A DNA stretch of 62,988 bases. Origin: an uncultured Lachnospiraceae bacterium (GTDB lineage: Bacteria; Bacillota; Clostridia; Lachnospirales; Lachnospiraceae). This document shows positions 1 through 62,988 of this stretch, piece after piece. The stretch is taken from contig CANQUG010000013.1 of assembly GCA_947626985.1 (NCBI GenBank), positions 1 through 62,988 of the forward strand, in the 5' to 3' direction. The position numbers were made by a program, and so were the translations under genes. Within the stretch, counting starts at the first letter, position 1. Each line of letters opens with the position of its first letter. The notes beneath the pieces are model-generated. The model was not told the origin of the DNA. It ran no database searches and saw only the letters and a list, made by a program, of their open reading frames with translations.

Positions 1-16
1 AGGAGGGAGTTTGCTG

Positions 17-1462
17 ATGAAGAAAATATTGTATGCGACATCGGAAGCTGTGCCATTTATTAAGACGGGAGGACTTGCTGATGTAGCGGGAGCTCTGCCC
101 AAATGCTTTGACAAGCGGTATTTTGATATCCGCGTGATCCTGCCCAAATATGCCTGCATGAGGCAGGAATGGAAGGATCAGATGGAGTACGTTACCCACT
201 TTTATATGGATCTTGGCTTCAAGAACTGCTATGTGGGCATCATGCAGATGGAATACGAGGGAATCCGGTTTTATTTTATCGATAACGAATATTATTTCAG
301 CGGCCCGAAGCCTTATGACAGCGCGCCCTGGGATCTGGAGCGGTTTGCCTTCTTCTCGAAGGCCGTGCTCTCCGTCCTTCCGGTGATCGGGTTCCGGCCG
401 CAGATCATCCACTGTCATGACTGGCAGACAGGTCTTGTTCCGGTATATCTCCACGATTCCTTCCAGCAGAATGAGTTCTTCTGGGGAATCAAGACCATTA
501 TGACGATTCATAACCTGAAATTCCAGGGCGTGTACGACGTGAAGACCGTGAAGGACATTACCGGACTTTCCGATTACTATTTTACCCCCGATAAGCTGGA
601 AGCCTATCAGGACGCCAATTTCTTAAAGGGCGGCATTGTCTTTGCGGATGCGGTGACCACTGTGAGCAATACCTATGCCGAGGAGATCAAGACTCCGTTT
701 TACGGCGAGCGCCTGGACGGCCTGATGAATGCCCGCTCCAACAGTCTCCGGGGTATTGTCAACGGTATCGATTACGATCTGTTTAATCCGGAGACGGATC
801 CCAATATCGCCCAGACTTATAACGCCGTTACGTTCCGCAAGGAAAAGGTGAAGAATAAAGTCAGCCTTCAGAAGGAGCTTGGCCTGAATGAGGATCCCGA
901 CGCCATGCTGATCGGCATTGTGTCCCGTCTGACGGATCAGAAGGGCTTTGACCTGATCGCCTACATTATGGACGAGTTCTGTCAGGATGCGGTCCAGATC
1001 GTGGTTCTTGGCACCGGCGACGAGCGCTATGAGAATATGTTCCGTCATTTTGCGTGGAAATATCACGGAAAGGTTGCCGCTCAGATTTATTATGACGAGC
1101 CTTTGTCGCACCGCATCTATGCCGCTTCGGACGCCTTCCTGATGCCCTCGCTGTTTGAGCCCTGCGGACTCAGCCAGCTGATGAGCCTCCGCTACGGAAC
1201 GCTTCCCATCGTGAGAGAGACGGGCGGTCTGAAGGATACGGTGGAGCCGTATAATGAATACGAAGGAACGGGAACGGGATTCAGCTTCCGCAACTATAAT
1301 GCCCATGAGATGCTCTATACCATCCGTTCCGCCGAGAAGGTATTCTACGACAATAAGAGAGAATGGAACAAGATGGTGGACCGTGCCATGGCCAAAGACT
1401 TCTCCTGGCATAATTCCGCCCGTCAGTACGAGGAAATGTACAACTGGCTGATCGGAGAGTGA
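17..1462 (+). CDS. glgA: Glycogen synthase (ADP-glucose, GT5 family)
   Basis: The enzyme transfers glucose from ADP-glucose to the non-reducing end of growing alpha-1,4-glucan in the cytoplasm. The N-terminus carries the family nucleotide-sugar motif KTGGLADVAG (about residues 16-25), and the C-terminal Rossmann half has the EPCGLSQLMSLRYGT stretch with the catalytic Glu region of GT5 enzymes. At 481 residues it matches the usual 475-485. I place the start at ATG 17 because the AGGAGGG at 1-7 is then about 9 bases upstream; the in-frame TTG at 11 lies too close. No other glg gene is visible, but the window begins here, so an operon upstream cannot be excluded. Spore-coat genes follow after about 150 bases. 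Confidence 0.96.
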   Translation: MKKILYATSEAVPFIKTGGLADVAGALPKCFDKRYFDIRVILPKYACMRQEWKDQMEYVTHFYMDLGFKNCYVGIMQMEYEGIRFYFIDNEYYFSGPKPYDSAPWDLERFAFFSKAVLSVLPVIGFRPQIIHCHDWQTGLVPVYLHDSFQQNEFFWGIKTIMTIHNLKFQGVYDVKTVKDITGLSDYYFTPDKLEAYQDANFLKGGIVFADAVTTVSNTYAEEIKTPFYGERLDGLMNARSNSLRGIVNGIDYDLFNPETDPNIAQTYNAVTFRKEKVKNKVSLQKELGLNEDPDAMLIGIVSRLTDQKGFDLIAYIMDEFCQDAVQIVVLGTGDERYENMFRHFAWKYHGKVAAQIYYDEPLSHRIYAASDAFLMPSLFEPCGLSQLMSLRYGTLPIVRETGGLKDTVEPYNEYEGTGTGFSFRNYNAHEMLYTIRSAEKVFYDNKREWNKMVDRAMAKDFSWHNSARQYEEMYNWLIGE

Positions 1463-1613
1463 TGACGGATCCTGAAAGGCGTATTCCTTTGCTGAGAGGT
1501 CCGGCATCCCGGGAAATGATCCCGGCAGGAAAATAAATTTTGGCGGGCCGCGTATAAAGCGGATGGTCCCGGGGATACTATCTCCTGTAATCACACGTAA
1601 GGAGGTAGTAGTT

Positions 1614-1799
1614 ATGACAGAGATTTCAGAGCTGGATTTACAGAACCTGCGTCATCTCATCGGCGGATTTGACACCACCCACTGCAAAATGCAGGACTAT
1701 GCGGAAAAAGCGACGGACATGGAAGTAAAGCAGTTCTTCCAGAAGTCGGCCCAGTCCGCGCAGCAGACCAGACAGCAGTTAATGCAGTTTTTACAGTAG
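1614..1799 (+). CDS. Small CotF-like spore coat protein
   Basis: A 61-residue helical protein (starts MTEISELDLQNLRHLIGG) with spaced Gln and Glu residues, resembling the short coat-F/ferritin-like helical pairs seen in clostridial spore proteins. The start at ATG 1614 follows TAAGGAGG with a good spacer. The stop codon lies 12 bases before the next start, so the two small genes form a pair. Role in the spore coat is inferred from similarity and from the neighbouring CotF-type gene; no enzymatic motif is visible. Confidence 0.75.
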   Translation: MTEISELDLQNLRHLIGGFDTTHCKMQDYAEKATDMEVKQFFQKSAQSAQQTRQQLMQFLQ

Positions 1800-1811
1800 G
1801 AGGTGGAGAGC

Positions 1812-2069
1812 ATGAACGAAAAAGCCATGGTAGCGGATACCCTTGCTTCGATCAACGGTGAGCTGGTGCGTTACGGGGAAATGATCCCCCAGACGGAAAA
1901 CGTGCAGCTGAAGCAGACGCTGAAACAGATCCGCAATCAGTGTGAGATGTCCCAGGAGGAGATCTACAGAATAGCCAGAGAAAAGGGTTATTATGTTCCG
2001 GCCCAGAAGGCCACGAGAGAGGAAGTGGACCATGTGAAGTCCATTCTTTCTCAGAGCTGGAGCCTCTGA
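1812..2069 (+). CDS. Coat F domain spore coat protein
   Basis: An 85-residue, mostly helical protein with the coat-F pattern (ENVQLKQTLKQIRNQCEMSQ, then a GYYVPA turn and a helix near the end). Members of this family are incorporated into the spore coat. ATG 1812 is chosen because the GGAGGTGG overlapping the previous stop codon is then correctly spaced; the GTG at 1803 lies inside that ribosome site. It forms a two-gene unit with the upstream small coat protein and is followed by a strong terminator. No sporulation sigma-factor promoter could be picked out with confidence upstream. Confidence 0.82.
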   Translation: MNEKAMVADTLASINGELVRYGEMIPQTENVQLKQTLKQIRNQCEMSQEEIYRIAREKGYYVPAQKATREEVDHVKSILSQSWSL

Positions 2070-2131
2070 GCCCGGGGAGAGAGCTGCGGAGGAAGCCGGA
2101 GAAATATTTTCAGAGAGACAGGAAGCAGTGT

Positions 2132-2159
2132 GGGGATGCCGTGAAGGCATCCCCTTTTT
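2132..2159 (+). terminator. Rho-independent terminator after the coat genes
   Basis: GGGGATGCC and GGCATCCCC form a perfect 9-bp stem around a GTGAA loop, followed by five T. It separates the coat genes from recA. Confidence 0.9.
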
Positions 2160-2205
2160 GTCGGCTTCGGGCGAATTCTGTCGAAATATTTTTTGCCGGA
2201 CAGGG

Positions 2206-2234
2206 TTGACAATCAGGGATATTTATAATACTAT
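2206..2234 (+). promoter_or_regulatory. recA sigma-A promoter
   Basis: TTGACA (2206-2211) and TACTAT (2229-2234) are separated by 17 bases. An overlapping TATAAT at 2224 is too close to the -35 to pair with it. The LexA box begins 14 bases downstream, at about the transcription start. Confidence 0.75.
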
Positions 2235-2248
2235 TAGGAAAGAAAACA

Positions 2249-2262
2249 CGAACATAGGTTCG
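2249..2262. promoter_or_regulatory. LexA (SOS, Cheo-type) operator of recA
   Basis: CGAACATAGGTTCG is an almost perfect inverted repeat matching the Gram-positive LexA consensus CGAAC-N4-GTTCG. It overlaps the expected transcription start of recA, so LexA bound here would block initiation and DNA damage would relieve it. Confidence 0.88.
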
Positions 2263-2294
2263 AAAAATAAACCGTATAAGGAGTAAAATACAGA

Positions 2295-3506
2295 ATGATC
2301 AGCGAAGAGAAGAAAAAAGCGCTGGAAGCGGCGCTTGGACATATTGAAAAGCAGTACGGCAAGGGTTCCGTGATGAAGCTGGGAGAGTCCGGAGCCAGGA
2401 TGCAGGTGGAAGCGGTCCCCACAGGTTCCCTGAGCCTGGACATCGCCCTGGGCGTGGGCGGCGTTCCCAAGGGACGTATCGTGGAGATTTACGGACCGGA
2501 GTCCAGCGGCAAGACTACGGTGGCCTTACATATGGTGGCGGAGATTCAGAAGAGAGGAGGCATCGCCGGCTTTATTGACGCGGAGCATGCCCTGGATCCC
2601 GTGTACGCGAAGAACATCGGCGTGGATATTGATAATCTTTACATTTCCCAGCCGGATAACGGGGAGCAGGCCCTGGAGATCACGGAGACCATGGTGCGTT
2701 CCGGCGCCGTGGACATTGTGATCGTGGACTCCGTGGCGGCCCTGGTGCCCAAGGCGGAGATCGACGGCGACATGGGGGACAGTCATGTGGGCCTCCACGC
2801 CAGACTGATGTCTCAGGCGCTGCGGAAGCTTACAGCTGTGATCAGCAAGTCCAACTGCGTGGTAATCTTTATCAATCAGCTCCGTGAGAAGGTGGGAGTG
2901 ATGTTCGGAAACCCGGAGACCACCACAGGCGGACGGGCTCTGAAGTTCTACGCCTCCATCCGTCTGGACGTGCGGAAGGTGGAGACCCTGAAGCAGGGCG
3001 GAGAGATGGTGGGGAATCATACCCGCATTAAGGTTGTGAAGAATAAGGTGGCGCCGCCCTTTAAGCAGGCAGAGTTTGATATCATGTTCGGCACCGGTAT
3101 CGCCAGAGAGGGGGATATTCTGGATCTGGCAGCGGACTGCGGCATTGTGAACAAGAGCGGAGCATGGTACTCCTATAATGGGGAGAGGATCGGCCAGGGA
3201 CGTGAGAACGCCAAGCTTTATCTGAAGGAGCATCAGGATATCTGCGAGGAAGTGGAGAAGAAGGTAAGGATCCAGTATCATCTTCTGCCGGAGGACGCCG
3301 GAACCGCAGCCGCTCCCTCGGAGGAGGCTGCGCCCGCGGAGAGCGGAACCGGGAAGAGGACCTCCAGAAGAGGAGGCTCCAGGGAGAAGGCCTCTCAGGA
3401 TATGGCTCTGAGTCAGGATGTCCTGCCGGAGGAGTTTTCCGGGGAGGACGGTCCGGATGAGATTTCCGATTCGGATATCCTTATTGAGGACCTGCAGGAG
3501 GAGTAA
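2295..3506 (+). CDS. recA: Recombinase RecA
   Basis: RecA is the ATP-dependent strand-exchange protein of homologous recombination and the SOS co-protease. The Walker A GPESSGKT is at residues 67-74, and the [14 protein letters not shown] stretch and the GGRALKFY region are typical. The protein is 403 residues, about 50 longer than the usual 350: the core ends near LLPEDAG and is followed by a tail that first has a basic patch ([13 protein letters not shown]) and then a strongly acidic end. ATG 2295 is preceded by AAGGAG at 2278. It is under a LexA box and is followed 6 bases later by recX, its regulator. Confidence 0.98.
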
Positions 3507-3512
3507 CGAAGC

Positions 3513-4001
3513 ATGCCGCTGAGTGGAGAAGAGGAAAAGAGAGCCAGGCGGAAGGCCATGCAGCTTCTGGAGCGGATGGACCGCACGGAGAAGGGACTGC
3601 GGGAGAAGCTCCGGCAGGGCGGTTTTTCACCGGAAGCGGTGGAGAACGCTGTGGACTATGTGAAATCCTTCGGCTATATCGACGATGCCAGATACGCCAG
3701 AAATTATATCTCCGGAAGACTGGGGACCAGAGGCAGGCAGAGAATCCTTCAGGAATTGTACCAGAGAGGGATTGACCGGCAGACGGCCCTGGATGCCTAC
3801 GAGGAGACGGCGCAGCTCCAGGAGACGGATGAGAGGGAAACTCTCCGGACGGCCATCCTCAGGAAGTATCCGGAGGAGACGTCCCTGAGTGATAAGGAGA
3901 TGCGGCGTCTGTACGGGTTTCTGATCCGAAGGGGATTTTCCGCCGGGGATATTCTTCAGGTCATGGAGGAGCTGGGAATAGCTGTCTCCGGGTGCGAGTA
4001 G
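3513..4001 (+). CDS. recX: RecA regulator RecX
   Basis: RecX binds RecA filaments and modulates their ATPase and strand-exchange activity. The 162-residue protein is built of the three-helix RecX repeats: a start like LERMDRTEKGLREKLRQGGF, the FGYIDDARYARNYI signature near residues 50-65, and later LIRRGFSAGDILQVMEEL. It begins 6 bases after the recA stop and so is co-transcribed and SOS-controlled with it. The length is normal. Confidence 0.93.
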   Translation: MPLSGEEEKRARRKAMQLLERMDRTEKGLREKLRQGGFSPEAVENAVDYVKSFGYIDDARYARNYISGRLGTRGRQRILQELYQRGIDRQTALDAYEETAQLQETDERETLRTAILRKYPEETSLSDKEMRRLYGFLIRRGFSAGDILQVMEELGIAVSGCE

Positions 4002-4112
4002 CCTCCGTTTCGCTCAGGCTCCGGCCGGTGCGTTTCCGGAGCGTATGGGAGAGCAGGATTTGTATTTATGTTTTTTCCGTGAAAAATATTAAAAACATTT
4101 CCATAGAAAAAC

Positions 4113-4141
4113 TTGACATAAAACTGAAAAACGGCTAAACT
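4113..4141 (+). promoter_or_regulatory. Sigma-A promoter of rny
   Basis: TTGACA (4113-4118), a 17-base spacer and TAAACT (4136-4141). Transcription would start about 40 bases before the rny GTG start codon. Confidence 0.7.
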
Positions 4142-4188
4142 TGTATTGTTGTATTTGTGCAATGAAAACTAAATAAGGAGGTGCTCCT

Positions 4189-5748
4189 GTGACACAAACA
4201 ATTATTATTGCAATTGTCGCTGTGATGGTCGCACTGCTTATTGCGGTTCCTGTTGCTTGCAAGCTGGCTGTAGATAATAAGGTCAAGAAAGATGCGGAAG
4301 TCATCGGTAATGCCGAGGATAAGGCAAGAAGCATCATAGATGAAGCTTTAAAAACAGCTGAAACGAAAAAAAGGGAAGCTCTGCTGGAAGTGAAGGAGGA
4401 ATCCCTCCGCACGAAAAACGAGCTTGAGAAAGAAACCAAGGAACGAAGAAATGAACTGCAGAAGTATGAGAAACGGGTCCTGGCAAAGGAGGAAGCCGTT
4501 GACAAGAAAGCGGATGCAGTGGAAAAGCGAGAGGCAGAGTGTACAGCAAGAATTGCTGAGGTGCAGAAAAAGGAAAAACGGGCGGAAGAGCTCGAGCTCA
4601 AGGGAGTACAGGAACTGGAACGAGTTTCCGGTCTGACCTCCGAACAGGCAAAAGCAGAGTTGCTCAAATCTGTAGAAGATGATGTCAAGGTAGATGTGGC
4701 CAGGCTTTACAAGGAATGGGAAGGCAGGGCGAAGGAAGAGGCCAACAAGAAAGCCAGGGAGTACGTGGTAAACGCCATCCAGAAATGCGCAGTGGATCAC
4801 GTTTCCGAAGCGACCATTTCTGTTGTGCAGCTTCCCAGCGACGAGATGAAGGGCAGGATTATCGGGCGTGAGGGACGTAATATCCGCACGCTGGAGACCA
4901 TGACCGGTGTGGATCTGATCATTGACGACACGCCGGAAGCGGTGGTTCTGTCAGGCTTCGATCCCATTCGTCGTGAAGTGGCCAGAGTAGCGCTGGAGAA
5001 ACTGATTGTGGACGGGAGAATTCATCCCGCCAGAATTGAAGAGATGGTGGAGAAAGCCCAGAAGGAAGTGGAATCTCAGATCCGGGAGCAGGGTGAGACG
5101 GCTGCCATGGACGTTGGCGTTCATGGAATTCATCCCGAATTGCTGAAGCTTCTGGGACGCATGAAATTCCGTTCAAGCTATGGGCAGAACGCGCTGAAGC
5201 ATTCCATCGAGGTGGCACAGCTGTCAGGACTGCTGGCAGGCGAGATCGGCGTGGATGTGCGCCTCGCGAAAAGGGCCGGCCTCCTCCATGATATTGGGAA
5301 GTCCATAGACCATGAGGTGGAAGGATCACATATTCAGATCGGTGTGGATCTTTGTAAGAAGTACAAGGAGTCAGCGGTTGTGATCAATGCAGTGGCAGCC
5401 CATCATGGAGATGTGGAACCGGAGTCTCTGATCGCCTGCATTGTGCAGGCCGCAGATGCGATCTCCGCTGCAAGACCGGGCGCAAGACGGGAAACTCTTG
5501 AGACTTACACCAATCGTTTGAAACAGTTGGAAGAGATTACCAACGGATTTAAAGGAGTGGATAAGTCCTTTGCCATTCAGGCAGGCAGGGAAGTTCGTGT
5601 AATGGTTATTCCGGAGCATGTCAACGACGCGGATATGGTGATTCTGGCGAGAGATATCGCCAAGCAGATCGAAGCGGAGCTGGAATATCCGGGTCAGATC
5701 AAGGTAAACGTTATCCGCGAGAGCAGAGCGGTAGATTACGCGAAATAA
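4189..5748 (+). CDS. rny: Ribonuclease Y
   Basis: RNase Y is the membrane-anchored endoribonuclease that starts mRNA decay in many Firmicutes. The 519-residue protein has the expected order: one N-terminal membrane segment (about residues 5-24), a long charged coiled coil (about 30-200), a KH RNA-binding domain with [15 protein letters not shown] (about 222-236), and an HD hydrolase domain with [12 protein letters not shown]. The start is GTG 4189 behind AAGGAGG. It has its own promoter and terminator and is therefore a single-gene unit between recX and spoIIM. Confidence 0.97.
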
Positions 5749-5760
5749 TTTTCAGCTGCG

Positions 5761-5809
5761 ACCCCATAGATCGTATATATGAGAATGTATATGATCTGTG
5801 GGGTTTTTT
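5761..5809 (+). terminator. Terminator after rny
   Basis: ACCCCATAGATC pairs with GATCTGTGGGGT through an AT-rich upper stem, followed by six T. Confidence 0.88.
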
Positions 5810-5914
5810 GTTGTCTCCGAGCGTCATCCCGGCCGTGAACCGGCATAAGCTGCGGATGGTTTTCCCTGTTCTAAACGGACGTCTCATTTCGTAAAATGTG
5901 AACGGGGTGAGAGA

Positions 5915-6514
5915 ATGAAGAAGCATATAAGACGTTGGGGGAAGGGCAGACTTCCGGCTGCCGTACTGTTTCTGGCGGGGTTCATTCTGGGCGCGGCCAT
6001 TCCCAATGTGTTCCGGAAGCTGGAATGGAGACAGAAGAGTCTGGCCGCCCTGTATCTTCTGGAAACCTTCGGAGAGCGGGCATGGGGAAGTCCGGAATAC
6101 TTTTTTCAGGTGCTTCGTATCAGAGGAAGCCTGTTTTTGATTGTCGCCTTCTGCGGGATTACAGTATTCGGAGTTCCTCTGGCGGTGCTGGGCGCACTGG
6201 GGAGCGGAATGATTCCGGGGCTGATCCTTGCCGCTTCCATTCTTCAGTTTGGAATATCCGGAGGCGCTGTGGGGCTTGGACTTCTGCTTCCTCAGTATTT
6301 TCTGTATCTGCCGGTGCTGAGTGCGCTTTTCATGATGGTTTACAGGCAGTCTCTGGAAATTTGGAGGGGGCACGGTCTGCTGCCCCGGGGGTTATACAGA
6401 TACGGAGTGAGAGCGGTGCTTCTCGGACTGCTCTGTCTGGGAGGAATATTGTTGGAAGTCTATGTGAATCCCCCTGTCATGGAGTTTCTGTTCCGGAGGC
6501 TGAAGCTTTTCTGA
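5915..6514 (+). CDS. spoIIM: Stage II sporulation protein M
   Basis: SpoIIM is a polytopic membrane protein of the SpoIIDMP complex that remodels septal peptidoglycan during engulfment. The 199-residue sequence has a first membrane segment at about 14-32, then several hydrophobic helices, including the GVPLAVLGALGSGMIPGL region typical of the family, and a last membrane helix near the C-terminus. B. subtilis SpoIIM is slightly longer (about 212). Position between rny and xerD fits clostridial gene order. The function is assigned from topology, length and context; motif evidence is modest. Confidence 0.82.
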   Translation: MKKHIRRWGKGRLPAAVLFLAGFILGAAIPNVFRKLEWRQKSLAALYLLETFGERAWGSPEYFFQVLRIRGSLFLIVAFCGITVFGVPLAVLGALGSGMIPGLILAASILQFGISGGAVGLGLLLPQYFLYLPVLSALFMMVYRQSLEIWRGHGLLPRGLYRYGVRAVLLGLLCLGGILLEVYVNPPVMEFLFRRLKLF

Positions 6515-6706
6515 GCAGAGGGAGATCAGAACTGCCGTCCGGGAGACGTTTTCGCCTCTGGAGGGAGATTGGTTACAAAAAAATTAAAAAAATTTTAAGA
6601 CAATTTTTCCACAAGATGTTGTGCGGGTTGACAATAAACGTGCCGATATTTGGTGTTTTAGGGCGAAAAACATTGATTTTCTCAACATTTTTGTAAAAAA
6701 AAGGAT

Positions 6707-6735
6707 TTGATTTTATGTCAAATACCAAGTATAAT
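6707..6735 (+). promoter_or_regulatory. Sigma-A promoter of xerD
   Basis: TTGATT (6707-6712), a 17-base spacer and TATAAT (6730-6735), about 60 bases before the xerD ATG. It lies in the 282-base gap after spoIIM, which is otherwise AT-rich and shows nothing else recognisable. Confidence 0.75.
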
Positions 6736-6796
6736 ACAATTACATTTTTGAAGGATAAATTACTTCTACAATAAAAGTGTTAAGGAAGTATGAAGT

Positions 6797-7681
6797 ATGG
6801 AAAGAACAGTACAGGAATTTATCGCGAATCTGCACAGTACCAGAAAAACCTCCCACAACACGGAGATTTCCTATGAGCGGGATCTGAAAAAGCTGGCTGC
6901 ATATCTCCGTGAGAGAAACATTGAACATATGGCGGACGTGACGGAACTGGATCTGCAGGGGTATCTGGATGAGATGGAACGGAACCGGTTTGCCTCCGCC
7001 ACCATATCCAGAAGTACCGCTTCCATCAGGGCGCTGTTTCAGTTTCTGTATAAGCAGGGGAGAATACAGAAGGATCCGTCTGAGAACCTGAAGCCGCCCA
7101 GGGTGGAGAAGAAGATTCCGGAAATCCTGTCTGTGGAGGATGTGGATAAGCTTCTGAAGCAGCCGAATACGGGAACGCCCAAGGGGATGAGGGATACAGC
7201 CATGCTGGAGCTTCTGTATGCCACAGGGATGCGTGTGAGCGAGCTGATTCATCTGACTGTTCAGGATGTGGATCTGCAGCTGGGGTATGTAGTCTGCCAC
7301 GATAATGAAAAAGAGAGAGTCATTCCCATTGGAAACGTGAGCAGAAAGGCGCTGATCCGGTACATGGAGCAGTCCAGGGGCTGCTTCGTGAAGTCGGAGA
7401 GCGAAACGGCGCTGTTTACCAACTGTTCCGGAAGAGCCATGAGCCGTCAGGGCTTCTGGAAGGTCCTGAAGGGGTACGCTGACGAGGCGGGGATCCAGGG
7501 GGATATCACGCCCCACACACTGCGTCATTCCTTCGCGGTGCATATGCTCCAGAACGGAGCGGACGTGAGAAGCGTCCAGGAAATGCTGGGTCATTCCGAC
7601 ATTTCCACCACCCAGGTTTATCTGGATAAGAATATGAACAGGATGAGAGAGGTTTATATGCATGCCCATCCCCGTCATTAG
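6797..7681 (+). CDS. xerD: Tyrosine recombinase XerD
   Basis: XerD, usually with XerC, resolves chromosome dimers at the dif site. The 294-residue protein has the SAM-like N-terminal core-binding domain and a C-terminal catalytic domain with the full active-site set: Arg146 (ATGMRVSEL), His240 and Arg243 (HTLRHSFAVHML), His266 (LGHSDISTTQVY) and nucleophile Tyr275. The length is typical for XerC/XerD. Its position in a sporulation and DNA-repair neighbourhood without integrase-type flanks argues for the housekeeping enzyme rather than a phage integrase. Confidence 0.93.
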   Translation: MERTVQEFIANLHSTRKTSHNTEISYERDLKKLAAYLRERNIEHMADVTELDLQGYLDEMERNRFASATISRSTASIRALFQFLYKQGRIQKDPSENLKPPRVEKKIPEILSVEDVDKLLKQPNTGTPKGMRDTAMLELLYATGMRVSELIHLTVQDVDLQLGYVVCHDNEKERVIPIGNVSRKALIRYMEQSRGCFVKSESETALFTNCSGRAMSRQGFWKVLKGYADEAGIQGDITPHTLRHSFAVHMLQNGADVRSVQEMLGHSDISTTQVYLDKNMNRMREVYMHAHPRH

Positions 7682-7710
7682 AGGGGGCGGAAAGGACGAA
7701 AAGGACAGTA

Positions 7711-7764
7711 AAAAGCCTGCTGCACACAGGATTCCGGTAAGGAACCTGCCTGCGGCAGGCTTTT
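7711..7764. terminator. Terminator between convergent xerD and DAHP synthase genes
   Basis: AAAAGCCTGC pairs with GCAGGCTTTT, and a tighter inner hairpin CCTGCC-TGC-GGCAGG is followed by four T. A-tract before and T-tract after allow it to work in both directions, as expected between convergent genes. Confidence 0.8.
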
Positions 7765-7855
7765 CTGTTTATGAGATTTTTCTGGATAAGCTCTTTTTAT
7801 GGAAGTTATTCATTCAGGATGGTTCTGCGGCAGCACAGGCACTGCGCCTGTTTCT

Positions 7856-8887
7856 TCAGCACAGCTCCGCGATATCGTAGAGCAGCCGTTCCGACTGTTC
7901 CCAGCCCAGACAGGGGTCGGTGATGGATTTTCCATAAATATGTTCCGCGCCGATTTTCTGAGCTCCCGGCTCAATATAGCTTTCGATCATCAGTCCCTTC
8001 ACCAGTTTGTGAAGTTCAGGATCCATATGACGGCTGTGGAGCACCTCCTTGGCAATACGGATCTGCTGGATATACTGCTTGTTGGAGTTGGAGTGGTTGG
8101 TGTCGATGATCACCGCGGGATTTTTCAGATGCTTGTCCTGGTATTTTTCCCAGAGAAGGCGGAGATCCTCATAGTGATAATTGGGGATGGCTTCTCCGTG
8201 TTTGTTTACGGCGCCCCGAAGAATGGTGTGGGTCAGATCGTTTCCGGTGGTCTCCACCTCCCAGCTCCTGTAGATGAAACGGTGAGCGCCCTGAGCGGCC
8301 ACCACGGAATTCAGCATCACGCTCAGGTCTCCGCTGGTGGGATTTTTCATGCCTGCGGGAACCTCCATTCCGCTGACGGTGAGCCGGTGCTGCTGGTTTT
8401 CCACGGAACGGGCCCCCACGGCCACATAGGAGAGAATATCGGAAAGGTAGCGGTAATTCTCCGGATAGAGCATTTCATCCGCGCAGGTGAAGCCGCTTTC
8501 CGTAATGGCGCGCATGTGCATTTTGCGGATGGCGATAAGGCCGGCCAGCATGTTGGGCTTTTTTTCCGGATCCGGCTGATGGATCATTCCTTTATAGCCT
8601 TCTCCCGTGGTTCTGGGTTTGTTGGTATAGACTCTGGGGATGATGAGGACTTTGTCTGCGATCTTCTCCTGAACGCGGGTCAGTCTGCAGAGATAATCCA
8701 GAACCGCATCCTCATTGTCCGCGGAGCAGGGTCCTATGATGGCCAGAAATTTATCTGATTTGCCGGTAAAAACGTCCCGGATCTCCTGATCCCGTTTTTC
8801 CTTTAAGGCGCGAATGTCGTCACTGATGGGATATTGATTGCGGATCTCCTCCGGCGTGGGCAGTTTTTTTAGAAATTCGAATCCCAT
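7856..8887 (-). CDS. 3-deoxy-7-phosphoheptulonate (DAHP) synthase, class I
   Basis: The enzyme joins phosphoenolpyruvate and erythrose 4-phosphate in the first step of the shikimate pathway. The 343-residue protein is of the AroF/G/H type: AIIGPCSADNEDAVLDYL near residue 48, RVYTNKPRTTGEGYKG, the GARSVENQQHRLTVSG stretch and a DTNHSNSNKQY metal-site motif. ATG at 8887 (complement) is chosen because AAGGAG lies 6-8 bases upstream and homology begins there. The start region lies inside the end of the SpoVB-like gene (68 bases of overlap), so translation is probably coupled. The feedback-specific paralogue symbol cannot be decided. Confidence 0.94.
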   Translation of the reverse strand: MGFEFLKKLPTPEEIRNQYPISDDIRALKEKRDQEIRDVFTGKSDKFLAIIGPCSADNEDAVLDYLCRLTRVQEKIADKVLIIPRVYTNKPRTTGEGYKGMIHQPDPEKKPNMLAGLIAIRKMHMRAITESGFTCADEMLYPENYRYLSDILSYVAVGARSVENQQHRLTVSGMEVPAGMKNPTSGDLSVMLNSVVAAQGAHRFIYRSWEVETTGNDLTHTILRGAVNKHGEAIPNYHYEDLRLLWEKYQDKHLKNPAVIIDTNHSNSNKQYIQQIRIAKEVLHSRHMDPELHKLVKGLMIESYIEPGAQKIGAEHIYGKSITDPCLGWEQSERLLYDIAELC

Positions 8888-10262
8888 GGTTTTTCTCCTT
8901 TTCCTCTGAAAATTTTCGGTGATTATTATAAACCATTCTTTTCTCCTTGTCGATAGAAAAAAATGAACACGCCGGAAGGTGAAGAACCGTGCGCAGGAGC
9001 TCGCTGCAGAGAATTCCGTAAAGATACCCCCGGATGCCCATGGCGGGGATCGCGAGAAGGACAAAGGCGATGCGCACGGAGATGGACAGGGCGTTGTTGA
9101 ACAGGCAGAGTCCGGGTCTGCCCAGTCCGTGAAGAATGCTGGAGAGCGCCGTGTTCAGATACAGGAAGGGGCAGATAAAGGACAGGGTGTGAATGCAGGC
9201 GCCCGCGGTGGGACTGCGGAAAAGGAGAGAGCCCAGAGTGTTCCCGAAAAAGAAAAACAGGAGGGTGAACAGGGTTCCCATGGCAAAACAAGACTGACAG
9301 GTCCGGCTGATCACATACCGAATCCTTTTTCCGTATCCAAGGGTCTGGAGCCGGGCCACAGAGGGCATGAGCATCACCGAGGCGGAATTGGTGAGGGCGG
9401 AGGGGAAGAGAATGAGAGGGAGAGCCATTCCGGTGAAGATGCCGTACACGCTCAGGGCTTCCGACGGACTCATGCCGTACATGCGGAGCCGCTGGGGAAT
9501 CAGCACAACCTCCATGCTTCCCAGCAGAGTGAGCAGCAGCCGGTTCAGGGTGAGGGGAAAGGCCATGACCAAAATACTCTTCACGCCTTTTTTTATATGG
9601 GAAATTCCGCGGGGGGAAAACTGCTTTCGGTGAAATTCGTATCCCACGAAGAGCAGGCAAAGGAGAATAACGGCAAATTCTCCGGCAAGAGAGCCTCCCA
9701 CGGCAATGAGCGCGGAGGGCTTTTTTCCCTCGGAGAGAAGGATCCGGAAGATCAGCCAGGAGCTGCCCACCCGTACTCCCTGCTCCAGGAGCTGCATGGC
9801 GGAGGGAAATCCTGTCTTTCCCCTGCCGAAATAATAGCCGGTTACGCAGGCGTGGAGGGCACTGATGGGAAAACCGAAGCACATCAGAGCAATGAGGGGC
9901 TTTGTCTCCGGCTCCTTCAGGATTTCCGCGGCAAAAAATCCGGCATGACGGCAAATCGTCCAGGATGCCAGCAGAGAAAGAAAAAGGGCGCAGAGTGTAC
10001 CGAGAAAAAAAGTATCTCCGGCTTCTTTTTCTTTGCCCAGCGCGGTCTGCGAGGCGGTCATTCTGGAAAGGGCCGTCTGGATTCCCGCCGAGGTGAAGGC
10101 CAGAACCAGAGTCTGGAGAGGAACCAGAAGCTGATAGACTCCCATTCCCCGGGAACCAATGGCATGAGAGAGGAATATTCTATAGAAGAATCCCATCAGC
10201 CGGGTGAGGACTCCGGCGCCGGTGAGAATCAAAGTCCCCCGGAAAAAACCTTTTTTGGACAT
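8820..10262 (-). CDS. SpoVB-like polysaccharide/lipid II flippase (MVF/MOP family)
   Basis: A 480-residue polytopic membrane protein of the MOP exporter superfamily, with about 14 hydrophobic segments and the opening GAGVLTRLMGFFYRIFLSHAIG typical of SpoVB/MurJ-like flippases, with GMGVYQLLVPL following. In spore formers SpoVB is needed for cortex peptidoglycan, presumably by moving lipid-linked precursors. It is slightly shorter than B. subtilis SpoVB (518). ATG at 10262 gives MSKKGFFRG; no clear ribosome site is seen. The last 22 codons run through the ribosome site and first codons of the DAHP synthase gene and look like non-conserved read-on. A paralogous O-antigen-type flippase is the alternative. 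Confidence 0.8.
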   Translation of the reverse strand: MSKKGFFRGTLILTGAGVLTRLMGFFYRIFLSHAIGSRGMGVYQLLVPLQTLVLAFTSAGIQTALSRMTASQTALGKEKEAGDTFFLGTLCALFLSLLASWTICRHAGFFAAEILKEPETKPLIALMCFGFPISALHACVTGYYFGRGKTGFPSAMQLLEQGVRVGSSWLIFRILLSEGKKPSALIAVGGSLAGEFAVILLCLLFVGYEFHRKQFSPRGISHIKKGVKSILVMAFPLTLNRLLLTLLGSMEVVLIPQRLRMYGMSPSEALSVYGIFTGMALPLILFPSALTNSASVMLMPSVARLQTLGYGKRIRYVISRTCQSCFAMGTLFTLLFFFFGNTLGSLLFRSPTAGACIHTLSFICPFLYLNTALSSILHGLGRPGLCLFNNALSISVRIAFVLLAIPAMGIRGYLYGILCSELLRTVLHLPACSFFSIDKEKRMVYNNHRKFSEEKEKNHGIRISKKTAHAGGDPQSISHQ

Positions 10263-10309
10263 AAAATAGAACCAGAACCTTTTTTTGCAAGTATATGCAC
10301 AAAATCCCC

Positions 10310-10338
10310 TTGACAGAACTGCATGTATTTGGTAAAGT
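10310..10338 (+). promoter_or_regulatory. Promoter of the isc operon
   Basis: TTGACA (10310-10315), 17-base spacer, TAAAGT (10333-10338), about 49 bases before the regulator start. On the opposite strand a TATACT (complement of 10290-10295) could be the -10 of the divergent SpoVB-like gene, so the two promoters would be back to back. Confidence 0.7.
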
Positions 10339-10386
10339 ATCTGTGATATCCGAGGAAAACACTGGGAATTAAAATGAGGTGATGGG

Positions 10387-10833
10387 ATGAAGTTGTCAAC
10401 GAGAGCGAGGTACGGACTCCGCGCGGTGATCGATCTGGCACTGTTCGGTGAAAATGAAAGCGTTTCCATTCAGAGTATTGCCGGCCGGCAGCGTATTTCC
10501 GTGAGCTATCTGGAACAGCTGATGGCTCTTCTGAAGAAGGCGGGTCTTGTGGAGAGCTCCCGGGGAGCGATGGGCGGCTACCGTCTGGCCAGGCCTATGG
10601 AGGAGATTTCCGTGGGGGATGTGCTGCGCGCTCTGGAGGGAAGCCTGGAGGCTGCGGAATGTCCCGGAAATGAATCCCAGAGTACCTGTCAGGGAGAGCA
10701 GTGTATGGCGAAATATGTGTGGAAGCGCATTAACGACAGCATTACGGAGGCTGTGGATACCCTGACCCTTGGGCAGCTGATAGAGGAAGGCAGAAAAAAA
10801 CAGGGAAGCGTCCCTGAAGAAATAAAAAATTGA
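10387..10833 (+). CDS. Rrf2-family regulator, IscR-type
   Basis: A 148-residue winged-helix regulator: MKLSTRARYGLRAVIDLA is the classic Rrf2 start, followed by the ISVSYLEQLMALLKKAGLV recognition region and GAMGGYRLARP wing. Three cysteines in the C-terminal half (AAEC, then CQGEQC) match the positions that bind an iron-sulfur cluster in IscR. It lies directly upstream of iscS and iscU, so it most likely senses Fe-S status and controls this operon. A CymR-like cysteine regulator is the alternative, but the three cysteines favour IscR. Confidence 0.9.
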   Translation: MKLSTRARYGLRAVIDLALFGENESVSIQSIAGRQRISVSYLEQLMALLKKAGLVESSRGAMGGYRLARPMEEISVGDVLRALEGSLEAAECPGNESQSTCQGEQCMAKYVWKRINDSITEAVDTLTLGQLIEEGRKKQGSVPEEIKN

Positions 10834-10852
10834 TTACAGGAGGACCAGAAAA

Positions 10853-12040
10853 ATGGGAAAACTAATATATCTGGATAATGCGGCGACTACCAGGACCGCG
10901 CCGGAGGTAGTGGAACAGATGCTTCCGTATTTTTCGGAGCTGTACGGAAATCCGTCCAGTATTTATGATTTTGCGGCGAAGAGCAAGGAAGCGGTGATGA
11001 AGGCCCGTGGACAGATCGCGGACGTTCTGGGAGCCAATAAGGAGGATATTTACTTCACCGCCGGGGGCACCGAGTCGGATAACTGGGCGCTGAAGGCAGC
11101 CTTTGAAGCATATAAGGATAAGGGAAATCATATTATCACCACGAAGATTGAGCATCACGCCATCCTCCATACCTGTGAGTATCTGGAGAAGCAGAGACAT
11201 GCCAGGGTGACTTATCTGGATGTGGATGAGAACGGAATCATCCGTCTGGAGGATCTGGAGAAGGCCATTACGCCGGAGACGATTATCATTTCCGTAATGT
11301 TTGCCAATAATGAGATCGGCTCCATTCAGCCGATTAAGGAAATCGGCATGATCGCGAAGGAGCACGGGATTTTATTCCATACGGATGCGGTACAGGCATT
11401 CTGCCAGGTGCCCATCGATGTGAATGAGTGCAATATTGACATGCTCAGTTCCAGCGCGCATAAGATCAACGGTCCCAAGGGAATCGGGTTCCTGTATATC
11501 CGCAAGGGCGTGAAGAATCGTTCCTTTATCCATGGGGGAGCTCAGGAGAGGAAGCGCCGGGCCGGTACGGAGAATGTTCCGGGAATCGTGGGTTACGGCG
11601 CCGCGGCTCAGCGGGCGGCGGCTTCCATGGAGGAGCGCACGAAGAAGGAATGTGAGCTGAGGGATTATCTTATCGGCAGGATCATGAATGAGATTCCTTA
11701 TGTGAAGCTGAATGGTCATCCTCAGAAGAGGCTGCCCAATAATGTGAATGTGAGCTTCCAGTTCGTGGAAGGGGAATCTCTTCTTCTGATGCTGGACAGC
11801 TATGGGATCTGCGCTTCCAGCGGGTCCGCCTGTACGTCCGGGTCACTGGATCCTTCTCATGTGCTTATGGCCATCGGACTGCCTCATGAGATCGCCCATG
11901 GTTCCCTTCGTATGACTCTCAGCGAGGAGACTACGAAGGATGATCTGGACTTCACGGTGGATAAGCTGAAGGACATTGTACAGAATCTGCGGAATATGTC
12001 TCCGCTGTATGAGGACTTTATTAAGAAGGCAAATGCCTGA
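10853..12040 (+). CDS. iscS: Cysteine desulfurase (IscS/NifS)
   Basis: A PLP enzyme that takes sulfur from cysteine as an enzyme-bound persulfide and passes it to the IscU scaffold. PLP-binding Lys204 lies in SSSAHKINGPKG and the catalytic Cys327 in SGSACTSGSLDPSHVL, placing it in the group with a flexible Cys loop (IscS/NifS). HTDAVQAF contributes the PLP-contacting Asp. At 395 residues it is of normal size. It starts 20 bases after the IscR-type gene behind AGGAGG; iscU follows after a 415-base gap containing a minisatellite. Confidence 0.96.
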   Translation: MGKLIYLDNAATTRTAPEVVEQMLPYFSELYGNPSSIYDFAAKSKEAVMKARGQIADVLGANKEDIYFTAGGTESDNWALKAAFEAYKDKGNHIITTKIEHHAILHTCEYLEKQRHARVTYLDVDENGIIRLEDLEKAITPETIIISVMFANNEIGSIQPIKEIGMIAKEHGILFHTDAVQAFCQVPIDVNECNIDMLSSSAHKINGPKGIGFLYIRKGVKNRSFIHGGAQERKRRAGTENVPGIVGYGAAAQRAAASMEERTKKECELRDYLIGRIMNEIPYVKLNGHPQKRLPNNVNVSFQFVEGESLLLMLDSYGICASSGSACTSGSLDPSHVLMAIGLPHEIAHGSLRMTLSEETTKDDLDFTVDKLKDIVQNLRNMSPLYEDFIKKANA

Positions 12041-12204
12041 TGAAGAGGACAAAGGCCTGATCCGGCAGAGCAGGTGTTTCTCAGTGCCGGGATGATTTTT
12101 CGGATCTTCCTGCCCCGGGAGGGCGGCGGTGCGGCGTTTTGCAGAGTGCGGCGCTGCCTGGATATTGAGGCAGGGAAATTCGGGAAATCGGCCGGAGGAG
12201 AGAA

Positions 12205-12366
12205 ATGGGCCGACAGAGGACCGAGTGTGCAGATGATATGGGCCGGCAGAGGCCTGAGGTTGTTGGGGATATGAGCCGGCAGAGGAGTGAGCCTGCGGGG
12301 GATATGAGCCGGCAGAGGAATGAGTCTGCAGGAGATATGCGGCGGGGAAATGAGTCTGCTGGGGAA
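12205..12366 (+). repeat. 33-bp in-frame minisatellite between iscS and iscU
   Basis: Five units start at 12205, 12238, 12271, 12304 and 12337; the first four are exactly 33 bp and the fifth is 30 bp. Each begins ATG and has the core GCCGGCAGAGG near its 5' end. Because 33 is divisible by 3, the array is open on the plus strand and would encode an 11-residue repeat (MSRQRxExAGD), but there is no good ribosome site in front, and it is also open on the other strand. It fills much of the 415-base gap between iscS and iscU. I treat it as a non-coding tandem repeat. Confidence 0.8.
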
Positions 12367-12455
12367 ATGGATCTGCAGGACAGGTGAATGACAGAATAGA
12401 ATCGTATATAACGGGAATTATTACATAAGTAGAATTTTATTGGGAGGAAACAGGA

Positions 12456-12896
12456 ATGTATAGTGAAAAAGTGATGGATCATTTCCAGAATCCGCGGAAT
12501 GTGGGAGAGATAGAGAACGCCAGCGGCGTAGGTACCGTGGGCAACGCCAAGTGCGGGGATATTATGAGGATCTTTCTGGATATCGATGAGGATACCCATA
12601 TCATTAAGGACTGTAAATTCAAGACCTTCGGATGCGGGGCCGCGGTGGCTACCAGCAGTATGGCTACGGAGATGGTGAAGGGAAAAACCATCGAGGAGGC
12701 CATGCAGGTGACGAATAAGGCGGTTATGGAGGCTCTGGACGGACTTCCTCCTGTGAAGATTCACTGCTCGCTTCTGGCTGAGGAGGCGATTCATGCGGCG
12801 CTGTGGGATTATGCTGAGAAGCATCATATCACGATTGAGGGGCTGAAGAAACCCAAGTCGGATATTCATGAGGGGGAAGAGGAAGAGGAGTATTAA
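12456..12896 (+). CDS. iscU: Iron-sulfur cluster assembly scaffold (IscU/NifU N-terminal type)
   Basis: The 146-residue protein accepts sulfur from IscS and assembles [2Fe-2S] clusters. The three cluster-ligand cysteines are present (Cys33 in AKCGD with its stabilising Asp35, Cys60 in TFGCGAAVATSS, Cys104 in KIHCSLLAEEA). The start ATG 12456 follows GGGAGG. The C-terminus ends in an acidic EGEEEEEY. The reading frame stays open for another 82 codons after the stop, but a terminator lies in that stretch. No HscA/HscB chaperone or ferredoxin follows, as is normal in clostridia. Confidence 0.95.
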   Translation: MYSEKVMDHFQNPRNVGEIENASGVGTVGNAKCGDIMRIFLDIDEDTHIIKDCKFKTFGCGAAVATSSMATEMVKGKTIEEAMQVTNKAVMEALDGLPPVKIHCSLLAEEAIHAALWDYAEKHHITIEGLKKPKSDIHEGEEEEEY

Positions 12897-13009
12897 GAGA
12901 ATCCGGGTATTTCAGATGATTCGGATGGTCTGGATGATTCGGATGTTTCAGATGAGTTAGATGATTCAGATGTTTTGGAAGGTTTAAAGGACATGCTTTC
13001 AGATGGGCG

Positions 13010-13046
13010 GGTGTCTGCCGTGGCAGATACCTGCTCCTGTTTTTTT
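13010..13046 (+). terminator. Terminator of the isc operon
   Basis: GGTGTCTGCC pairs with GGCAGATACC around a GT turn, with seven T a few bases further on. Upstream, 12905-12990 carries short GAT-GAT-TCG-type direct repeats with no clear function. Confidence 0.7.
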
Positions 13047-13233
13047 GACGGGCGGAGGCTCCTTATCCATAAAAAAAGATTGTGGCAGAGCCGGATGGAA
13101 TCAGAAAAGAATGATTTACAGAAGGCCTGCACCTGTGATATATAATAAGAAGGTTTAAAAAAGTAGAAAAAACTGCCTGCCGGGTGTGCGGACAGGGCAG
13201 AAAAATAGAAAAACAGCTGTAACTGGAGGAAAC

Positions 13234-15804
13234 ATGACAGGTCTTACGAACGAACAGGTAAACGAACGTATTGCTCAGGGTCAGATGAATATCAATGAGA
13301 ATCCCAACACCAGAACCTATAAGCAGATCATCAGGGAAAATACGCTGACATTTTTCAATTTCCTGAATCTGGTACTGCTTGTTCTGGTCCTTTTTGTGGG
13401 TTCCTATAAGAACTCCATGTTTGTGGGAGTAATCATTATCAATACGGTGATCGGCATCGCGCAGGAGGTGCGGGCGAAGAAGACGCTGGATAAGCTGGCC
13501 ATTCTCACAGAGAGCAAGACGGTGGTCTTAAGGGAGGGGAAAAAATGGAGTATTGCCACAGACAAGCTGGTTCTGGATGATCTCATCTATCTGAAAACCG
13601 GCGATCAGGTTCCTGCGGACGCGCGGATCCTGGAGGGCAGTATCGAGGTGAATGAGTCCCTTCTCACCGGTGAGGCGGACAATCTGGTGAAGAATCCCGG
13701 GGACGAGCTGTTTTCCGGGAGTTTTATCACTTCGGGGGAGGCCTGCTGTCAGGTCATTCATGTGGGAAAGGAGAATTACGCATCGAAGATCACCAGCGAG
13801 GCCAAAGAATTTAAGCGTCATAATTCGGAGCTGAGAAATTCTCTGAATATTATCCTGAAGGTGATCAGCATCATTATCGTGCCTCTGGGAATCGTGCTGT
13901 TTTATAAGCAGTATCAGATCGTGGGGGATACGCTGAAAAATTCTGTGGTAAGCACGGTGGCGGCCGTTCTGGGGATGATTCCGGAAGGACTGGTGCTGCT
14001 TACCAGTGTGGCGCTGACGCTGGGGTCTCTGGTTCTGGCCGGGAAGAAGACTCTGGTGCAGGAATTGTACTGCATTGAGACGCTGGCACGGGTGGATACC
14101 CTCTGTCTGGATAAGACGGGGACGATCACTGAAGGAAGGATGGAAGTGGAGAATGTGCTGCCCTGCACGGATGCCGGAACGCAGAGCGGGGGAGCGAAGG
14201 CTGGAGCTTCTGTCGATGCGGCATCTGATATGGGTGATGCAGCCGGGATCCCGGAAGGAGTACAGACTGCGGATATGCAGGCGGTTGAAGGTTCGGGGGC
14301 TGTGTCCGGGCCCGGAAAGGTTTTTGATAAAATAACGGAGAATTCGTCAGATGGTCTGTCAGAGACTGAAACGGAGTTCTTTAATCTCGGTGAAATTGAG
14401 AGAATTATGGGAAATCTCACCGCGGTGCTGCGGGACGACAACGCTACCGCCGAGGCTCTTCGAAATCGCTTTTCCATTCACAGGGATATGACGCTGGAGC
14501 ATGCCATTCCCTTCTCCTCCGACCGAAAATACAGCGGCGCGGTATTTGAGAACCGGGGGACTTATCTGATAGGGGCCGTTCAGTTCCTGTTCCCTCAGGG
14601 ATGGGAGGACCTGAAAAAGCTGTGCAGAAAACATGCCCGGGACGGCTACCGGGTCATTGTGCTTGCGCACAGCGCGTATGCCGCAAAAGAGTATGAGCTT
14701 CCCGGGGAGCTCCATCCCATGGCGCTGTTCCTTCTGACGGATGTGATTCGCCAGGAGGCTCCGGATACGCTGGCGTTTTTTGACAGGCAGGGCGTGGATC
14801 TGAAGGTGATCTCCGGAGATGATCCGGGAACCGTTTCCGCTATTGCCAAAAAAGCCGGGCTGAAAAATGCGGACAAATTTATCGACGCCACCACCCTTGC
14901 CACCCAGGAGCAGCTGGAGAGGGCGGTGAGGGACTGCAGCGTTTTCGGAAGGGTGACGCCTCAGCAGAAAAAGGCTATGGTGCAGGCTCTGAAGAAGCAG
15001 GGGCATACCGTCGCCATGACGGGTGACGGTGTGAATGATGTTCTGGCTCTGAAGGAGGCGGACTGCAGTGTGGCTATGGCCCAGGGCAGCGACGCGGCGA
15101 AGAACATCGCCAATGTGGTGCTGCTGGATTCCAATTTTGCTTCCATGCCCCACATTGTAAATCAGGGACGGAGAGTGGTGAACAATATCCGTATGGCAGC
15201 CTCCATGTTCCTGATCAAGACGATTTTTTCCGTGCTTCTTGCGCTGCTGACCATTTTCTTCGGGGACGCCTATCCCTTCGAGCCTATTCAGATGTCTCTG
15301 ATCAGCGCGTGCGCGGTGGGAATTCCTACGTTTCTTCTTGCGCAGGAGAATAATTACGAAAAGATTGACCATACCTTTTTGCGCCATGTCTTTATGAATG
15401 CGTTTCCTGCGGCAGTGACCATCACGGGCTGTGTGTTTGCGGTGATGCTGGTGTGCCAGTGGGTTTACGGGAGTGCTTCCATGCTGAATACCGCCTGTGT
15501 GCTGGTGACCGGATGGAATTATATGGCGGCGCTGAAGACGGTGTACGCGCCCTTGAATCGCTACAGGAAGATCGTGATTTACGGCATGCAGCTGGGATTT
15601 TTCGCGGCTTCGGTGATTCTGCAGAATATCCTGGCTCTGGGGTCTCTGGAGTACGGGATGATCATTCTGGTGTTTATCCTGATGACTTTCTCCCCCATCG
15701 CCATAGACGTGATTACGGAATGGATCCGGAAGATGTATGCCAGATCTCTGGATAAGGAACATCCCGGGAGGGCGCTGTCCTTTATAGAAAAACTGCAGAA
15801 ATAG
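13234..15804 (+). CDS. Cation-translocating P-type ATPase (CtpE-like)
   Basis: An ATP-driven membrane cation pump of 856 residues. The actuator motif is LTGEA (around 144-148), the phosphorylation motif is DKTGTIT with Asp293, and the hinge motif is TGDGVNDVLALKEAD. The membrane helix before the P domain carries IPEGLVLL, and there is no N-terminal heavy-metal domain, so the protein resembles CtpE-type calcium or magnesium pumps more than Cu/Zn exporters. A low-complexity Ala/Gly/Ser/Asp-rich insert of about 75 residues follows the phosphorylation site (about 311-390). ATG 13234 behind GGAGGA is preferred over the upstream in-frame GTG. Substrate is not decided by sequence. Confidence 0.85.
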   Translation: MTGLTNEQVNERIAQGQMNINENPNTRTYKQIIRENTLTFFNFLNLVLLVLVLFVGSYKNSMFVGVIIINTVIGIAQEVRAKKTLDKLAILTESKTVVLREGKKWSIATDKLVLDDLIYLKTGDQVPADARILEGSIEVNESLLTGEADNLVKNPGDELFSGSFITSGEACCQVIHVGKENYASKITSEAKEFKRHNSELRNSLNIILKVISIIIVPLGIVLFYKQYQIVGDTLKNSVVSTVAAVLGMIPEGLVLLTSVALTLGSLVLAGKKTLVQELYCIETLARVDTLCLDKTGTITEGRMEVENVLPCTDAGTQSGGAKAGASVDAASDMGDAAGIPEGVQTADMQAVEGSGAVSGPGKVFDKITENSSDGLSETETEFFNLGEIERIMGNLTAVLRDDNATAEALRNRFSIHRDMTLEHAIPFSSDRKYSGAVFENRGTYLIGAVQFLFPQGWEDLKKLCRKHARDGYRVIVLAHSAYAAKEYELPGELHPMALFLLTDVIRQEAPDTLAFFDRQGVDLKVISGDDPGTVSAIAKKAGLKNADKFIDATTLATQEQLERAVRDCSVFGRVTPQQKKAMVQALKKQGHTVAMTGDGVNDVLALKEADCSVAMAQGSDAAKNIANVVLLDSNFASMPHIVNQGRRVVNNIRMAASMFLIKTIFSVLLALLTIFFGDAYPFEPIQMSLISACAVGIPTFLLAQENNYEKIDHTFLRHVFMNAFPAAVTITGCVFAVMLVCQWVYGSASMLNTACVLVTGWNYMAALKTVYAPLNRYRKIVIYGMQLGFFAASVILQNILALGSLEYGMIILVFILMTFSPIAIDVITEWIRKMYARSLDKEHPGRALSFIEKLQK

Positions 15805-15970
15805 GGCCGGCGAAGCGCCGCGGCTCCGGCAGCAGGGAACTGCAGCGCTGTCAGCGTCCCTATAACAACGGCTGCGGGAATTTATCCTGTTTTGTGAAAC
15901 ATGGGCGGTTTTGAAGAAAGGCTTTGAGAAAACGCTTTGAGAAAAAATGTACCGGATGCAGTCGGAAAAC

Positions 15971-15999
15971 TTGTCCTGTGAAAATGAATATGCTATAAT
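15971..15999 (+). promoter_or_regulatory. Promoter of the lactonase-type gene with long leader
   Basis: TTGTCC (15971-15976), 17-base spacer, TATAAT (15994-15999). Transcription from here would give a 5' leader of about 255 bases before the ATG at 16262. The 457-base gap also holds a small leader ORF and an 18-bp palindrome (listed separately). Confidence 0.75.
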
Positions 16000-16124
16000 A
16001 GGGGCATTCGAGAGGCACGGCCGGAAGGACGAGAATAAGCCGGGATACGGCGGACGGTTGTGACTGCAGGGCGATAGCGGTCAGTGTATATATTTTGGAT
16101 GATCATAAAACTCAGGAGGACTTC

Positions 16125-16172
16125 GTGAGCGCTGATTGTACAGATTTGATGATTACAGCGTCAAAAGCCTGA
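16125..16172 (+). CDS. Possible 15-residue leader peptide
   Basis: GTG 16125 is preceded by a strong AGGAGG (16114-16119) with 5-base spacing and opens a 15-codon frame (VSADCTDLMITASKA) ending in TGA. It sits inside the long 5' leader of the lactonase-type gene and ends 5 bases before an 18-bp palindrome. That arrangement would suit translation-coupled control of the hairpin, but no run of one regulatory codon is present. The ribosome site is the main support; chance is possible. Confidence 0.35.
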   Translation: MSADCTDLMITASKA

Positions 16173-16177
16173 ATCCG

Positions 16178-16195
16178 CGGTATGCCGGCATACCG
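16178..16195. promoter_or_regulatory. 18-bp perfect palindrome in leader
   Basis: CGGTATGCCGGCATACCG is fully self-complementary. It could fold in RNA or serve as an operator for a dimeric regulator. It lies about 66 bases before the lactonase-type start codon; GGCG/CGCC pairing occurs again shortly downstream (around 16213-16229). Confidence 0.6.
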
Positions 16196-16261
16196 GTGAA
16201 TGAGAGGCTTTACGGCGCGCTTTGTCGCCTTAATCATTTGATATAAGCAGGAGGCAATTTT

Positions 16262-17392
16262 ATGGAAAAGAAATACGTAGCCTATGTGGGTACCTACACC
16301 CACGGCAGCAGCAAGGGAATTCAGGTCTACGACGTAGATGTGGAGGAAGGAACTCTTTCGGAGCGCAGCGAGGTGAAGGTGAGCAACGCCTCCCACACGG
16401 CTGTTTCCAAGAACGGCAGATTCCTCTATTCCATCGAGGATGAGGGCGTGGCTGTGTTTGAGCGTGATGAAAACGGAGATCTGACCCGTATCAACAGCGT
16501 GGATATCGATGGAATGAGAGGATGCTTCCTGGCCACAGATGTGGATGGGAGATATCTGTATGTTGCCGGATATCATGACGGGAAGGTGACCGTGGTGCAT
16601 ACGCACCGGGACGGCCGGCTGGGAAGTCTTATGGACGGAGTGTTCCATAAAGGCCTGGGAAGCGTGGCGGAGAGGAATTTCCGTCCCCATGTGAACTGCG
16701 TGCGTCCCACTCCGGACAATAAATATCTCTGCGCGGTGGACAACGGCATCGATCAGGTGAAGATTTACCGGATTAATAAGCGTCGGGATAAACTGGAGCT
16801 GGTGGATATTCTCCGCTGTCCCAGAGAGAGCGGTCCCCGTATTATCCGCTTCAGCGCGGACGGGCGTTTTGCCTATCTGCTCTTTGAGCTGAGCAATGAG
16901 ATTAAGGTGTACAGCTATGACGGAAGCGGACGGACTCCGGAGTTTGAACTTCTCCAGAGCGTGACCACCCTCACCAAGGAGGATGACGTGGACGCGATTC
17001 ACAATGCGGCTTCGGGGCTGGCTCTTGCGCCGGACGGGAAGCATCTGTTCTGCACTACCGCGGGAGAAAACACGGTTTCCATGTACGAGATCGATACGGA
17101 GACGGGACTTCTCACCAAGAAGTTTACTCTTCCCGTAAGCGGCGACTATCCCAAGGATCTGGTGATTTTCCCCGACAGTAAGCATATTGCGGTGGCGAAC
17201 CACGGAAGCAATACCATCACGACCTTCACCGTTGACTATGAAAAGAATATCATAGTGATGAAGGGCAAACCTCACAAGATCGAGACGCCCAACTGCATTC
17301 ATATCTGGCCGGTTCCGGATCCGGTGCAGGAGGAGCAGCCTGAGGCAGATAAGACAGAGGACGAGGCTTCTCCGGTCCAGGAAGAGCAGTGA
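16262..17392 (+). CDS. Lactonase family beta-propeller protein (6-phosphogluconolactonase type)
   Basis: A 376-residue seven-bladed propeller of the YbhE/Pgl family, which hydrolyses 6-phosphogluconolactone or a related lactone. Visible signs are the start YVAYVGTYTHGSSKGIQVY, repeated blade strands with NASHTAVSKNGRFLY, RPHVNCVRPTPDNKYL, and GLALAPDGKHLFC, and the NHGSNTITTF final blade. The C-terminus adds an acidic, Pro/Gln/Glu-rich tail with PVQEEQ twice. AGGAGG precedes the ATG. No other pentose-phosphate gene is adjacent, so the physiological lactone is uncertain. Confidence 0.85.
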   Translation: MEKKYVAYVGTYTHGSSKGIQVYDVDVEEGTLSERSEVKVSNASHTAVSKNGRFLYSIEDEGVAVFERDENGDLTRINSVDIDGMRGCFLATDVDGRYLYVAGYHDGKVTVVHTHRDGRLGSLMDGVFHKGLGSVAERNFRPHVNCVRPTPDNKYLCAVDNGIDQVKIYRINKRRDKLELVDILRCPRESGPRIIRFSADGRFAYLLFELSNEIKVYSYDGSGRTPEFELLQSVTTLTKEDDVDAIHNAASGLALAPDGKHLFCTTAGENTVSMYEIDTETGLLTKKFTLPVSGDYPKDLVIFPDSKHIAVANHGSNTITTFTVDYEKNIIVMKGKPHKIETPNCIHIWPVPDPVQEEQPEADKTEDEASPVQEEQ

Positions 17393-17455
17393 ATATAGAA
17401 CGATGAAGAGAAGCGGCGCAGGACAGAAACGTCTGTTTTTTGAGCCGTCCATTTG

Positions 17456-17629
17456 CAGGGAACTTTTTGAACGGATGTCCGGGAAAAAAGTTCCCTGTAA
17501 TTGTATCGAAAAATAGGGAACTTTTTGAGCAAATTTGGGAAAGAAAGTTCCCTATAATTACTTTAAAAAATAGGGAACTTATCTGACAGATAAAAAAGTT
17601 CCCTGCTTCTGTCAGGAGAAACAGGGAAC
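17456..17629. repeat. Tandem array of AGGGAAC inverted-repeat hairpins
   Basis: Three tandem units of about 51-58 bases each contain an inverted repeat: arms CAGGGAACTTTTT/AAAAAAGTTCCCTG (17456-17497), TAGGGAACTTTTT/GAAAGTTCCCTA (17514-17554) and AGGGAACTT/AAGTTCCCT (17572-17604), followed by one more half-site CAGGGAACT (17622-17630). The core therefore occurs seven times in alternating orientation. The linkers TAATTGTATCGAAAAA and TAATTACTTTAAAAAA are also alike. The array fills the gap between the convergent lactonase and chorismate synthase genes. Confidence 0.9.
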
Positions 17630-17644
17630 TGCGGCAGAGAAGGG

Positions 17645-18757
17645 TCATGTTTCGGAACCTTCTCTTTTTTTGTAAAATTCTACGATTCCGTCCATCCGGG
17701 AGGTCATGTTCAGAAAGAGGGCGTCGGTGAGGACCAGAGCGCACATGGCCTCCACCACCACTACCGCCCGGGGAACTACCACCGGGTCGTGTCTTCCGTG
17801 AATTTCCAGGGAGATGGGCTCTCCGGAGCTGGTGACAGTGTTCTGGGGCCGGCTGATGGAGGGGGTGGGCTTCACAGAGGCGCGGACAAGGATTTCGCTG
17901 CCGTCGCTGATGCCGCCCATGATTCCTCCGGCGTGGTTGGAAGTCTTTGTAATCTTTCCGTTCTCTGAGGAAAACCCGTCGTTGTCTTCCGAACCTTTCA
18001 TTCCGGCGACGGCGGCTCCGTCGCCGATTTCCACGGCTTTTACCGCGCCGACGGACATCACCGCCTGGGCCAGCAGCGCGTCCAGCTTCCGGAAGACCGG
18101 TTCTCCGAGACCGGCGGGAACTCCGGTGATGCGGCATTCGATCACGCCTCCGGCGCTGTCCTGATGTTTCATGCAGTTTTCCAGATAGGCCCCTGCCCGT
18201 TCGGCAGCCTCTTTGTCCGGCATATAAAAGGAGTTCCGGAGAATCTCTTCCGGACAGAAGGTTTCCATGGATACGGGACCGATGGAACGGGTGTAGGCGC
18301 AGAAGCGGATGCCCAGGGTTTCCAGAATTTTTTCGGCGATGGCGCCGGCCGCTACCCGGGCCGCCGTCTCCCTGGCGGAGGAGCGTCCGCCTCCCCGGTA
18401 ATCCCGGAAGCCGTATTTCTGATCGAAGGTATAATCCGCGTGTCCGGGACGATAGGAATATGCAATGTTTCCGTAATCTCCGGAACGCTGGTCCGTGTTC
18501 CGGATCATCATGGAGATGGGAGTGCCTGTGGTCCTCCCTTCGAAAACTCCGGAGAGAATTTCTATCTCATCTCCTTCTTTTCGCGCGGTGGCAAAACGGC
18601 TCCGGCCCGGTTTGCGCCGGTCCAGGAGACGCTGGATGTCCTCCTCGCAGAGGGGAAGCCCCGCAGGGCAGCCGTCCACCACCGCTCCCAGCGCTTTTCC
18701 GTGGGATTCTCCCCAGGTGGTGACGGTAAATCTGTTTCCAAAAGTTGATCCGCTCAT
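17645..18757 (-). CDS. aroC: Chorismate synthase
   Basis: The enzyme makes chorismate from 5-enolpyruvylshikimate 3-phosphate using reduced flavin. The 370-residue protein has the three family signatures: GESHGKALGAVVDGCPAG near the N-terminus, GGGRSSARETAARVAAGA in the middle, and GRHDPVVVPRAVVVVEAM near the C-terminus. ATG at 18757 (complement) follows GGAGAAG and gives MSGSTFGNRF; a longer upstream frame has no homology. It is monocistronic here, about 9 kb from the DAHP synthase gene, so shikimate genes are dispersed. Confidence 0.96.
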   Translation of the reverse strand: MSGSTFGNRFTVTTWGESHGKALGAVVDGCPAGLPLCEEDIQRLLDRRKPGRSRFATARKEGDEIEILSGVFEGRTTGTPISMMIRNTDQRSGDYGNIAYSYRPGHADYTFDQKYGFRDYRGGGRSSARETAARVAAGAIAEKILETLGIRFCAYTRSIGPVSMETFCPEEILRNSFYMPDKEAAERAGAYLENCMKHQDSAGGVIECRITGVPAGLGEPVFRKLDALLAQAVMSVGAVKAVEIGDGAAVAGMKGSEDNDGFSSENGKITKTSNHAGGIMGGISDGSEILVRASVKPTPSISRPQNTVTSSGEPISLEIHGRHDPVVVPRAVVVVEAMCALVLTDALFLNMTSRMDGIVEFYKKREGSET

Positions 18758-18901
18758 AAACTTCTCCAAATTGTATAATGTTAATGTTGACTGAACCGCC
18801 GATTTCGGTGTCCGGCTGAAAAAATATTTCGGCAGAATATAGATATTTGACGGTGGAATCATACCATACTGTTAAAAATTTGTAAACCGAAACCGTAAGA
18901 A

Positions 18902-18930
18902 TTGACAAAAAGGATTCTGCTAATTATAAT
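18902..18930 (+). promoter_or_regulatory. Fully consensus sigma-A promoter of corA
   Basis: TTGACA (18902-18907), 17 bases, TATAAT (18925-18930). All twelve hexamer positions match. Transcription would start about 65 bases before the corA ATG. Confidence 0.88.
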
Positions 18931-19003
18931 GAATGTTAACTTGCGGGGTGGGGAGAGGCAGGCCGGAACTGCCGGAAACAGAGGATGAAAGGGAGTGAGC
19001 ATC

Positions 19004-19945
19004 ATGGTAAGAATGTTTAAAACGATCGACGGAACCATTCATCAGATCCAGGAACCTCAGGAGGGCTGCTGGATCGCTTTGACGAATCCCACCGCCAATG
19101 AAATCTTCGAGATCGCGGAACGTTTCGATCTGGAAGTGGACGACGTAAGGGCGCCCCTGGATGAGGAAGAGCGCTCACGTATCGAGGCGGAGGATACCTA
19201 TACGCTGATCCTTGTGGATGTTCCCATTATCGAGGAGCGCAACGACAAGGACTGGTATGTGACGATCCCTCTGGGTATCATCGTGACGGATAAGATGATT
19301 TTCACTATCTGTCTGGAGGACACCCAGGTGCTTACCAGGTTTATGGAGGGAAGAGTGCGGAATTTCCACACTCACATGAAGACCCGGTTTATTCTGCAGA
19401 TCCTTTATCGAAATGCCAGCATGTATCTTCGATATCTGCGTATTATAGATAAAAAGAGCGAACAGGTGGAGGAGAAGCTCCATGTGTCCACCAGGAATCA
19501 GGAGCTGATCGAGCTTCTGGAGCTGGAGAAATCTCTGGTATATTTTACCACCTCCCTGCGCTCCAATGAGGTGGTGCTGGAAAAGCTTCTGAAGATGGAG
19601 AGCATAAAAAAATACCCGGAGGACACCGACCTTCTGGAGGACGTTATCATCGAGAACAAGCAGGCCATCGAGATGGCCAATATCTACAGCGGAATTCTCA
19701 GCGGCATGATGGACGCCTTTGCTTCCGTCATTTCCAATAACCTGAATATCGTCATGAAGGTTCTGGCGATCATCACTATCGTCATGAGTATTCCCACCAT
19801 TGTGTTCAGCGCCTACGGCATGAATGTAAACACCGCGGGGATGCCCTTTGCCGGAAGCGTGTGGGGCTTCGGAGTGATCATTCTTCTGTCCATCACGTTA
19901 AGCCTTATTGCGGCTCTGGTTCTCAGCAAGAAAAAGATGTTCTGA
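19004..19945 (+). CDS. corA: CorA-family magnesium/divalent cation channel
   Basis: CorA is a homopentameric inner-membrane Mg2+ channel. The 313-residue protein has a long acidic and helical cytoplasmic domain and two C-terminal membrane helices, with the family signature GMN within SAYGMNVNT at the end of the first helix and a basic KKKMF end. ATG 19004 is chosen over GTG 18995 because the GGGAG is too near the latter. A strong promoter precedes it. A cobalt or nickel preference cannot be ruled out. Confidence 0.94.
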   Translation: MVRMFKTIDGTIHQIQEPQEGCWIALTNPTANEIFEIAERFDLEVDDVRAPLDEEERSRIEAEDTYTLILVDVPIIEERNDKDWYVTIPLGIIVTDKMIFTICLEDTQVLTRFMEGRVRNFHTHMKTRFILQILYRNASMYLRYLRIIDKKSEQVEEKLHVSTRNQELIELLELEKSLVYFTTSLRSNEVVLEKLLKMESIKKYPEDTDLLEDVIIENKQAIEMANIYSGILSGMMDAFASVISNNLNIVMKVLAIITIVMSIPTIVFSAYGMNVNTAGMPFAGSVWGFGVIILLSITLSLIAALVLSKKKMF

Positions 19946-20076
19946 GCAGCCGGGAAGGCGCAGGAGGAGCACTGCCCGTGGCTGTGAAGGCTGCAGGGTG
20001 GACTCCTGCTCATGGCAGGACTGCTGCAGGAATCATGTGTGAAAATGTCTGACCGGAAGGAAGACGGAGGAATTTT

Positions 20077-20940
20077 ATGAAGTTTATCAATAAGCTGGAA
20101 CGAAAATTCGGCAGATATGCCATTCCCAATCTCACCACGTATATCATTATCTGCTATGTGGTGGGATATATTCTTATGTATATGGCCCCGGGCCTGCTGC
20201 GCTGGCTCAGCCTGGACGTTTCCCAGATCCTCAGGGGGCAGGTGTGGCGGCTGGTTACCTGGGTGATTTCCCCGCCGGGAAGCAGCAACATTTTCTTTTT
20301 TGTCATTTCCATTCTGTTTTTTTACTATCCGCTGGGCACGTCCCTGGAGAGAACCTGGGGGTCCTTCCGGTATAACCTGTACATTTTTTCCGGTATGCTC
20401 TTTACGATACTGGGAGCGTTCCTGCTGTATTTTCTCACGGGAGGCGTTCTGGACGCCCTGTTCGGGGGAAGTATTTTCAGCACCTACTATATCAGTTTGT
20501 CCATTTTTCTTGCATATGCCATGTCCTACCCGGATATGCGGATACTGCTTTGGTTTGTGATTCCCATAAAAATGCGCTGGATGGCTTATGTATACGGTGC
20601 GATCATCCTTTACCAGATTATCTCCTATGTCCGTATGGGAGCCTGGTTTATGGCTGTTCCCATTGTGGCTTCTCTTCTGAATTTCGTCCTGTTTTATATC
20701 GGCACCAGGGACCTGTACCGGTATAATCCGAAAGAGATCAAAAGAAAGCAGGAGTTTAAAAAGGCCATGGCGCAGAGCCGGGTGAACAGTCCCGGCGGCG
20801 GCATTACCAAGCACAAGTGCGCGATCTGCGGGCGGACGGAGAAGGATGACCCCAGCCTGGAATTCCGTTTCTGTTCCAGATGCAACGGAAACTATGAGTA
20901 CTGCCAGGATCATTTATTTACACACGAGCATGTAAAGTAA
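20077..20940 (+). CDS. Rhomboid-like membrane protein without catalytic motif, with Cys/His tail
   Basis: A 287-residue polytopic protein whose central part reads like a rhomboid fold (PLGTSLERTWGSFRYNLYIFSGMLF corresponds to the conserved L1 loop and second helix). The expected catalytic GxSG motif is not seen; at the corresponding place is GGSIFSTYYISLS, and no clear partner His lies in the last helix. It is therefore probably an inactive rhomboid relative. After the last membrane helix a soluble tail (about 225-287) carries CAICGR, FCSRCN, CQDH and HEH, a likely zinc-binding cluster. It sits between corA and pyk, 17 bases before the latter, and is probably co-transcribed with it. Confidence 0.7.
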   Translation: MKFINKLERKFGRYAIPNLTTYIIICYVVGYILMYMAPGLLRWLSLDVSQILRGQVWRLVTWVISPPGSSNIFFFVISILFFYYPLGTSLERTWGSFRYNLYIFSGMLFTILGAFLLYFLTGGVLDALFGGSIFSTYYISLSIFLAYAMSYPDMRILLWFVIPIKMRWMAYVYGAIILYQIISYVRMGAWFMAVPIVASLLNFVLFYIGTRDLYRYNPKEIKRKQEFKKAMAQSRVNSPGGGITKHKCAICGRTEKDDPSLEFRFCSRCNGNYEYCQDHLFTHEHVK

Positions 20941-20957
20941 AGGGGGGATTACCACCA

Positions 20958-22394
20958 ATGAAAAAGACGAAAATCATCTGTACCCTGGGACCGGCCAGCA
21001 GCAAGAAGTCAGTCCTGAAATCATTGATCCGTTCCGGCATGGACATCGCCAGAATCAACTTTTCCCACGGAACCCATGAGGAGCACCGGGAAAAAGTGGA
21101 CATGATAAAAAATCTCCGGGATGAACTGAATATTCCCGTAGCCATCCTTCTGGATACCAAAGGCCCGGAGATCCGCACCAAACTTTTGAAGGACGGAAAA
21201 AAGATCACTCTCCAGACCGGACAGAAGTTCACGCTCACCACGGGGGATTATGTGGGGGATGAGAACATGGTGGCCATCACCTACGACACCCTCTATAAGG
21301 ATGTGAAAAAGGGAGGCAAAATTCTTATCGACGACGGTCTGATCGAACTGCAGGTGGAAAGCATTGAGAAGACGAACATTGTCTGCAGGGTTCTCAACGG
21401 CGGCGAGCTGGGAGAGCGCAAGGGAGTGAACGTTCCCTATGTGAAGCTGAAGCTTCCGGGGATCACCGAGCAGGACAGGAAGGATATTCTTTTTGGGATA
21501 CAGCAGGAATTTGACTACATCGCGGCATCCTTTGTGCGGGACGCCAGGGTGATCAGGGAGATCCGCCAGCTTCTGGACGAAAACGGCGGAAAAGGCATCG
21601 GCATCATTGCCAAGATCGAGAATGCGGAGGGTGTGGAGAACATCGACGAGATCATTCAGGCGGCGGACGGAATCATGGTGGCCAGAGGAGATCTGGGAGT
21701 GGAGATTCCCGCCAGCGAGGTTCCTCACATTCAGAAGATGATCATCCGCAAGTGCAACGAAAACTATGTTCCCGTAATTACGGCTACTCAGATGCTGGAT
21801 TCCATGATCCGGAATCCCCGTCCCACCAGGGCGGAGGTGGCGGATGTGGCCAACGCCATTTACGACGGTACAGACGCCATTATGCTTTCCGGAGAGACCG
21901 CGGCAGGAAAATATCCTCTCGCCGCTCTGAAAATGATGGTGCAGATCGCGGAGACCACGGAGCCTCTGCTGAATTATAAATCCTATGTGAAAAACAGGAA
22001 CATGTACCGTCAGGGACCGGTATCCTCCGCTGTGGGAATGGCAGCGGTGCGGGCGGCCAGGGATCTGGGGGCCAGAGCCATCGTCACCCCCACCATGGCC
22101 GGAAAGACCGCCTGGCTGATCTCCAATTTCCGGCCGGAGGTTCCCATCTATGCCATCACCCCCAATGAGACCGTGCAGCACAGGCTGCAGCTGGCCTGGG
22201 GAGTGTACCCCCTGAAGGGATATGAAAAGGAATCCACGGAACATATTATTTCCCAGGCTATGGAAGTGGTCCGCAGGAAACGCCTGGTGAAGAAGGGGGA
22301 TCTGCTGGTGTTTACCGCGGGAGATCCCGCCACCAACATAAGGACCGGCGAAGGCGCCGTTACGAATATGCTTCATATCATTGAGGCCAAATAA
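20958..22394 (+). CDS. pyk: Pyruvate kinase
   Basis: The enzyme makes pyruvate and ATP from phosphoenolpyruvate and ADP. The 478-residue protein opens MKKTKIICTLGPAS, has the active-site signature IAKIENAEGVENIDEI with the catalytic Lys and the metal-binding Glu, and GDLGVEIPASEVP, TQMLDSM and SGETAAGKYP motifs. It ends after the C domain and lacks the extra PEP-utilising C-terminal domain found in Bacillus enzymes. It is closely preceded by the rhomboid-like gene and ends at a terminator. Confidence 0.98.
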   Translation: MKKTKIICTLGPASSKKSVLKSLIRSGMDIARINFSHGTHEEHREKVDMIKNLRDELNIPVAILLDTKGPEIRTKLLKDGKKITLQTGQKFTLTTGDYVGDENMVAITYDTLYKDVKKGGKILIDDGLIELQVESIEKTNIVCRVLNGGELGERKGVNVPYVKLKLPGITEQDRKDILFGIQQEFDYIAASFVRDARVIREIRQLLDENGGKGIGIIAKIENAEGVENIDEIIQAADGIMVARGDLGVEIPASEVPHIQKMIIRKCNENYVPVITATQMLDSMIRNPRPTRAEVADVANAIYDGTDAIMLSGETAAGKYPLAALKMMVQIAETTEPLLNYKSYVKNRNMYRQGPVSSAVGMAAVRAARDLGARAIVTPTMAGKTAWLISNFRPEVPIYAITPNETVQHRLQLAWGVYPLKGYEKESTEHIISQAMEVVRRKRLVKKGDLLVFTAGDPATNIRTGEGAVTNMLHIIEAK

Positions 22395-22424
22395 AACTGC
22401 GGAACTGCCCCTGGGGCAAACTGG

Positions 22425-22451
22425 AGAGCCGGGAAATTTTTCCGGCTCTTT
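22425..22451 (+). terminator. Terminator after pyk
   Basis: AGAGCCGG pairs with CCGGCTCT around a GAAATTTTT loop, followed by a short T run (TTTG). Confidence 0.7.
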
Positions 22452-22513
22452 GTGGGAACTGCCCCGGAGGATCCGCGTAAAAATGCAGAGAAGAGGAGAA
22501 AACAGAAATTATT

Positions 22514-23788
22514 ATGGAAAAAAGACCGTTTGTGACACTGGAAAAGCTGAAAGAAATCACGGCACAGTATCCGACTCCCTTTCATCTTTACGATGAGAAG
22601 GGAATCCGGGAAAACGCGAAGGCTCTGAGCGAAGCGTTTGCCTGGAACAAGGGGTTTAAGGAGTTTTATGCTGTAAAAGCGGCCCCCAATCCCTATCTGG
22701 TGAATATCCTGAAGGAGCTGGGCTGCGGCTGCGACTGCTCCTCCATGACGGAGCTGATGCTGGCTCATGCCATCGGCTGCGGGGAGGGAGATATCATGTT
22801 TTCCTCCAACGATACCCCTCTGGATGAGTTCCGGTACGCCTATGAAATCGGCGGCATCATTAATCTGGATGACTTCACCCATATCGAGGCTCTGGAAAAA
22901 TCCATCGGAAAGATCCCGAAGACGATCTGCTGCCGCTACAATCCCGGCGGAGTTTTCAAGATCAGCAACGACATTATGGACAACCCCGGGGACTCCAAGT
23001 ACGGAATGACTACGGAGCAGATTTTCGAGGCCTTCCGTGTCCTGAAGGAAAAGGGCGCGGAGGAGTTCGGCATTCACGCTTTCCTGGCCAGCAACACAGT
23101 GACCAACGAGTATTATCCGCTGCTGGCGGGCGTGCTCTTTGAGCTGGCTGTGAAGCTGCAGAAGGAGACCGGCGCCCACATTAAATTCATTAATCTTTCC
23201 GGCGGCATCGGCATCCCCTATCGTCCCGATCAGGAGCCCAATGACATTAAGGTGATTGGCGAGGGCGTGCGCAAAGTGTATGAGGAGATTCTGGTTCCCG
23301 CAGGAATGGGGGACGTGGCCCTCTACACGGAGCTGGGACGCTTCATGACGGGACCTTACGGCTGTCTGGTGACCACCGCCATTCACGAGAAGCACATTCA
23401 CAAGGAATATATCGGTGTGGACGCCTGCGCGGTGAACCTGATGCGGCCCGCCATGTACGGCGCGTACCATCATATCACGGTGATGGGCAAGGAGGATCAG
23501 CCCTGCGATCACATGTACGACGTCACAGGCTCCCTGTGCGAGAACAATGACAAATTCGCCATTGACCGGATGCTGCCCAGGGTGGATATGGGGGATCTGC
23601 TGGTGATCCATGACACCGGGGCGCACGGCTTTGCCATGGGCTACAACTATAATGGAAAGCTGAAATCCGCGGAGATCCTTCTCCATGAGGACGGAAGCTT
23701 CGATCTGATCCGCCGGGCGGAGACCCCGAAGGATTATTTTGCCACCTTTGACGGGCTGGATATTTATGAGAAACTGATTCAGAAATAA
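22514..23788 (+). CDS. lysA: Diaminopimelate decarboxylase family protein (LysA-like)
   Basis: A fold-type III PLP decarboxylase of 424 residues. The PLP Lys55 lies in YAVKAAPNP, the phosphate-binding SGGIGIPY loop and the ELGRFMTGPYG stretch are present, and the C-terminal CENNDKFAIDR and HDTGAHGFAMGYNYNG match the substrate-contacting dimer motifs. The likely reaction is meso-diaminopimelate to lysine and CO2. No clear AGGAGG is adjacent to ATG 22514 and no lysine riboswitch was recognised in the 119-base gap after pyk. A related arginine or carboxynorspermidine decarboxylase is less likely. Confidence 0.88.
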   Translation: MEKRPFVTLEKLKEITAQYPTPFHLYDEKGIRENAKALSEAFAWNKGFKEFYAVKAAPNPYLVNILKELGCGCDCSSMTELMLAHAIGCGEGDIMFSSNDTPLDEFRYAYEIGGIINLDDFTHIEALEKSIGKIPKTICCRYNPGGVFKISNDIMDNPGDSKYGMTTEQIFEAFRVLKEKGAEEFGIHAFLASNTVTNEYYPLLAGVLFELAVKLQKETGAHIKFINLSGGIGIPYRPDQEPNDIKVIGEGVRKVYEEILVPAGMGDVALYTELGRFMTGPYGCLVTTAIHEKHIHKEYIGVDACAVNLMRPAMYGAYHHITVMGKEDQPCDHMYDVTGSLCENNDKFAIDRMLPRVDMGDLLVIHDTGAHGFAMGYNYNGKLKSAEILLHEDGSFDLIRRAETPKDYFATFDGLDIYEKLIQK

Positions 23789-23790
23789 AC

Positions 23791-23838
23791 AGGAGGAGCC
23801 GCGCCGGGCTGAATACAGCCCGGAGACGCGGCTCCTCT
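23791..23838 (+). terminator. Long hairpin after lysA
   Basis: GAGGAGCCGCG and CGCGGCTCCTC enclose CCGGGCTG/CAGCCCGG, a near-continuous 19-bp stem. The T run that follows is poor, so efficiency is uncertain. Confidence 0.7.
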
Positions 23839-24035
23839 GTATTTCTGAAGTTCTGCGACCGGGTATTTTTGTACAGTGTTTTGCCCGGGAGATATCCCGT
23901 TTTTGCGTGTATGAGCGGGTTTTGCCCGGTGTTTCCCGGGAACAGGCAGACAGAATATATGAAAATGGTATAAAAATCTATCCGGTGAATTGCATAATTT
24001 ATACAAAAAATATTGGTATCTCGTATAATCATTGA

Positions 24036-24064
24036 TTGACATTTATATTGAGAACGCTTAAAAT
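24036..24064 (+). promoter_or_regulatory. Promoter of the oligopeptide transporter operon
   Basis: TTGACA (24036-24041), 17 bases, TAAAAT (24059-24064). Transcription gives a leader of about 160 bases. The 444-base gap otherwise holds the lysA hairpin, an unpaired TATAAT at 24024 and two leader hairpins. Confidence 0.82.
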
Positions 24065-24138
24065 AGGATTAAGCGGTTATGAGGTTTGTATGTTGTTTCG
24101 CATACGCCGGCGCCGCTGCGGCGCTGTTCGAGAGCGGG

Positions 24139-24180
24139 CCAGAGATCTTCTTTTCTCTTCGGAGAAAACGGGATCTCTGG
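24139..24180 (+). promoter_or_regulatory. Stable leader hairpin with UUCG tetraloop
   Basis: CCAGAGATC at 24139-24147 pairs with GATCTCTGG at 24172-24180, and TTTTCTC pairs with GAGAAAA around a TTCG tetraloop closed by C-G (24157-24162). With one mismatch and two wobbles this is a stem of about 19 pairs. There is no T run after it, so it is not a classic terminator; it may stabilise or control the binding-protein mRNA. A second GC-only palindrome (24110-24124) lies just upstream. Confidence 0.75.
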
Positions 24181-24232
24181 TCCGACGGATGCGCCGGTAC
24201 TGTTTTAAAATTATACAAAAGGAGGGTAAACA

Positions 24233-26401
24233 ATGATGAAACGAAACAAATTCCTTGCGGCGGTTATGACAGCCGCTCTGTGTCTGTCCCCGACCGCTGC
24301 TGCCTATGCGGAGGCCCCGGAGGCTCTGGATCTCGCCGCCATCGACGAGATGGATTACGACGAGGCCTGCGAGACCATCTACGACTACGTGCTGGGTGAC
24401 TTCGCATCTGTCTATGATGAGGCCAAGGCGGAGACAGGCGATCTGCGTATGGCGAAGATGGCCATTGCCGACGCCAAGCTGATGGAGACCGGCGTTTTCC
24501 TGCCGAATATCACCCAGGGAGGAAATTACGCCATGAGCCGTATTGTTCCCCGTACCAATGCCTCCATGACCATGTGGGGCGTGGACGGCGACCGCTGGCA
24601 GACTGCTCTGGTGACGAACGAACTGATCACCTCGGAGGACCGTACCCAGCTGCTGACCATGTGGAGTGAGGCGGAGACCGCTGAGGATTATTTTGCGGCG
24701 GCAAAAGAATATCTGACAGGCAAGGGATATACGTTTACGGATAATCTTGTACAGACTACCGCTTATAATGTGAATATCTGGGATACGATCGCTACTTCCT
24801 ATACATCCGATGCCTTTTTCATTTGTCCTACCTATGATAACCTGATGGAGTACGACGCCAAGGGCGTGCAGCAGCCGGGCATCGCGGAGAGCTATGAGGT
24901 TTCCGAGGACGGCACGGTCTATACCTTCCATCTTCGCCAGGGCGTGAAGTGGGTGGATCAGCAGGGCACGGAGCTCGGTGAAGTGACCGCGGACGACTGG
25001 GTGGCTTCCATGGAGCATCTGCTGGACAACAGCGACGCTCTGGGATATCTGCTCTCCAATACCGACGGCTGCGGCCTCCTGAATTTCTCAGCATATCTGG
25101 CAGGAGAGATCAATGACTATACCCAGATCGGCGTGAAGGCCATCGACGATTATACTCTGGAGTATACTCTGGAAGCTCCCTTTGCTCCCTTTACCACCAT
25201 GCTGTCCTACAGCTGCTTCGCTCCTCTGAACCGTGACTTTTATCGTTCTCAGGGCGGTACCTTCGGCTGTGAGGGCGAGACCTACACTCCCGGCGATTAT
25301 GGAAAAACTCCGGCCAACATCGCTTACTGCGGCCCGTTCCTGATCACCAACTTTACTGCTCAGAATACCACCCGCTACGAGGCGAATCCCACCTACTGGA
25401 ACGCGGAGAAGATGAACATTCAGTCCATGGAGTACAGTTATAACGACGGCAGCGATGTGCTCCGTTCCTATAATGAGGCCAAAGAGGGCGTGATCGCCGG
25501 CGCAGGCATCAATTCTTCCGCTCTGGAGCTGATGAAGACAGAAAAACCCGAGGGCCAGGATCAGACCTATTTTGATCTCTACAGCTATATCACCCCCGGC
25601 GAGGGAACTACCTACTGCGGCTGGGTGAATGTAAACCGCGGCACCTGGGCGAACTATGACAATCCCGACGTAGGTGTGTCCCCGAAGACAGAGGAAGACA
25701 TCGCCCGCACCCGGGTCGCTATCCTGGATCAGCATTTCCGTCTCGCGCTTCTGATGGCGCTCGACCGCGGGTCTTACAATGCAGTCAGCGTCGGCGAAGA
25801 TCTGAAATATGCCAGACTGCGTAATTCCTACACGCCGGGTACCTTCCAGTTCCTGACGGAGGAGACCACTGTTTCCATTAACGGCGAAGATACCACCTTC
25901 CCGGCGGGTACCGCTTTCGGCGCGATCGAGCAGGCGCAGCTTGACGCGGACGGATATCCCATTCAGGTATGGGATCCGGAAGGCGACAGCGGCGCAGGTT
26001 CCGGCGACGGTTTCGACGGCTGGTACAATCCTGACAACGCCAAAGCAGAGCTGGAGCAGGCCATCGCCGCGCTGAGCGCTCAGGGCGTGGAGGTTTCCGC
26101 TGAGAATCCCATTTATATTGACTATCCTTATGGTTCCTACAGTGAGATTGCTACCAATCAGGCGAACGTGGTGAAACAGAGTATTGAGTCTGCCCTGGAT
26201 GGCGCCGTGATTGTAAATCTGATCGCCTTTGATAAGGATACGGATGAGGAGGGCGCTGTTTACCGTTTCTCCGCAGGAAACGAAGCAAACTTTGACTTTT
26301 CCACCGGTTCCGGCTGGGGTCCGGACTACGGTGATGCGCAGTCCTATCTGGATACCATTCAGATGTATGGTTATATGTGCAAGAACCTTGGTCTGTTCTA
26401 A
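24233..26401 (+). CDS. Oligopeptide-type substrate-binding protein, apparently circularly permuted
   Basis: A 722-residue extracytoplasmic binding protein of the SBP family 5. Residues 1-26 are a Sec signal peptide ending AYA-EA; there is no lipobox cysteine, unusual for a Firmicute binding protein. The canonical N-terminal half is recognisable only from about residue 180 (YDNLMEYD, then ESYEVSEDGTVYTFHLRQG at 220). The domain runs to GWGPDYGDAQSYLDT (694-708) and stops 14 residues later, so the roughly 130-residue C-terminal segment is missing. Residues about 40-150 instead look like that missing segment (helix, then MAIADAKLMETGVFLP, then a strand-rich part and a Trp-containing end). AGGAGGG precedes ATG 24233. 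Substrate unknown; a peptide is likely. Confidence 0.85.
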   Translation: MMKRNKFLAAVMTAALCLSPTAAAYAEAPEALDLAAIDEMDYDEACETIYDYVLGDFASVYDEAKAETGDLRMAKMAIADAKLMETGVFLPNITQGGNYAMSRIVPRTNASMTMWGVDGDRWQTALVTNELITSEDRTQLLTMWSEAETAEDYFAAAKEYLTGKGYTFTDNLVQTTAYNVNIWDTIATSYTSDAFFICPTYDNLMEYDAKGVQQPGIAESYEVSEDGTVYTFHLRQGVKWVDQQGTELGEVTADDWVASMEHLLDNSDALGYLLSNTDGCGLLNFSAYLAGEINDYTQIGVKAIDDYTLEYTLEAPFAPFTTMLSYSCFAPLNRDFYRSQGGTFGCEGETYTPGDYGKTPANIAYCGPFLITNFTAQNTTRYEANPTYWNAEKMNIQSMEYSYNDGSDVLRSYNEAKEGVIAGAGINSSALELMKTEKPEGQDQTYFDLYSYITPGEGTTYCGWVNVNRGTWANYDNPDVGVSPKTEEDIARTRVAILDQHFRLALLMALDRGSYNAVSVGEDLKYARLRNSYTPGTFQFLTEETTVSINGEDTTFPAGTAFGAIEQAQLDADGYPIQVWDPEGDSGAGSGDGFDGWYNPDNAKAELEQAIAALSAQGVEVSAENPIYIDYPYGSYSEIATNQANVVKQSIESALDGAVIVNLIAFDKDTDEEGAVYRFSAGNEANFDFSTGSGWGPDYGDAQSYLDTIQMYGYMCKNLGLF

Positions 26402-26443
26402 CCCTGATCTGATCTTTTTTGAAATAAGACACAATGTACGCGA

Positions 26444-26470
26444 GGGGGCGGTGGTTTCCGCCCCCATTTT
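26444..26470 (+). terminator. Attenuating hairpin between binding protein and permease genes
   Basis: GGGGGCGG pairs with CCGCCCCC around TGGTTT, followed by ATTTTC. With a weak T run it probably lowers, rather than stops, transcription into the permease genes, as is common behind binding-protein genes. Confidence 0.75.
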
Positions 26471-26497
26471 CATGAAATAACAGAGAGGGGTCAGATC

Positions 26498-28090
26498 ATG
26501 GGAAAATACATTATCAAGCGTCTGCTGCACGGTATGGTTTCCATCATCTGCGTGGTGCTGATCGTCATGGTGCTGATCTACACCCTGCTGGACAGGGGAA
26601 AGATCTTTTCCGGCGATCCCAACTTCAACCATACCGCCAGCAACAACCGTATCATCTACCAGCAGTCCCGCTGGGAGGATTTCGGGTATCTGGATTATGT
26701 GCCCTATGCGGATTATATCAACGAACTGGCGCTGAAGGGCGAGATCGACGAGGATACCCGGGCGGCCGCGGTGCTGATCGGCCATACCCCGGAGAAGGAT
26801 TCCGAGACCGCCGCGAAGTACGTGGCGGAATTTACGGAATACTATCAGTCCAGGGGCTATAAGATCGAGCGTCTGGATGCGGACGCCAAGCGGAACGGCC
26901 AGCTTCGGGACGGCGGGCAGCCTCAGCTGTATGCGACCCGGGACATTCCGCTGCTCCAGCGGGCATTCACCTATTTTACGAAAATGTTTTTCGTGGACAA
27001 TATCCACTACGTGCCGGATTATGTGGACATGGGCAAACGCGGGCTTACCTTCACCCTTTATGATCCCGTGAAGAATCCGGCGGAGGAGACAAAAAAGGTA
27101 TTCTCCCCCGCCATTCTGGGAAACGGCACGCTGCATAAGTACCTGCTGTACTTTGACGGGAAATTCCCGTTTATTCATCAGAATCTTCTCACATTGAATC
27201 TGGGCCAGTCCTACACGGTAAACCGGGGCGTGGACGTTTTTACCACCATGACGGAATCTCAGGGCGCCTATGTGCTTTCCAGCGTAACCTACCCCACGGG
27301 CGTGACGGCGGACCGCGCGGATGATCTTCACACTGCATCCTATGTCCAGGGCTCTCTGAATGCTACCGCCTCCAACGCTCAGTGGTTTACCGATGATTAC
27401 ACCAATGTGACCACCCATAAGAAGGGGCTTTCAAGGCTCGGGTATTCCTTTGTCATCGGCATCATCTCCACCATCATGTCCTATGTCCTGGGCCTGCCCA
27501 TCGGTCTGGCCATGGCTCTGCGCAAGGATAAGCTTCTGGACAAGATCGGTACCATTTATATCATGTTTATCATCGCCGTGCCCAGCCTGGCTTACATCTT
27601 CCTGTTCAAGGCTCTGGGAGGAAAGGCCGGCCTGCCCACGCTGTTTGATATGGATTCCTCGGGCAAGCTGATGTACGTTCTTCCGGTCGTTTCTCTGGCG
27701 CTGCCTGCCATCGCCAATCTGATGAAGTGGATGCGCCGGTACATGATCGACCAGATGAATTCCGACTACGTGAAATTTGCCCGGTCGGGGGGCTTAAGCG
27801 AGGGCGAGATCTTTACCAAGCATGTGTGGAAAAACGCGCTGATTCCCATTGTTCACGGTATTCCCGGCAGTGTGCTGGGGGCGATGACCGGCGCCATTAT
27901 TACCGAGCGCGTGTACGTGGTTCCCGGCGCGGGCAACCTGCTTACCCAGGCCATCAACCGCTACGACAACGGCGTGATCGTGGGAGTGACGCTGTTTTAC
28001 GCGGTGCTGTCGGTGCTGTCCATCATACTGGGGGACGTGCTGATGGCCGCCGTGGATCCGCGCATATCCTTTACGACGAAAGACAGGTGA
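26498..28090 (+). CDS. Oligopeptide ABC transporter permease, OppB-like with large extracytoplasmic insertion
   Basis: The first membrane subunit of the transporter, 530 residues instead of the usual 305-335. The first membrane helix is at about 9-31, then roughly 290 residues are predicted outside the membrane before helix two (about 320-345). The canonical permease part follows, with the EAA-type loop SGGLSEGEIFTKHVWKNALIP that contacts the ATPases and the family end ITERVYVVPGAGNLL. The insertion is hydrophilic with Tyr/Asp-rich stretches and no repeats. Gene order directly behind the unusual binding protein suggests that the two meet at this domain. Confidence 0.9.
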   Translation: MGKYIIKRLLHGMVSIICVVLIVMVLIYTLLDRGKIFSGDPNFNHTASNNRIIYQQSRWEDFGYLDYVPYADYINELALKGEIDEDTRAAAVLIGHTPEKDSETAAKYVAEFTEYYQSRGYKIERLDADAKRNGQLRDGGQPQLYATRDIPLLQRAFTYFTKMFFVDNIHYVPDYVDMGKRGLTFTLYDPVKNPAEETKKVFSPAILGNGTLHKYLLYFDGKFPFIHQNLLTLNLGQSYTVNRGVDVFTTMTESQGAYVLSSVTYPTGVTADRADDLHTASYVQGSLNATASNAQWFTDDYTNVTTHKKGLSRLGYSFVIGIISTIMSYVLGLPIGLAMALRKDKLLDKIGTIYIMFIIAVPSLAYIFLFKALGGKAGLPTLFDMDSSGKLMYVLPVVSLALPAIANLMKWMRRYMIDQMNSDYVKFARSGGLSEGEIFTKHVWKNALIPIVHGIPGSVLGAMTGAIITERVYVVPGAGNLLTQAINRYDNGVIVGVTLFYAVLSVLSIILGDVLMAAVDPRISFTTKDR

Positions 28091-28094
28091 GACG

Positions 28095-29066
28095 ATGAAT
28101 ACAATAAATCTGGAAAAAACAGGACTTTCGGAGCAGGAGCTGTTTTCCCATGTGGACCACAGCGCTCTGGAATCAGAGAAGATCGTGGCGCCGCGCTACT
28201 CCTACTGGCGTTCGGTGTTCCGCGTATTCTTCCGAAAAAAGATCAATATTTTTGTTTTGGCGCTTCTGGGCCTGCTGATTGCTTTTGCCTATATTTATCC
28301 CTCCCTGGTGGATTACGATCCCTTTGCCAACCTGATGGATCCCAATTCCAAGCATCTGTCGCCGGCGGCGGCCATGGCGTATTTCGGGAAGGATCTTCAG
28401 TGGATCCTGGGTGCGGGATCCTCCGGCGAGTCCACCTTTGACGCCATCTGGAACGGTTCGCGCATCTCCATTTCCCTGGCGCTGGTCTGCGGAGCGATCA
28501 ATATGACCGTGGGAGTGATCGTCGGCTCCATCTGGGGCTTTTCCAAGAGAGTGGACGCGGTGATGACGGAGGTCTACAACATCATCGGCAACATTCCCCA
28601 GATCCTGCTGATCTCTGTGATGGCCATGCTGTTTGCTCCCACCTTCTGGACGATGGTGTTTGCCCTGACTGTGATCGGCTGGCTGTTTATCGCCTATTTC
28701 ATCCGGACCCAGGTGGTGATCATCCGGGACAGAGAGTACAATCTGGCCTCCAAGTGCCTGGGAACCTCCACGGTCAAGATTGCCATGAAGAACATTCTGC
28801 CCTTTATGACCAGCGTGATCGTGACGCTGCTGGCTACGGAGATTCCCTCCTATATTTCCTATGAGGTGTTCCTTTCCTATATCGGACTGGGCATGTCGGA
28901 TATGTCCCTGGGCCGTCTGATCTATCAGGCGGAGAGCGCCATGGTGACTCCCGGCTGGGAGATGGAGTTCTGGAGCCCGGTGGCCATCGCGTCCATCATC
29001 ACAGTGGTGCTTTATGTTGTGGGTCAGAATCTGGGCGACGCCTCCGACCCCCGGACGCATATGTGA
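28095..29066 (+). CDS. Oligopeptide ABC transporter permease, OppC-like
   Basis: The second membrane subunit, 323 residues and of normal length. An N-terminal cytoplasmic part with a first helix at about 53-70 is followed by five further helices; the coupling loop reads ASKCLGTSTVKIAMKNILP and the C-terminus ends LGDASDPRTHM, typical of OppC/DppC. Unlike its partners it has no large insertion. It begins 4 bases after the oppB stop, in a tightly packed operon. Confidence 0.92.
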   Translation: MNTINLEKTGLSEQELFSHVDHSALESEKIVAPRYSYWRSVFRVFFRKKINIFVLALLGLLIAFAYIYPSLVDYDPFANLMDPNSKHLSPAAAMAYFGKDLQWILGAGSSGESTFDAIWNGSRISISLALVCGAINMTVGVIVGSIWGFSKRVDAVMTEVYNIIGNIPQILLISVMAMLFAPTFWTMVFALTVIGWLFIAYFIRTQVVIIRDREYNLASKCLGTSTVKIAMKNILPFMTSVIVTLLATEIPSYISYEVFLSYIGLGMSDMSLGRLIYQAESAMVTPGWEMEFWSPVAIASIITVVLYVVGQNLGDASDPRTHM

Positions 29067-29078
29067 GGAGGCTGAGGC

Positions 29079-30827
29079 ATGGAAGAAAAAAAGGTATTAT
29101 TGTCTGTAAAAGATCTGTACGTGAAGTTCCGTGTGCGCGGCCGTATCCTCACTGCCATCCGCGGCATTTCACTGGATATTTATGAAAATGAATCCATCGC
29201 CATTGTGGGTGAGTCCGGCTCGGGCAAATCGGTGTTTACCAAAACCTTTGCCGGTATGCTGGAATCCAACGGCTTCATCGATCAGGGAGAGCTGATCTAC
29301 AACGACCCGGAGCTGGCGGACACCACCGTGAAGCTTACGCCCGGGGCCCGCTCCCTGATGCGGGGGACGCTGTCCCGTCTCAATTCCATTTCCCGGTTTG
29401 AGCTGGGAGCGTCCACCTACCGCAGGATGATGGAACTGGAGAACGAGAAGAAGCACTACGGAGATCTGAGCGAGGAGGAGCGCGCGAAAGCGGAGGAGGA
29501 AATGAAGGCGCTGAAGGACGCCCGCACCGCGCTCTTTAACGAGAGGCAGACCTACGATCCCCGTAAGGAACGGGACCGTGTGCGCGAGGCCGACCGGAAG
29601 CTCAAAGAGTACGACGCGAAGATCAAAGCGATGCAGAAGAAGGAAGAGGAGGACGCCAGACAGAGGAAATCGGCAGCCTCCCGGGACGCCGATTTCAGCG
29701 CGCGCTACAACCGGGAGATGTCTGAGCTGAAGGCGCAGTATTCCAAAGAAATCCAGGGGCAGATCAGCCCGGAGACCCGCGCCCGCAATGAGATCCTGGG
29801 GAAGGAAATCCGGCTGTCTGTGGGACGTTATCCCCTCTTTAAGCGCGTGATGCTCACCCACCGGCTGCTGAAGGCGCTGAAAAAGGCCATGCAGATGGGA
29901 GTCGATCTGAACGATGAGCAGCAGCGGAACAAAGTGTTCGATACCGTGGCCTTCCGCGTGCGCTACCTGGATGAGACGGCGGACACCCTTCACGGGACCT
30001 GCGTGCTGAATCTGGCCAGCATCAAGTACAATCAGGACTGGATGAAGATCCGAGGCCGCAGGATTGCTACCGTGTTCCAGGATCCCATGACGTCCCTGAA
30101 CCCCATTATCACCATCGGCAAACAGATCACCAGTGTGATCATCAAGCACCAGGGCTGCTCCGAGGCGGAGGCCCGCAGACGCGCGCTGGAGCTGATGCAC
30201 AAGGTGGGAATTCCCAAAGCCGAGCAGCGTTTTGACGATTATCCCTTCCAGTATTCGGGCGGTATGCGGCAGAGAATTGTAATTGCCATCGCTCTGTCGT
30301 GTCAGCCCAAGATTCTGATCTGCGACGAACCTACCACGGCTCTGGATGTGACGATTCAGGCCCAGATTCTTCAGCTGATCAAGGATCTTCAGAAGGAGTT
30401 TAACTTTACTACAGTGTTTATCACCCACGATCTGGGAGTGGTGGCGAACATCGCTGACCGCGTGGCCGTGCTGTACGGCGGTCAGGTGGTGGAGTACGGT
30501 ACGGTGGAGGAGGTCTTTTACGATCCCCGGCATCCCTATACCTGGGCGCTGCTGTCGTCTCTGCCTCAGCTGGCGCAGCGAAATACGCAGCTTTACTCCA
30601 TTACCGGCACGCCGCCTTCGCTTTACAATGCCATCGTGGGCGACGCTTTTGCGCCCCGTAATCCCTACTGTCTGAAAATAGACACGCTGGTGGAGCCGCC
30701 CATGTTCCGGGTGACCGACACTCATTACGCCAAGACCTGGCTTCTGGATCCCCGGGCGCCGAAGACGGAGAAGCCGGAGATTATCCAGAACATTCACGAG
30801 AAGCTGATGACAGCATTTAACATTTAA
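29079..30827 (+). CDS. Oligopeptide ABC transporter ATPase, OppD-like with helical insertion
   Basis: A 582-residue ATPase; ordinary OppD proteins have about 330. Walker A GESGSGKS is at 44-51, but the Q-loop [11 protein letters not shown] begins only near 332, about 220 residues further than normal. The insert (about 75-318) is highly charged and helical, with a Glu/Lys-rich stretch near 130-195 that looks like a coiled coil. Signature YSGGMRQR (392-399), Walker B ILICDEP (412-418), the H-loop [10 protein letters not shown] and the C-terminal oligopeptide motif ([14 protein letters not shown]) are intact, so the enzyme should be active. The insert lies where the ATPase core contacts the helical domain and permease. 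Confidence 0.92.
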
Positions 30828-30837
30828 GGGGGAGATG

Positions 30838-32172
30838 ATGAACGTGACTGAAACAAATCAAAAACAATCCGGCCGCGTCTCCCGCTTTCCGGAGCACGGA
30901 CCCATCGCGGAGAACGGCAAGGAAATTCTGCTGTCCATCAAGGATATTGACATTACCTTCGGCAAGGGGGACAATGCCGTCCGCGCTGTGCAGGACGCCT
31001 CCTTCGATATTTACAAGGGCGAGACGTTCTCGCTGGTAGGCGAGTCCGGATCGGGAAAGACTACCATCGGCCGCGCGGTGATCCGCGTGAACCCGCTGGC
31101 CGCGGGGGAGATTCAGTATAAGGGCGTGCGCATTTCGGGCAAGATTCCCCGGTCGCTGGACCGGGAGGTGATCCGGAACGTGCAGATGGTGTTCCAGGAT
31201 CCCGCAGCCTCGCTGAACGAGCGCGCTACCGTGGATTATATTATTTCCGAAGGTCTGTACAACTTCCACCTGTTCAAAAATGAGGCGGATCGCGTGCAGA
31301 AGGTGGAAAACATGATCAACGAGGTGGGTCTTCTGCCGGAGCACCTTACCCGTTATCCCCATGAGTTTTCCGGCGGTCAGCGCCAGCGTATCGGTCTGGC
31401 CCGGGCCATGGTCATGGAGCCGGAGCTGGTGGTTGCCGACGAGCCCATTTCCGCGCTGGATGTGTCCATCCGCGCCCAGGTGCTGAATCTGCTGAAGAAG
31501 TTTCAGCGGGAGCAGCAGGTGACCTACCTGTTCATTGCCCACGACCTGTCCATCGTCCGCTTTATCTCGGACCGGATCGGCGTGATTTATAAGGGGCGCA
31601 TCGTGGAGGTGGCAGACGCGGAGGAGCTGTTTGACTATCCGCTGCATCCCTACACCCATTCTCTGATTTCCGCGATTCCCATTCCGGATCCGAAGCTGGA
31701 GAAAAACAAGGTGCAGTATATTTATGATCCGTCCATGCATGACTACAGTGAGGACAAACCGGAGTTTGTCTGCATCGGGCATGATCATTATGTTTATGGA
31801 AACAAAAAGGAGATTGAGGAGTACAAGGCCATCCGTGAGCGCGGCGTTCCTCTTAAGCCCATTCAGATCGCGGAGCCCGGCGAAGCCCCTGCGCCGAAGA
31901 AGGGCCGTGAGGGCTCTGACGCGGCCGAGGCCGCGGAGGCGGCTGCAGAGGCGCAGTTCCTGAGCACTCCCGTGCACGACACCGGAAGCATCTGGTATAC
32001 GGTACTTTCCTTTTTCCTTCCGGTGCTGGGCATCATTGCCGCGGTTCTGTTCCGGCGGCATATGCACATTCGAAACTATAAGGCATGCAAAAAAGGCGCA
32101 GTGCTCGGCTTCATTGTGATCGGGGTGATTCTGCTGATCTTTGCCCTTCTGCTTCTGCTGGCGGTGATCTGA
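30838..32172 (+). CDS. Oligopeptide ABC transporter ATPase, OppF-like with C-terminal membrane hairpin
   Basis: The second ATPase, 444 residues against about 320 in the family. Walker [10 protein letters not shown]-loop [11 protein letters not shown], signature FSGGQRQR and Walker B VVADEP are present. After the oligopeptide ATPase end ([16 protein letters not shown]) comes a linker rich in Ala and Glu (about 350-375) and then two hydrophobic segments (about 385-405 and 420-444) separated by a basic [11 protein letters not shown] loop, resembling small bacterial membrane-hairpin domains. The protein would therefore be anchored in the membrane by itself. Two adjacent ATG codons (30835, 30838) are possible; the second is better spaced from AGGGGGAG. 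Confidence 0.88.
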
Positions 32173-33435
32173 TTGGGACGCACTGCCAGGGACCGGCGGG
32201 AAAATCTCCCCAGGCCGGTACAGAAGATTGAACTGAATGCCGGATACACAAAAGCGCGTCTGGCGGCGGCGCTGATTCTCCTTGTGGTGGGCGTCGGTCT
32301 GATCATGTACTCCCTGAACGGAGGCTTCACGGTACGGGAAGGCTGGACAGAGATCGAAGCCGCGTCGGGGGAGGCGGACTGCTCGGGGGATTTCACCTTT
32401 CTTTATCCGCTGGGGACCACCGCTTCCCCCGCGGCGGAGCGCAAAGCCCTTTCTCTGCTTTATACGGAAGCCTGCAGGGACGCCTACCGTATATTTACCG
32501 ACGACGCGGAGTTTGCCGGTATCCGCAATGTGCGGTTCCTGAATGCCCATCCTAACGAGGAGATTCAGGTGGAGCCGGCGCTTTATAAAGCTTTTGAACA
32601 GATTGCGGAAAGCGGGGACAGGTCGATTTATCTTGCGCCTCTCTATGAAACGTATGATAATGTGTTCCACTGCGACGATCCCTCCCGGACGGCTGATTTT
32701 GATCCATATCAGAATGAAGAGCTGCGGGCCTGGTTTGCCGAGGTCTGTACCTATGCCAATGATCCGTCTCAGGCGGAACTGGAGCTTCTGGGAGATGGCC
32801 GCGTTCGGCTGAAGGTGTCGCAGGAGTATCTTGCTTTCGCGCAGGCGGAGGAAATCGGCAGTTTTGTTGATTTCTACTGGATGAAAAATGCCTTTATTGC
32901 GGATTATCTGGCGGAAAGGCTGACCGCGGAGGACTATTCGATGGGAATTCTGTCCAGCTTCGACGGCTTTTCCAGGAATCTGGATACGGCCGGGGATACG
33001 GATTATTCCCTGAACATTTATGACAGAGAGGATACGCTGATCCGTCCCGCCGCCGTGATGCACTACAGCGGCGTCCGCAACATCGTCAGTCTTCGGAATT
33101 ATCCGCTGAATGAAGAGGCAGAAGAATATTACTGCGTCCTTTCTGAGGATGAAATCCGGACGCCTTATCTGGATACGGAGGACGGCCTGTGCAGAAGCGC
33201 CCTGAACGACCTTACCGCCTATTCTGAACAGGCGGGCTGCGGGGAGATTCTGCTGAAGCTGATTCCCGTCTATATTGCGGAGGAGTTCCGCCCGGAGCTC
33301 CTCACCTCCCTGTCAGAGAACGGCATCCAGAGCATATACTGCCGGGATGCGGTGATCCGCCACACGGAAGAATCCGTGGATCTGAGAGACCTGTATGACG
33401 GAAAGGACGTCAGCTACAGGGAGCAGATGGATTAA
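32173..33435 (+). CDS. Unrecognised membrane-anchored protein at the end of the transporter operon
   Basis: I do not recognise this 420-residue protein. A basic N-terminus is followed by one membrane segment (about 29-48, LAAALILLVVGVGLIMYSL), so about 370 residues lie outside the cytoplasm. The outer part is acidic, rich in Tyr, Asp and Glu, with four scattered cysteines and no catalytic motif that I can name. The start is a TTG directly abutting the oppF TGA, with no clear ribosome site, so translation would depend on re-initiation; homologous positions would be needed to confirm the start. Being the last gene before the operon terminator it most likely works with the transporter, perhaps as an accessory receptor. 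Confidence 0.75.
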   Translation: MGRTARDRRENLPRPVQKIELNAGYTKARLAAALILLVVGVGLIMYSLNGGFTVREGWTEIEAASGEADCSGDFTFLYPLGTTASPAAERKALSLLYTEACRDAYRIFTDDAEFAGIRNVRFLNAHPNEEIQVEPALYKAFEQIAESGDRSIYLAPLYETYDNVFHCDDPSRTADFDPYQNEELRAWFAEVCTYANDPSQAELELLGDGRVRLKVSQEYLAFAQAEEIGSFVDFYWMKNAFIADYLAERLTAEDYSMGILSSFDGFSRNLDTAGDTDYSLNIYDREDTLIRPAAVMHYSGVRNIVSLRNYPLNEEAEEYYCVLSEDEIRTPYLDTEDGLCRSALNDLTAYSEQAGCGEILLKLIPVYIAEEFRPELLTSLSENGIQSIYCRDAVIRHTEESVDLRDLYDGKDVSYREQMD

Positions 33436-33467
33436 ACTAACGGATGGATTTAAATTAGTATTGCGGG

Positions 33468-33550
33468 AAATTAAAGGGGTACGCTTTCATTTTTTTATAT
33501 TCCAGGAAGGATGTAAAAAAGGAAAGCGTACTCTTTTAATTTTGTTTTTT
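33468..33550 (+). terminator. Terminator of the transporter operon
   Basis: AAATTAAAGGGGTACGCTTTC and GAAAGCGTACTCTTTTAATTT form a long stem with a 33-base loop, followed by a T-rich tract. The 382-base gap up to the next gene otherwise holds the next promoter and nothing else recognisable. Confidence 0.85.
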
Positions 33551-33646
33551 ATTTGTCTTATATTATCCACTTGGGTCAGCTGCGTTGTAGGGCTTCCAGA
33601 TCGGGCGTTCGTATTTCATCTGCGAAAATTTTTTCCAATCTTTTTA

Positions 33647-33675
33647 TTTACGTTCCCGCCGGAAAATGATATGAT
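33647..33675 (+). promoter_or_regulatory. Promoter of the phenylacetate-CoA ligase gene
   Basis: TTTACG (33647-33652), 17 bases, TATGAT (33670-33675). A leader of about 135 bases follows. Confidence 0.6.
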
Positions 33676-33817
33676 AATACAAGAAAAAATCTGTAAACGG
33701 GATGATTTTTTCGAAAAATGATTTGGCGGTCAGGGGTCCGGCCTCATCGTCCGGTGATCCGGCGGCCCTCTGGCGGGCGAATCCCAATCATATCTGCAGA
33801 GAAAGGAACGAAAGAAG

Positions 33818-35122
33818 ATGGAGAGATATTATCAGCCTGAAATTGAATGTGCCTCCCAGGAGCAGATTCGGGAGTGGCAGAGCGAACGACTGGTAAAGCA
33901 GGTGCACAATGTGTGGGACAATGTCCCCTACTACAGGAAAAAAATGGAGGAGAAGGGCGTCACCCCGGAGGATATCAAATCCGTGGACGATCTGTATAAG
34001 CTGCCCTTCCTCACCAAGGATGATCTGAGAGACGCCTATCCCTACGGACTGCTGGCCCGTCCTCTCAGCGACTGCGTCCGGATTCAGTCCACCAGCGGCA
34101 CTACCGGAAGACGGGTAGTGGCGTTCTATACGCAGCACGATATTGATCTGTGGGATGAGTGCTGTGCCAGAGCTATTGTGGCGGCGGGCGGAACGAAGGA
34201 CGACGTCTGCCACGTATGCTACGGATACGGATTGTTTACCGGCGGCCCGGGATTAAACGGCGGCTCTCATAAAGTGGGATGCCTCACCCTCCCCATGTCC
34301 TCGGGAAATACGGAGCGTCAGCTGCAGTTCATGACTGACCTGGGCTCCACCATTCTCTGCTGTACTCCCTCCTACGCGGCGTATCTGGCGGAGAGCGCCA
34401 TCGAGCGGGGACTTCAGGACAAGATCAAACTGAAAGCCGGCATTTTCGGCGCGGAGGCCTGGACAGAGGAAATGCGCCACGACATAGAAGAAAAACTGGG
34501 CATCAAGGCATACGACATTTACGGCCTGACGGAGATTTCCGGCCCCGGCGTATCCTTCGAGTGCTCCGAGCAGACCGGCATGCATATCAATGAGGACCAT
34601 TTCATCGCGGAGATCATCAACCCGAAGACCGGGGAGGTTCTCCCCGAGGGCGAAAAGGGCGAGCTGGTATTTACCAGCATTACCAAGGAAGCGTTCCCCC
34701 TTCTCCGCTACCGCACCCGTGACATCTGCATCCTCAGCAGAAAGAAATGCTCCTGCGGCAGAACCCATGTGAAAATGACCAAGCCTCTGGGCAGAAGCGA
34801 CGACATGCTCATCGTGAAGGGCGTCAACGTATTCCCGTCCCAGATCGAGACCGTTCTCATGAACAAGGGATATCCGGCCAACTATCAGATTATTGTGGAC
34901 CGTGTGAACAACAGCGATACCATCGAGGTTCAGGTGGAAATGACTCCCGAAATGTTCTCCGACAGCCTCAGCGAGGTTTCCGCAAGGGAGAAAGAGCTTG
35001 TGGACGGCCTGAAATCCATGCTTGGAATTTACGCGAAGGTGAAGCTGGTGAATCCCAAGGCCATTACCCGGAGCGAGGGCAAAGCGGTGCGCGTGATCGA
35101 CAAGCGGAATCTGTACCAGTAA
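33818..35122 (+). CDS. paaK: Phenylacetate-CoA ligase family enzyme
   Basis: An adenylate-forming ligase of 434 residues that activates phenylacetate (or a related aryl acid) to its CoA thioester. The ATP-binding P-loop STSGTTGRRVV, the DIYGLTEISGPG adenylate motif, the RYRTRDI hinge and the C-terminal SDDMLIVKGVNVFPSQIE are all typical of PaaK; a CSCGR pair (near residue 308) belongs to the family's metal-binding site. It is followed after 54 bases by a double-ACT protein, a pairing common in anaerobes that oxidise aromatic keto acids. The companion ferredoxin oxidoreductase is not in this window. Confidence 0.9.
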   Translation: MERYYQPEIECASQEQIREWQSERLVKQVHNVWDNVPYYRKKMEEKGVTPEDIKSVDDLYKLPFLTKDDLRDAYPYGLLARPLSDCVRIQSTSGTTGRRVVAFYTQHDIDLWDECCARAIVAAGGTKDDVCHVCYGYGLFTGGPGLNGGSHKVGCLTLPMSSGNTERQLQFMTDLGSTILCCTPSYAAYLAESAIERGLQDKIKLKAGIFGAEAWTEEMRHDIEEKLGIKAYDIYGLTEISGPGVSFECSEQTGMHINEDHFIAEIINPKTGEVLPEGEKGELVFTSITKEAFPLLRYRTRDICILSRKKCSCGRTHVKMTKPLGRSDDMLIVKGVNVFPSQIETVLMNKGYPANYQIIVDRVNNSDTIEVQVEMTPEMFSDSLSEVSAREKELVDGLKSMLGIYAKVKLVNPKAITRSEGKAVRVIDKRNLYQ

Positions 35123-35176
35123 TTTGCAGGCGTGCTGCATTTCGCAGCTCAGTTTATAAGTAAGGAGGAACGTTCC

Positions 35177-35608
35177 ATGACCGTAAAACAGATTTCTGTA
35201 TTTTTGGAAAACAGACCGGGTACGCTGGCTGATTTTACCCAGGTTCTGTCAAAGAATCATATCGACCTGCGGGCGCTGTCCCTGGCGGAGGCGTCTGATT
35301 TCGGAATCGTCCGCATTATCGTGGACGATATCTACAATGCTTCCACGGTGCTGAAGGAGGCAGGCTACGTATTTTCCATCACGAAGGTTCTGGCTGTGGC
35401 CATCCCCGATGAACCGGGCGGACTCACCAGAGTGATCCGCGTTCTGGGAGATGAAGGGGTGAACGTGGAGTATGTTTACGCCTTTACGGGACGGGAAAAA
35501 GGCGTGGCCTACATGATCTTCCGCGTTGCGGACAATAAGGCCGCGGCGGAGGTTCTGCAGAAGAACGGCATTCATCCCGTTTGCCAGGAGGACCTGGAGA
35601 AGCTGTAG
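35177..35608 (+). CDS. Tandem ACT-domain protein
   Basis: A 143-residue protein made of two ACT domains: the first begins KQISVFLENRPGTLADFTQ and the second AVAIPDEPGGLTRVIRVLGD. ACT domains bind amino acids and regulate enzymes. Its place behind the ligase suggests that it senses an aromatic amino acid and tunes the ligase or its expression. ATG 35177 follows AAGGAGG. A free-standing regulator of amino-acid metabolism is the general alternative. Confidence 0.88.
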   Translation: MTVKQISVFLENRPGTLADFTQVLSKNHIDLRALSLAEASDFGIVRIIVDDIYNASTVLKEAGYVFSITKVLAVAIPDEPGGLTRVIRVLGDEGVNVEYVYAFTGREKGVAYMIFRVADNKAAAEVLQKNGIHPVCQEDLEKL

Positions 35609-35649
35609 GATTTCCGGAGCTGAACATCAAAACAGGTGATCGATGAGCT

Positions 35650-35690
35650 GCCGGTCAGAGGCGGTGCTGTCTGCTGACCGGCCGTTCTTT
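35650..35690 (+). terminator. Terminator after the ACT gene
   Basis: GCCGGTCAG pairs with CTGACCGGC, followed by TTCTTTTC. Confidence 0.75.
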
Positions 35691-35733
35691 TCGCTGATTT
35701 ACAGCGCAGTTTGGACAGAAGGAGGAAGAGCAA

Positions 35734-36843
35734 ATGGAAACGAGACCCTATGTACCATGGGAACTGATTGAACATTTTATGGTGGACACCTTTAAGGCTG
35801 TGGGCGTGCCGGAGGAGGACGCGAAGATCTGCGCGGACGTTCTCATGGAAAGCGACCGGCGGGGCATCGAGAGCCACGGCTGCAATCGTTTCAAGCCTAT
35901 TTACATTGACCGGATCAACGCAGGAATTCAGAATCCTGTGACGCAGTATGAGGTTCTGAAGGAGACTCCCACCACCCTGGTGGCTGACGCCCATGACGGA
36001 ATGGGGATGGTTGCCTCCCATAAAGCGATGACCTCCATTATCGAAAAGGCGAAGAAGTACGGAATGGGAATGGCCGTGATCCGCAATTCCACCCACTACG
36101 GCATTGCGGGGTACTGGGCCATGATGGCCTCGAAGGAGGGGATGCTCGGCATCACAGGCACAAATGCCAGGCCCTCCATCGCGCCCACCTTCGGAGTGGA
36201 AAACATGCTGGGAACGAACCCGCTGACCTTCGCGTTCCCCACAGACGAGGAGTTTCCCTTCGTGATCGACTGTGCCACATCCATTACCCAGAGGGGAAAA
36301 ATCGAGTATTATGCCCGCAGCGGCAAGGACACCCCCGCCGGCATGGTGATCGGGCGGGACGGACAGGCGAAAACGGACAGCCAGCAGATTCTGGTGGACC
36401 TGACCCAGGGCAGGGCCGCTCTGGCTCCGCTGGGCGGCATCGGAGAGGAACTGGCCGGATACAAGGGCTACGGATATGCCACGGTGGTGGAAGTGCTCTC
36501 CGCCGCCCTTCAGGCAGGAAGCTTCTTAAAGGCTCTGAACGGAACTGGGGAGCATGGGGAAAAGAAGCCCTATCATCTGGGCCATTTCTTTATCGTGATC
36601 AATCCGGAGTTTTTCATGGGAGAGGAAGAATTCCGAAAGACCACCGGCGAGATCCTGAGACAGCTCCGGGCTTCCGAAAAAGCGCCGGGCGAGAGCCGGA
36701 TCTATACAGCCGGCGAGAAGGAATACCTGGTATGGCTGGAGAGAAAGGATAAGGGCGTGCCTGTGGGCGAGGCGGTGCAGAAGGAATTCATCGAGCTTCG
36801 GGACAGATATCATCTTCCTTATCATTTCCCCTTTGAGGATTGA
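35734..36843 (+). CDS. Malate/L-lactate (Ldh2) family NAD(P)-dependent dehydrogenase
   Basis: A 369-residue oxidoreductase of the Ldh2 family (malate, ureidoglycolate, sulfolactate and related 2-hydroxyacids). Visible family marks are ESDRRGIESHGCNRF with the conserved His, VRNSTHYGIAGYW-like AVIRNSTHYGIAGYW, LGTNPLTFAFP and DCATSITQRGKIEYYARSG. Substrate cannot be told from sequence. The AraC regulator follows after 28 bases and the rhamnosidase after that, so the acid it handles may derive from sugar degradation. Confidence 0.88.
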   Translation: METRPYVPWELIEHFMVDTFKAVGVPEEDAKICADVLMESDRRGIESHGCNRFKPIYIDRINAGIQNPVTQYEVLKETPTTLVADAHDGMGMVASHKAMTSIIEKAKKYGMGMAVIRNSTHYGIAGYWAMMASKEGMLGITGTNARPSIAPTFGVENMLGTNPLTFAFPTDEEFPFVIDCATSITQRGKIEYYARSGKDTPAGMVIGRDGQAKTDSQQILVDLTQGRAALAPLGGIGEELAGYKGYGYATVVEVLSAALQAGSFLKALNGTGEHGEKKPYHLGHFFIVINPEFFMGEEEFRKTTGEILRQLRASEKAPGESRIYTAGEKEYLVWLERKDKGVPVGEAVQKEFIELRDRYHLPYHFPFED

Positions 36844-36871
36844 AACGGCGGAACATCAGGAAAGGAACCAC

Positions 36872-37882
36872 ATGAACCGGGAAGAACTGGAAAGATATCT
36901 CCGTCAGTATTCCCCCAGGGAAGAGGAATTCCTCCGGGAGCAGTCCCGGGAAACGGCGGCGCGGCGGAAGCAGCAGATACAGCAGATGCACCGGAAACTG
37001 GACACCGGGGCGTATCTCTATGAGAGCGGGCAGTTTATGCGATCGGGAGAGAAGATCGGAGTTTACCGGCATGACCGCTTCTGGAAAGTGGAGCCCCATA
37101 TTCACGACTACATTGAGCTGTGCTATGTATGGTCGGGAGAGTGCAGGCAGAATATCGAGGGCAGGGATGTGCTCACCGTGGAGGGAGACGTCTGTATTTT
37201 TGACACCCGGGCCGTGCATTCCGTGGAGGCGGCCGGGGAGAACGACATCATGATCAATCTCCTCATGCGCAGGGAATTTTTTGACAGCGCGTTTCTGAGC
37301 AGGATGCTCCGCCAGGGCATTGTGTCCGAATTTCTGGCGGGCGCCGTAACCAGAAGCCGTCAGAATAAGCATTATCTGTATTTTCCCGCCCACAGGAACA
37401 GCCGTATCCACGATATCATGGAACAGATTCTCATGGAGTACTATACGGCGGACCTGGGAATGGAGCAGGTGCTGGAGAGCTATGTGATCATCCTGTTTAC
37501 GGAGCTTCTGCGTACGCTGCGGGACGATTCCAGAGAGAGCAGCGGCGTTTCCGGCGAGGTTCAGATTATAGAGCTTCTGGCCTACATAGAGGACCATTAC
37601 GAGGACTGTACGCTCTCGGAGATGGGAAAAGCCTTCGGACTTCACGGAAACTATCTCACAGCGCTTCTGAAGGAGCGCACGGGAAGAAGCTTCGTGGAGC
37701 ATGTGCAGGAGCAGCGGCTGAAAAAAGCCAGGGCCCTTCTGGAGAATACGGATCTTTCCGTGGCGGAGCTCATTCCTCTGTGCGGATACAGCAATATGAA
37801 TTTTTTTTACAAAAAGTTCCGGGAATCCTTCGGATGCACCCCCGCCGAATATCGAAAAAGATTTCGGAATTCTGTACCTTAA
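36872..37882 (+). CDS. AraC-family transcriptional regulator
   Basis: A 336-residue regulator with a cupin-type sensor domain (HIHDYIELCYVWSGECRQNIEG and GDVCIFDTRAVHSVE) and a C-terminal AraC helix-turn-helix pair (LSEMGKAFGLHGNYLTALLKERTG, then VAELIPLCGYSNMNFFYKKFRESFGCTPAEYRK). ATG 36872 follows AAAGGAA. It is co-directional with, and 28 bases behind, the Ldh2 gene and is followed by a terminator and the rhamnosidase gene, which is its most plausible target. The effector is probably a sugar. Confidence 0.92.
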   Translation: MNREELERYLRQYSPREEEFLREQSRETAARRKQQIQQMHRKLDTGAYLYESGQFMRSGEKIGVYRHDRFWKVEPHIHDYIELCYVWSGECRQNIEGRDVLTVEGDVCIFDTRAVHSVEAAGENDIMINLLMRREFFDSAFLSRMLRQGIVSEFLAGAVTRSRQNKHYLYFPAHRNSRIHDIMEQILMEYYTADLGMEQVLESYVIILFTELLRTLRDDSRESSGVSGEVQIIELLAYIEDHYEDCTLSEMGKAFGLHGNYLTALLKERTGRSFVEHVQEQRLKKARALLENTDLSVAELIPLCGYSNMNFFYKKFRESFGCTPAEYRKRFRNSVP

Positions 37883-37901
37883 AAATGGTCAATATTTACT
37901 G

Positions 37902-37933
37902 AAAAAGCGTCATTGTGCAGTGGCGCTTTTTTT
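37902..37933 (+). terminator. Terminator after the AraC regulator
   Basis: AAAAAGCG and CGCTTTTTTT form the stem, with seven T ending the arm. Confidence 0.8.
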
Positions 37934-38037
37934 AGTATGATAAACCATGGAAAATGATTATTTCACTTTTTTGCGCAGCATATAGGAAAACAGGACAGGG
38001 AGAACAGGAAAAGCTCTGAGAAAGAAGGAAACGAAAT

Positions 38038-40683
38038 ATGGTTAAAATTGTATGGATTCATATGGATTATGAGACGGAGCAGGTAGGAATCACCCACATG
38101 CCCCAGTTCGGATGGATACTGGAGAGCGATAAAAGAAATGTGACGCAGGAGGCCTATGAGCTTCAGATCGGGGAGGATCCCGCGTTTGAAAAGCTGGTTT
38201 ACAGCAGCGGCAGAAAAACGGACAATGCTTCTGCCCAGGTGACGGCGGAGGGAACGCTTCGGTCCATGCGCCGCTACCATGTGCGCGTTCGTGTCTGGGC
38301 GGCGGGAGAGGAGACCGGCTGGGCGTACACCTCCTTCGTGACCGGAATCATGGACAACAGCGAGTGGAAGGGCGCTTTTATCACCGCCGAGGAGGAGAAG
38401 GACGCGGCGGTTTCCAAAGGCACTTATGTCCGGAAGGCGTTTGACGTGAAGGGCGGGGTGAAGGAAGCCTACGTCTGCGCGACGGCTCTGGGACTGTATC
38501 AGTTTTATATCAACGGAAAGAAAGTGGGGAAGGATGAGCTGACACCCGGTTGGACCTCTTATAAAAAACATCTCTGCTATCAGACCTACGAGGTGACGGA
38601 CTGTCTGAAGGAGGGCGCCAACGCCATGGGCGCCATGCTGGCTGCAGGCTGGTTTAAGGGACTCATGGGATTTGAGGGACTGGTGAAGAACCGCAGCCAC
38701 TACGGCGACCGGACGGCCTTTCTTGCCCAGCTGCTGGTGAGGTATGAGGACGGCACGGAGGAGCTTCTTGTCACGGACGATACCTGGACGGGAGCGGATT
38801 CCCCCGTGGTGTTCGCGGAGATTTATGACGGAGAGATTTATGACGCTTCCAGAGAAATCCGCTGCTGGGCGGAGGCCGACTGTGCGGAAGGCAGCTGGAA
38901 GCCGGTGCAGAAGGTGGATTACGACTTTTCTGTTCTCTGCGGACAGGGCAGCGGCAGAATCCGAATTGCTGAAAAGATCGAGGCAAAGAGAGTGTTCCGC
39001 ACTCCCCAGGGAGACCTGGTGGTGGACTTCGGCCAGAACATGAGCGCCTGCGTGGAGGTCAGAGCCTCCGGAAAAGCGGGAGACGTGATCGAGCTCCGCT
39101 GCTTCGAGACGCTGGACGCGGCGGGAAATGTATATCTGGATAACCTGCGCACCGCGAAGGAAGCCATGGTTTACACCTTCGGCAGGGATGGGGAGATCAC
39201 TTACCGTCCGTCCTTCACCTTTATGGGCTTCCAGTATGTCAAGGTAGTATCCTTCCCGGGAGAACCCGCTCCGGAGAATTTTACCGCCCACGTGATCCAT
39301 ACGGATATGAAGCCCACCGGAACCTTCCGGTGCTCCAACCCTGACCTGAATCAGCTGGCACACAACATTCTCTGGGGCCTGAAGAGCAATTTCGTGGACG
39401 TTCCCACCGACTGTCCCCAGAGGGACGAGCGTCTGGGCTGGACGGGCGACGCGGAGATCTTCTGCCGCACGGCCTGTTTCCTGATGAACACCTATTCCTT
39501 CTACAGAAAATGGCTGAAGGACGTGGCTGCGGATCAGACGCCTGAGGGAGGCGTTCCTCATGTGGTGCCGGATATTCTCACAGGCAATGTGGAGAGCAAC
39601 TGGCTTCTTCTCCAGGGAACCCACTCCGCCGCAGCCTGGGCGGACGCAGCCGTGATCAATCCCTGGACCATGTACCTCACCTTCGGCGACCGGGAGATTC
39701 TGAAGGAGCAGTACGGGAGCATGAAGGGCTGGATCGATTTCATGCGGGACCACTCCCAGGACTATATCTGGAACTACAAGCTCCAGTTCGGCGACTGGGT
39801 GGCCCTGGACGCGGAGGAGGGAAGCTATTTCGGCGCTACGCCCAACGACCTCACCTGCACCGCCTATTTCGCATATTCTACGGGGCTCTTTGTGAAGATT
39901 GCCAAAATCCTGGGCAAAGACGCCGACGCGGAGGAATATGGAAAGCTCCATGAAAAGATTGTAAAGAAGTTTCAGGAGACCTTCTTTGACAAAGACGGCG
40001 CTCTCACGGCCCAGACACAGACCGCCCACATTGTGGCTCTGTACTTTGACCTGACGCCGGAGGCTTACAGGGAAAAGACCGTGGCGGGCCTGCTGCGTCT
40101 TCTGGAAAAGGAGAACGGCCATCTGGTGACCGGATTCGTGGGAACGCCCTATTTCTGTCACGCTCTCAGCCAGAACGGCCATGTGAAGGAAGCCTACGAC
40201 CTGCTTCTGAAGGAGGATTTCCCCTCCTGGCTGTATCAGGTAAAAATGGGGGCCACCACCGTGTGGGAGCACTGGGACGGCCTGAAGCCCGACGGCACCA
40301 TGTGGAGCCCCAACATGAACTCCTTCAACCATTACGCCTACGGCGCCATCGGCGAGTGGATGGTGCGCGTGGCAGCAGGACTGGAGATCGACGAGAAGAA
40401 TCCGGGTTATAAGCATGCCATCATTTATCCCAGAATGGGAGGCGGGCTTGCCTGGCTGAAAGCCGGCTATGACTCTGCTTACGGGCTGGTAGAAAGCTCC
40501 TGGGAGATGCAGGGCGAAAATGTGCTTCTCCAGGTGACTGTTCCGGTAAACACCACTGCCACCATCTGTCTGGACGAGGCCGCGGAGGTTCTGGACGGAG
40601 ACGGGCTTACCTTCACCTCCGACGGAAACCGTATGACCGGGGAGGCCGGTTCTGGAACCTACCGGATTCTCTTTGCGAGATAA
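38038..40683 (+). CDS. Alpha-L-rhamnosidase, GH78
   Basis: An 881-residue inverting glycosidase that removes terminal alpha-L-rhamnose from plant polysaccharides or flavonoid glycosides. It has the GH78 layout: N-terminal beta domains (ALGLYQFYINGKKVGKDELTPGW around 150 is typical of the BT family carbohydrate domain), the catalytic alpha/alpha barrel with TDCPQRDERLGWTGDAE (near 465) containing the catalytic acid region, and a C-terminal beta domain. No signal peptide is present, so it acts in the cytoplasm on imported oligosaccharides or glycosides. It lies between an AraC and a LacI regulator. Confidence 0.93.
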   Translation: MVKIVWIHMDYETEQVGITHMPQFGWILESDKRNVTQEAYELQIGEDPAFEKLVYSSGRKTDNASAQVTAEGTLRSMRRYHVRVRVWAAGEETGWAYTSFVTGIMDNSEWKGAFITAEEEKDAAVSKGTYVRKAFDVKGGVKEAYVCATALGLYQFYINGKKVGKDELTPGWTSYKKHLCYQTYEVTDCLKEGANAMGAMLAAGWFKGLMGFEGLVKNRSHYGDRTAFLAQLLVRYEDGTEELLVTDDTWTGADSPVVFAEIYDGEIYDASREIRCWAEADCAEGSWKPVQKVDYDFSVLCGQGSGRIRIAEKIEAKRVFRTPQGDLVVDFGQNMSACVEVRASGKAGDVIELRCFETLDAAGNVYLDNLRTAKEAMVYTFGRDGEITYRPSFTFMGFQYVKVVSFPGEPAPENFTAHVIHTDMKPTGTFRCSNPDLNQLAHNILWGLKSNFVDVPTDCPQRDERLGWTGDAEIFCRTACFLMNTYSFYRKWLKDVAADQTPEGGVPHVVPDILTGNVESNWLLLQGTHSAAAWADAAVINPWTMYLTFGDREILKEQYGSMKGWIDFMRDHSQDYIWNYKLQFGDWVALDAEEGSYFGATPNDLTCTAYFAYSTGLFVKIAKILGKDADAEEYGKLHEKIVKKFQETFFDKDGALTAQTQTAHIVALYFDLTPEAYREKTVAGLLRLLEKENGHLVTGFVGTPYFCHALSQNGHVKEAYDLLLKEDFPSWLYQVKMGATTVWEHWDGLKPDGTMWSPNMNSFNHYAYGAIGEWMVRVAAGLEIDEKNPGYKHAIIYPRMGGGLAWLKAGYDSAYGLVESSWEMQGENVLLQVTVPVNTTATICLDEAAEVLDGDGLTFTSDGNRMTGEAGSGTYRILFAR

Positions 40684-40822
40684 AAGGCACGGTGCTCAGA
40701 GAGAATGCGGGCCGGGCCGCCGGGCTGCGGCGGTCTCTGTCGCTGAGAACATTTAGGAAGAGGGCCGGGTCACGCTGAATGGCTGAAGCGGGACAGTTTC
40801 TGTCCCCGGTGAATATAAGTTT

Positions 40823-40862
40823 AAAAAGGCATGTGGAATTTAGCGTTCCATGTGCCTTTTTT
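40823..40862 (+). terminator. Terminator after the rhamnosidase
   Basis: AAAAAGGCATGTGGAA pairs (with two wobbles) with TTCCATGTGCCTTTTTT. The 334-base gap holds this and the LacI-gene promoter. Confidence 0.85.
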
Positions 40863-40930
40863 AAAGGCTGTTTTTCTTCTGTGAAACGGGCTGCTGTAAT
40901 ATGGAAATTTTTTATCCTTGCATAAGTTTG

Positions 40931-40959
40931 TTGTCAATCAATAGAAAAGATGTTATAGT
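40931..40959 (+). promoter_or_regulatory. Promoter of the LacI-family regulator gene
   Basis: TTGTCA (40931-40936), 17 bases, TATAGT (40954-40959). Confidence 0.75.
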
Positions 40960-41017
40960 GAGGTCAGGAAATGCGGTTTCTTCCATCTAATTGTATGTAC
41001 ACATAAAGGGGATAGGG

Positions 41018-42115
41018 ATGAAGGTAAGTATACGCGATTTAAGTAAAATGACCGGCTTTTCCCCGGCGACCATCTCCAACGCCTTGAATCACAAGAAGGG
41101 CGTAAACCGGGACACAGCCCAGGAGATTTTTCGGGTTGCCAGAGAGACCGGATATCTCAGCGCCAACGCTGTGACGAAGATCAAGCTGCTCATCTTTAAA
41201 AAGAACGGACAGATCATCGACGACACGCCCTTCTTTCAGAGCCTGATCGAAGGGATGGAGGAGGAATGCCACCGCCTCGGATATGAGATGGTGATCTCCA
41301 GGGCGGATCAGAGGGATGAAGATTACGAGCGTCAGGTGCATGAGCTTCTGAGAGAACAGGGAACCGCGGTGGTGGTGCTGGCCACGGAGATGATGGACGG
41401 GGATCTGGAGCCCTACAGGAACGCGCCCTGCCCTCTGGTGATCCTGGATCACTGGACGGAATCCATGGAGTTTAATTCCGTACTGATCAATAACGCGGAC
41501 GCTGCCAGGATGATCACGGAGCATCTTCTGGACTACGGACACAGGGAAGTGGGATATTTAAGGGGCGCTTTCCGGATCAAGGGCTTCCGTTCCCGCTTCG
41601 TGGGCTTTCAGACGGCTTTGAAAAAACGCAAGGTTCCCTATCGGGAGGAGTACACGGTCACTCTGGGCACCTCCCTCAACGGAGCCTATCAGGACATGCT
41701 GAAGTATCTTCAGAAAAAACCGGTCCTGCCCACGGCGTTTTTTGCGGACAATGACATGATCGCTCTGGGAGCCATGAAGGCGCTGCAGGAATGCGGCTAT
41801 CAGGTGCCCGACGACGTCTCCATCGTGGGCTTTGACGATCTGCCCTTCAGTGAAATTTCCTCTCCGGCGCTGACTACCCTCCAGGTTCCCAACCGGGAGA
41901 TGGGCAAAATGGCGGTGAGAAGAGCGGCGGAGCTGGTGGAGGGCATCGGCGCGGACGCGGTGATGAAGATGCAGGTCTGCCCGAAAATGATCATTCGAAG
42001 AACCGTGAAGAATGTAAAAGGGGAAGCCGCAGGCCGGGAGACGTCCGGGATTTATCCCGTCAGTGGAAATAAGCAGCTGACGGCGGAATCCTATATCCGG
42101 AGTTCGGCTACCTGA
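41018..42115 (+). CDS. LacI-family transcriptional regulator
   Basis: A 365-residue repressor: the helix-turn-helix and hinge (VSIRDLSKMTGFSPATISNALN) are followed by a periplasmic-binding-protein-like effector domain with PLVILDHW, FFADNDMIALGAMKAL and VSIVGFDDLPFSEISSPALTT. ATG 41018 follows GGGGATAGGG. It sits in front of the sugar isomerase operon, its likely target, whose promoter carries CGTTTACA, a half of the usual LacI-type palindrome. The C-terminal 30 residues extend past the normal end of the domain. Confidence 0.93.
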   Translation: MKVSIRDLSKMTGFSPATISNALNHKKGVNRDTAQEIFRVARETGYLSANAVTKIKLLIFKKNGQIIDDTPFFQSLIEGMEEECHRLGYEMVISRADQRDEDYERQVHELLREQGTAVVVLATEMMDGDLEPYRNAPCPLVILDHWTESMEFNSVLINNADAARMITEHLLDYGHREVGYLRGAFRIKGFRSRFVGFQTALKKRKVPYREEYTVTLGTSLNGAYQDMLKYLQKKPVLPTAFFADNDMIALGAMKALQECGYQVPDDVSIVGFDDLPFSEISSPALTTLQVPNREMGKMAVRRAAELVEGIGADAVMKMQVCPKMIIRRTVKNVKGEAAGRETSGIYPVSGNKQLTAESYIRSSAT

Positions 42116-42271
42116 AATGTTTATATTTGTTTATATAAATGTTTAGCTTTCAAACAGCTTCCGACAGGGAAAATCATAGAAAAATGCCGGATATTTTCCG
42201 GAAAAATAGAATAAGATTGTACAAAAATGACAAAAATATACAAGAACACGAGAACTAACGAATAGAATGAC

Positions 42272-42310
42272 TTGAAATTATAATATAAACTGTTTATAAT
42301 ACGTTTACAG
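42272..42310 (+). promoter_or_regulatory. Promoter of the isomerase-transketolase operon with candidate operator
   Basis: TTGAAA (42272-42277), 17 bases, TATAAT (42295-42300). CGTTTACA at 42303-42310 matches one arm of LacI-family operators and overlaps the transcription start; TGTTTATA occurs at 42121-42145 and 42291. The 273-base gap is AT-rich otherwise. Confidence 0.7.
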
Positions 42311-42388
42311 AGAAACAGAAACCAGCTGTCTGCCAGCACAAAAGCACAAAAGAAAGTAAAAAAATATATATTCAAGGAGGAATGAAGA

Positions 42389-43789
42389 ATGGATCACATC
42401 AAACTGGGCTACGCGCCCACCAGAAGAAGTATTTTCAGCGCTCCGGACGCCATCAAATACCGGGGACTTACCGCGGACCGTCTGAAGGAGCTTGGCATCG
42501 ATTTCGTGGATATCACGGATATCAACGAGGAGGGCCTGCTCTACAATGACGACGACATGAAGAAGATTGCCGAGAAATTTAAGGCCGAGAAGGTGGATGG
42601 ACTGTTTCTGCCCCACTGCAATTTCGGTACGGAATATGAGTGCGCCCGCCTGGCTAAGGAACTGAATGTTCCGGTACTCCTCTGGGGCCCCCTGGACGAG
42701 CGCCCCGAGCCCAACGGCGTGCGTCTCCGGGATACCCAGTGCGGTCTGTTTGCCACCGGCAAGGTGCTGAGAAGATTCCGCGTTCCCTTTACCTATATGA
42801 CCAACTGCCGGCTGAACGATCCGGTGTTTGAGAGAGGCATCCGGGATTTCATGGCGGTGTGCAACGTGGTGAAGAAGTTCCGCAATATCCGGATCCTTCA
42901 GATTTCCACCAGACCCTTTGACTTCTGGTCCACCATGTGCAACGAGGGCGAGCTTCTGGAGAAATTCAATATTCAGCTGTCCCCCATTCCCATGCCGGAG
43001 CTCACCGACGAGGTGAAGCGGGTGAAGGCCGAGGGCACCGAGGTGGCGAAGGTCATCGAGTACTGCAGAACCAACATGATCATCGAGGTGAAGGACGAGG
43101 AGCTGGAAAACGTGGCCGCTCTGAAGGTAGCCATGAAGAATCTCATCGACAAATACGGCTGTCAGGCGGGAGCCATCCAGTGCTGGAATCAGCTCCAGAG
43201 CGAGCTGGGCATCATGCCCTGCGCCGCCAATGCCCTTCTGAACGAGGAAGGCATCCCCGTGGTGTGCGAAACGGATATTCACGGAGCCGTCACGGCCCTG
43301 CTGGTGGAAGCGGCAGGCATGGGAGAGAAGAGAAGCTTCTTCGCGGACTGGACCATCCGCCATCCGGACATTGCGAACGGCGAGCTCCTGCAGCACTGCG
43401 GTCCGTGGCCCATCTCCGTGGCAAAGGAAACTCCCAGAATTACATATCCTCTTGCCTTTGATCATCCCGGCGCCATCACCGCGGAGGCGAAGCACGGCGA
43501 CGTGACCCTGGCCCGCTTCGACGGGGATGAGGGAGAGTATTCCCTTCTTCTGGGAAATGCCAAAGGCGTGGACGGCCCTAAGGGCATGGGAACCTATCTC
43601 TGGGTGGAAGTGGACAATATCAAACGTCTGGAAGCCAAAATCGTGGAGGGTCCGTACATTCATCACTGTGTGGGAATCCACAAGAACGTGGTGCCGGTTC
43701 TCTACGAGGCGTGCAAATATATCGGTGTGAAGCCGGATCTCTACGACCCCATCGAGGAGGATGTAAAGGCCTATCTCCGGGGAGAATGA
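42389..43789 (+). CDS. L-fucose/L-arabinose isomerase-like sugar isomerase
   Basis: A 466-residue protein of the fucose isomerase-like fold. The N-terminal part is a Rossmann-like domain (VDGLFLPHCNFGTEYECARLAK, LLWGPLDERP), and the C-terminal half has the CWNQLQSELGIMPCAANALLNEEGIPVVCETDIHGA region with the metal-binding Glu and Asp and a later ADWTIRHPDIANGELLQHCGPWP with a metal His. Such enzymes interconvert aldoses and ketoses in a metal-dependent way. It leads an operon with split transketolase and FGGY kinase, so the substrate is probably a pentose such as apiose; the exact sugar cannot be read from the sequence. Confidence 0.82.
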   Translation: MDHIKLGYAPTRRSIFSAPDAIKYRGLTADRLKELGIDFVDITDINEEGLLYNDDDMKKIAEKFKAEKVDGLFLPHCNFGTEYECARLAKELNVPVLLWGPLDERPEPNGVRLRDTQCGLFATGKVLRRFRVPFTYMTNCRLNDPVFERGIRDFMAVCNVVKKFRNIRILQISTRPFDFWSTMCNEGELLEKFNIQLSPIPMPELTDEVKRVKAEGTEVAKVIEYCRTNMIIEVKDEELENVAALKVAMKNLIDKYGCQAGAIQCWNQLQSELGIMPCAANALLNEEGIPVVCETDIHGAVTALLVEAAGMGEKRSFFADWTIRHPDIANGELLQHCGPWPISVAKETPRITYPLAFDHPGAITAEAKHGDVTLARFDGDEGEYSLLLGNAKGVDGPKGMGTYLWVEVDNIKRLEAKIVEGPYIHHCVGIHKNVVPVLYEACKYIGVKPDLYDPIEEDVKAYLRGE

Positions 43790-43913
43790 TCCCGGAGAGT
43801 TCGGCACGGCGCCCGGGTCAGGACGCAGAGGGCGCTCCTCTTAAGGAGAGGACCGGAGTCCGGGGCGGAAGGGGAAGAACGGTACTTTAGACAGGAAAAG
43901 GAGAAAAGAGGAT

Positions 43914-44747
43914 ATGGAAAATCTGACTGCTTTATCTTATGATCTGAGAAAAAACGTGATCGAGATCATCCGTGCGGGAAAAGCAGGTCATATTGGCGGT
44001 GACATGAGCGTCATCGATATACTGATCACTTTGTATTTTAAACAGATGAACGTAAGCCCGGAGAACTTCGGGGATGAGAACAGAGACCGTTTTGTCATGA
44101 GCAAGGGCCACTCCGTGGAGGCGCTCTACGCCGTGCTGGCAGAAAAAGGCTTCTTCCCCATTCAGGAGGTTGTGGAGAAATTCAGCAAATTCGGGTCCAA
44201 ATTTATCGGGCATCCCAACAACAAGCTGCCGGGCATCGAGATGAACTCCGGTTCCCTGGGCCACGGGCTTCCCGTGTGCGTGGGCATGGCCCTTGCGGGA
44301 AAGATGGACGGCAGGAGCTGCCGCGTATACACGGTCATGGGCGACGGCGAGCTGGCGGAAGGCTCCGTGTGGGAGGGAGTGATGGCGGCCAGCCACTATA
44401 AGCTGGATAATCTCTGCGCGGTGGTGGACCGGAACAGACTCCAGATCTCAGGAAATACGGAGGACGTCATGCACCATGACGACCTTCATGAGCGTTTCCG
44501 CAGTTTCGGATGGAATGTGATCGATGTGAAGAACGGAAACAGCATCGATGAGCTGAACGCCGCCTTCGAGGAGGCGAAGACGGTGAAGGGCTGTCCCACC
44601 GTACTCATAGCCAATACCGTGAAGGGCTGCGGCTCTCCCGTGATGGAAAACAAAGCGAGCTGGCATCATCATGTGCCCAGCGATGAGGAATATGAGCAGA
44701 TCATGAAAGATCTGGAAGCGAGAAAGGAGGCTGCCCTTCATGAGTAA
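43914..44747 (+). CDS. Transketolase, N-terminal subunit
   Basis: The 277-residue half of a split transketolase that binds the pyrophosphate of thiamine diphosphate. The motif GDGELAEGSVWEG (about 143) ends with the cofactor loop, GHIGGDMSVIDIL and SKGHSVEALYAVL contribute catalytic His residues, and NSGSLGHGLPVCVGMAL is typical. Its last codons overlap the next gene by 8 bases (GAGTAA within ATGAGTAA), showing translational coupling with the C-terminal subunit. Its sugar operon context suggests a dedicated enzyme for a ketose phosphate rather than the pentose-phosphate enzyme. Confidence 0.93.
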   Translation: MENLTALSYDLRKNVIEIIRAGKAGHIGGDMSVIDILITLYFKQMNVSPENFGDENRDRFVMSKGHSVEALYAVLAEKGFFPIQEVVEKFSKFGSKFIGHPNNKLPGIEMNSGSLGHGLPVCVGMALAGKMDGRSCRVYTVMGDGELAEGSVWEGVMAASHYKLDNLCAVVDRNRLQISGNTEDVMHHDDLHERFRSFGWNVIDVKNGNSIDELNAAFEEAKTVKGCPTVLIANTVKGCGSPVMENKASWHHHVPSDEEYEQIMKDLEARKEAALHE

Positions 44748-45672
44748 GACAGCGAATAAGCAGATGATCTGTGAGGTTTTGATGGAAGCTGCGGCTTCGG
44801 ACAGGGACATTGTGGCTCTGTGCAGCGATTCCAGGGGAAGCGGCTCCTTCACGCCCTTCGCGGATGCCTATCCAGACCAGTTCGTGGAGACGGGAATCGC
44901 GGAGCAGAACCTGGTGAGCATTTCCGCCGGGCTGGCCAGATGCGGCAAAAAGCCCTACGCGGTATCTCCCGCCTGTTTCCTTTCCGCCAGAAGCTATGAG
45001 CAGGCCAAGGTAGATGTGGCCTACTCCAACACCAACGTAAAGCTGATCGGCATCAGCGGCGGCGTCAGCTACGGCGCTCTGGGCATGAGCCATCATTCCG
45101 CTCAGGATATTGCCGCCATGGCTGCCATCCCCAACATGCGGGTGTATATTCCCAGCGATCATCTTCAGACCCGGGAACTGACAAAGGCTCTTTTAAAGGA
45201 CAGCAAACCCGCCTATATCCGCGTGGGCCGCAACGCTGTGGATCCGGTATACGAGGAGGGGAACGTTCCCTTCCGGATGGATCAGGCCAATGTTCTGTGC
45301 GAGGGAACCGATGTGGCCATCATTGCCTGCGGCGAGATGGTGAAGCCCTCCCTGGACGCCGCGAAGCTCCTGGGAGAAAAGGGAATCAGCGCCACGGTTG
45401 TGGATATGTACTGTGTGAAGCCTCTGGATAAGGCCGCGGTGGTGAAAGCCGCGGAGAATGCCAGGGCCGTGATCACGGTGGAGGAGCATTCGCCCTTCGG
45501 GGGCCTGGGCTCCATGGTAAGCCAGGTGGTGGGCAGCGAATGCCCCAGAAAAGTCATCAACCTGTCACTCCCGGACGAACCGGTGATCACCGGAACTTCT
45601 CAGGAAGTATTTGATTACTACGGACTGAACGCGCAGGGAATTGCGGAGAAGGCAATGGAGCTGGTAAAATAA
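44740..45672 (+). CDS. Transketolase, C-terminal subunit
   Basis: The 310-residue partner with the pyrimidine-binding domain (FVETGIAEQNLVSISAGLARCG, containing the activating Glu) and the C-terminal regulatory domain (VEEHSPFGGLGSMV). Together with the preceding subunit it forms an active TPP enzyme. The FGGY kinase starts 2 bases after its stop. In the apulose route such a pair splits apulose 4-phosphate with glyceraldehyde 3-phosphate; a general transketolase function is the alternative. Confidence 0.93.
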   Translation: MSKTANKQMICEVLMEAAASDRDIVALCSDSRGSGSFTPFADAYPDQFVETGIAEQNLVSISAGLARCGKKPYAVSPACFLSARSYEQAKVDVAYSNTNVKLIGISGGVSYGALGMSHHSAQDIAAMAAIPNMRVYIPSDHLQTRELTKALLKDSKPAYIRVGRNAVDPVYEEGNVPFRMDQANVLCEGTDVAIIACGEMVKPSLDAAKLLGEKGISATVVDMYCVKPLDKAAVVKAAENARAVITVEEHSPFGGLGSMVSQVVGSECPRKVINLSLPDEPVITGTSQEVFDYYGLNAQGIAEKAMELVK

Positions 45673-45673
45673 T

Positions 45674-47152
45674 ATGAAGAATTATGTATTGAGTATTGAC
45701 CAGAGCACCCAGGGGACCAAGGCCCTCCTCTTTGACGGTGAGGGGAATCTGATCTGCAGGTGCGACCTGCCCCATAAACAGTACATTGACGATAAGGGCT
45801 GGGTGGAGCATGATCCCGAGGAGATTTATGCCAACACCCTGTCCGTTATCAGAAATGTGGTGGAGAAGGCAGGAATTGACAAAAACGAGATCGCCGTGTT
45901 CGGAATCAGCAATCAGCGGGAGACCGCCATGGTATGGGACCGCGTCACCGGGAAGCCGGTGTACAATGCGGTTGTGTGGCAGTGCGCCAGGGGAGCGGCC
46001 ATCTGCGCCAGGATCGAGAAGGAGGGGCACGGGGATGTGATCCGCGCCCATACAGGGATTCAGCTCTCCCCCTACTTTTCGGCGGCCAAAATCGCCTGGG
46101 TGCTGGAGAACGTCCCGGGAGCCCGGGAGAAAGCCGGCCGGGGGGAACTCTGCTGCGGAACCATAGACAGCTGGCTGGTGTACAGGCTGACGGGCGGAAA
46201 GAACTTTTATACGGACTATTCCAATGCTTCCAGAACCCAGATGTTCAATATTTCCACCCTTACGTGGGACGAGGAGGTGTGCGGATACTTCGGGATTCCC
46301 CTGTCCTGTCTGGCGGAGCTCACGGATTCCGACGGGGATTACGGATGCACGGATTTCGAAGGATATCTGGACGAACCCATCCCCATCCGGGGAGTTCTGG
46401 GAGATTCCCACGGAGCGCTGTTCGGACAGGGCTGCATCCGGGAGGGAATGATCAAGACGACCTACGGAACAGGCTCCTCCATCATGATGAATATCGGAAA
46501 GAAGCCGGTATTCAGCGATCAGGTGGTGACCTCCCTGGCGTGGAAGCTGGGAGGAGAAGTGAACTACGTTCTGGAAGGAAACATTAACTATACGGGAGCC
46601 GTCATCACCTGGCTGAAGGACGATCTGAACATGATCGCCTCCCCCGGGGAGACGGAGGAACTGGCCAATCAGGCCAATCCCGGCGACAAAACCTACCTGG
46701 TGCCCGCCTTCTCCGGTCTGGGGGCCCCCTACTGGGATCCGGACGCCGCGGCCACCATCTGCGGCATGACCAGGACCACCGGCAGGGCGGAGATCGTACG
46801 CGCGGGACTGGAATGCATCGCCTACCAGATCACGGATATTGTAAAGGCCATGGAGAAGGATTCCGGCCTTCCCATCCGGGAGCTCCGGGTGGACGGCGGT
46901 CCCACCAGGAACGGATATCTGATGCAGTTCCAGAGCGATATCGCCGATGTGACGGTGCAGGTGCCGTCCCAGGAGGAGCTGTCCGGAATCGGCGCCGCCT
47001 ACGCCGCGGGAATTGCCGCGGGAATCTACGACAGGGATCAGGTACTGGGAAACATGACACGGAGGAAATTTGAGCCGAAGATGAGCGAGGACGTCCGCAG
47101 CGGAAAATATGAGGGCTGGAAAGCGGCCGTGAAGCGGACACTGACGGAATGA
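45674..47152 (+). CDS. FGGY-family carbohydrate kinase (glycerol kinase-like)
   Basis: A 492-residue ATP-dependent sugar or polyol kinase. The ATP-binding start VLSIDQSTQGTKALLFD, the GISNQRETAMVWD segment, GTIDSWLVYRLTGG, KTTYGTGSSIMMN, and VDGGPTRNGYLMQFQSDI are FGGY marks; the central motif is closest to glycerol kinases. Since it is packed between a split transketolase and a GH4 enzyme and follows a sugar isomerase, it more likely phosphorylates the ketose made by that isomerase. Glycerol remains possible. Start 2 bases after the transketolase stop. Confidence 0.85.
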   Translation: MKNYVLSIDQSTQGTKALLFDGEGNLICRCDLPHKQYIDDKGWVEHDPEEIYANTLSVIRNVVEKAGIDKNEIAVFGISNQRETAMVWDRVTGKPVYNAVVWQCARGAAICARIEKEGHGDVIRAHTGIQLSPYFSAAKIAWVLENVPGAREKAGRGELCCGTIDSWLVYRLTGGKNFYTDYSNASRTQMFNISTLTWDEEVCGYFGIPLSCLAELTDSDGDYGCTDFEGYLDEPIPIRGVLGDSHGALFGQGCIREGMIKTTYGTGSSIMMNIGKKPVFSDQVVTSLAWKLGGEVNYVLEGNINYTGAVITWLKDDLNMIASPGETEELANQANPGDKTYLVPAFSGLGAPYWDPDAAATICGMTRTTGRAEIVRAGLECIAYQITDIVKAMEKDSGLPIRELRVDGGPTRNGYLMQFQSDIADVTVQVPSQEELSGIGAAYAAGIAAGIYDRDQVLGNMTRRKFEPKMSEDVRSGKYEGWKAAVKRTLTE

Positions 47153-47174
47153 CCTGACAGGAGGACAGAACCGG

Positions 47175-48503
47175 ATGAAGATTACATTTATGGGTGCGGG
47201 AAGTACTGTGTTTGCCCGGAATGTTCTGGGAGACTGCATGTGTACTCCCTCCCTTCGGGATGCGGAGATTGCGCTTTACGATATTGATGAACAGCGCCTG
47301 AAGGATTCGGAGATCATTCTGGGCGCCATTAACAGAAACGTCAACGAAGGACGGGCCTCCATTTCCGCCTATCTGGGAGCGGAAAAACGGAAGGAGGCGC
47401 TCCGGGACGCGGATTTTGTGGTAAATGCCATTCAGGTGGGCGGCTATGAGCCCTGTACGGTTACGGATTTTGAGATCCCGAAGAAATACGGTCTTCGCCA
47501 GACCATTGCGGATACGCTGGGCATCGGGGGAATCATGCGGGCGCTCCGGACCATCCCCGTACTGGAGGAGTTCGCGCGGGACATGGAGGAGGTCTGCCCC
47601 GATACCCTGTTTTTGAACTACACGAATCCCATGGCCATGCTCACCGGGTACATGCAGCGGTACACGAAGATCCGCACGGTGGGTCTGTGCCACAGCGTGC
47701 AGGTCTGCTCGGAAGGTCTGCTGAAAAAGCTGGGCATGGAGGATAAGCTGGAAGGACGCCGGGAACTGATCGCCGGGATCAATCATATGGGATGGCTTCT
47801 GGAGCTGTATGACAAAGAAGGAAACGACCTTTATCCGGAGATCCGGAGGCGGGCCGCGGAGAAAAATGCCGGGGAGAAGCATGACGACATGGTGCGGTTC
47901 GAGTACATCCGCAGGTTCGGGTACTACTGTACGGAGTCCAGCGAGCACAATGCGGAGTACAACCCTCTGTTTATCAAATCCCGCTATCCGGACATGATCG
48001 AGAAGTATCAGATTCCTCTGGACGAGTATCCCCGCCGCTGCGTGAACCAGATCGCGGGCTGGGAGAAGGAGCGGGAGGACATTCTGAAGGACGGCAAAGT
48101 GACCCACCAGCGCTCGAAGGAGTATGCCTCCTACATCATGGAGGCGGTAGTGACCGGTATTCCGTACAAGATCGGAGGGAATGTCCTGAATAACGGACTG
48201 ATTGAAAACCTTCCGGCGGAAGCCTGCGTGGAGGTTCCCTGCATGATCGACGCCAACGGCGTGAATCCCTGCCGTGTGGGCAGGCTGCCCACTCAGCTGG
48301 CAGCTATGAATATGACCAACATCAATGTCCAGCTTCTCACCGTGGAGGCTGCCGTTACGAAGGACCGAAACAGGATCTATCAGGCGGCGATGCTGGATCC
48401 CCATACGGCTGCGGAGCTGAACATGGACGATATCTGCGCCATGTGCGACGAGCTGATCGAGGCGCACGGGGAATATATGAAGATGTATCCGAAACGGCCG
48501 TAA
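47175..48503 (+). CDS. GH4 family glycosidase (alpha-galactosidase/glucosidase MelA-like)
   Basis: An NAD- and metal-dependent glycosidase of 442 residues. The N-terminal Rossmann motif ITFMGAGSTVFARNVLGD, the NAIQVGGYEPCTVTDFEIP stretch, IADTLGIGGIMRALRT and the GLCHSVQ motif with the metal-binding Cys and His are those of MelA-type enzymes that act on unphosphorylated glycosides by an oxidation-elimination mechanism. It closes the sugar operon (22 bases after the kinase) and is cytoplasmic, so it would cleave an imported glycoside to release the sugar used upstream. Linkage cannot be told. Confidence 0.92.
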   Translation: MKITFMGAGSTVFARNVLGDCMCTPSLRDAEIALYDIDEQRLKDSEIILGAINRNVNEGRASISAYLGAEKRKEALRDADFVVNAIQVGGYEPCTVTDFEIPKKYGLRQTIADTLGIGGIMRALRTIPVLEEFARDMEEVCPDTLFLNYTNPMAMLTGYMQRYTKIRTVGLCHSVQVCSEGLLKKLGMEDKLEGRRELIAGINHMGWLLELYDKEGNDLYPEIRRRAAEKNAGEKHDDMVRFEYIRRFGYYCTESSEHNAEYNPLFIKSRYPDMIEKYQIPLDEYPRRCVNQIAGWEKEREDILKDGKVTHQRSKEYASYIMEAVVTGIPYKIGGNVLNNGLIENLPAEACVEVPCMIDANGVNPCRVGRLPTQLAAMNMTNINVQLLTVEAAVTKDRNRIYQAAMLDPHTAAELNMDDICAMCDELIEAHGEYMKMYPKRP

Positions 48504-48511
48504 GGTCCGGT

Positions 48512-48557
48512 GCGGCGCATGACGTCTCAGTATGTGAGGACGCCGTGCGCCGCTTTT
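48512..48557 (+). terminator. Terminator of the sugar operon
   Basis: GCGGCGCA pairs with TGCGCCGC and is followed by four T. Confidence 0.8.
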
Positions 48558-48644
48558 GCGCCCTTTTATTTCCGGAACAGGAGAACGGCCATGTTCCGGA
48601 TTCTGCGGCGGACTGAAAAAACGAAACGACGATGAAAGGAAAGA

Positions 48645-49583
48645 ATGAGAAGGGAAAGGATGAACATGGCGGGAGCGTATAAAGACTGCACGCTCTGTCC
48701 CAGGGAGTGCCGGGCGGACAGGGAAGCGGGAGAAAAGGGATACTGCGGGATGGAGGGAGAAGTCCGCGCTGCCCGGGCAGCTCTCCACATGTGGGAGGAG
48801 CCCTGCATTTCCGGAGAGCGGGGATCGGGGGCCGTATTTTTTTCCGGCTGCTCTCTGAGATGTATTTACTGCCAGAACAGAGAGATTGCTCTGGGGGAGC
48901 GCGGCAGGAAAATCTCCGCGGAGCGGCTGACGGAGATTTTTCTCAGTCTCCAGCATCAGGGAGCGGCGAATCTGAACCTGGTGACGGCTGCCCATTTTGT
49001 TCCGCAGGTCATTGAGGCGCTGAACAGGGCCAGGGAGGAGGGCTTCTGCCTTCCGGTGGTATATAACAGCGGAGGATACGAGAAGACGGAGACGCTGCGC
49101 ATGCTGGAGGGGTATGTGGACGTGTATCTGCCCGACTATAAGTATGCGGAGCCGGAGCTGGCGGCGGCCTTTTCCAACGCGCCGGACTATCCGTGGACGG
49201 CGGCGGCCGCCATAGAGGAGATGCTGAGACAGACCGGCCCCTGTGTTTTTGATGAAAATGGATATATCCGCAGGGGAACCATTGTCCGTCATCTGATCCT
49301 GCCCGGCCACACCAGGAATTCGGTGAAGGCCATCGGATTTTTATTGAAAACCTTCGGTACGGATCTGCATATCAGTATTTTAAAACAGTATACTCCCGTG
49401 TGGAAGTTCGAGCGGTATCCGGAGCTGAACCGTACGGTTACCGGCCGGGAATACGAGAAGGTGCTGAAGGCGGCTCTGGAGCTGGGCCTTCAGAACGGTT
49501 ACTTCCAGGAGGGCGAAACCGCGAAGGAGAGCTTCATCCCCGCCTTCGACTATGAAGGGATTCTTTCCGATCCGCCGCTGTAA
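48645..49583 (+). CDS. Radical SAM protein, PflA/PflX-like (COG1313 type)
   Basis: A 312-residue radical SAM protein. A N-terminal Cys pattern (CTLCPRECRADREAGEKGYC) is followed by the radical SAM motif CSLRCIYC (CxxxCxxC), which binds the 4Fe-4S cluster, and by the VYNSGGYEKTETL and VYLPDYKY stretches. Relatives are annotated as putative pyruvate formate-lyase activating enzymes, but their target is mostly unknown and no glycyl-radical enzyme is beside this gene. Either of two in-frame starts (48645 or 48660) is possible; both have purine-rich ribosome sites. Confidence 0.85.
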   Translation: MRRERMNMAGAYKDCTLCPRECRADREAGEKGYCGMEGEVRAARAALHMWEEPCISGERGSGAVFFSGCSLRCIYCQNREIALGERGRKISAERLTEIFLSLQHQGAANLNLVTAAHFVPQVIEALNRAREEGFCLPVVYNSGGYEKTETLRMLEGYVDVYLPDYKYAEPELAAAFSNAPDYPWTAAAAIEEMLRQTGPCVFDENGYIRRGTIVRHLILPGHTRNSVKAIGFLLKTFGTDLHISILKQYTPVWKFERYPELNRTVTGREYEKVLKAALELGLQNGYFQEGETAKESFIPAFDYEGILSDPPL

Positions 49584-49715
49584 CGGGCTGAGACTGACTG
49601 AAGATTCAGCCGCTTCCCCGCACAGGAGAGGGAATTGATTGCTGCGTTCAGTTGATCTGCTTTCCGGTCTCAGCCGCTTCCCCGCGCGGGGGCGGGAGGC
49701 TGGATTTCCCGGAAA

Positions 49716-49814
49716 ATAAAAAAATCCTCCCTTAAAAAGGAAGGAGGCCGGTACTTTCGTACCGGCGCGTATGAAAAAGAAAAATATTTTATAGAAAGCT
49801 TGCTGCCTTCTATG
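49716..49814 (-). ncRNA. Candidate small RNA on the minus strand
   Basis: Read on the minus strand, a hairpin GCCGGTAC-GAAA-GTACCGGC (49747-49766) with a GNRA tetraloop is followed by a second stem (CCTCCTT/AAGGGAGG) and eight T, a good terminator. A TATAGT (complement of 49821-49826) could be the -10, but no -35 is visible. No minus-strand gene precedes it, so the terminator would end a short RNA of about 100 bases. The 446-base gap also carries two 16-bp direct repeats TCAGCCGCTTCCCCGC (49606, 49670). Confidence 0.35.
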
Positions 49815-49880
49815 TTTCCTACTATATCGGACAAATGTGAAAAATCTGTGATGCCCTTTTGAAAAATCTGTGAAAACCTC

Positions 49881-49909
49881 TTGACATTTTTCTCTTCCGG
49901 CCATATGAT
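49881..49909 (+). promoter_or_regulatory. Promoter of the PPDK-domain gene
   Basis: TTGACA (49881-49886), 17 bases, TATGAT (49904-49909); leader about 115 bases to ATG 50030. Confidence 0.82.
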
Positions 49910-50029
49910 TTTAGACAGAACAAGGACGTTTTGCCTCAGGGGCGGAGCGTCCTCTTTTTTTGCGCAGGAGAGGAACGCGCCCGGCCGGAGGCCGCGGGGC
50001 AGGCGTCATATCAGGAGGAGGAATCGGTA

Positions 50030-52585
50030 ATGAAATATCACGAAAAAGTCAGCACAGGAATGCCGGGGTTTGATAAATCCATCGACATGCTCCGCATGGG
50101 AGACAATGTGGTGTGGCAGATCGACAACATTGAGGATTATCTGAAGGTGGTGGAGCCGTACATCGCCCAGGCGAGAAAGGACCAGCGGAAGATCATCTAT
50201 GTCCGGTTCGGAAGCCACCCGCCGGTGCTGAACGAGGAGGAAGAGGACATTACCACCTATCATGTGGACGCAGGGCAGGGGTTTGAGCAGTTCGCCACCA
50301 CCATCCATCAGATCGCAGAGCAGGAGGGGCGGAAAACCTTTTATGTCTTCGACTGCCTGACGGAGCTTCTGGAATTCTGGTATTCCGACCTGATGATCGG
50401 AAACTTTTTCCGGGTAACCTGTCCCTATCTGTACATTATGGATACGGTGGCCTACTTTGCCATCATCCGGAACCGTCATGTGTTTGACACGGTGGCCAGG
50501 ATCAGGGGAACCACCCAGTGCCTCTTCGATCTGTACATGATCGACGGGGAGATGTACATTCATCCCCTGAAGGCGGACGGAAGATATTCCCCCACCATGT
50601 TCTTTCCCCACAGGATCCAGGGGGACAAATTTACCAGCATTACCTCCAGCGCTCAGGCGGCGGAGCTGTTTTCCGGCTTCGAGTGGGATAAGCAGCGGCT
50701 GGATTACTGGAATGTGACCATGAATCATGCCCGGGAGGTGGTGAATCAGCCCGGGGAGGAGCAGGAGCGGATGAAGAACCTGCTCATCAGCCTGTTTATC
50801 GGCAAAGAGACCCGGATGAGGGATCTCTGCAGACAGAACTTTGACCTGAAGGACCTGATCAAGATCGTGTCCAGAGAGGTGGGCACCGGCTATATCGGCG
50901 GCAAGAGCGTGGGTATGCTGGTGGCAAGGAAGATCATCAAAAATGCCCGGGGAGAGATGGGGGATATCCAGAAATATCTGGAGCCGGACGATTCCTTTTT
51001 CATCGGAGCGGATGTGTATTATACCTACATTGTGCAGAACGGCTGGTGGGAGCTGCGTCTTCAGCAGAAGACGGAGGAAGGATATTTTTCCATGGCGGAG
51101 CCTCTGCGGGAGAAGCTTCTCTGCGGCAGCTTCCCGGAGATCATCGAGGAGGAGTTCGTGCACATGCTGGAGTACTTCGGGCAGTCTCCGGTGATCGTTC
51201 GCTCCAGTTCTCTCCAGGAGGACAATTTCGGCAATGCCTTCGCGGGCAAATATGAGAGCGTGTTCTGTGTGAATCAGGGTACGCCGGAGGAAAGACTCCG
51301 GGCCTTCGAGGACGCAGTGCGGGAGGTGTACGCCAGCACCATGAACCCGGACGCCCTCCAGTACCGCCGCCAGAGAGGCCTGGCTTTCAAGGATGAGCAG
51401 ATGGCCATTCTGGTGCAGCGGGTGTCCGGCGACTATTACGGGGACTATTTCTTCCCCCACGCGGCGGGAGTGGGCAACTCCTCCAATCTGTACGTGTGGG
51501 ACAAAAATATGGATATGGACGCGGGAATGCTCCGTCTGGTGTTCGGCCTGGGCACCAGGGCCGTGGACCGTGTGATCGGAGATTATGTCAAAATTGTGGC
51601 TCTGGACGATCCCACCAGGCTTCCCCTCCTCACCGCTCAGGATGAGCGGAAATATTCCCAGCACAATGCGGATGTTCTGGACCTGAGGAACAATCAATGG
51701 TGCAGCAGGGAGATCGGCGAGCTGGTAAAAAACGACATCGGCGTGCGGAAAACGCTGTTCCTCACTCTGGATTACGCGGAAGCGGACCGGCTGAGGGAGC
51801 TGGGCTACACGAACCTGCCCGTGCCATTTACCGTGAATTTCCGGAAGATGCTGCGGGATACGGAGTTTCCCGTGATCATGCGCAAAATGCTGAAGCTTCT
51901 CTCGGACACCTACGATTACCCGGTGGACGTGGAGTTTACAGTAAATTTCCGGGATGATAAGAATTTCTTCTTTAATCTGGTACAGTGCCGTCCCCTCCAG
52001 ACCAGGGGCCTGGGAAAGACGGTGGAAATTCCCAGACTGGACAGCACCGAGGACTGCGTATTTTATTCCGAGGGGAACTTTATGGGCGGAAACCTGCGGA
52101 TCCCCATGGACAAAGCGATCTTCGTGGATATCCATTCCTATCTGGCCCGGCCGGAGCAGGACAAATATCAGGTGGCCCGGAATATCGGCAAGCTGAACCA
52201 GCTTTTGAAGGATGAGCACGTGATCCTGATGGGGCCGGGAAGGTGGGGAACCACCACGCCCTCCCTGGGAGTGCCGGTGCATTTCACGGAGATCAGCCAC
52301 ATGGCGGCCATGTGCGAGATTTCCTATCAGTCGGAGGGGCTGATGCCGGAGCTGTCCTACGGAAGCCATTTCTTCCAGGATCTGGTGGAATCGGGAGTGT
52401 TTTATCTGGCGCTCTTTAAGGAGCAGGAGAATGTGATCTTCCGCGAGGAAAAGCTGATGGGAGAAAACCTTCTGGGAAGCCTGCTGCCGGAGGCGGAGGC
52501 CTTTTCGGATGTGATCCGGGTGGTGGATATCCGGGGAAGAGAGCTGTATTCCGATATTTCCTGCCAGAGGGTATTCTTGAAGTAG
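50030..52585 (+). CDS. PEP/pyruvate-binding (PPDK N-terminal domain) protein with KaiC-like N-terminus
   Basis: An 851-residue cytoplasmic protein. The first 300 residues begin VSTGMPGFDKSIDMLRMGD, like the opening of KaiC/RecA-type ATPases, but the Walker A (GxxxxGKT) is absent, so this part is probably a non-catalytic relative. The middle and C-terminal parts hold the ATP-grasp region of pyruvate phosphate dikinase and PEP synthase (VIVRSSSLQEDNFGNAFAGKYES near residue 390 and the FNLVQCRPLQTRG end near 660). The phospho-histidine and PEP-binding domains of those enzymes are missing. The reaction is unknown. ATG 50030 follows AGGAGGAGG; a longer upstream frame looks non-coding. Confidence 0.8.
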   Translation: MKYHEKVSTGMPGFDKSIDMLRMGDNVVWQIDNIEDYLKVVEPYIAQARKDQRKIIYVRFGSHPPVLNEEEEDITTYHVDAGQGFEQFATTIHQIAEQEGRKTFYVFDCLTELLEFWYSDLMIGNFFRVTCPYLYIMDTVAYFAIIRNRHVFDTVARIRGTTQCLFDLYMIDGEMYIHPLKADGRYSPTMFFPHRIQGDKFTSITSSAQAAELFSGFEWDKQRLDYWNVTMNHAREVVNQPGEEQERMKNLLISLFIGKETRMRDLCRQNFDLKDLIKIVSREVGTGYIGGKSVGMLVARKIIKNARGEMGDIQKYLEPDDSFFIGADVYYTYIVQNGWWELRLQQKTEEGYFSMAEPLREKLLCGSFPEIIEEEFVHMLEYFGQSPVIVRSSSLQEDNFGNAFAGKYESVFCVNQGTPEERLRAFEDAVREVYASTMNPDALQYRRQRGLAFKDEQMAILVQRVSGDYYGDYFFPHAAGVGNSSNLYVWDKNMDMDAGMLRLVFGLGTRAVDRVIGDYVKIVALDDPTRLPLLTAQDERKYSQHNADVLDLRNNQWCSREIGELVKNDIGVRKTLFLTLDYAEADRLRELGYTNLPVPFTVNFRKMLRDTEFPVIMRKMLKLLSDTYDYPVDVEFTVNFRDDKNFFFNLVQCRPLQTRGLGKTVEIPRLDSTEDCVFYSEGNFMGGNLRIPMDKAIFVDIHSYLARPEQDKYQVARNIGKLNQLLKDEHVILMGPGRWGTTTPSLGVPVHFTEISHMAAMCEISYQSEGLMPELSYGSHFFQDLVESGVFYLALFKEQENVIFREEKLMGENLLGSLLPEAEAFSDVIRVVDIRGRELYSDISCQRVFLK

Positions 52586-52804
52586 AGGGACAGAGCCGGA
52601 AGCTTCGGCTGTCACAGGGCCGGGAACAGCTGTGACATGCTGACTGCCGGAGCTGTCATTGGAGAAACGGTTATTGAGGACAAAAAAGACCGGGACAGCA
52701 TACAGGTTCACAGATTCTGCAGAATGGCGTGCCGCAGCAGAAAGAGTGATTCGTCCGTATGTTGTCCCGGCCTGATGTTCTGAAGGGCCGGAGTATCAAA
52801 ACTA

Positions 52805-52906
52805 TGTTCCGGTTTTCATGGCCGGAGTGCCAGAACTATGTGCCGGCTTTCAGAATCGGACCGTCAGAACGCTGTGCCGGCTTTCGGAACCGGCCTGTCA
52901 GAACTT
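52805..52906 (+). repeat. Three 34-bp tandem repeats at the trkH 3' end
   Basis: Units begin at 52805, 52839 and 52873, with the shared skeleton TGTkCCGGyTTTC...CCGG...CAGAAC. A more diverged unit with an insertion precedes at about 52764. The last unit overlaps the trkH stop codon. Two self-complementary elements occur in the preceding 100 bases (GTCACAG/CTGTGAC at about 52610-52637). Together they fill the 312-base gap; no gene is seen in it. Confidence 0.8.
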
Positions 52907-54337
52907 CTTCCAGGTATCTCTGGCGAAAAGCAGCACCAGCGGGAAGATCTCCAGTCTTCCGGCCAGCATGTCGAAGCACAGCACGCACTTGGACAGCGGG
53001 GAGAACATGGAAAAGTTCCCTGTGGGACCCACCAGCTCCAGTCCCGGTCCGATATTGTTTATGGTGGCGGCCACCGCCGTGAAGTTGGTGACCAGGTCAA
53101 ACTCGTTAAAGCTGAGGATCAGAACCGATACCGCGAAGATCAGAAAATAAACCATGATAAAGTTGTTGGTGGAGCGCAGCACCTCGTGGGAAATGGACTT
53201 TCCGTCCATCCGGACCTTTTTTACCGCATTGGGATGGAGGAACAGGTGCAGCTCCTTCCGGAGAGCCCTCCACAGGATAATGAAGCGGGAAACCTTGATG
53301 CCGCCGCCTGTGCTGCCGGCGCAGGCTCCCACGAACATGAGCATCACCAGGATCGTCCGGGACAGTCCCGGCCACTGATTGAAGTCCGCCGTGGCAAACC
53401 CCGTGGTGGTGATAATGGAGCCCACCTGGAACAGGGCGGTGCGCAGCGTTTCCCAGACTCCGTGGAACAGATGCCGGATATCCAGGGCGATGGTCAGGGT
53501 GGACAGCGCGATAATCCCCAGATAGTACCGGAGCTCCTCGATCTTCAGCGCCTGCATGAATTTTTTCGTGATGATCAGGTAATAGACGCTGAAATTGATG
53601 CCGAACAGGATCATAAATATGGCGGTCACTGTCTGGAGATAGGGGCTGTAGCCCGCGATACTGTCATTTTTAACGCCGAAGCCTCCCGTACCTGCGGTGC
53701 CGAAGGCGGTGCACAGAGTATCGAACAGAGGCATGCCCCCCAGGAGAAGAAAAATGATCTCCAGCACGGTGAGGGCAAAATAAATGGTGTAGAGGATCTT
53801 GGCCGTGGAGCGGACCTTGGGCACCAGCTTGCTCACAGAAGGTCCCGGGCTCTCCGCCCGCATGAGGCTCATCTGATAGCCGCCCGACAGCGGCAGCAGG
53901 CAGAGAAGGAACACCAGAACGCCCATACCGCCGATCCAGTGGGTGAAGCTCCTCCAGAACAGTACGCAGTGGGGCAGTCCCTCCACCGCGGTGAGAATAC
54001 TGGCCCCGGTGGTGGTGAAGCCGGAGATGGTTTCAAACAGGGCGTCAATGGGATTGGGAATGCTTCTGCTGAATATAAAGGGCAGCGCCCCCGCAATACT
54101 GAGGACAATCCAGCTTAGCGCCACCGTTACATAGCCTTCCCGGGTGTAAAATACCCTGTTGGAGGGCTTTTTCCTTGTGAGGGGAATTCCGGCAACGAGG
54201 CAGAGGACCATGGCGATCACGAAGGAGAACCCGGCGGATTCCCTGTAGATCACGGCAGTGATGCAGGGAAGCACCATGAAGATCGCCTGGAAATTTAAAA
54301 TCCATCCGATGATGTACACAATAATGGAATAATTCAT
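52898..54337 (-). CDS. trkH: Potassium uptake protein TrkH/KtrB family
   Basis: The membrane pore of the Trk potassium uptake system, 479 residues. The four selectivity-filter repeats are visible: SGFTTTGAS, GTAGTGGFG, ITTTGFATAD and NNIGPGLE, plus the ACAGSTGGGIK loop of helix M4. ATG at 54337 follows AAGGTGG; the GTG at 54346 lies before that site. It lies 10 bases behind trkA, and the pair is one transcription unit on the minus strand. The 3' end runs into the 34-bp repeats. Confidence 0.95.
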   Translation of the reverse strand: MNYSIIVYIIGWILNFQAIFMVLPCITAVIYRESAGFSFVIAMVLCLVAGIPLTRKKPSNRVFYTREGYVTVALSWIVLSIAGALPFIFSRSIPNPIDALFETISGFTTTGASILTAVEGLPHCVLFWRSFTHWIGGMGVLVFLLCLLPLSGGYQMSLMRAESPGPSVSKLVPKVRSTAKILYTIYFALTVLEIIFLLLGGMPLFDTLCTAFGTAGTGGFGVKNDSIAGYSPYLQTVTAIFMILFGINFSVYYLIITKKFMQALKIEELRYYLGIIALSTLTIALDIRHLFHGVWETLRTALFQVGSIITTTGFATADFNQWPGLSRTILVMLMFVGACAGSTGGGIKVSRFIILWRALRKELHLFLHPNAVKKVRMDGKSISHEVLRSTNNFIMVYFLIFAVSVLILSFNEFDLVTNFTAVAATINNIGPGLELVGPTGNFSMFSPLSKCVLCFDMLAGRLEIFPLVLLFARDTWKKF

Positions 54338-54347
54338 GTCCGCCACC

Positions 54348-55706
54348 TTATCTTTCCAGTATGTCCCGGATGTCCCGCAGACCTTTGTTGGTAGTGACGA
54401 TGATTACCGTGTCGCCCACCTGGATGGAGTCCTGACCTCTGGGGATACGGACCTTTCCGTTTCGGTTCAGACATCCCACCAGAAGGTTTTTTTTCAGATT
54501 CAGCTGAGCCAGGGGAATCCCCACCACGGGAGATTTTTCGTGGATGGCGAATTCCAGAGCCTCCGCCTGATTGTCCAGGATATGGTACAGGGTTTCCACA
54601 TTGCTTCCGATACTGTTCTGGGCGGCGCGGACATACTGAAGAATGTAGTCGGCCGTGATATATTTGGGGTAGATCACGCTTCCCACGTCCAGACTGTCGA
54701 TGACGTCGTCGTAGGAGAGACGGCTGATCTTGGCCACCTGCTTGGCGGAGGAGACGGTTTTGGCGTAGAGGGAGAGGAAAATATTCTCCTCGTCCATGTT
54801 GGTGAGGGTCACGAAGGACTCCGCCTTGGCCAGTCCCTCCTCCATGAGAAGGGCGCGGTCCGTGCCGTCTCCGTTGATGATGGTGGCTCCCGGAAGCAGA
54901 TCGCTCAGCTGCTCGCAGATCGCCCGATCCTTTTCGATGATCTTGACGTTGATATGCATGGGCAGCAGCATGTCTGACAGATAATAGGAGATCTCCCCTC
55001 CCCCCACGATGATGGTGTTTTTTACCTGGTTGGTCTTCAGACCGATCTTTTTGAAAAAGAGCGAAGCATTTACGCGTGAGGCGATGATGGAGACAAAGTC
55101 CCCGTTGTGGATCACGTGATTTCCTCCGGGGATCGCCATGTTGTCTTTGCTTTCTATGGCGCAGATAAGGATATCGCACCGCAGCTTCGCGGAAATCTGG
55201 GACACGGACATTCCGTCCAGTCCGAATTCCGGCATGACCTTGAATTTCAGAAGCTCCACCTTGCCCTTGGCGAAGGAATCGATCTTGATGGCGGAGGGGA
55301 AGCTGAGCAGTCTGGAAATTTCCTGAGCGGCGGCCAGCTCCGGATTGATGATCATGGCGACGCCCAGGCGTTTTTTGATAAAATCATATTCCTTGTAGTA
55401 GATAGGGTTCCGGACTCTGGCGATGGTGTGGCAGTGCCCGGTTTTCTGTGCGATGAGGCAGCACAGCAGGTTCAGCTCATCCGACTCCGTGACGGCGATG
55501 AGAATATCTGCGCTTTCGATTCCGGCCTCCATCAGAGTATTGATGCTGGCTCCGTTGCCCACGACGCCCATGGCGTCGATGCCTTCGGTGGCGGAATTTA
55601 TTTTTTCCGGCGATGTGTCGATGAGAGTCAGGTCCGTTTCTTCTTCCTGCAGCTGTTCCGCAAGGGTACGTCCTACCTTGCCGCATCCGACAATAATAAT
55701 TTGCAT
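54348..55706 (-). CDS. trkA: Trk system potassium uptake regulator TrkA
   Basis: The peripheral regulatory subunit, 452 residues, built as two RCK units: the first Rossmann motif IIIVGCGKVGRTLAEQL at the N-terminus and the second NTIIVGGGEISYYLSDML near residue 230, each followed by a TrkA_C region. It binds nucleotides (NAD or ATP) and gates TrkH. ATG at 55706 (complement) follows GGGAGGATCTC. A TATAAT on the minus strand (55771-55776) is the probable -10, with a poor -35. No c-di-AMP riboswitch was recognised in the short leader. Confidence 0.95.
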   Translation of the reverse strand: MQIIIVGCGKVGRTLAEQLQEEETDLTLIDTSPEKINSATEGIDAMGVVGNGASINTLMEAGIESADILIAVTESDELNLLCCLIAQKTGHCHTIARVRNPIYYKEYDFIKKRLGVAMIINPELAAAQEISRLLSFPSAIKIDSFAKGKVELLKFKVMPEFGLDGMSVSQISAKLRCDILICAIESKDNMAIPGGNHVIHNGDFVSIIASRVNASLFFKKIGLKTNQVKNTIIVGGGEISYYLSDMLLPMHINVKIIEKDRAICEQLSDLLPGATIINGDGTDRALLMEEGLAKAESFVTLTNMDEENIFLSLYAKTVSSAKQVAKISRLSYDDVIDSLDVGSVIYPKYITADYILQYVRAAQNSIGSNVETLYHILDNQAEALEFAIHEKSPVVGIPLAQLNLKKNLLVGCLNRNGKVRIPRGQDSIQVGDTVIIVTTNKGLRDIRDILER

Positions 55707-55830
55707 GAGATCCTCCCAATGATGATGTTCAGTATGATCAGTCAGATAAAACCGATAAAATGGTAAAGCTATTATAGCACTGTCCCTTCTCTTTTTAAAT
55801 ATGATTTTTTCATTTTTTCGGGCCGGAAGA

Positions 55831-55894
55831 AGGGGAAAGTTCCCCTGTGAAGGAGGAAACAGAAGTTGCGGTATTTTTTCGGTTGTGATACATT
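55831..55894 (+). promoter_or_regulatory. Promoter and inverted repeat ahead of the histidine kinase
   Basis: TTGCGG (55866-55871), 17 bases, TACATT (55889-55894) is a plausible promoter. AGGGGAA-AG-TTCCCCT at 55831-55846, a perfect 7-bp inverted repeat 20 bases upstream of the -35, may be an operator for this gene or for the divergent trkA. Confidence 0.5.
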
Positions 55895-55929
55895 GAGAGA
55901 AGAAAAACACAGGAGAGCGGGGAAGAAAC

Positions 55930-56793
55930 GTGACGATACGGAAGCTTTTTATTATGCTGTTTACCATAAACGGAATGGAATTTCTGCTGGGATGTGTGCT
56001 CCTGCGGGGGATATGGGGGAGGACGGCCCGTCAGACGGACGTGGTCCTCTTTCTGGCCATGGGGGTGATCCTCCTGGGAGGACTGCTCACGGCGGGAGGC
56101 CTGTTTTTCATATCCAGGTACCAGTACCGCAGCTATCGGGAGAGCGAGAAAAATCTGGAGAACCTGAACGGAAAGCTCCGGGAGCAGCGTCATGATTACC
56201 TGAACCAGATGCAGATCGTATACGGCCTTCTGGAACTGGAGGAATACGAGGACGCCAGAGAGTACCTCCGCCCCGTCTTTAAAGACCTGATGAAGGTGAA
56301 CAGAGCTCTGAAGACCTCCCAGCCCGCCGTCAATGCCCTTCTCCAGGCGAAGATGGAGACGGCGGAAAAGCGGGGGATCGACTTTTATCTGGATGTGGGC
56401 ACCAGGCTGGACGCCCTGGCCATGGAGCCCTGGGAGCTGTGCAAGGTGCTGGGAAACCTGATTGACAACGGAATGACCGCGGTGTCGGAGCTGGAGGGAG
56501 AGCGGAGGATTTCCATGGATATCCGGGAATCCGCGGACGAATACTATTTCATGATAAGAAATAACGGACCGGAGATACCGGAACAGAACCGGAAGCTGAT
56601 CTTTAACCAGGGCTTTACCACCAGGGGAGAGGAAGGACACGGGATGGGCCTGTTTATTGTGGCCGCAGTGCTGAAGGAGGCGGGCGGCAGGGTGGAGTTT
56701 GTCAGCAGCCGGGAGGAGACGGCCTTCACGGTGACCGTGCCGAAAGGAGCGGAGAACCCCCTGTCAGTTCCGGCCAAAAAAGTGACAAGATAA
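55930..56793 (+). CDS. Sensor histidine kinase (GHKL, Spo0B/DcuS-like)
   Basis: A 287-residue membrane kinase with two helices near the N-terminus (about 5-25 and 38-60) and no extracellular sensor of note. The phospho-acceptor is His88 in EQRHDYLNQMQIVYGLL, typical of Spo0B-type or citrate-sensor kinases. The ATP-binding domain has the N box LGNLIDNGMTAV and a GHGMGLFIV G box. Start is GTG 55930. Its partner is probably the LytTR regulator about 2.2 kb downstream; three genes (NfeD, FloA and a lysine-rich protein) lie between them on the same strand. Confidence 0.9.
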   Translation: MTIRKLFIMLFTINGMEFLLGCVLLRGIWGRTARQTDVVLFLAMGVILLGGLLTAGGLFFISRYQYRSYRESEKNLENLNGKLREQRHDYLNQMQIVYGLLELEEYEDAREYLRPVFKDLMKVNRALKTSQPAVNALLQAKMETAEKRGIDFYLDVGTRLDALAMEPWELCKVLGNLIDNGMTAVSELEGERRISMDIRESADEYYFMIRNNGPEIPEQNRKLIFNQGFTTRGEEGHGMGLFIVAAVLKEAGGRVEFVSSREETAFTVTVPKGAENPLSVPAKKVTR

Positions 56794-56941
56794 AAGGAAA
56801 AATGTATAAATTATGGATTTTGTCTTTTCTTTTTCTGTTCTGCCGATAAAATGAAGAAAAAAGAAAACCTGAAAGAAAACCGGAAGGAATCCGGGGAAGG
56901 ATTCCGGAAGGATTTTCCGAAAGAGGAAGGAGGGAACCAAA

Positions 56942-57427
56942 ATGGACACAATGGAAATTCTGGGAATTCTGCTTTTGATCGCCGGATTCATTCTGGCCGG
57001 AATCGAAATGGTTCTGCCGGGCTTTTCCGTACCGGGAATCAGCGCGATCATCTGTCTGGTGTCCGCGGTGTTTCTCATCGCCGATTCCATCATGGAGGGC
57101 GTGGTGATCACCGTGGGGATCCTGGCGCTCCTGGGTATTCTGCTGGCGCTGATCCTCTGGCTTCTGTCCAGGGGAAAGCTGAAATCCCCCATCATCCTGG
57201 AGGAGGAGCAGCGGCGCTCGGACGGCTATCTGAGCTCCAGCGATCTGAACTATCTCCTGGGCAAGGAGGGAGTGGCAGGGACGGATCTGCGTCCTGCGGG
57301 CGTAGGCCGGATCGACGGAGTGAACCTGGACGTGATTTCAGACGGAAAGTACATTTCCAGAGGAGCGAAGATCAAAATCATCAAGGTGGAAGGTTCCAAA
57401 CTGATTGTGGAGGAACAGGATTCGTAG
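56942..57427 (+). CDS. NfeD-like membrane protein
   Basis: A 161-residue protein with three or four N-terminal hydrophobic segments (ILGILLLIAGFILAGIEMVLPG, then two more) and a C-terminal soluble OB-fold domain (GKEGVAGTDLRPAGVGRIDG...) as in NfeD. NfeD proteins act with flotillins, and here FloA follows after 42 bases. ATG 56942 follows AAGGAGGG. The preceding 147 bases are purine-rich with GGAATCC/GGATTCC pairing. Function in membrane microdomain organisation is inferred from the family and pairing. Confidence 0.92.
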   Translation: MDTMEILGILLLIAGFILAGIEMVLPGFSVPGISAIICLVSAVFLIADSIMEGVVITVGILALLGILLALILWLLSRGKLKSPIILEEEQRRSDGYLSSSDLNYLLGKEGVAGTDLRPAGVGRIDGVNLDVISDGKYISRGAKIKIIKVEGSKLIVEEQDS

Positions 57428-57469
57428 CGTTGTTTCGGCAGACAGTTTTTATGACAGGAGGAAAGACAG

Positions 57470-58432
57470 ATGATAAGAGAATTTTTATGGATCGTGCCTT
57501 TGGGCATTGTGGGGCTGCTGGTTGTATTATTTTTTGTATTTGTTCCGGTGGGGCTGTGGATCTCCTCGCTGGCGTCCAATGTAAAGATCAGCATCTTTAC
57601 CCTGATCGGCATGAAGCTTCGCCGGGTGAAGCCCGCCGAGATTGTTCTGCCCCTGATCAAGGCCAGAAAAGCTGGCCTGGATCTCAGCGCGAATCAGCTG
57701 GAGGCCCATTTCCTGGCGGGCGGCAACGTGGACAATGTAGTCAACGCGCTGATCGCTTCGGAGAGAGCGGGAATCGTGCTGAAGTTCGAGAAGGCCGCCG
57801 CCATTGATCTGGCGGGGAGAAACGTTCTGGAAGCGGTGCAGATGAGCGTCAATCCCAAGGTCATTGAGACCAGCAATGTGTCCGCTGTAGCCAAGGACGG
57901 CATCGAGCTTCTGGTGAAGGCCAGAGTGACGGTGCGGGCGGATCTGGAGCGCCTGGTGGGCGGCGCCGGGGAGGCCACCATTCTGGCAAGGATCGGTGAA
58001 GGAATCGTCACCACGGTGGGCTCCGCCGATTCCCACAAGGAGGTGCTGGAAAATCCCGACGACATCTCCAAGCGGGTGCTGACAAAGGGGCTGGATTCCG
58101 GTACGGCCTTTGAGATTCTTTCGATTGACATTGCGGATATCGATGTGGGCCGGAACATCGGCGCACAGCTCCAGACCCTTCAGGCGGAGGCGGACAAAAA
58201 TATTGCTCAGGCCAAAGCGGAGGAGAGAAGAGCCATGGCGGTGGCCCGGGAGCAGGAAATGCGGGCCTACGTGGTGGAAGCCGAGGCGGAAGTGCCCAAG
58301 GCCATGGCCTGCGCTTTAAGAGAAGGAAAAATCGGCGTGATGGATTACTACGAGCTGCAGAATATTAAAGCGGATACGCAAATGCGGGAGAGCATCGGAG
58401 AAAGTACGAAGGACGAAGGAATCGCAGACTGA
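57470..58432 (+). CDS. floA: Flotillin-like protein FloA
   Basis: A 320-residue membrane-associated scaffold of functional membrane microdomains. A hydrophobic N-terminus (about 7-28) is followed by the SPFH-like domain ([42 protein letters not shown]) and a C-terminal coiled coil with [20 protein letters not shown]. The length and composition match FloA of Bacillus and clostridia. It forms a unit with NfeD upstream and the Lys-rich gene 20 bases downstream. Confidence 0.95.
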
Positions 58433-58452
58433 GCCGAAGGGAGGTCAGCGGA

Positions 58453-59028
58453 ATGGGAACGATGTTTTTGAAATCCGCAGCGTATACTGCCTCCAGAACC
58501 ATGACGGCCATGGATGCGGCGAAGCGGAAGATGCCTGACGGTCAGAGGGATGAGAAGAATAAACTCCCGGCAAAGTCTGACGATCCTCCGGATAAAGGAG
58601 AAAACCGGGACAGAGACTCCGGGACAGAAGATTCCGGAAAAAAGAAGCCGGGAAAAAGGGCCTCCGGAAAAGAGAAGGCGGGGAAGAAGAATTCCGGAAA
58701 AAAGAAGTTCAGAAAAAAGAAGCCGGGAAACCGGGATTCCGGGCAGACGTCTCCGGATGGGACGGACAGGGCGGAGCCCTCTTCAGCCCCAATGGGCGGA
58801 GCCGAAGAAACCCCGCCGGGAGACAGCGTAATCCGCACTTCGCGGAAGGAAGCAGGAGATTCCGGAGAGAAACAGCGGTACGGAGCGGCCCTCTCCGCTA
58901 TGGGGAGACAAGGTCTCCAGAACGCAGTGGTCTGGGCAGAGATCCTGGGCCCTCCCGTGGCGAAAAGGAACAGACAAAAAAGAATGGAGCTGTTACATGG
59001 CGATCGGAGTAATGCTGGTAGAGGATGA
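58453..59028 (+). CDS. Lysine-rich low-complexity protein of unknown function
   Basis: I do not recognise this 191-residue protein. It starts behind GGGAGG, 20 bases after floA. Residues about 25-100 are a repetitive basic stretch of Lys, Gly, Ser, Asp and Pro (units such as SGKKKPGKR and SGKKKFRKK), likely disordered and nucleic-acid- or membrane-lipid-binding. The last 40 residues are different, with LQNAVVWAEILGPPVAKRN, a compact end that looks like a conserved docking motif. It overlaps the response regulator start by 32 bases, so the two are translationally linked. Confidence 0.65.
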   Translation: MGTMFLKSAAYTASRTMTAMDAAKRKMPDGQRDEKNKLPAKSDDPPDKGENRDRDSGTEDSGKKKPGKRASGKEKAGKKNSGKKKFRKKKPGNRDSGQTSPDGTDRAEPSSAPMGGAEETPPGDSVIRTSRKEAGDSGEKQRYGAALSAMGRQGLQNAVVWAEILGPPVAKRNRQKRMELLHGDRSNAGRG

Positions 59029-59737
59029 GGCGGGAATCCGTCTTCTTCTACGGAAGATCATTGAAAAGCATTCGGAGTTTCAGGTAGTGGCGGAGTGTGA
59101 GGAGCTGGCGGAGTCCGTGATTCAGTTCCGCCGCCTGAACCCTGAAGTGGTATTCCTTGATATCGGAATCAAGGGGCAGAGTGGGGTGGAGTGCGCCAGG
59201 ATTTTTACGGATATGAATCCCAAGGTGAAGATCATCTTCGCCACGGCCCATGCGGAGTATATGCCGGAAGCCTTCGAACTGTACGCCTTTGACTATCTGG
59301 TGAAGCCCTTCTCCGTGGACAGAGTGAACAGGACTCTGGACCGGATCGTTTCCCTGGGGGAGACCTCCTCCCCGGACAGGGAGGAGAAGGTGGTGAAATC
59401 TCCCTACCGGCACAACAAGCTTCTGGTGAAGGGCAAGGAGAGCATGAGCTTCGTGGATATCCCCGAGATCGTGCTGATCCAGCGGGAAAACAATACCACG
59501 GTGATCTACACCGAAAAGGACACCTTCGTCACCTCCGCCAGCATGTCGGAGCTGGAGAAGAAGCTGGATCCGGACCAGTTCCTCCGCAGCCACAAGTCCT
59601 ATATCATCAATCTTTCCAGGATCCGGAAGATCGAACCCTACGGAAGATGGACCTATGTGGTGCATTTTCAGGGAAGGAAGGAGGACGCGCTTCTCACGGC
59701 GGAGAAATATGAGGAAGTGAAGCGGCGGTTTCTGTAA
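58997..59737 (+). CDS. LytTR-type response regulator
   Basis: A 246-residue two-component regulator: an N-terminal receiver with Asp55 (EVVFLDIGIKG) as phospho-acceptor and the VKPFSVDRVN switch region, then a LytTR DNA-binding domain (SYIINLSRIRKIEPYGRWTYVVHF). Its likely partner kinase lies about 2.2 kb upstream, across NfeD, FloA and the Lys-rich gene. ATG 58997 lies inside the end of the preceding gene. Confidence 0.93.
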   Translation: MAIGVMLVEDEAGIRLLLRKIIEKHSEFQVVAECEELAESVIQFRRLNPEVVFLDIGIKGQSGVECARIFTDMNPKVKIIFATAHAEYMPEAFELYAFDYLVKPFSVDRVNRTLDRIVSLGETSSPDREEKVVKSPYRHNKLLVKGKESMSFVDIPEIVLIQRENNTTVIYTEKDTFVTSASMSELEKKLDPDQFLRSHKSYIINLSRIRKIEPYGRWTYVVHFQGRKEDALLTAEKYEEVKRRFL

Positions 59738-59963
59738 GCCCGAATCGGGCCGGGAGCCGGGCAGGAGGTTTTGATAAGGACGGGGGCGGTTTTTTTGACC
59801 GGATATGTGAAACGGTCAGGAAAGTCGCCCTTCTTTGCGTGTTTTCTGTACAATAGTACTAAAAAAAGAAAGTGAAAAATGTGAATATGCGAATGGAAAA
59901 CTCCCGAAAATATTGTATTATAAGTTGATGTGAATGAGTTTGAGACAGCAGGTGCAGGAGAAG

Positions 59964-61145
59964 ATGAAAAAATTCAAAAGGATTTTTACGATAGTGATAG
60001 ATTCCCTGGGAGTGGGGTCCATGCCTGACTCCGGAAAATACGGGGACGTGGGAGTGAATACCTTTCTTCATGTGTGGAATGCTTCCGAAGGACTGGAGAT
60101 TCCCAATCTGAGAATGCTGGGGCTGGGGAACCTCTGCGGGATCACCGCGGATCATGTCCGGGGGTATTTCCTGGATCTCTATGAGGCCAGCACGGGCAAG
60201 GACACCATGACGGGACACTGGGAGATGATGGGGCTTCACGTGACGAAGCCTTTTCAGACATTTACGGATACGGGATTTCCCCCGGAGCTGATCCGGGAGC
60301 TGGAGCGCCGCTGCGGGAGAAAAATCGTGGGAAACAAGTCCGCCAGCGGAACGGATATTCTGGAAGAGTACGGGGAGCATGAGATTGCCACCGGAGATAT
60401 GATCGTATATACCTCCGCGGATTCGGTGCTTCAGATCTGCGGCAACGAGGAGACCATGGGACTGGACAACCTGTATCATTACTGCGAGATCGCCAGGGAG
60501 CTGACCATGCGGGATGAGTGGAAGGTGGGCAGAGTCATCGCCCGCCCCTATGTGGGGAAAAAGAAGGGAGAGTTCCGCAGGACCGCCAACCGCCATGACT
60601 ACGCGGTGAAGCCCTACGGCACGACAGCCCTGGATCTTCTGAAGGAAAACGGGCTGGACGTGATCGGCGTGGGGAAGATTTACGACATTTTCTGCGGTCA
60701 GGGTATTACGGAAACTTACCGGTCCCAGAGCAGCGTGCACGGGATGGAACAGACCCTGGAGATCGCGGAGAAGGATTTTACGGGACTGTGCTATGTGAAT
60801 CTGGTGGATTTTGACGCTCTATGGGGACACCGGAGAAATCCGGAGGGCTACGGAAGAGAGCTGGAAGCTTTTGATGTGAAACTGGGAGAGCTGATGAAGC
60901 GGCTGCGGGAGGACGACCTCCTGATGATCACGGCGGACCACGGGAACGATCCCACCTATGTGGGGACGGATCATACCAGGGAGCGGGTGCCTCTTCTGAT
61001 CTATTCGCCGCTGATGAAGCAGGGGGGACGGCTGGCTTCGGAGGACACCTTCGGCGTGGTGGGATATACCGTCGCGGATAATTTCGGTCTGCATATGCCT
61101 CCGGAAACCATCGGGTATTCCCTGATGCCTTCCATCGTTTTTTAG
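59964..61145 (+). CDS. deoB: Phosphopentomutase
   Basis: The enzyme interconverts (deoxy)ribose 1- and 5-phosphate in nucleoside salvage. The 393-residue alkaline phosphatase-superfamily protein has the opening [14 protein letters not shown], the [17 protein letters not shown] motif with the phosphorylated Thr, and the metal-binding ends [17 protein letters not shown] and [22 protein letters not shown] 59964 follows GCAGGAGAAG. No nucleoside phosphorylase is beside it. Confidence 0.95.
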
Positions 61146-61204
61146 ACCGGCAGTGCTGCTGCCGGATTGTTTTTCCGTACGGGCGGCCGGACTTCGGAGA
61201 AAAG

Positions 61205-61400
61205 GGATACGGGATTCTGCGGGTACCGGTCATTTCAGCGCATCATATCTGAGTCTCCGAAATTCGGGTTCAGGCGGTTCCCGGTTGTCCGGGGCAAAAA
61301 GTGGATACGGGATCCTGCGGGTACCGGTCATTTCCATGCATCATATCTGAGCTTCCGGAGTTGGGATTCAGGCGATCCCCGGTTGTCCGGGACAGAGTTG
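61205..61400 (+). repeat. 98-bp tandem duplication upstream of mscS
   Basis: Two adjacent copies (61205-61302 and 61303-61400) start GGATACGGGATyCTGCGGGTACCGGTCATTTC, continue with CATCATATCTGAG, and end with CCGGTTGTCCGGG. They align without gaps but carry many substitutions, so the duplication is old. Both copies contain the palindromic CCGGTTGTCCGG. The repeat lies between deoB and the mscS start and appears non-coding. Confidence 0.85.
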
Positions 61401-61411
61401 AGGGGGAAATT

Positions 61412-62389
61412 ATGGACACTTTGGGTAATACGATGGACAGCCTTGGCGAAACCATAGACACGCTGGGAAATTCCCTGGGAAGCACGCTGGAGGAAGCCGG
61501 AATGGAGACGCTGGGCCAGCATGTGTCTTCGGCGGGAGAGGTCTACGCCGCGCTCCGCGCCTATGCGCGGGAGCAGATTCCTGTGATTACGCGTTTTGGA
61601 ATCCGGGTAGTGCTGGCCATCCTTATTTTTATACTGGGGCGCAGGCTCGTCCGCTGGGTGTTAAAGATCGTGCGCCGCTCCATGGAGAGGGCCAACGCGG
61701 ACACCGGTGTGATTCAGTTTGTGGGGTCTTTCCTGAAATTCAGTCTTTATACGCTGCTTCTTTTTACCATAGCGGAATATCTGGGGGTGGAGGAGACTTC
61801 CGTGGCCGCCCTTCTGGGTACAGCCGGCGTGACGGTGGGTCTTGCCCTCCAGGGCGGTCTGGCCAATCTGGCCGGCGGAGTGATGCTGCTGATCTTCAAA
61901 CCCTTTCAGGTGGGAGATTACATTATTCAGAACGGACAGGCGGGGAACGAGGGAACCGTGTCCAAGATCGAGATCTGCTATACCACCCTCAGCACCATTG
62001 ACGACAGAATCATTGTGATTCCCAACGGCTCCCTTTCCAACAGCTCCATCGTGAATGTCACCGCCAAGGATCAGCGGAAGCTGGACGTGAAGGTAATGAT
62101 CTCCTACCAGTCCAGCATCGACCAGGCGAAGGGGATCATCTGGAAGCTTCTGGAGGAGGATCCGGATGTGAAGGTAAACGAGGATACCATTGTCTTTGTG
62201 GACGAGCTGGCCAGCAGCGGTATCGTCATCGGGTGCCGGGCCTGGGTGGACACTGGGGTGTACTGGCCCACGAAGTGGAGGCTGAATCAGAGAATCAAGG
62301 AAGAGTTTGATTCCAACGGTATTATCATCCCCTATAATCAGCTGGTGGTGCATATGCAGGATTATCAGGAGAATACCCGCGGCCGGTAA
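61412..62389 (+). CDS. mscS: Small-conductance mechanosensitive channel (MscS family)
   Basis: A 325-residue channel that releases solutes on osmotic downshock. After a soluble N-terminus of about 50 residues come three membrane helices; the third, pore-lining helix reads SVAALLGTAGVTVGLALQGGLANLAGGVMLLIFKPF, typical of MscS, followed by the cytoplasmic beta and alpha/beta domains (VGDYIIQNG, VIPNGSLSNSSIVN). ATG 61412 follows GAGGGGG; an upstream in-frame start would be inside the tandem repeats. mscL follows after 225 bases. Confidence 0.93.
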   Translation: MDTLGNTMDSLGETIDTLGNSLGSTLEEAGMETLGQHVSSAGEVYAALRAYAREQIPVITRFGIRVVLAILIFILGRRLVRWVLKIVRRSMERANADTGVIQFVGSFLKFSLYTLLLFTIAEYLGVEETSVAALLGTAGVTVGLALQGGLANLAGGVMLLIFKPFQVGDYIIQNGQAGNEGTVSKIEICYTTLSTIDDRIIVIPNGSLSNSSIVNVTAKDQRKLDVKVMISYQSSIDQAKGIIWKLLEEDPDVKVNEDTIVFVDELASSGIVIGCRAWVDTGVYWPTKWRLNQRIKEEFDSNGIIIPYNQLVVHMQDYQENTRGR

Positions 62390-62522
62390 GTGCTGCTGCA
62401 TGGGACGGGGAAGACCGCCGGATCTGTCAGCATTTGTACAGAGGGTCTTTACGGGAAAGGTTCCGTGCCGTAAAAAGGTGTGGATCAGGACATGGATTTT
62501 GCGCAATCGGTGAAGATAAAAG

Positions 62523-62550
62523 TTGAAATGTGTGAAGGATATGATACAAT
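62523..62550 (+). promoter_or_regulatory. Promoter of mscL
   Basis: TTGAAA (62523-62528), 16 bases, TACAAT (62545-62550), about 65 bases before the mscL ATG. Confidence 0.65.
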
Positions 62551-62614
62551 AACTTTATACAAGGTTGGGAACCGGAACGGAATCCATATTGCCAAAGGGA
62601 AAGGAGAAGTATTT

Positions 62615-62988
62615 ATGAAGAAATTCATGGAGGAGTTCAAGGCATTTGCCCTTCGGGGAAATGTGATGGACATGGCCATCGGTATCATTATCGGCGGCGC
62701 TTTTACAGGGATCGTCACATCGCTGACAGATAATTTTATCAATCCCATTCTGATGCTGATTACTGGTCAGGCCAGCTATTCGCTGGGGGACGTGGCGGCT
62801 TTCGGAACCGCTTTTATTTCTGCAGTGATCAATTTTGTGATCACGGCGTTTATTCTTTTCTGTTTGCTGAAGGGAATGAATAAGCTGATGAGCCTTGGGA
62901 AAAAGAAGGCGGAGGAAGAGGCGGCTCCCGTGACGAAGATCTGTCCCTACTGTAAGAGCGAGATCGATATTGCGGCCACCAGATGTCC
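62615..62988 (+). CDS. mscL: Large-conductance mechanosensitive channel MscL with zinc-ribbon tail (partial)
   Basis: The gene runs off the end of the window. 124 codons are visible: the MscL start FKAFALRGNVMDMAIGIIIGGAF, the second membrane helix (FISAVINFVITAFILFCLL), and a C-terminal addition TKICPYCKSEIDIAATRC, a zinc-ribbon half of the type found at the end of many membrane proteins. ATG 62615 follows AAAGGAGAAG. The zinc ribbon is presumably completed by a CxxC just beyond the window. Confidence 0.93.
   Translation, partial: MKKFMEEFKAFALRGNVMDMAIGIIIGGAFTGIVTSLTDNFINPILMLITGQASYSLGDVAAFGTAFISAVINFVITAFILFCLLKGMNKLMSLGKKKAEEEAAPVTKICPYCKSEIDIAATRC

What the first reader, a model, noticed from the sequence alone, without database searches (positions are those of the whole stretch)
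24233..26401. Apparent circular permutation of an oligopeptide-binding protein
A canonical family 5 binding protein begins with the N-terminal lobe (tydGLmeyd, then ESYEVSEDGTVYTFHLRQG) and ends about 130 residues after the GWGPDYGDxxxYLDT motif with a helix and an IPL-like strand that completes the fold. Here the lobe motif appears only near residue 180, the chain stops 14 residues after GWGPDYGD, and residues about 40-150, just behind the signal peptide, read like the missing end: DEAKAETGDLRMAKMAIADA is like the penultimate helix, KLMETGVFLPNI like the conserved final beta strand, and the SRIVPRT...WGVDGDRWQT stretch like the last strand and turn. If so, the new ends lie in the region between YLDT and the final helix. 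This would be a natural permutation, with the polypeptide exported in a different order and folded to the same shape.
Basis: partly seen in the sequence, partly recalled or inferred. Interest (0 to 1): 0.82.

Follow-up and report, generated by a model that had tools for sequence, protein, structure and literature searches.

The report
Circularly permuted peptide-binding transporter protein
A gut bacterium makes a peptide-catching transport protein whose tail end sits at the front of the chain, and related gut bacteria appear to have made the same rearrangement more than once, which offers a natural test of how and why proteins change their order.

Summary
The 722-residue protein at 24233-26401 is a family 5 oligopeptide-binding protein of Ami/Ali type whose last ~110 residues sit behind the signal peptide. 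Pneumococcal relatives of solved structure align in two swapped pieces. A profile of the N-terminal segment alone hits, besides one chance row, only the C-termini of AliC, AmiA, AliB and AliD. A conventional full-length profile matches a doubled copy in one run across the junction; 0 of 30 conventional controls do so. The arrangement is old: 95 loci and 240 of 240 listed homologues share it, with one origin on the tree and a distinctive operon. The same genome holds a second, OppA/DppE-type protein opened at the corresponding loop. The two types are separate origins (AU p 1e-104). Within the second type, permuted and conventional orthologues alternate in a shared operon; the tree needs 5 switches, at least 4 forced by supported branches. 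A permuted sugar-binding protein is known (Treponema MglB-2). A permuted family 5 protein, or recurrence, did not appear in seven paper searches. The structure is predicted, not solved; what the permutation does is inferred.

The parts
24233..24310 (+). signal peptide, residues 1-26 (ends AAAYA; read by eye as signal peptidase I type, no clear lipobox)
   Evidence: sequence; boundary by eye, no prediction tool was run
24356..24673 (+). relocated C-terminal segment, residues ~42-147 (helices 42-65 and 69-85, strands 89-94 and 99-102, helix 134-146); matches AliC 518-616, AmiA 522-632
24575..24586 (+). W115-G116-V117-D118: aligns with the part of AliD that holds peptide-contacting I603; W, G and D are identical in 240 of 240 homologues
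   Evidence: the residue mapping is mine
24674..24781 (+). new joint between the old C-terminus and the old N-terminus, residues ~148-183, with a predicted helix 150-163
24782..26398 (+). old N-terminal part (both lobes up to the cut), residues 184-722; SBP_bac_5 214-709; matches AliC 26-506
26315..26326 (+). W695-G-P-D698, aligned with AliD W498...D501 that hold the peptide's amino end; W, P, D identical in 240 of 240
26399..26401 (+). stop codon at the new C-terminus; no remnant of the moved segment downstream
26498..28090 (+). AmiC-like permease, 530 aa; BPD_transp_1 only at 332-524, so ~330 extra residues in front
28095..29066 (+). AmiD-like permease, 323 aa, with OppC_N
29079..30827 (+). 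AmiE-like ATPase, 582 aa, about 220 residues longer than conventional relatives
30835..32172 (+). AmiF-like ATPase, 445 aa
32173..33435 (+). sixth gene of the operon (mechanical ORF, 420 aa, unknown family); conserved behind the permuted type

Best explanation
It is a naturally circularly permuted oligopeptide-binding protein (SBP family 5, Ami/Ali type) of an Ami-like ABC importer in a gut Clostridium. SHOWN by sequence: the old C-terminal segment (residues ~42-147) lies behind the signal peptide, the old N-terminus follows at ~184, and the chain ends in the loop that in conventional proteins leads to the moved segment. SHOWN on the tree, with the model's limits: this type arose once from an Ali/Ami-like ancestor, and an OppA/DppE-type lineage made the corresponding change separately. 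INFERRED: the chain folds into the usual two-lobed flytrap. The old ends lie close together because the terminal helix of Ali proteins (alpha 19) packs on lobe 1, so they could be joined. The new ends lie in domain III of lobe 2, near AliD residue 526. Peptides are held by residues from both ends of the chain (near W115-D118 and W695-D698) and passed to the AmiC/AmiD pore. The main physical effect would be to move the tether (lipid anchor or signal-peptide linker) from lobe 1 to lobe 2 without rebuilding the pocket. How the DNA rearranged is not shown; tandem duplication followed by loss of both outer parts is the usual route.
Against: No coordinates, so the place of the segment in the model was not superposed on AmiA. 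Sequential aligners cover only 157-722 of the model, so structure gives no positive match for the segment itself. pLDDT is under 50 at 113-115, inside the presumed pocket. The single-sequence hit to AliB is not significant (0.83). No binding or transport data. No duplication intermediate was found. The window protein has no clear lipobox, so a lipid tether cannot explain the permutation in this very protein.
Confidence: 0.95

Rival explanations
1. Fusion, not permutation: an unrelated or independently folding N-terminal domain was added to a binding protein that merely lost its C-terminal part.
For: Pfam gives the segment no credible family; SBP_bac_5 is otherwise nearly complete.
Against: The segment is homologous to just the part that is missing, scores in one run with the rest when doubled, and does not fold confidently alone.
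Confidence: 0.03
2. Artefact: frameshift, misassembly or wrong gene call.
For: Many of the loci are from metagenome-assembled genomes.
Against: The same order and end recur in 95 loci (at least two pairs are one contig under two names) and 240 proteins from several sources, including records titled as isolates or strains (Lachnospiraceae bacterium A4, Acutalibacter sp. 1XD8-33, Pseudoflavonifractor sp. MSJ-30). The second type occurs in a one-contig genome (L202 in G473).
Confidence: 0.01
3. One ancient permutation shared by both types and later reversed in many conventional lineages, instead of separate origins.
For: Both types are cut in the corresponding loop, and inside the second type the cut is nearly identical in all permuted members seen.
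Against: The two types lie in different, supported clades of conventional proteins, and holding all permuted rows together is rejected (AU p 1.2e-104).
Confidence: 0.04
4. The permutation is neutral drift: any order that folds is tolerated and nothing is gained by moving the tether.
For: Type 2 orthologues of both orders sit in the same operon layout; tethered and apparently untethered permuted forms both exist.
Against: The same loop was opened in both types, and type 1 is almost always coupled to a longer AmiC and AmiE and a sixth gene; this may be common descent and not function.
Confidence: 0.45

Closest known systems
Pneumococcal Ami-system binding proteins AmiA, AliB, AliC, AliD (PDB 8a42, 8qlj, 8qlh, 8qlc)
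   Same: Homologous over nearly the whole length, including the terminal helix region and the WGPDY-like motif
   Different: Order of the chain: their C-terminal ~110-130 residues are N-terminal here; new ends in domain III; ATPase and permease partners longer
B. subtilis OppA and DppE (PDB 8are, 8ay0)
   Same: Family 5 binding proteins; closest solved relatives of the second permuted protein, P0241
   Different: P0241 carries their residues ~452-520 in front of ~22-450
Treponema pallidum MglB-2 (Tp0684), proposed 'Cluster Bc' (PMC4990184, passages read)
   Same: A natural circular permutation of an ABC-importer binding protein, also seen by its authors in Gram-positive bacteria; they too suggest a link with tethering
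   Different: Sugar-binding cluster B fold; the N-terminal strands moved to the C-terminus; the moved part is only 13% identical to its counterpart in E. coli MglB. Here the C-terminal segment moved to the N-terminus of a family 5 (cluster C) protein with clear sequence homology, and orthologues of both orders coexist

Membership tests
SBP family 5 (Pfam PF00496) | Profile match above the curated cut-off | tested here: met
   152.1 bits, cut-off 32.4
SBP family 5 (Pfam PF00496) | Conventional order: N-lobe first, C-terminal segment after the SBP_bac_5 core | tested here: not met
   Segment in front of the core. I therefore file it as a circularly permuted variant, not as an ordinary member
SBP family 5 (Pfam PF00496) | Encoded with two permeases and two ATPases | tested here: met
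   26498-32172
SBP family 5 (Pfam PF00496) | Binds peptides between two lobes | not testable with these tools
   Only motif conservation and a predicted fold
Ami/Ali type | Closest solved relatives are AmiA/Ali proteins and it groups with them on a tree | tested here: met
   sister rows L121 and L178, fork support SH-aLRT 97-98
Ami/Ali type | Terminal helix alpha 19 behind the last strands | tested here: met
   Homology reaches AliC 616-631 and AmiA 632; predicted helices 134-146 and 150-163
Ami/Ali type | Permease AmiC with large extracellular domains | tested here: inconclusive
   530 aa against 313-498 in conventional loci, but no fold or topology test
Ami/Ali type | Lipoprotein signal (lipobox) | tested here: not met
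   Not seen by eye in P0001. Two different patterns found one in 204 and 213 of 240 listed homologues
Cluster Bc (TpMglB-2-like permuted proteins) | Cluster B sugar-binding fold with the N-terminal strands at the C-terminus | tested here: not met
   Family 5 profile and fold matches; the opposite end moved

The most novel reading that the evidence does not exclude
In gut Clostridia the loop between the DPxxxL motif and the last helices of peptide-binding proteins is a recurrent opening point. Circular permutation there has happened independently in two subfamilies and, inside one orthologous opp operon, has switched about five times, probably in both directions, always to nearly the same residue. 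Topology would then be an evolutionarily switchable trait, made by a specific and repeatable DNA rearrangement and kept because it moves the tether from lobe 1 to lobe 2.
Probability: 0.4. Interest if true: 0.88.

Novelty: new variant of a known kind. Interest (0 to 1): 0.75.

Why it matters
Natural circular permutations are usually seen as one ancient event, with too little sequence likeness left to follow. Here permuted and conventional orthologues at roughly 56-63% identity in the body stand in the same operon layout, so the route of the rearrangement, its reversibility and its effect on export, tethering and transport can be tested. The family is widespread in gut metagenomes, and Pfam annotates it as an ordinary SBP_bac_5 protein, so the change is invisible to routine annotation.

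Tried and rejected
Pfam and NCBIfam: SBP_bac_5 ends before the moved part and the NCBIfam matches are all far under their cut-offs, so neither could decide. Structure: the segment alone (20-row alignment) gave pLDDT 63, too poor for a fold search, so none was run on it. Foldseek against the PDB found only binding proteins among the 50 rows shown, but its alignments are sequential and cannot show a permutation; one hit, the domain-swapped AliC dimer, superposes badly (rmsd ~29) for that reason. Rfam found nothing at 23700-26600. Remnants of the moved segment downstream of the stop: the weak tblastn hits (E 0.004 and above, 13 stretches) lie within shuffled controls, made from one stretch. Duplication intermediates with the segment on both sides: 0 in 95 permuted and 26 conventional type 1 loci and 240 proteins, and 0 in 121 proteins and 59 examined type 2 loci, which partly repeat each other. 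Most homologues of the three protein searches were not listed (120 shown of 2147, 1600 and 4300), so rare intermediates may have been missed. Tandem neighbours as a source: no second binding-protein gene stood beside a type 2 gene in the 21 stretches examined. Longer tethers in permuted proteins: lipobox-to-fold distances were longer (type 2 median 43 against 25; type 1 49 against 36), but the permuted forms with a signal-peptidase-I-like start were shorter (18 and 24) and the rows are related, so I draw no conclusion. Recombination: the short C-segment tree puts L200 and L204 in the same groups as the body tree, which speaks against import of the segment from another lineage, but it has only 70 columns. 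Phylum search: of 13 genomes with a match besides G000 and G026, 12 were checked and conventional; G770 and four of five G819 matches were not examined.

Full report
WHAT IS THERE. The ORF 24233-26401 (+) encodes 722 aa (P0001). Pfam SBP_bac_5 lies at 214-709, profile 3-360 of 368, 152.1 bits. Behind it in the same direction stand two permeases, two ATPases and a sixth gene. The window is one whole contig (C13) of an unnamed 4.08 Mb genome, G000; its nearest named relatives are uncultured gut Lachnospiraceae and Clostridia, so the host is probably a gut Clostridium (inference).

THE PERMUTATION. Phmmer against the solved structures gives two swapped stretches: query 184-721 to AliC 26-506 and query 52-147 to AliC 518-616; query 186-710 to AmiA 30-498 and 52-159 to AmiA 522-632; a third protein, AliB, shows the same with a weak second stretch (i-value 0.83). 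A profile of residues ~33-177 from 20 permuted homologues found five PDB sequences at E up to 1: AliC 5.6e-10, AmiA 4.4e-9, AliB 1.3e-7, AliD 2.8e-7, each at the chain's C-terminus (501-631 of 626-638), and a cytolysin at 0.94, which I take as chance.

DOUBLED AND ROTATED. With a profile of 12 conventional relatives (621 positions) the native order gives 247.1 bits for profile 44-498 and 32.6 bits for 516-614. The doubled sequence gives one match, 281.3 bits, 44-614, across the junction, and rotations starting at residues 149-181 score best. Controls: 0 of 30 conventional proteins span the junction when doubled (18 type 2, 12 type 1). In the own genome only L001 (this protein, +33.3 bits) and L010 (+100.9) do; of the other ten, none spans it, although one gained 9.8 bits. 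Caveat: the conventional controls also built the profiles, and the type 1 ones were picked because they match the segment, though not because of where.

RELATIVES. In genome contigs 106 relatives were confirmed and 80 kept; all 80 are permuted. In the class sample 17 of 291 genomes had the segment: 5 permuted, 12 conventional. In the family sample 15 of 250: 13 with a permuted gene and 3 with a conventional one, G403 having both. In the phylum sample 15 of 398: G000 and G026 permuted; 12 of the other 13 were checked and all 12 conventional. In all, 95 permuted and 26 conventional loci; at least two permuted pairs are one contig under two names, judged by equal contig lengths (L085 and L150, L048 and L159). 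Of 2147 and 1600 protein hits, 240 were listed and all 240 are permuted.

ORIGIN OF TYPE 1. On trees of the body alone the permuted rows are one side of a branch: 43 permuted against 15 conventional and 3 outgroup rows, SH-aLRT 96, and 35 against 26, SH-aLRT 97. The nearest conventional rows are L121, which has a 498-aa AmiC, and L178, an Ali-like protein; both have long branches, so their place is less sure.

OPERON. Permuted type 1 loci carry a long AmiC (83 of 83 complete ones at least 480 aa; conventional 1 of 24) and a long AmiE (76 of 78 at least 560 aa; conventional 3 of 23). The sixth gene is present in 65 of 67 permuted loci with 7.3 kb held downstream and in 0 of 2 conventional ones, which is too few to compare (the two contig duplicates are counted). 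It has no Pfam match and no credible PDB match.

A SECOND PERMUTED PROTEIN. G000 holds 12 SBP_bac_5 genes. L010 (C3:91109-93028, minus; P0241, 640 aa) has its profile match ending 6 aa before the stop. Phmmer: 193-643 to DppE 22-444 and 121-188 to DppE 452-519 (i-value 2.1e-9); 188-645 to B. subtilis OppA 15-450 and 122-185 to 457-520 (3.4e-5). Permuted members end at SGNNDxQFG[KR] or close variants, whereas conventional ones run on through a short linker into the segment; L294, with eight more residues, is an exception. Of 4300 hits 120 were listed; with the query 121 of 121 are permuted. The 30 loci are 12 permuted and 18 conventional. The 30 loci gave 29 classified, 21 permuted and 8 conventional, 14 of them seen before. 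Specificity of the diagnosis: in 36 examined SBP_bac_5 genes of 11 genomes (12 own, 24 of 33 others) only three are permuted: P0001, P0241 and L232.

RECURRENCE. In a 76-row tree the two permuted types lie in different clades, each with its own conventional relatives; the architecture needs 5 changes, and holding all permuted rows together is rejected, AU p 1.2e-104 (quick tree, several long branches). Within type 2, 44 rows need 4 changes (AU p 7.4e-4 against one clade); 59 rows need 5, with 4 forced by supported branches, 0 of 200 bootstrap trees with one change, and AU p 2.6e-48. The groups were named before these trees. Gains only, or gains plus reversals, fit equally well by count. The operon order permease, permease, ATPase, ATPase, binding protein holds in 18 of 21 stretches, 10 permuted and 8 conventional; L255 has the binding-protein gene first, and L253 and L262 are cut by their edges. 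The C-segment tree agrees with the body tree on the nested cases L200 and L204. Permutation therefore seems to happen in place, in orthologues.

KNOWN WORK. Searches of the held PMC library gave no circularly permuted family 5 protein in the listings I saw (8: no papers; the others 8-25 rows each, most read as listings only). The nearest precedent is TpMglB-2 (PMC4990184, passages), a permuted cluster B glucose-binding lipoprotein whose authors also suggest tethering as a reason. Permutation by duplication as the usual route is recalled; PMC3320104 on it was seen only as a listing with the start of its abstract.

VERDICT. The permutation is as good as shown by sequence. Its age, its distinct operon and its recurrence are supported. 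That the pocket is unchanged and that the tether moves to lobe 2 are inferred. Why and how it recurs is open.

Noticed in passing
G000 contig C3:91109-93028 (-), locus L010/L191; not in the window: Second circularly permuted binding protein (P0241), OppA/DppE type, with a long acidic repeat linker (EAPAEDAGE) between signal peptide and moved segment.
   Followed up: yes
32173-33435 (+): Sixth gene of the operon, ~420 aa, hydrophobic stretch near the N-terminus, no Pfam match and no credible PDB match, found in 65 of 67 permuted type 1 loci with enough sequence.
   Followed up: partly
29079-30827 (+): AmiE-like ATPase about 220 residues longer than conventional relatives; by eye the extra part is charged and helical and lies between the two ABC_tran stretches.
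   Followed up: partly
L001, L009-L019 (genome G000): None of the 12 SBP_bac_5 proteins of this genome shows a clear lipobox by eye, although matches to Lgt (two) and LspA (one) are present. Permuted type 2 proteins often lack it too (70 of 131 classed by a rough pattern; conventional 0 of 18).
   Followed up: partly
22514-23788 (+); L119, L120, L122, L124: A PLP decarboxylase-like gene (Orn_Arg_deC_N) stands just upstream of the binding protein in the window, and a homologue just upstream in four conventional type 1 loci.
   Followed up: no
G377:C9:164725-168496; G243:C2:639271-641367: Tandem arrays of three and at least two separate conventional-looking binding-protein genes, a possible substrate for duplication-type rearrangement.
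   Followed up: no
L294 (G515): Permuted type 2 protein with eight residues beyond the usual end (TATAEAAE), the only one of 23 type 2 permuted loci seen to differ there.
   Followed up: no
G000:C51:4054-5091 (L015); G309:C35:231455-232360: SBP_bac_5 genes with a stop inside the match (L015) or a match split in two (G309); possibly broken genes or sequence errors.
   Followed up: no
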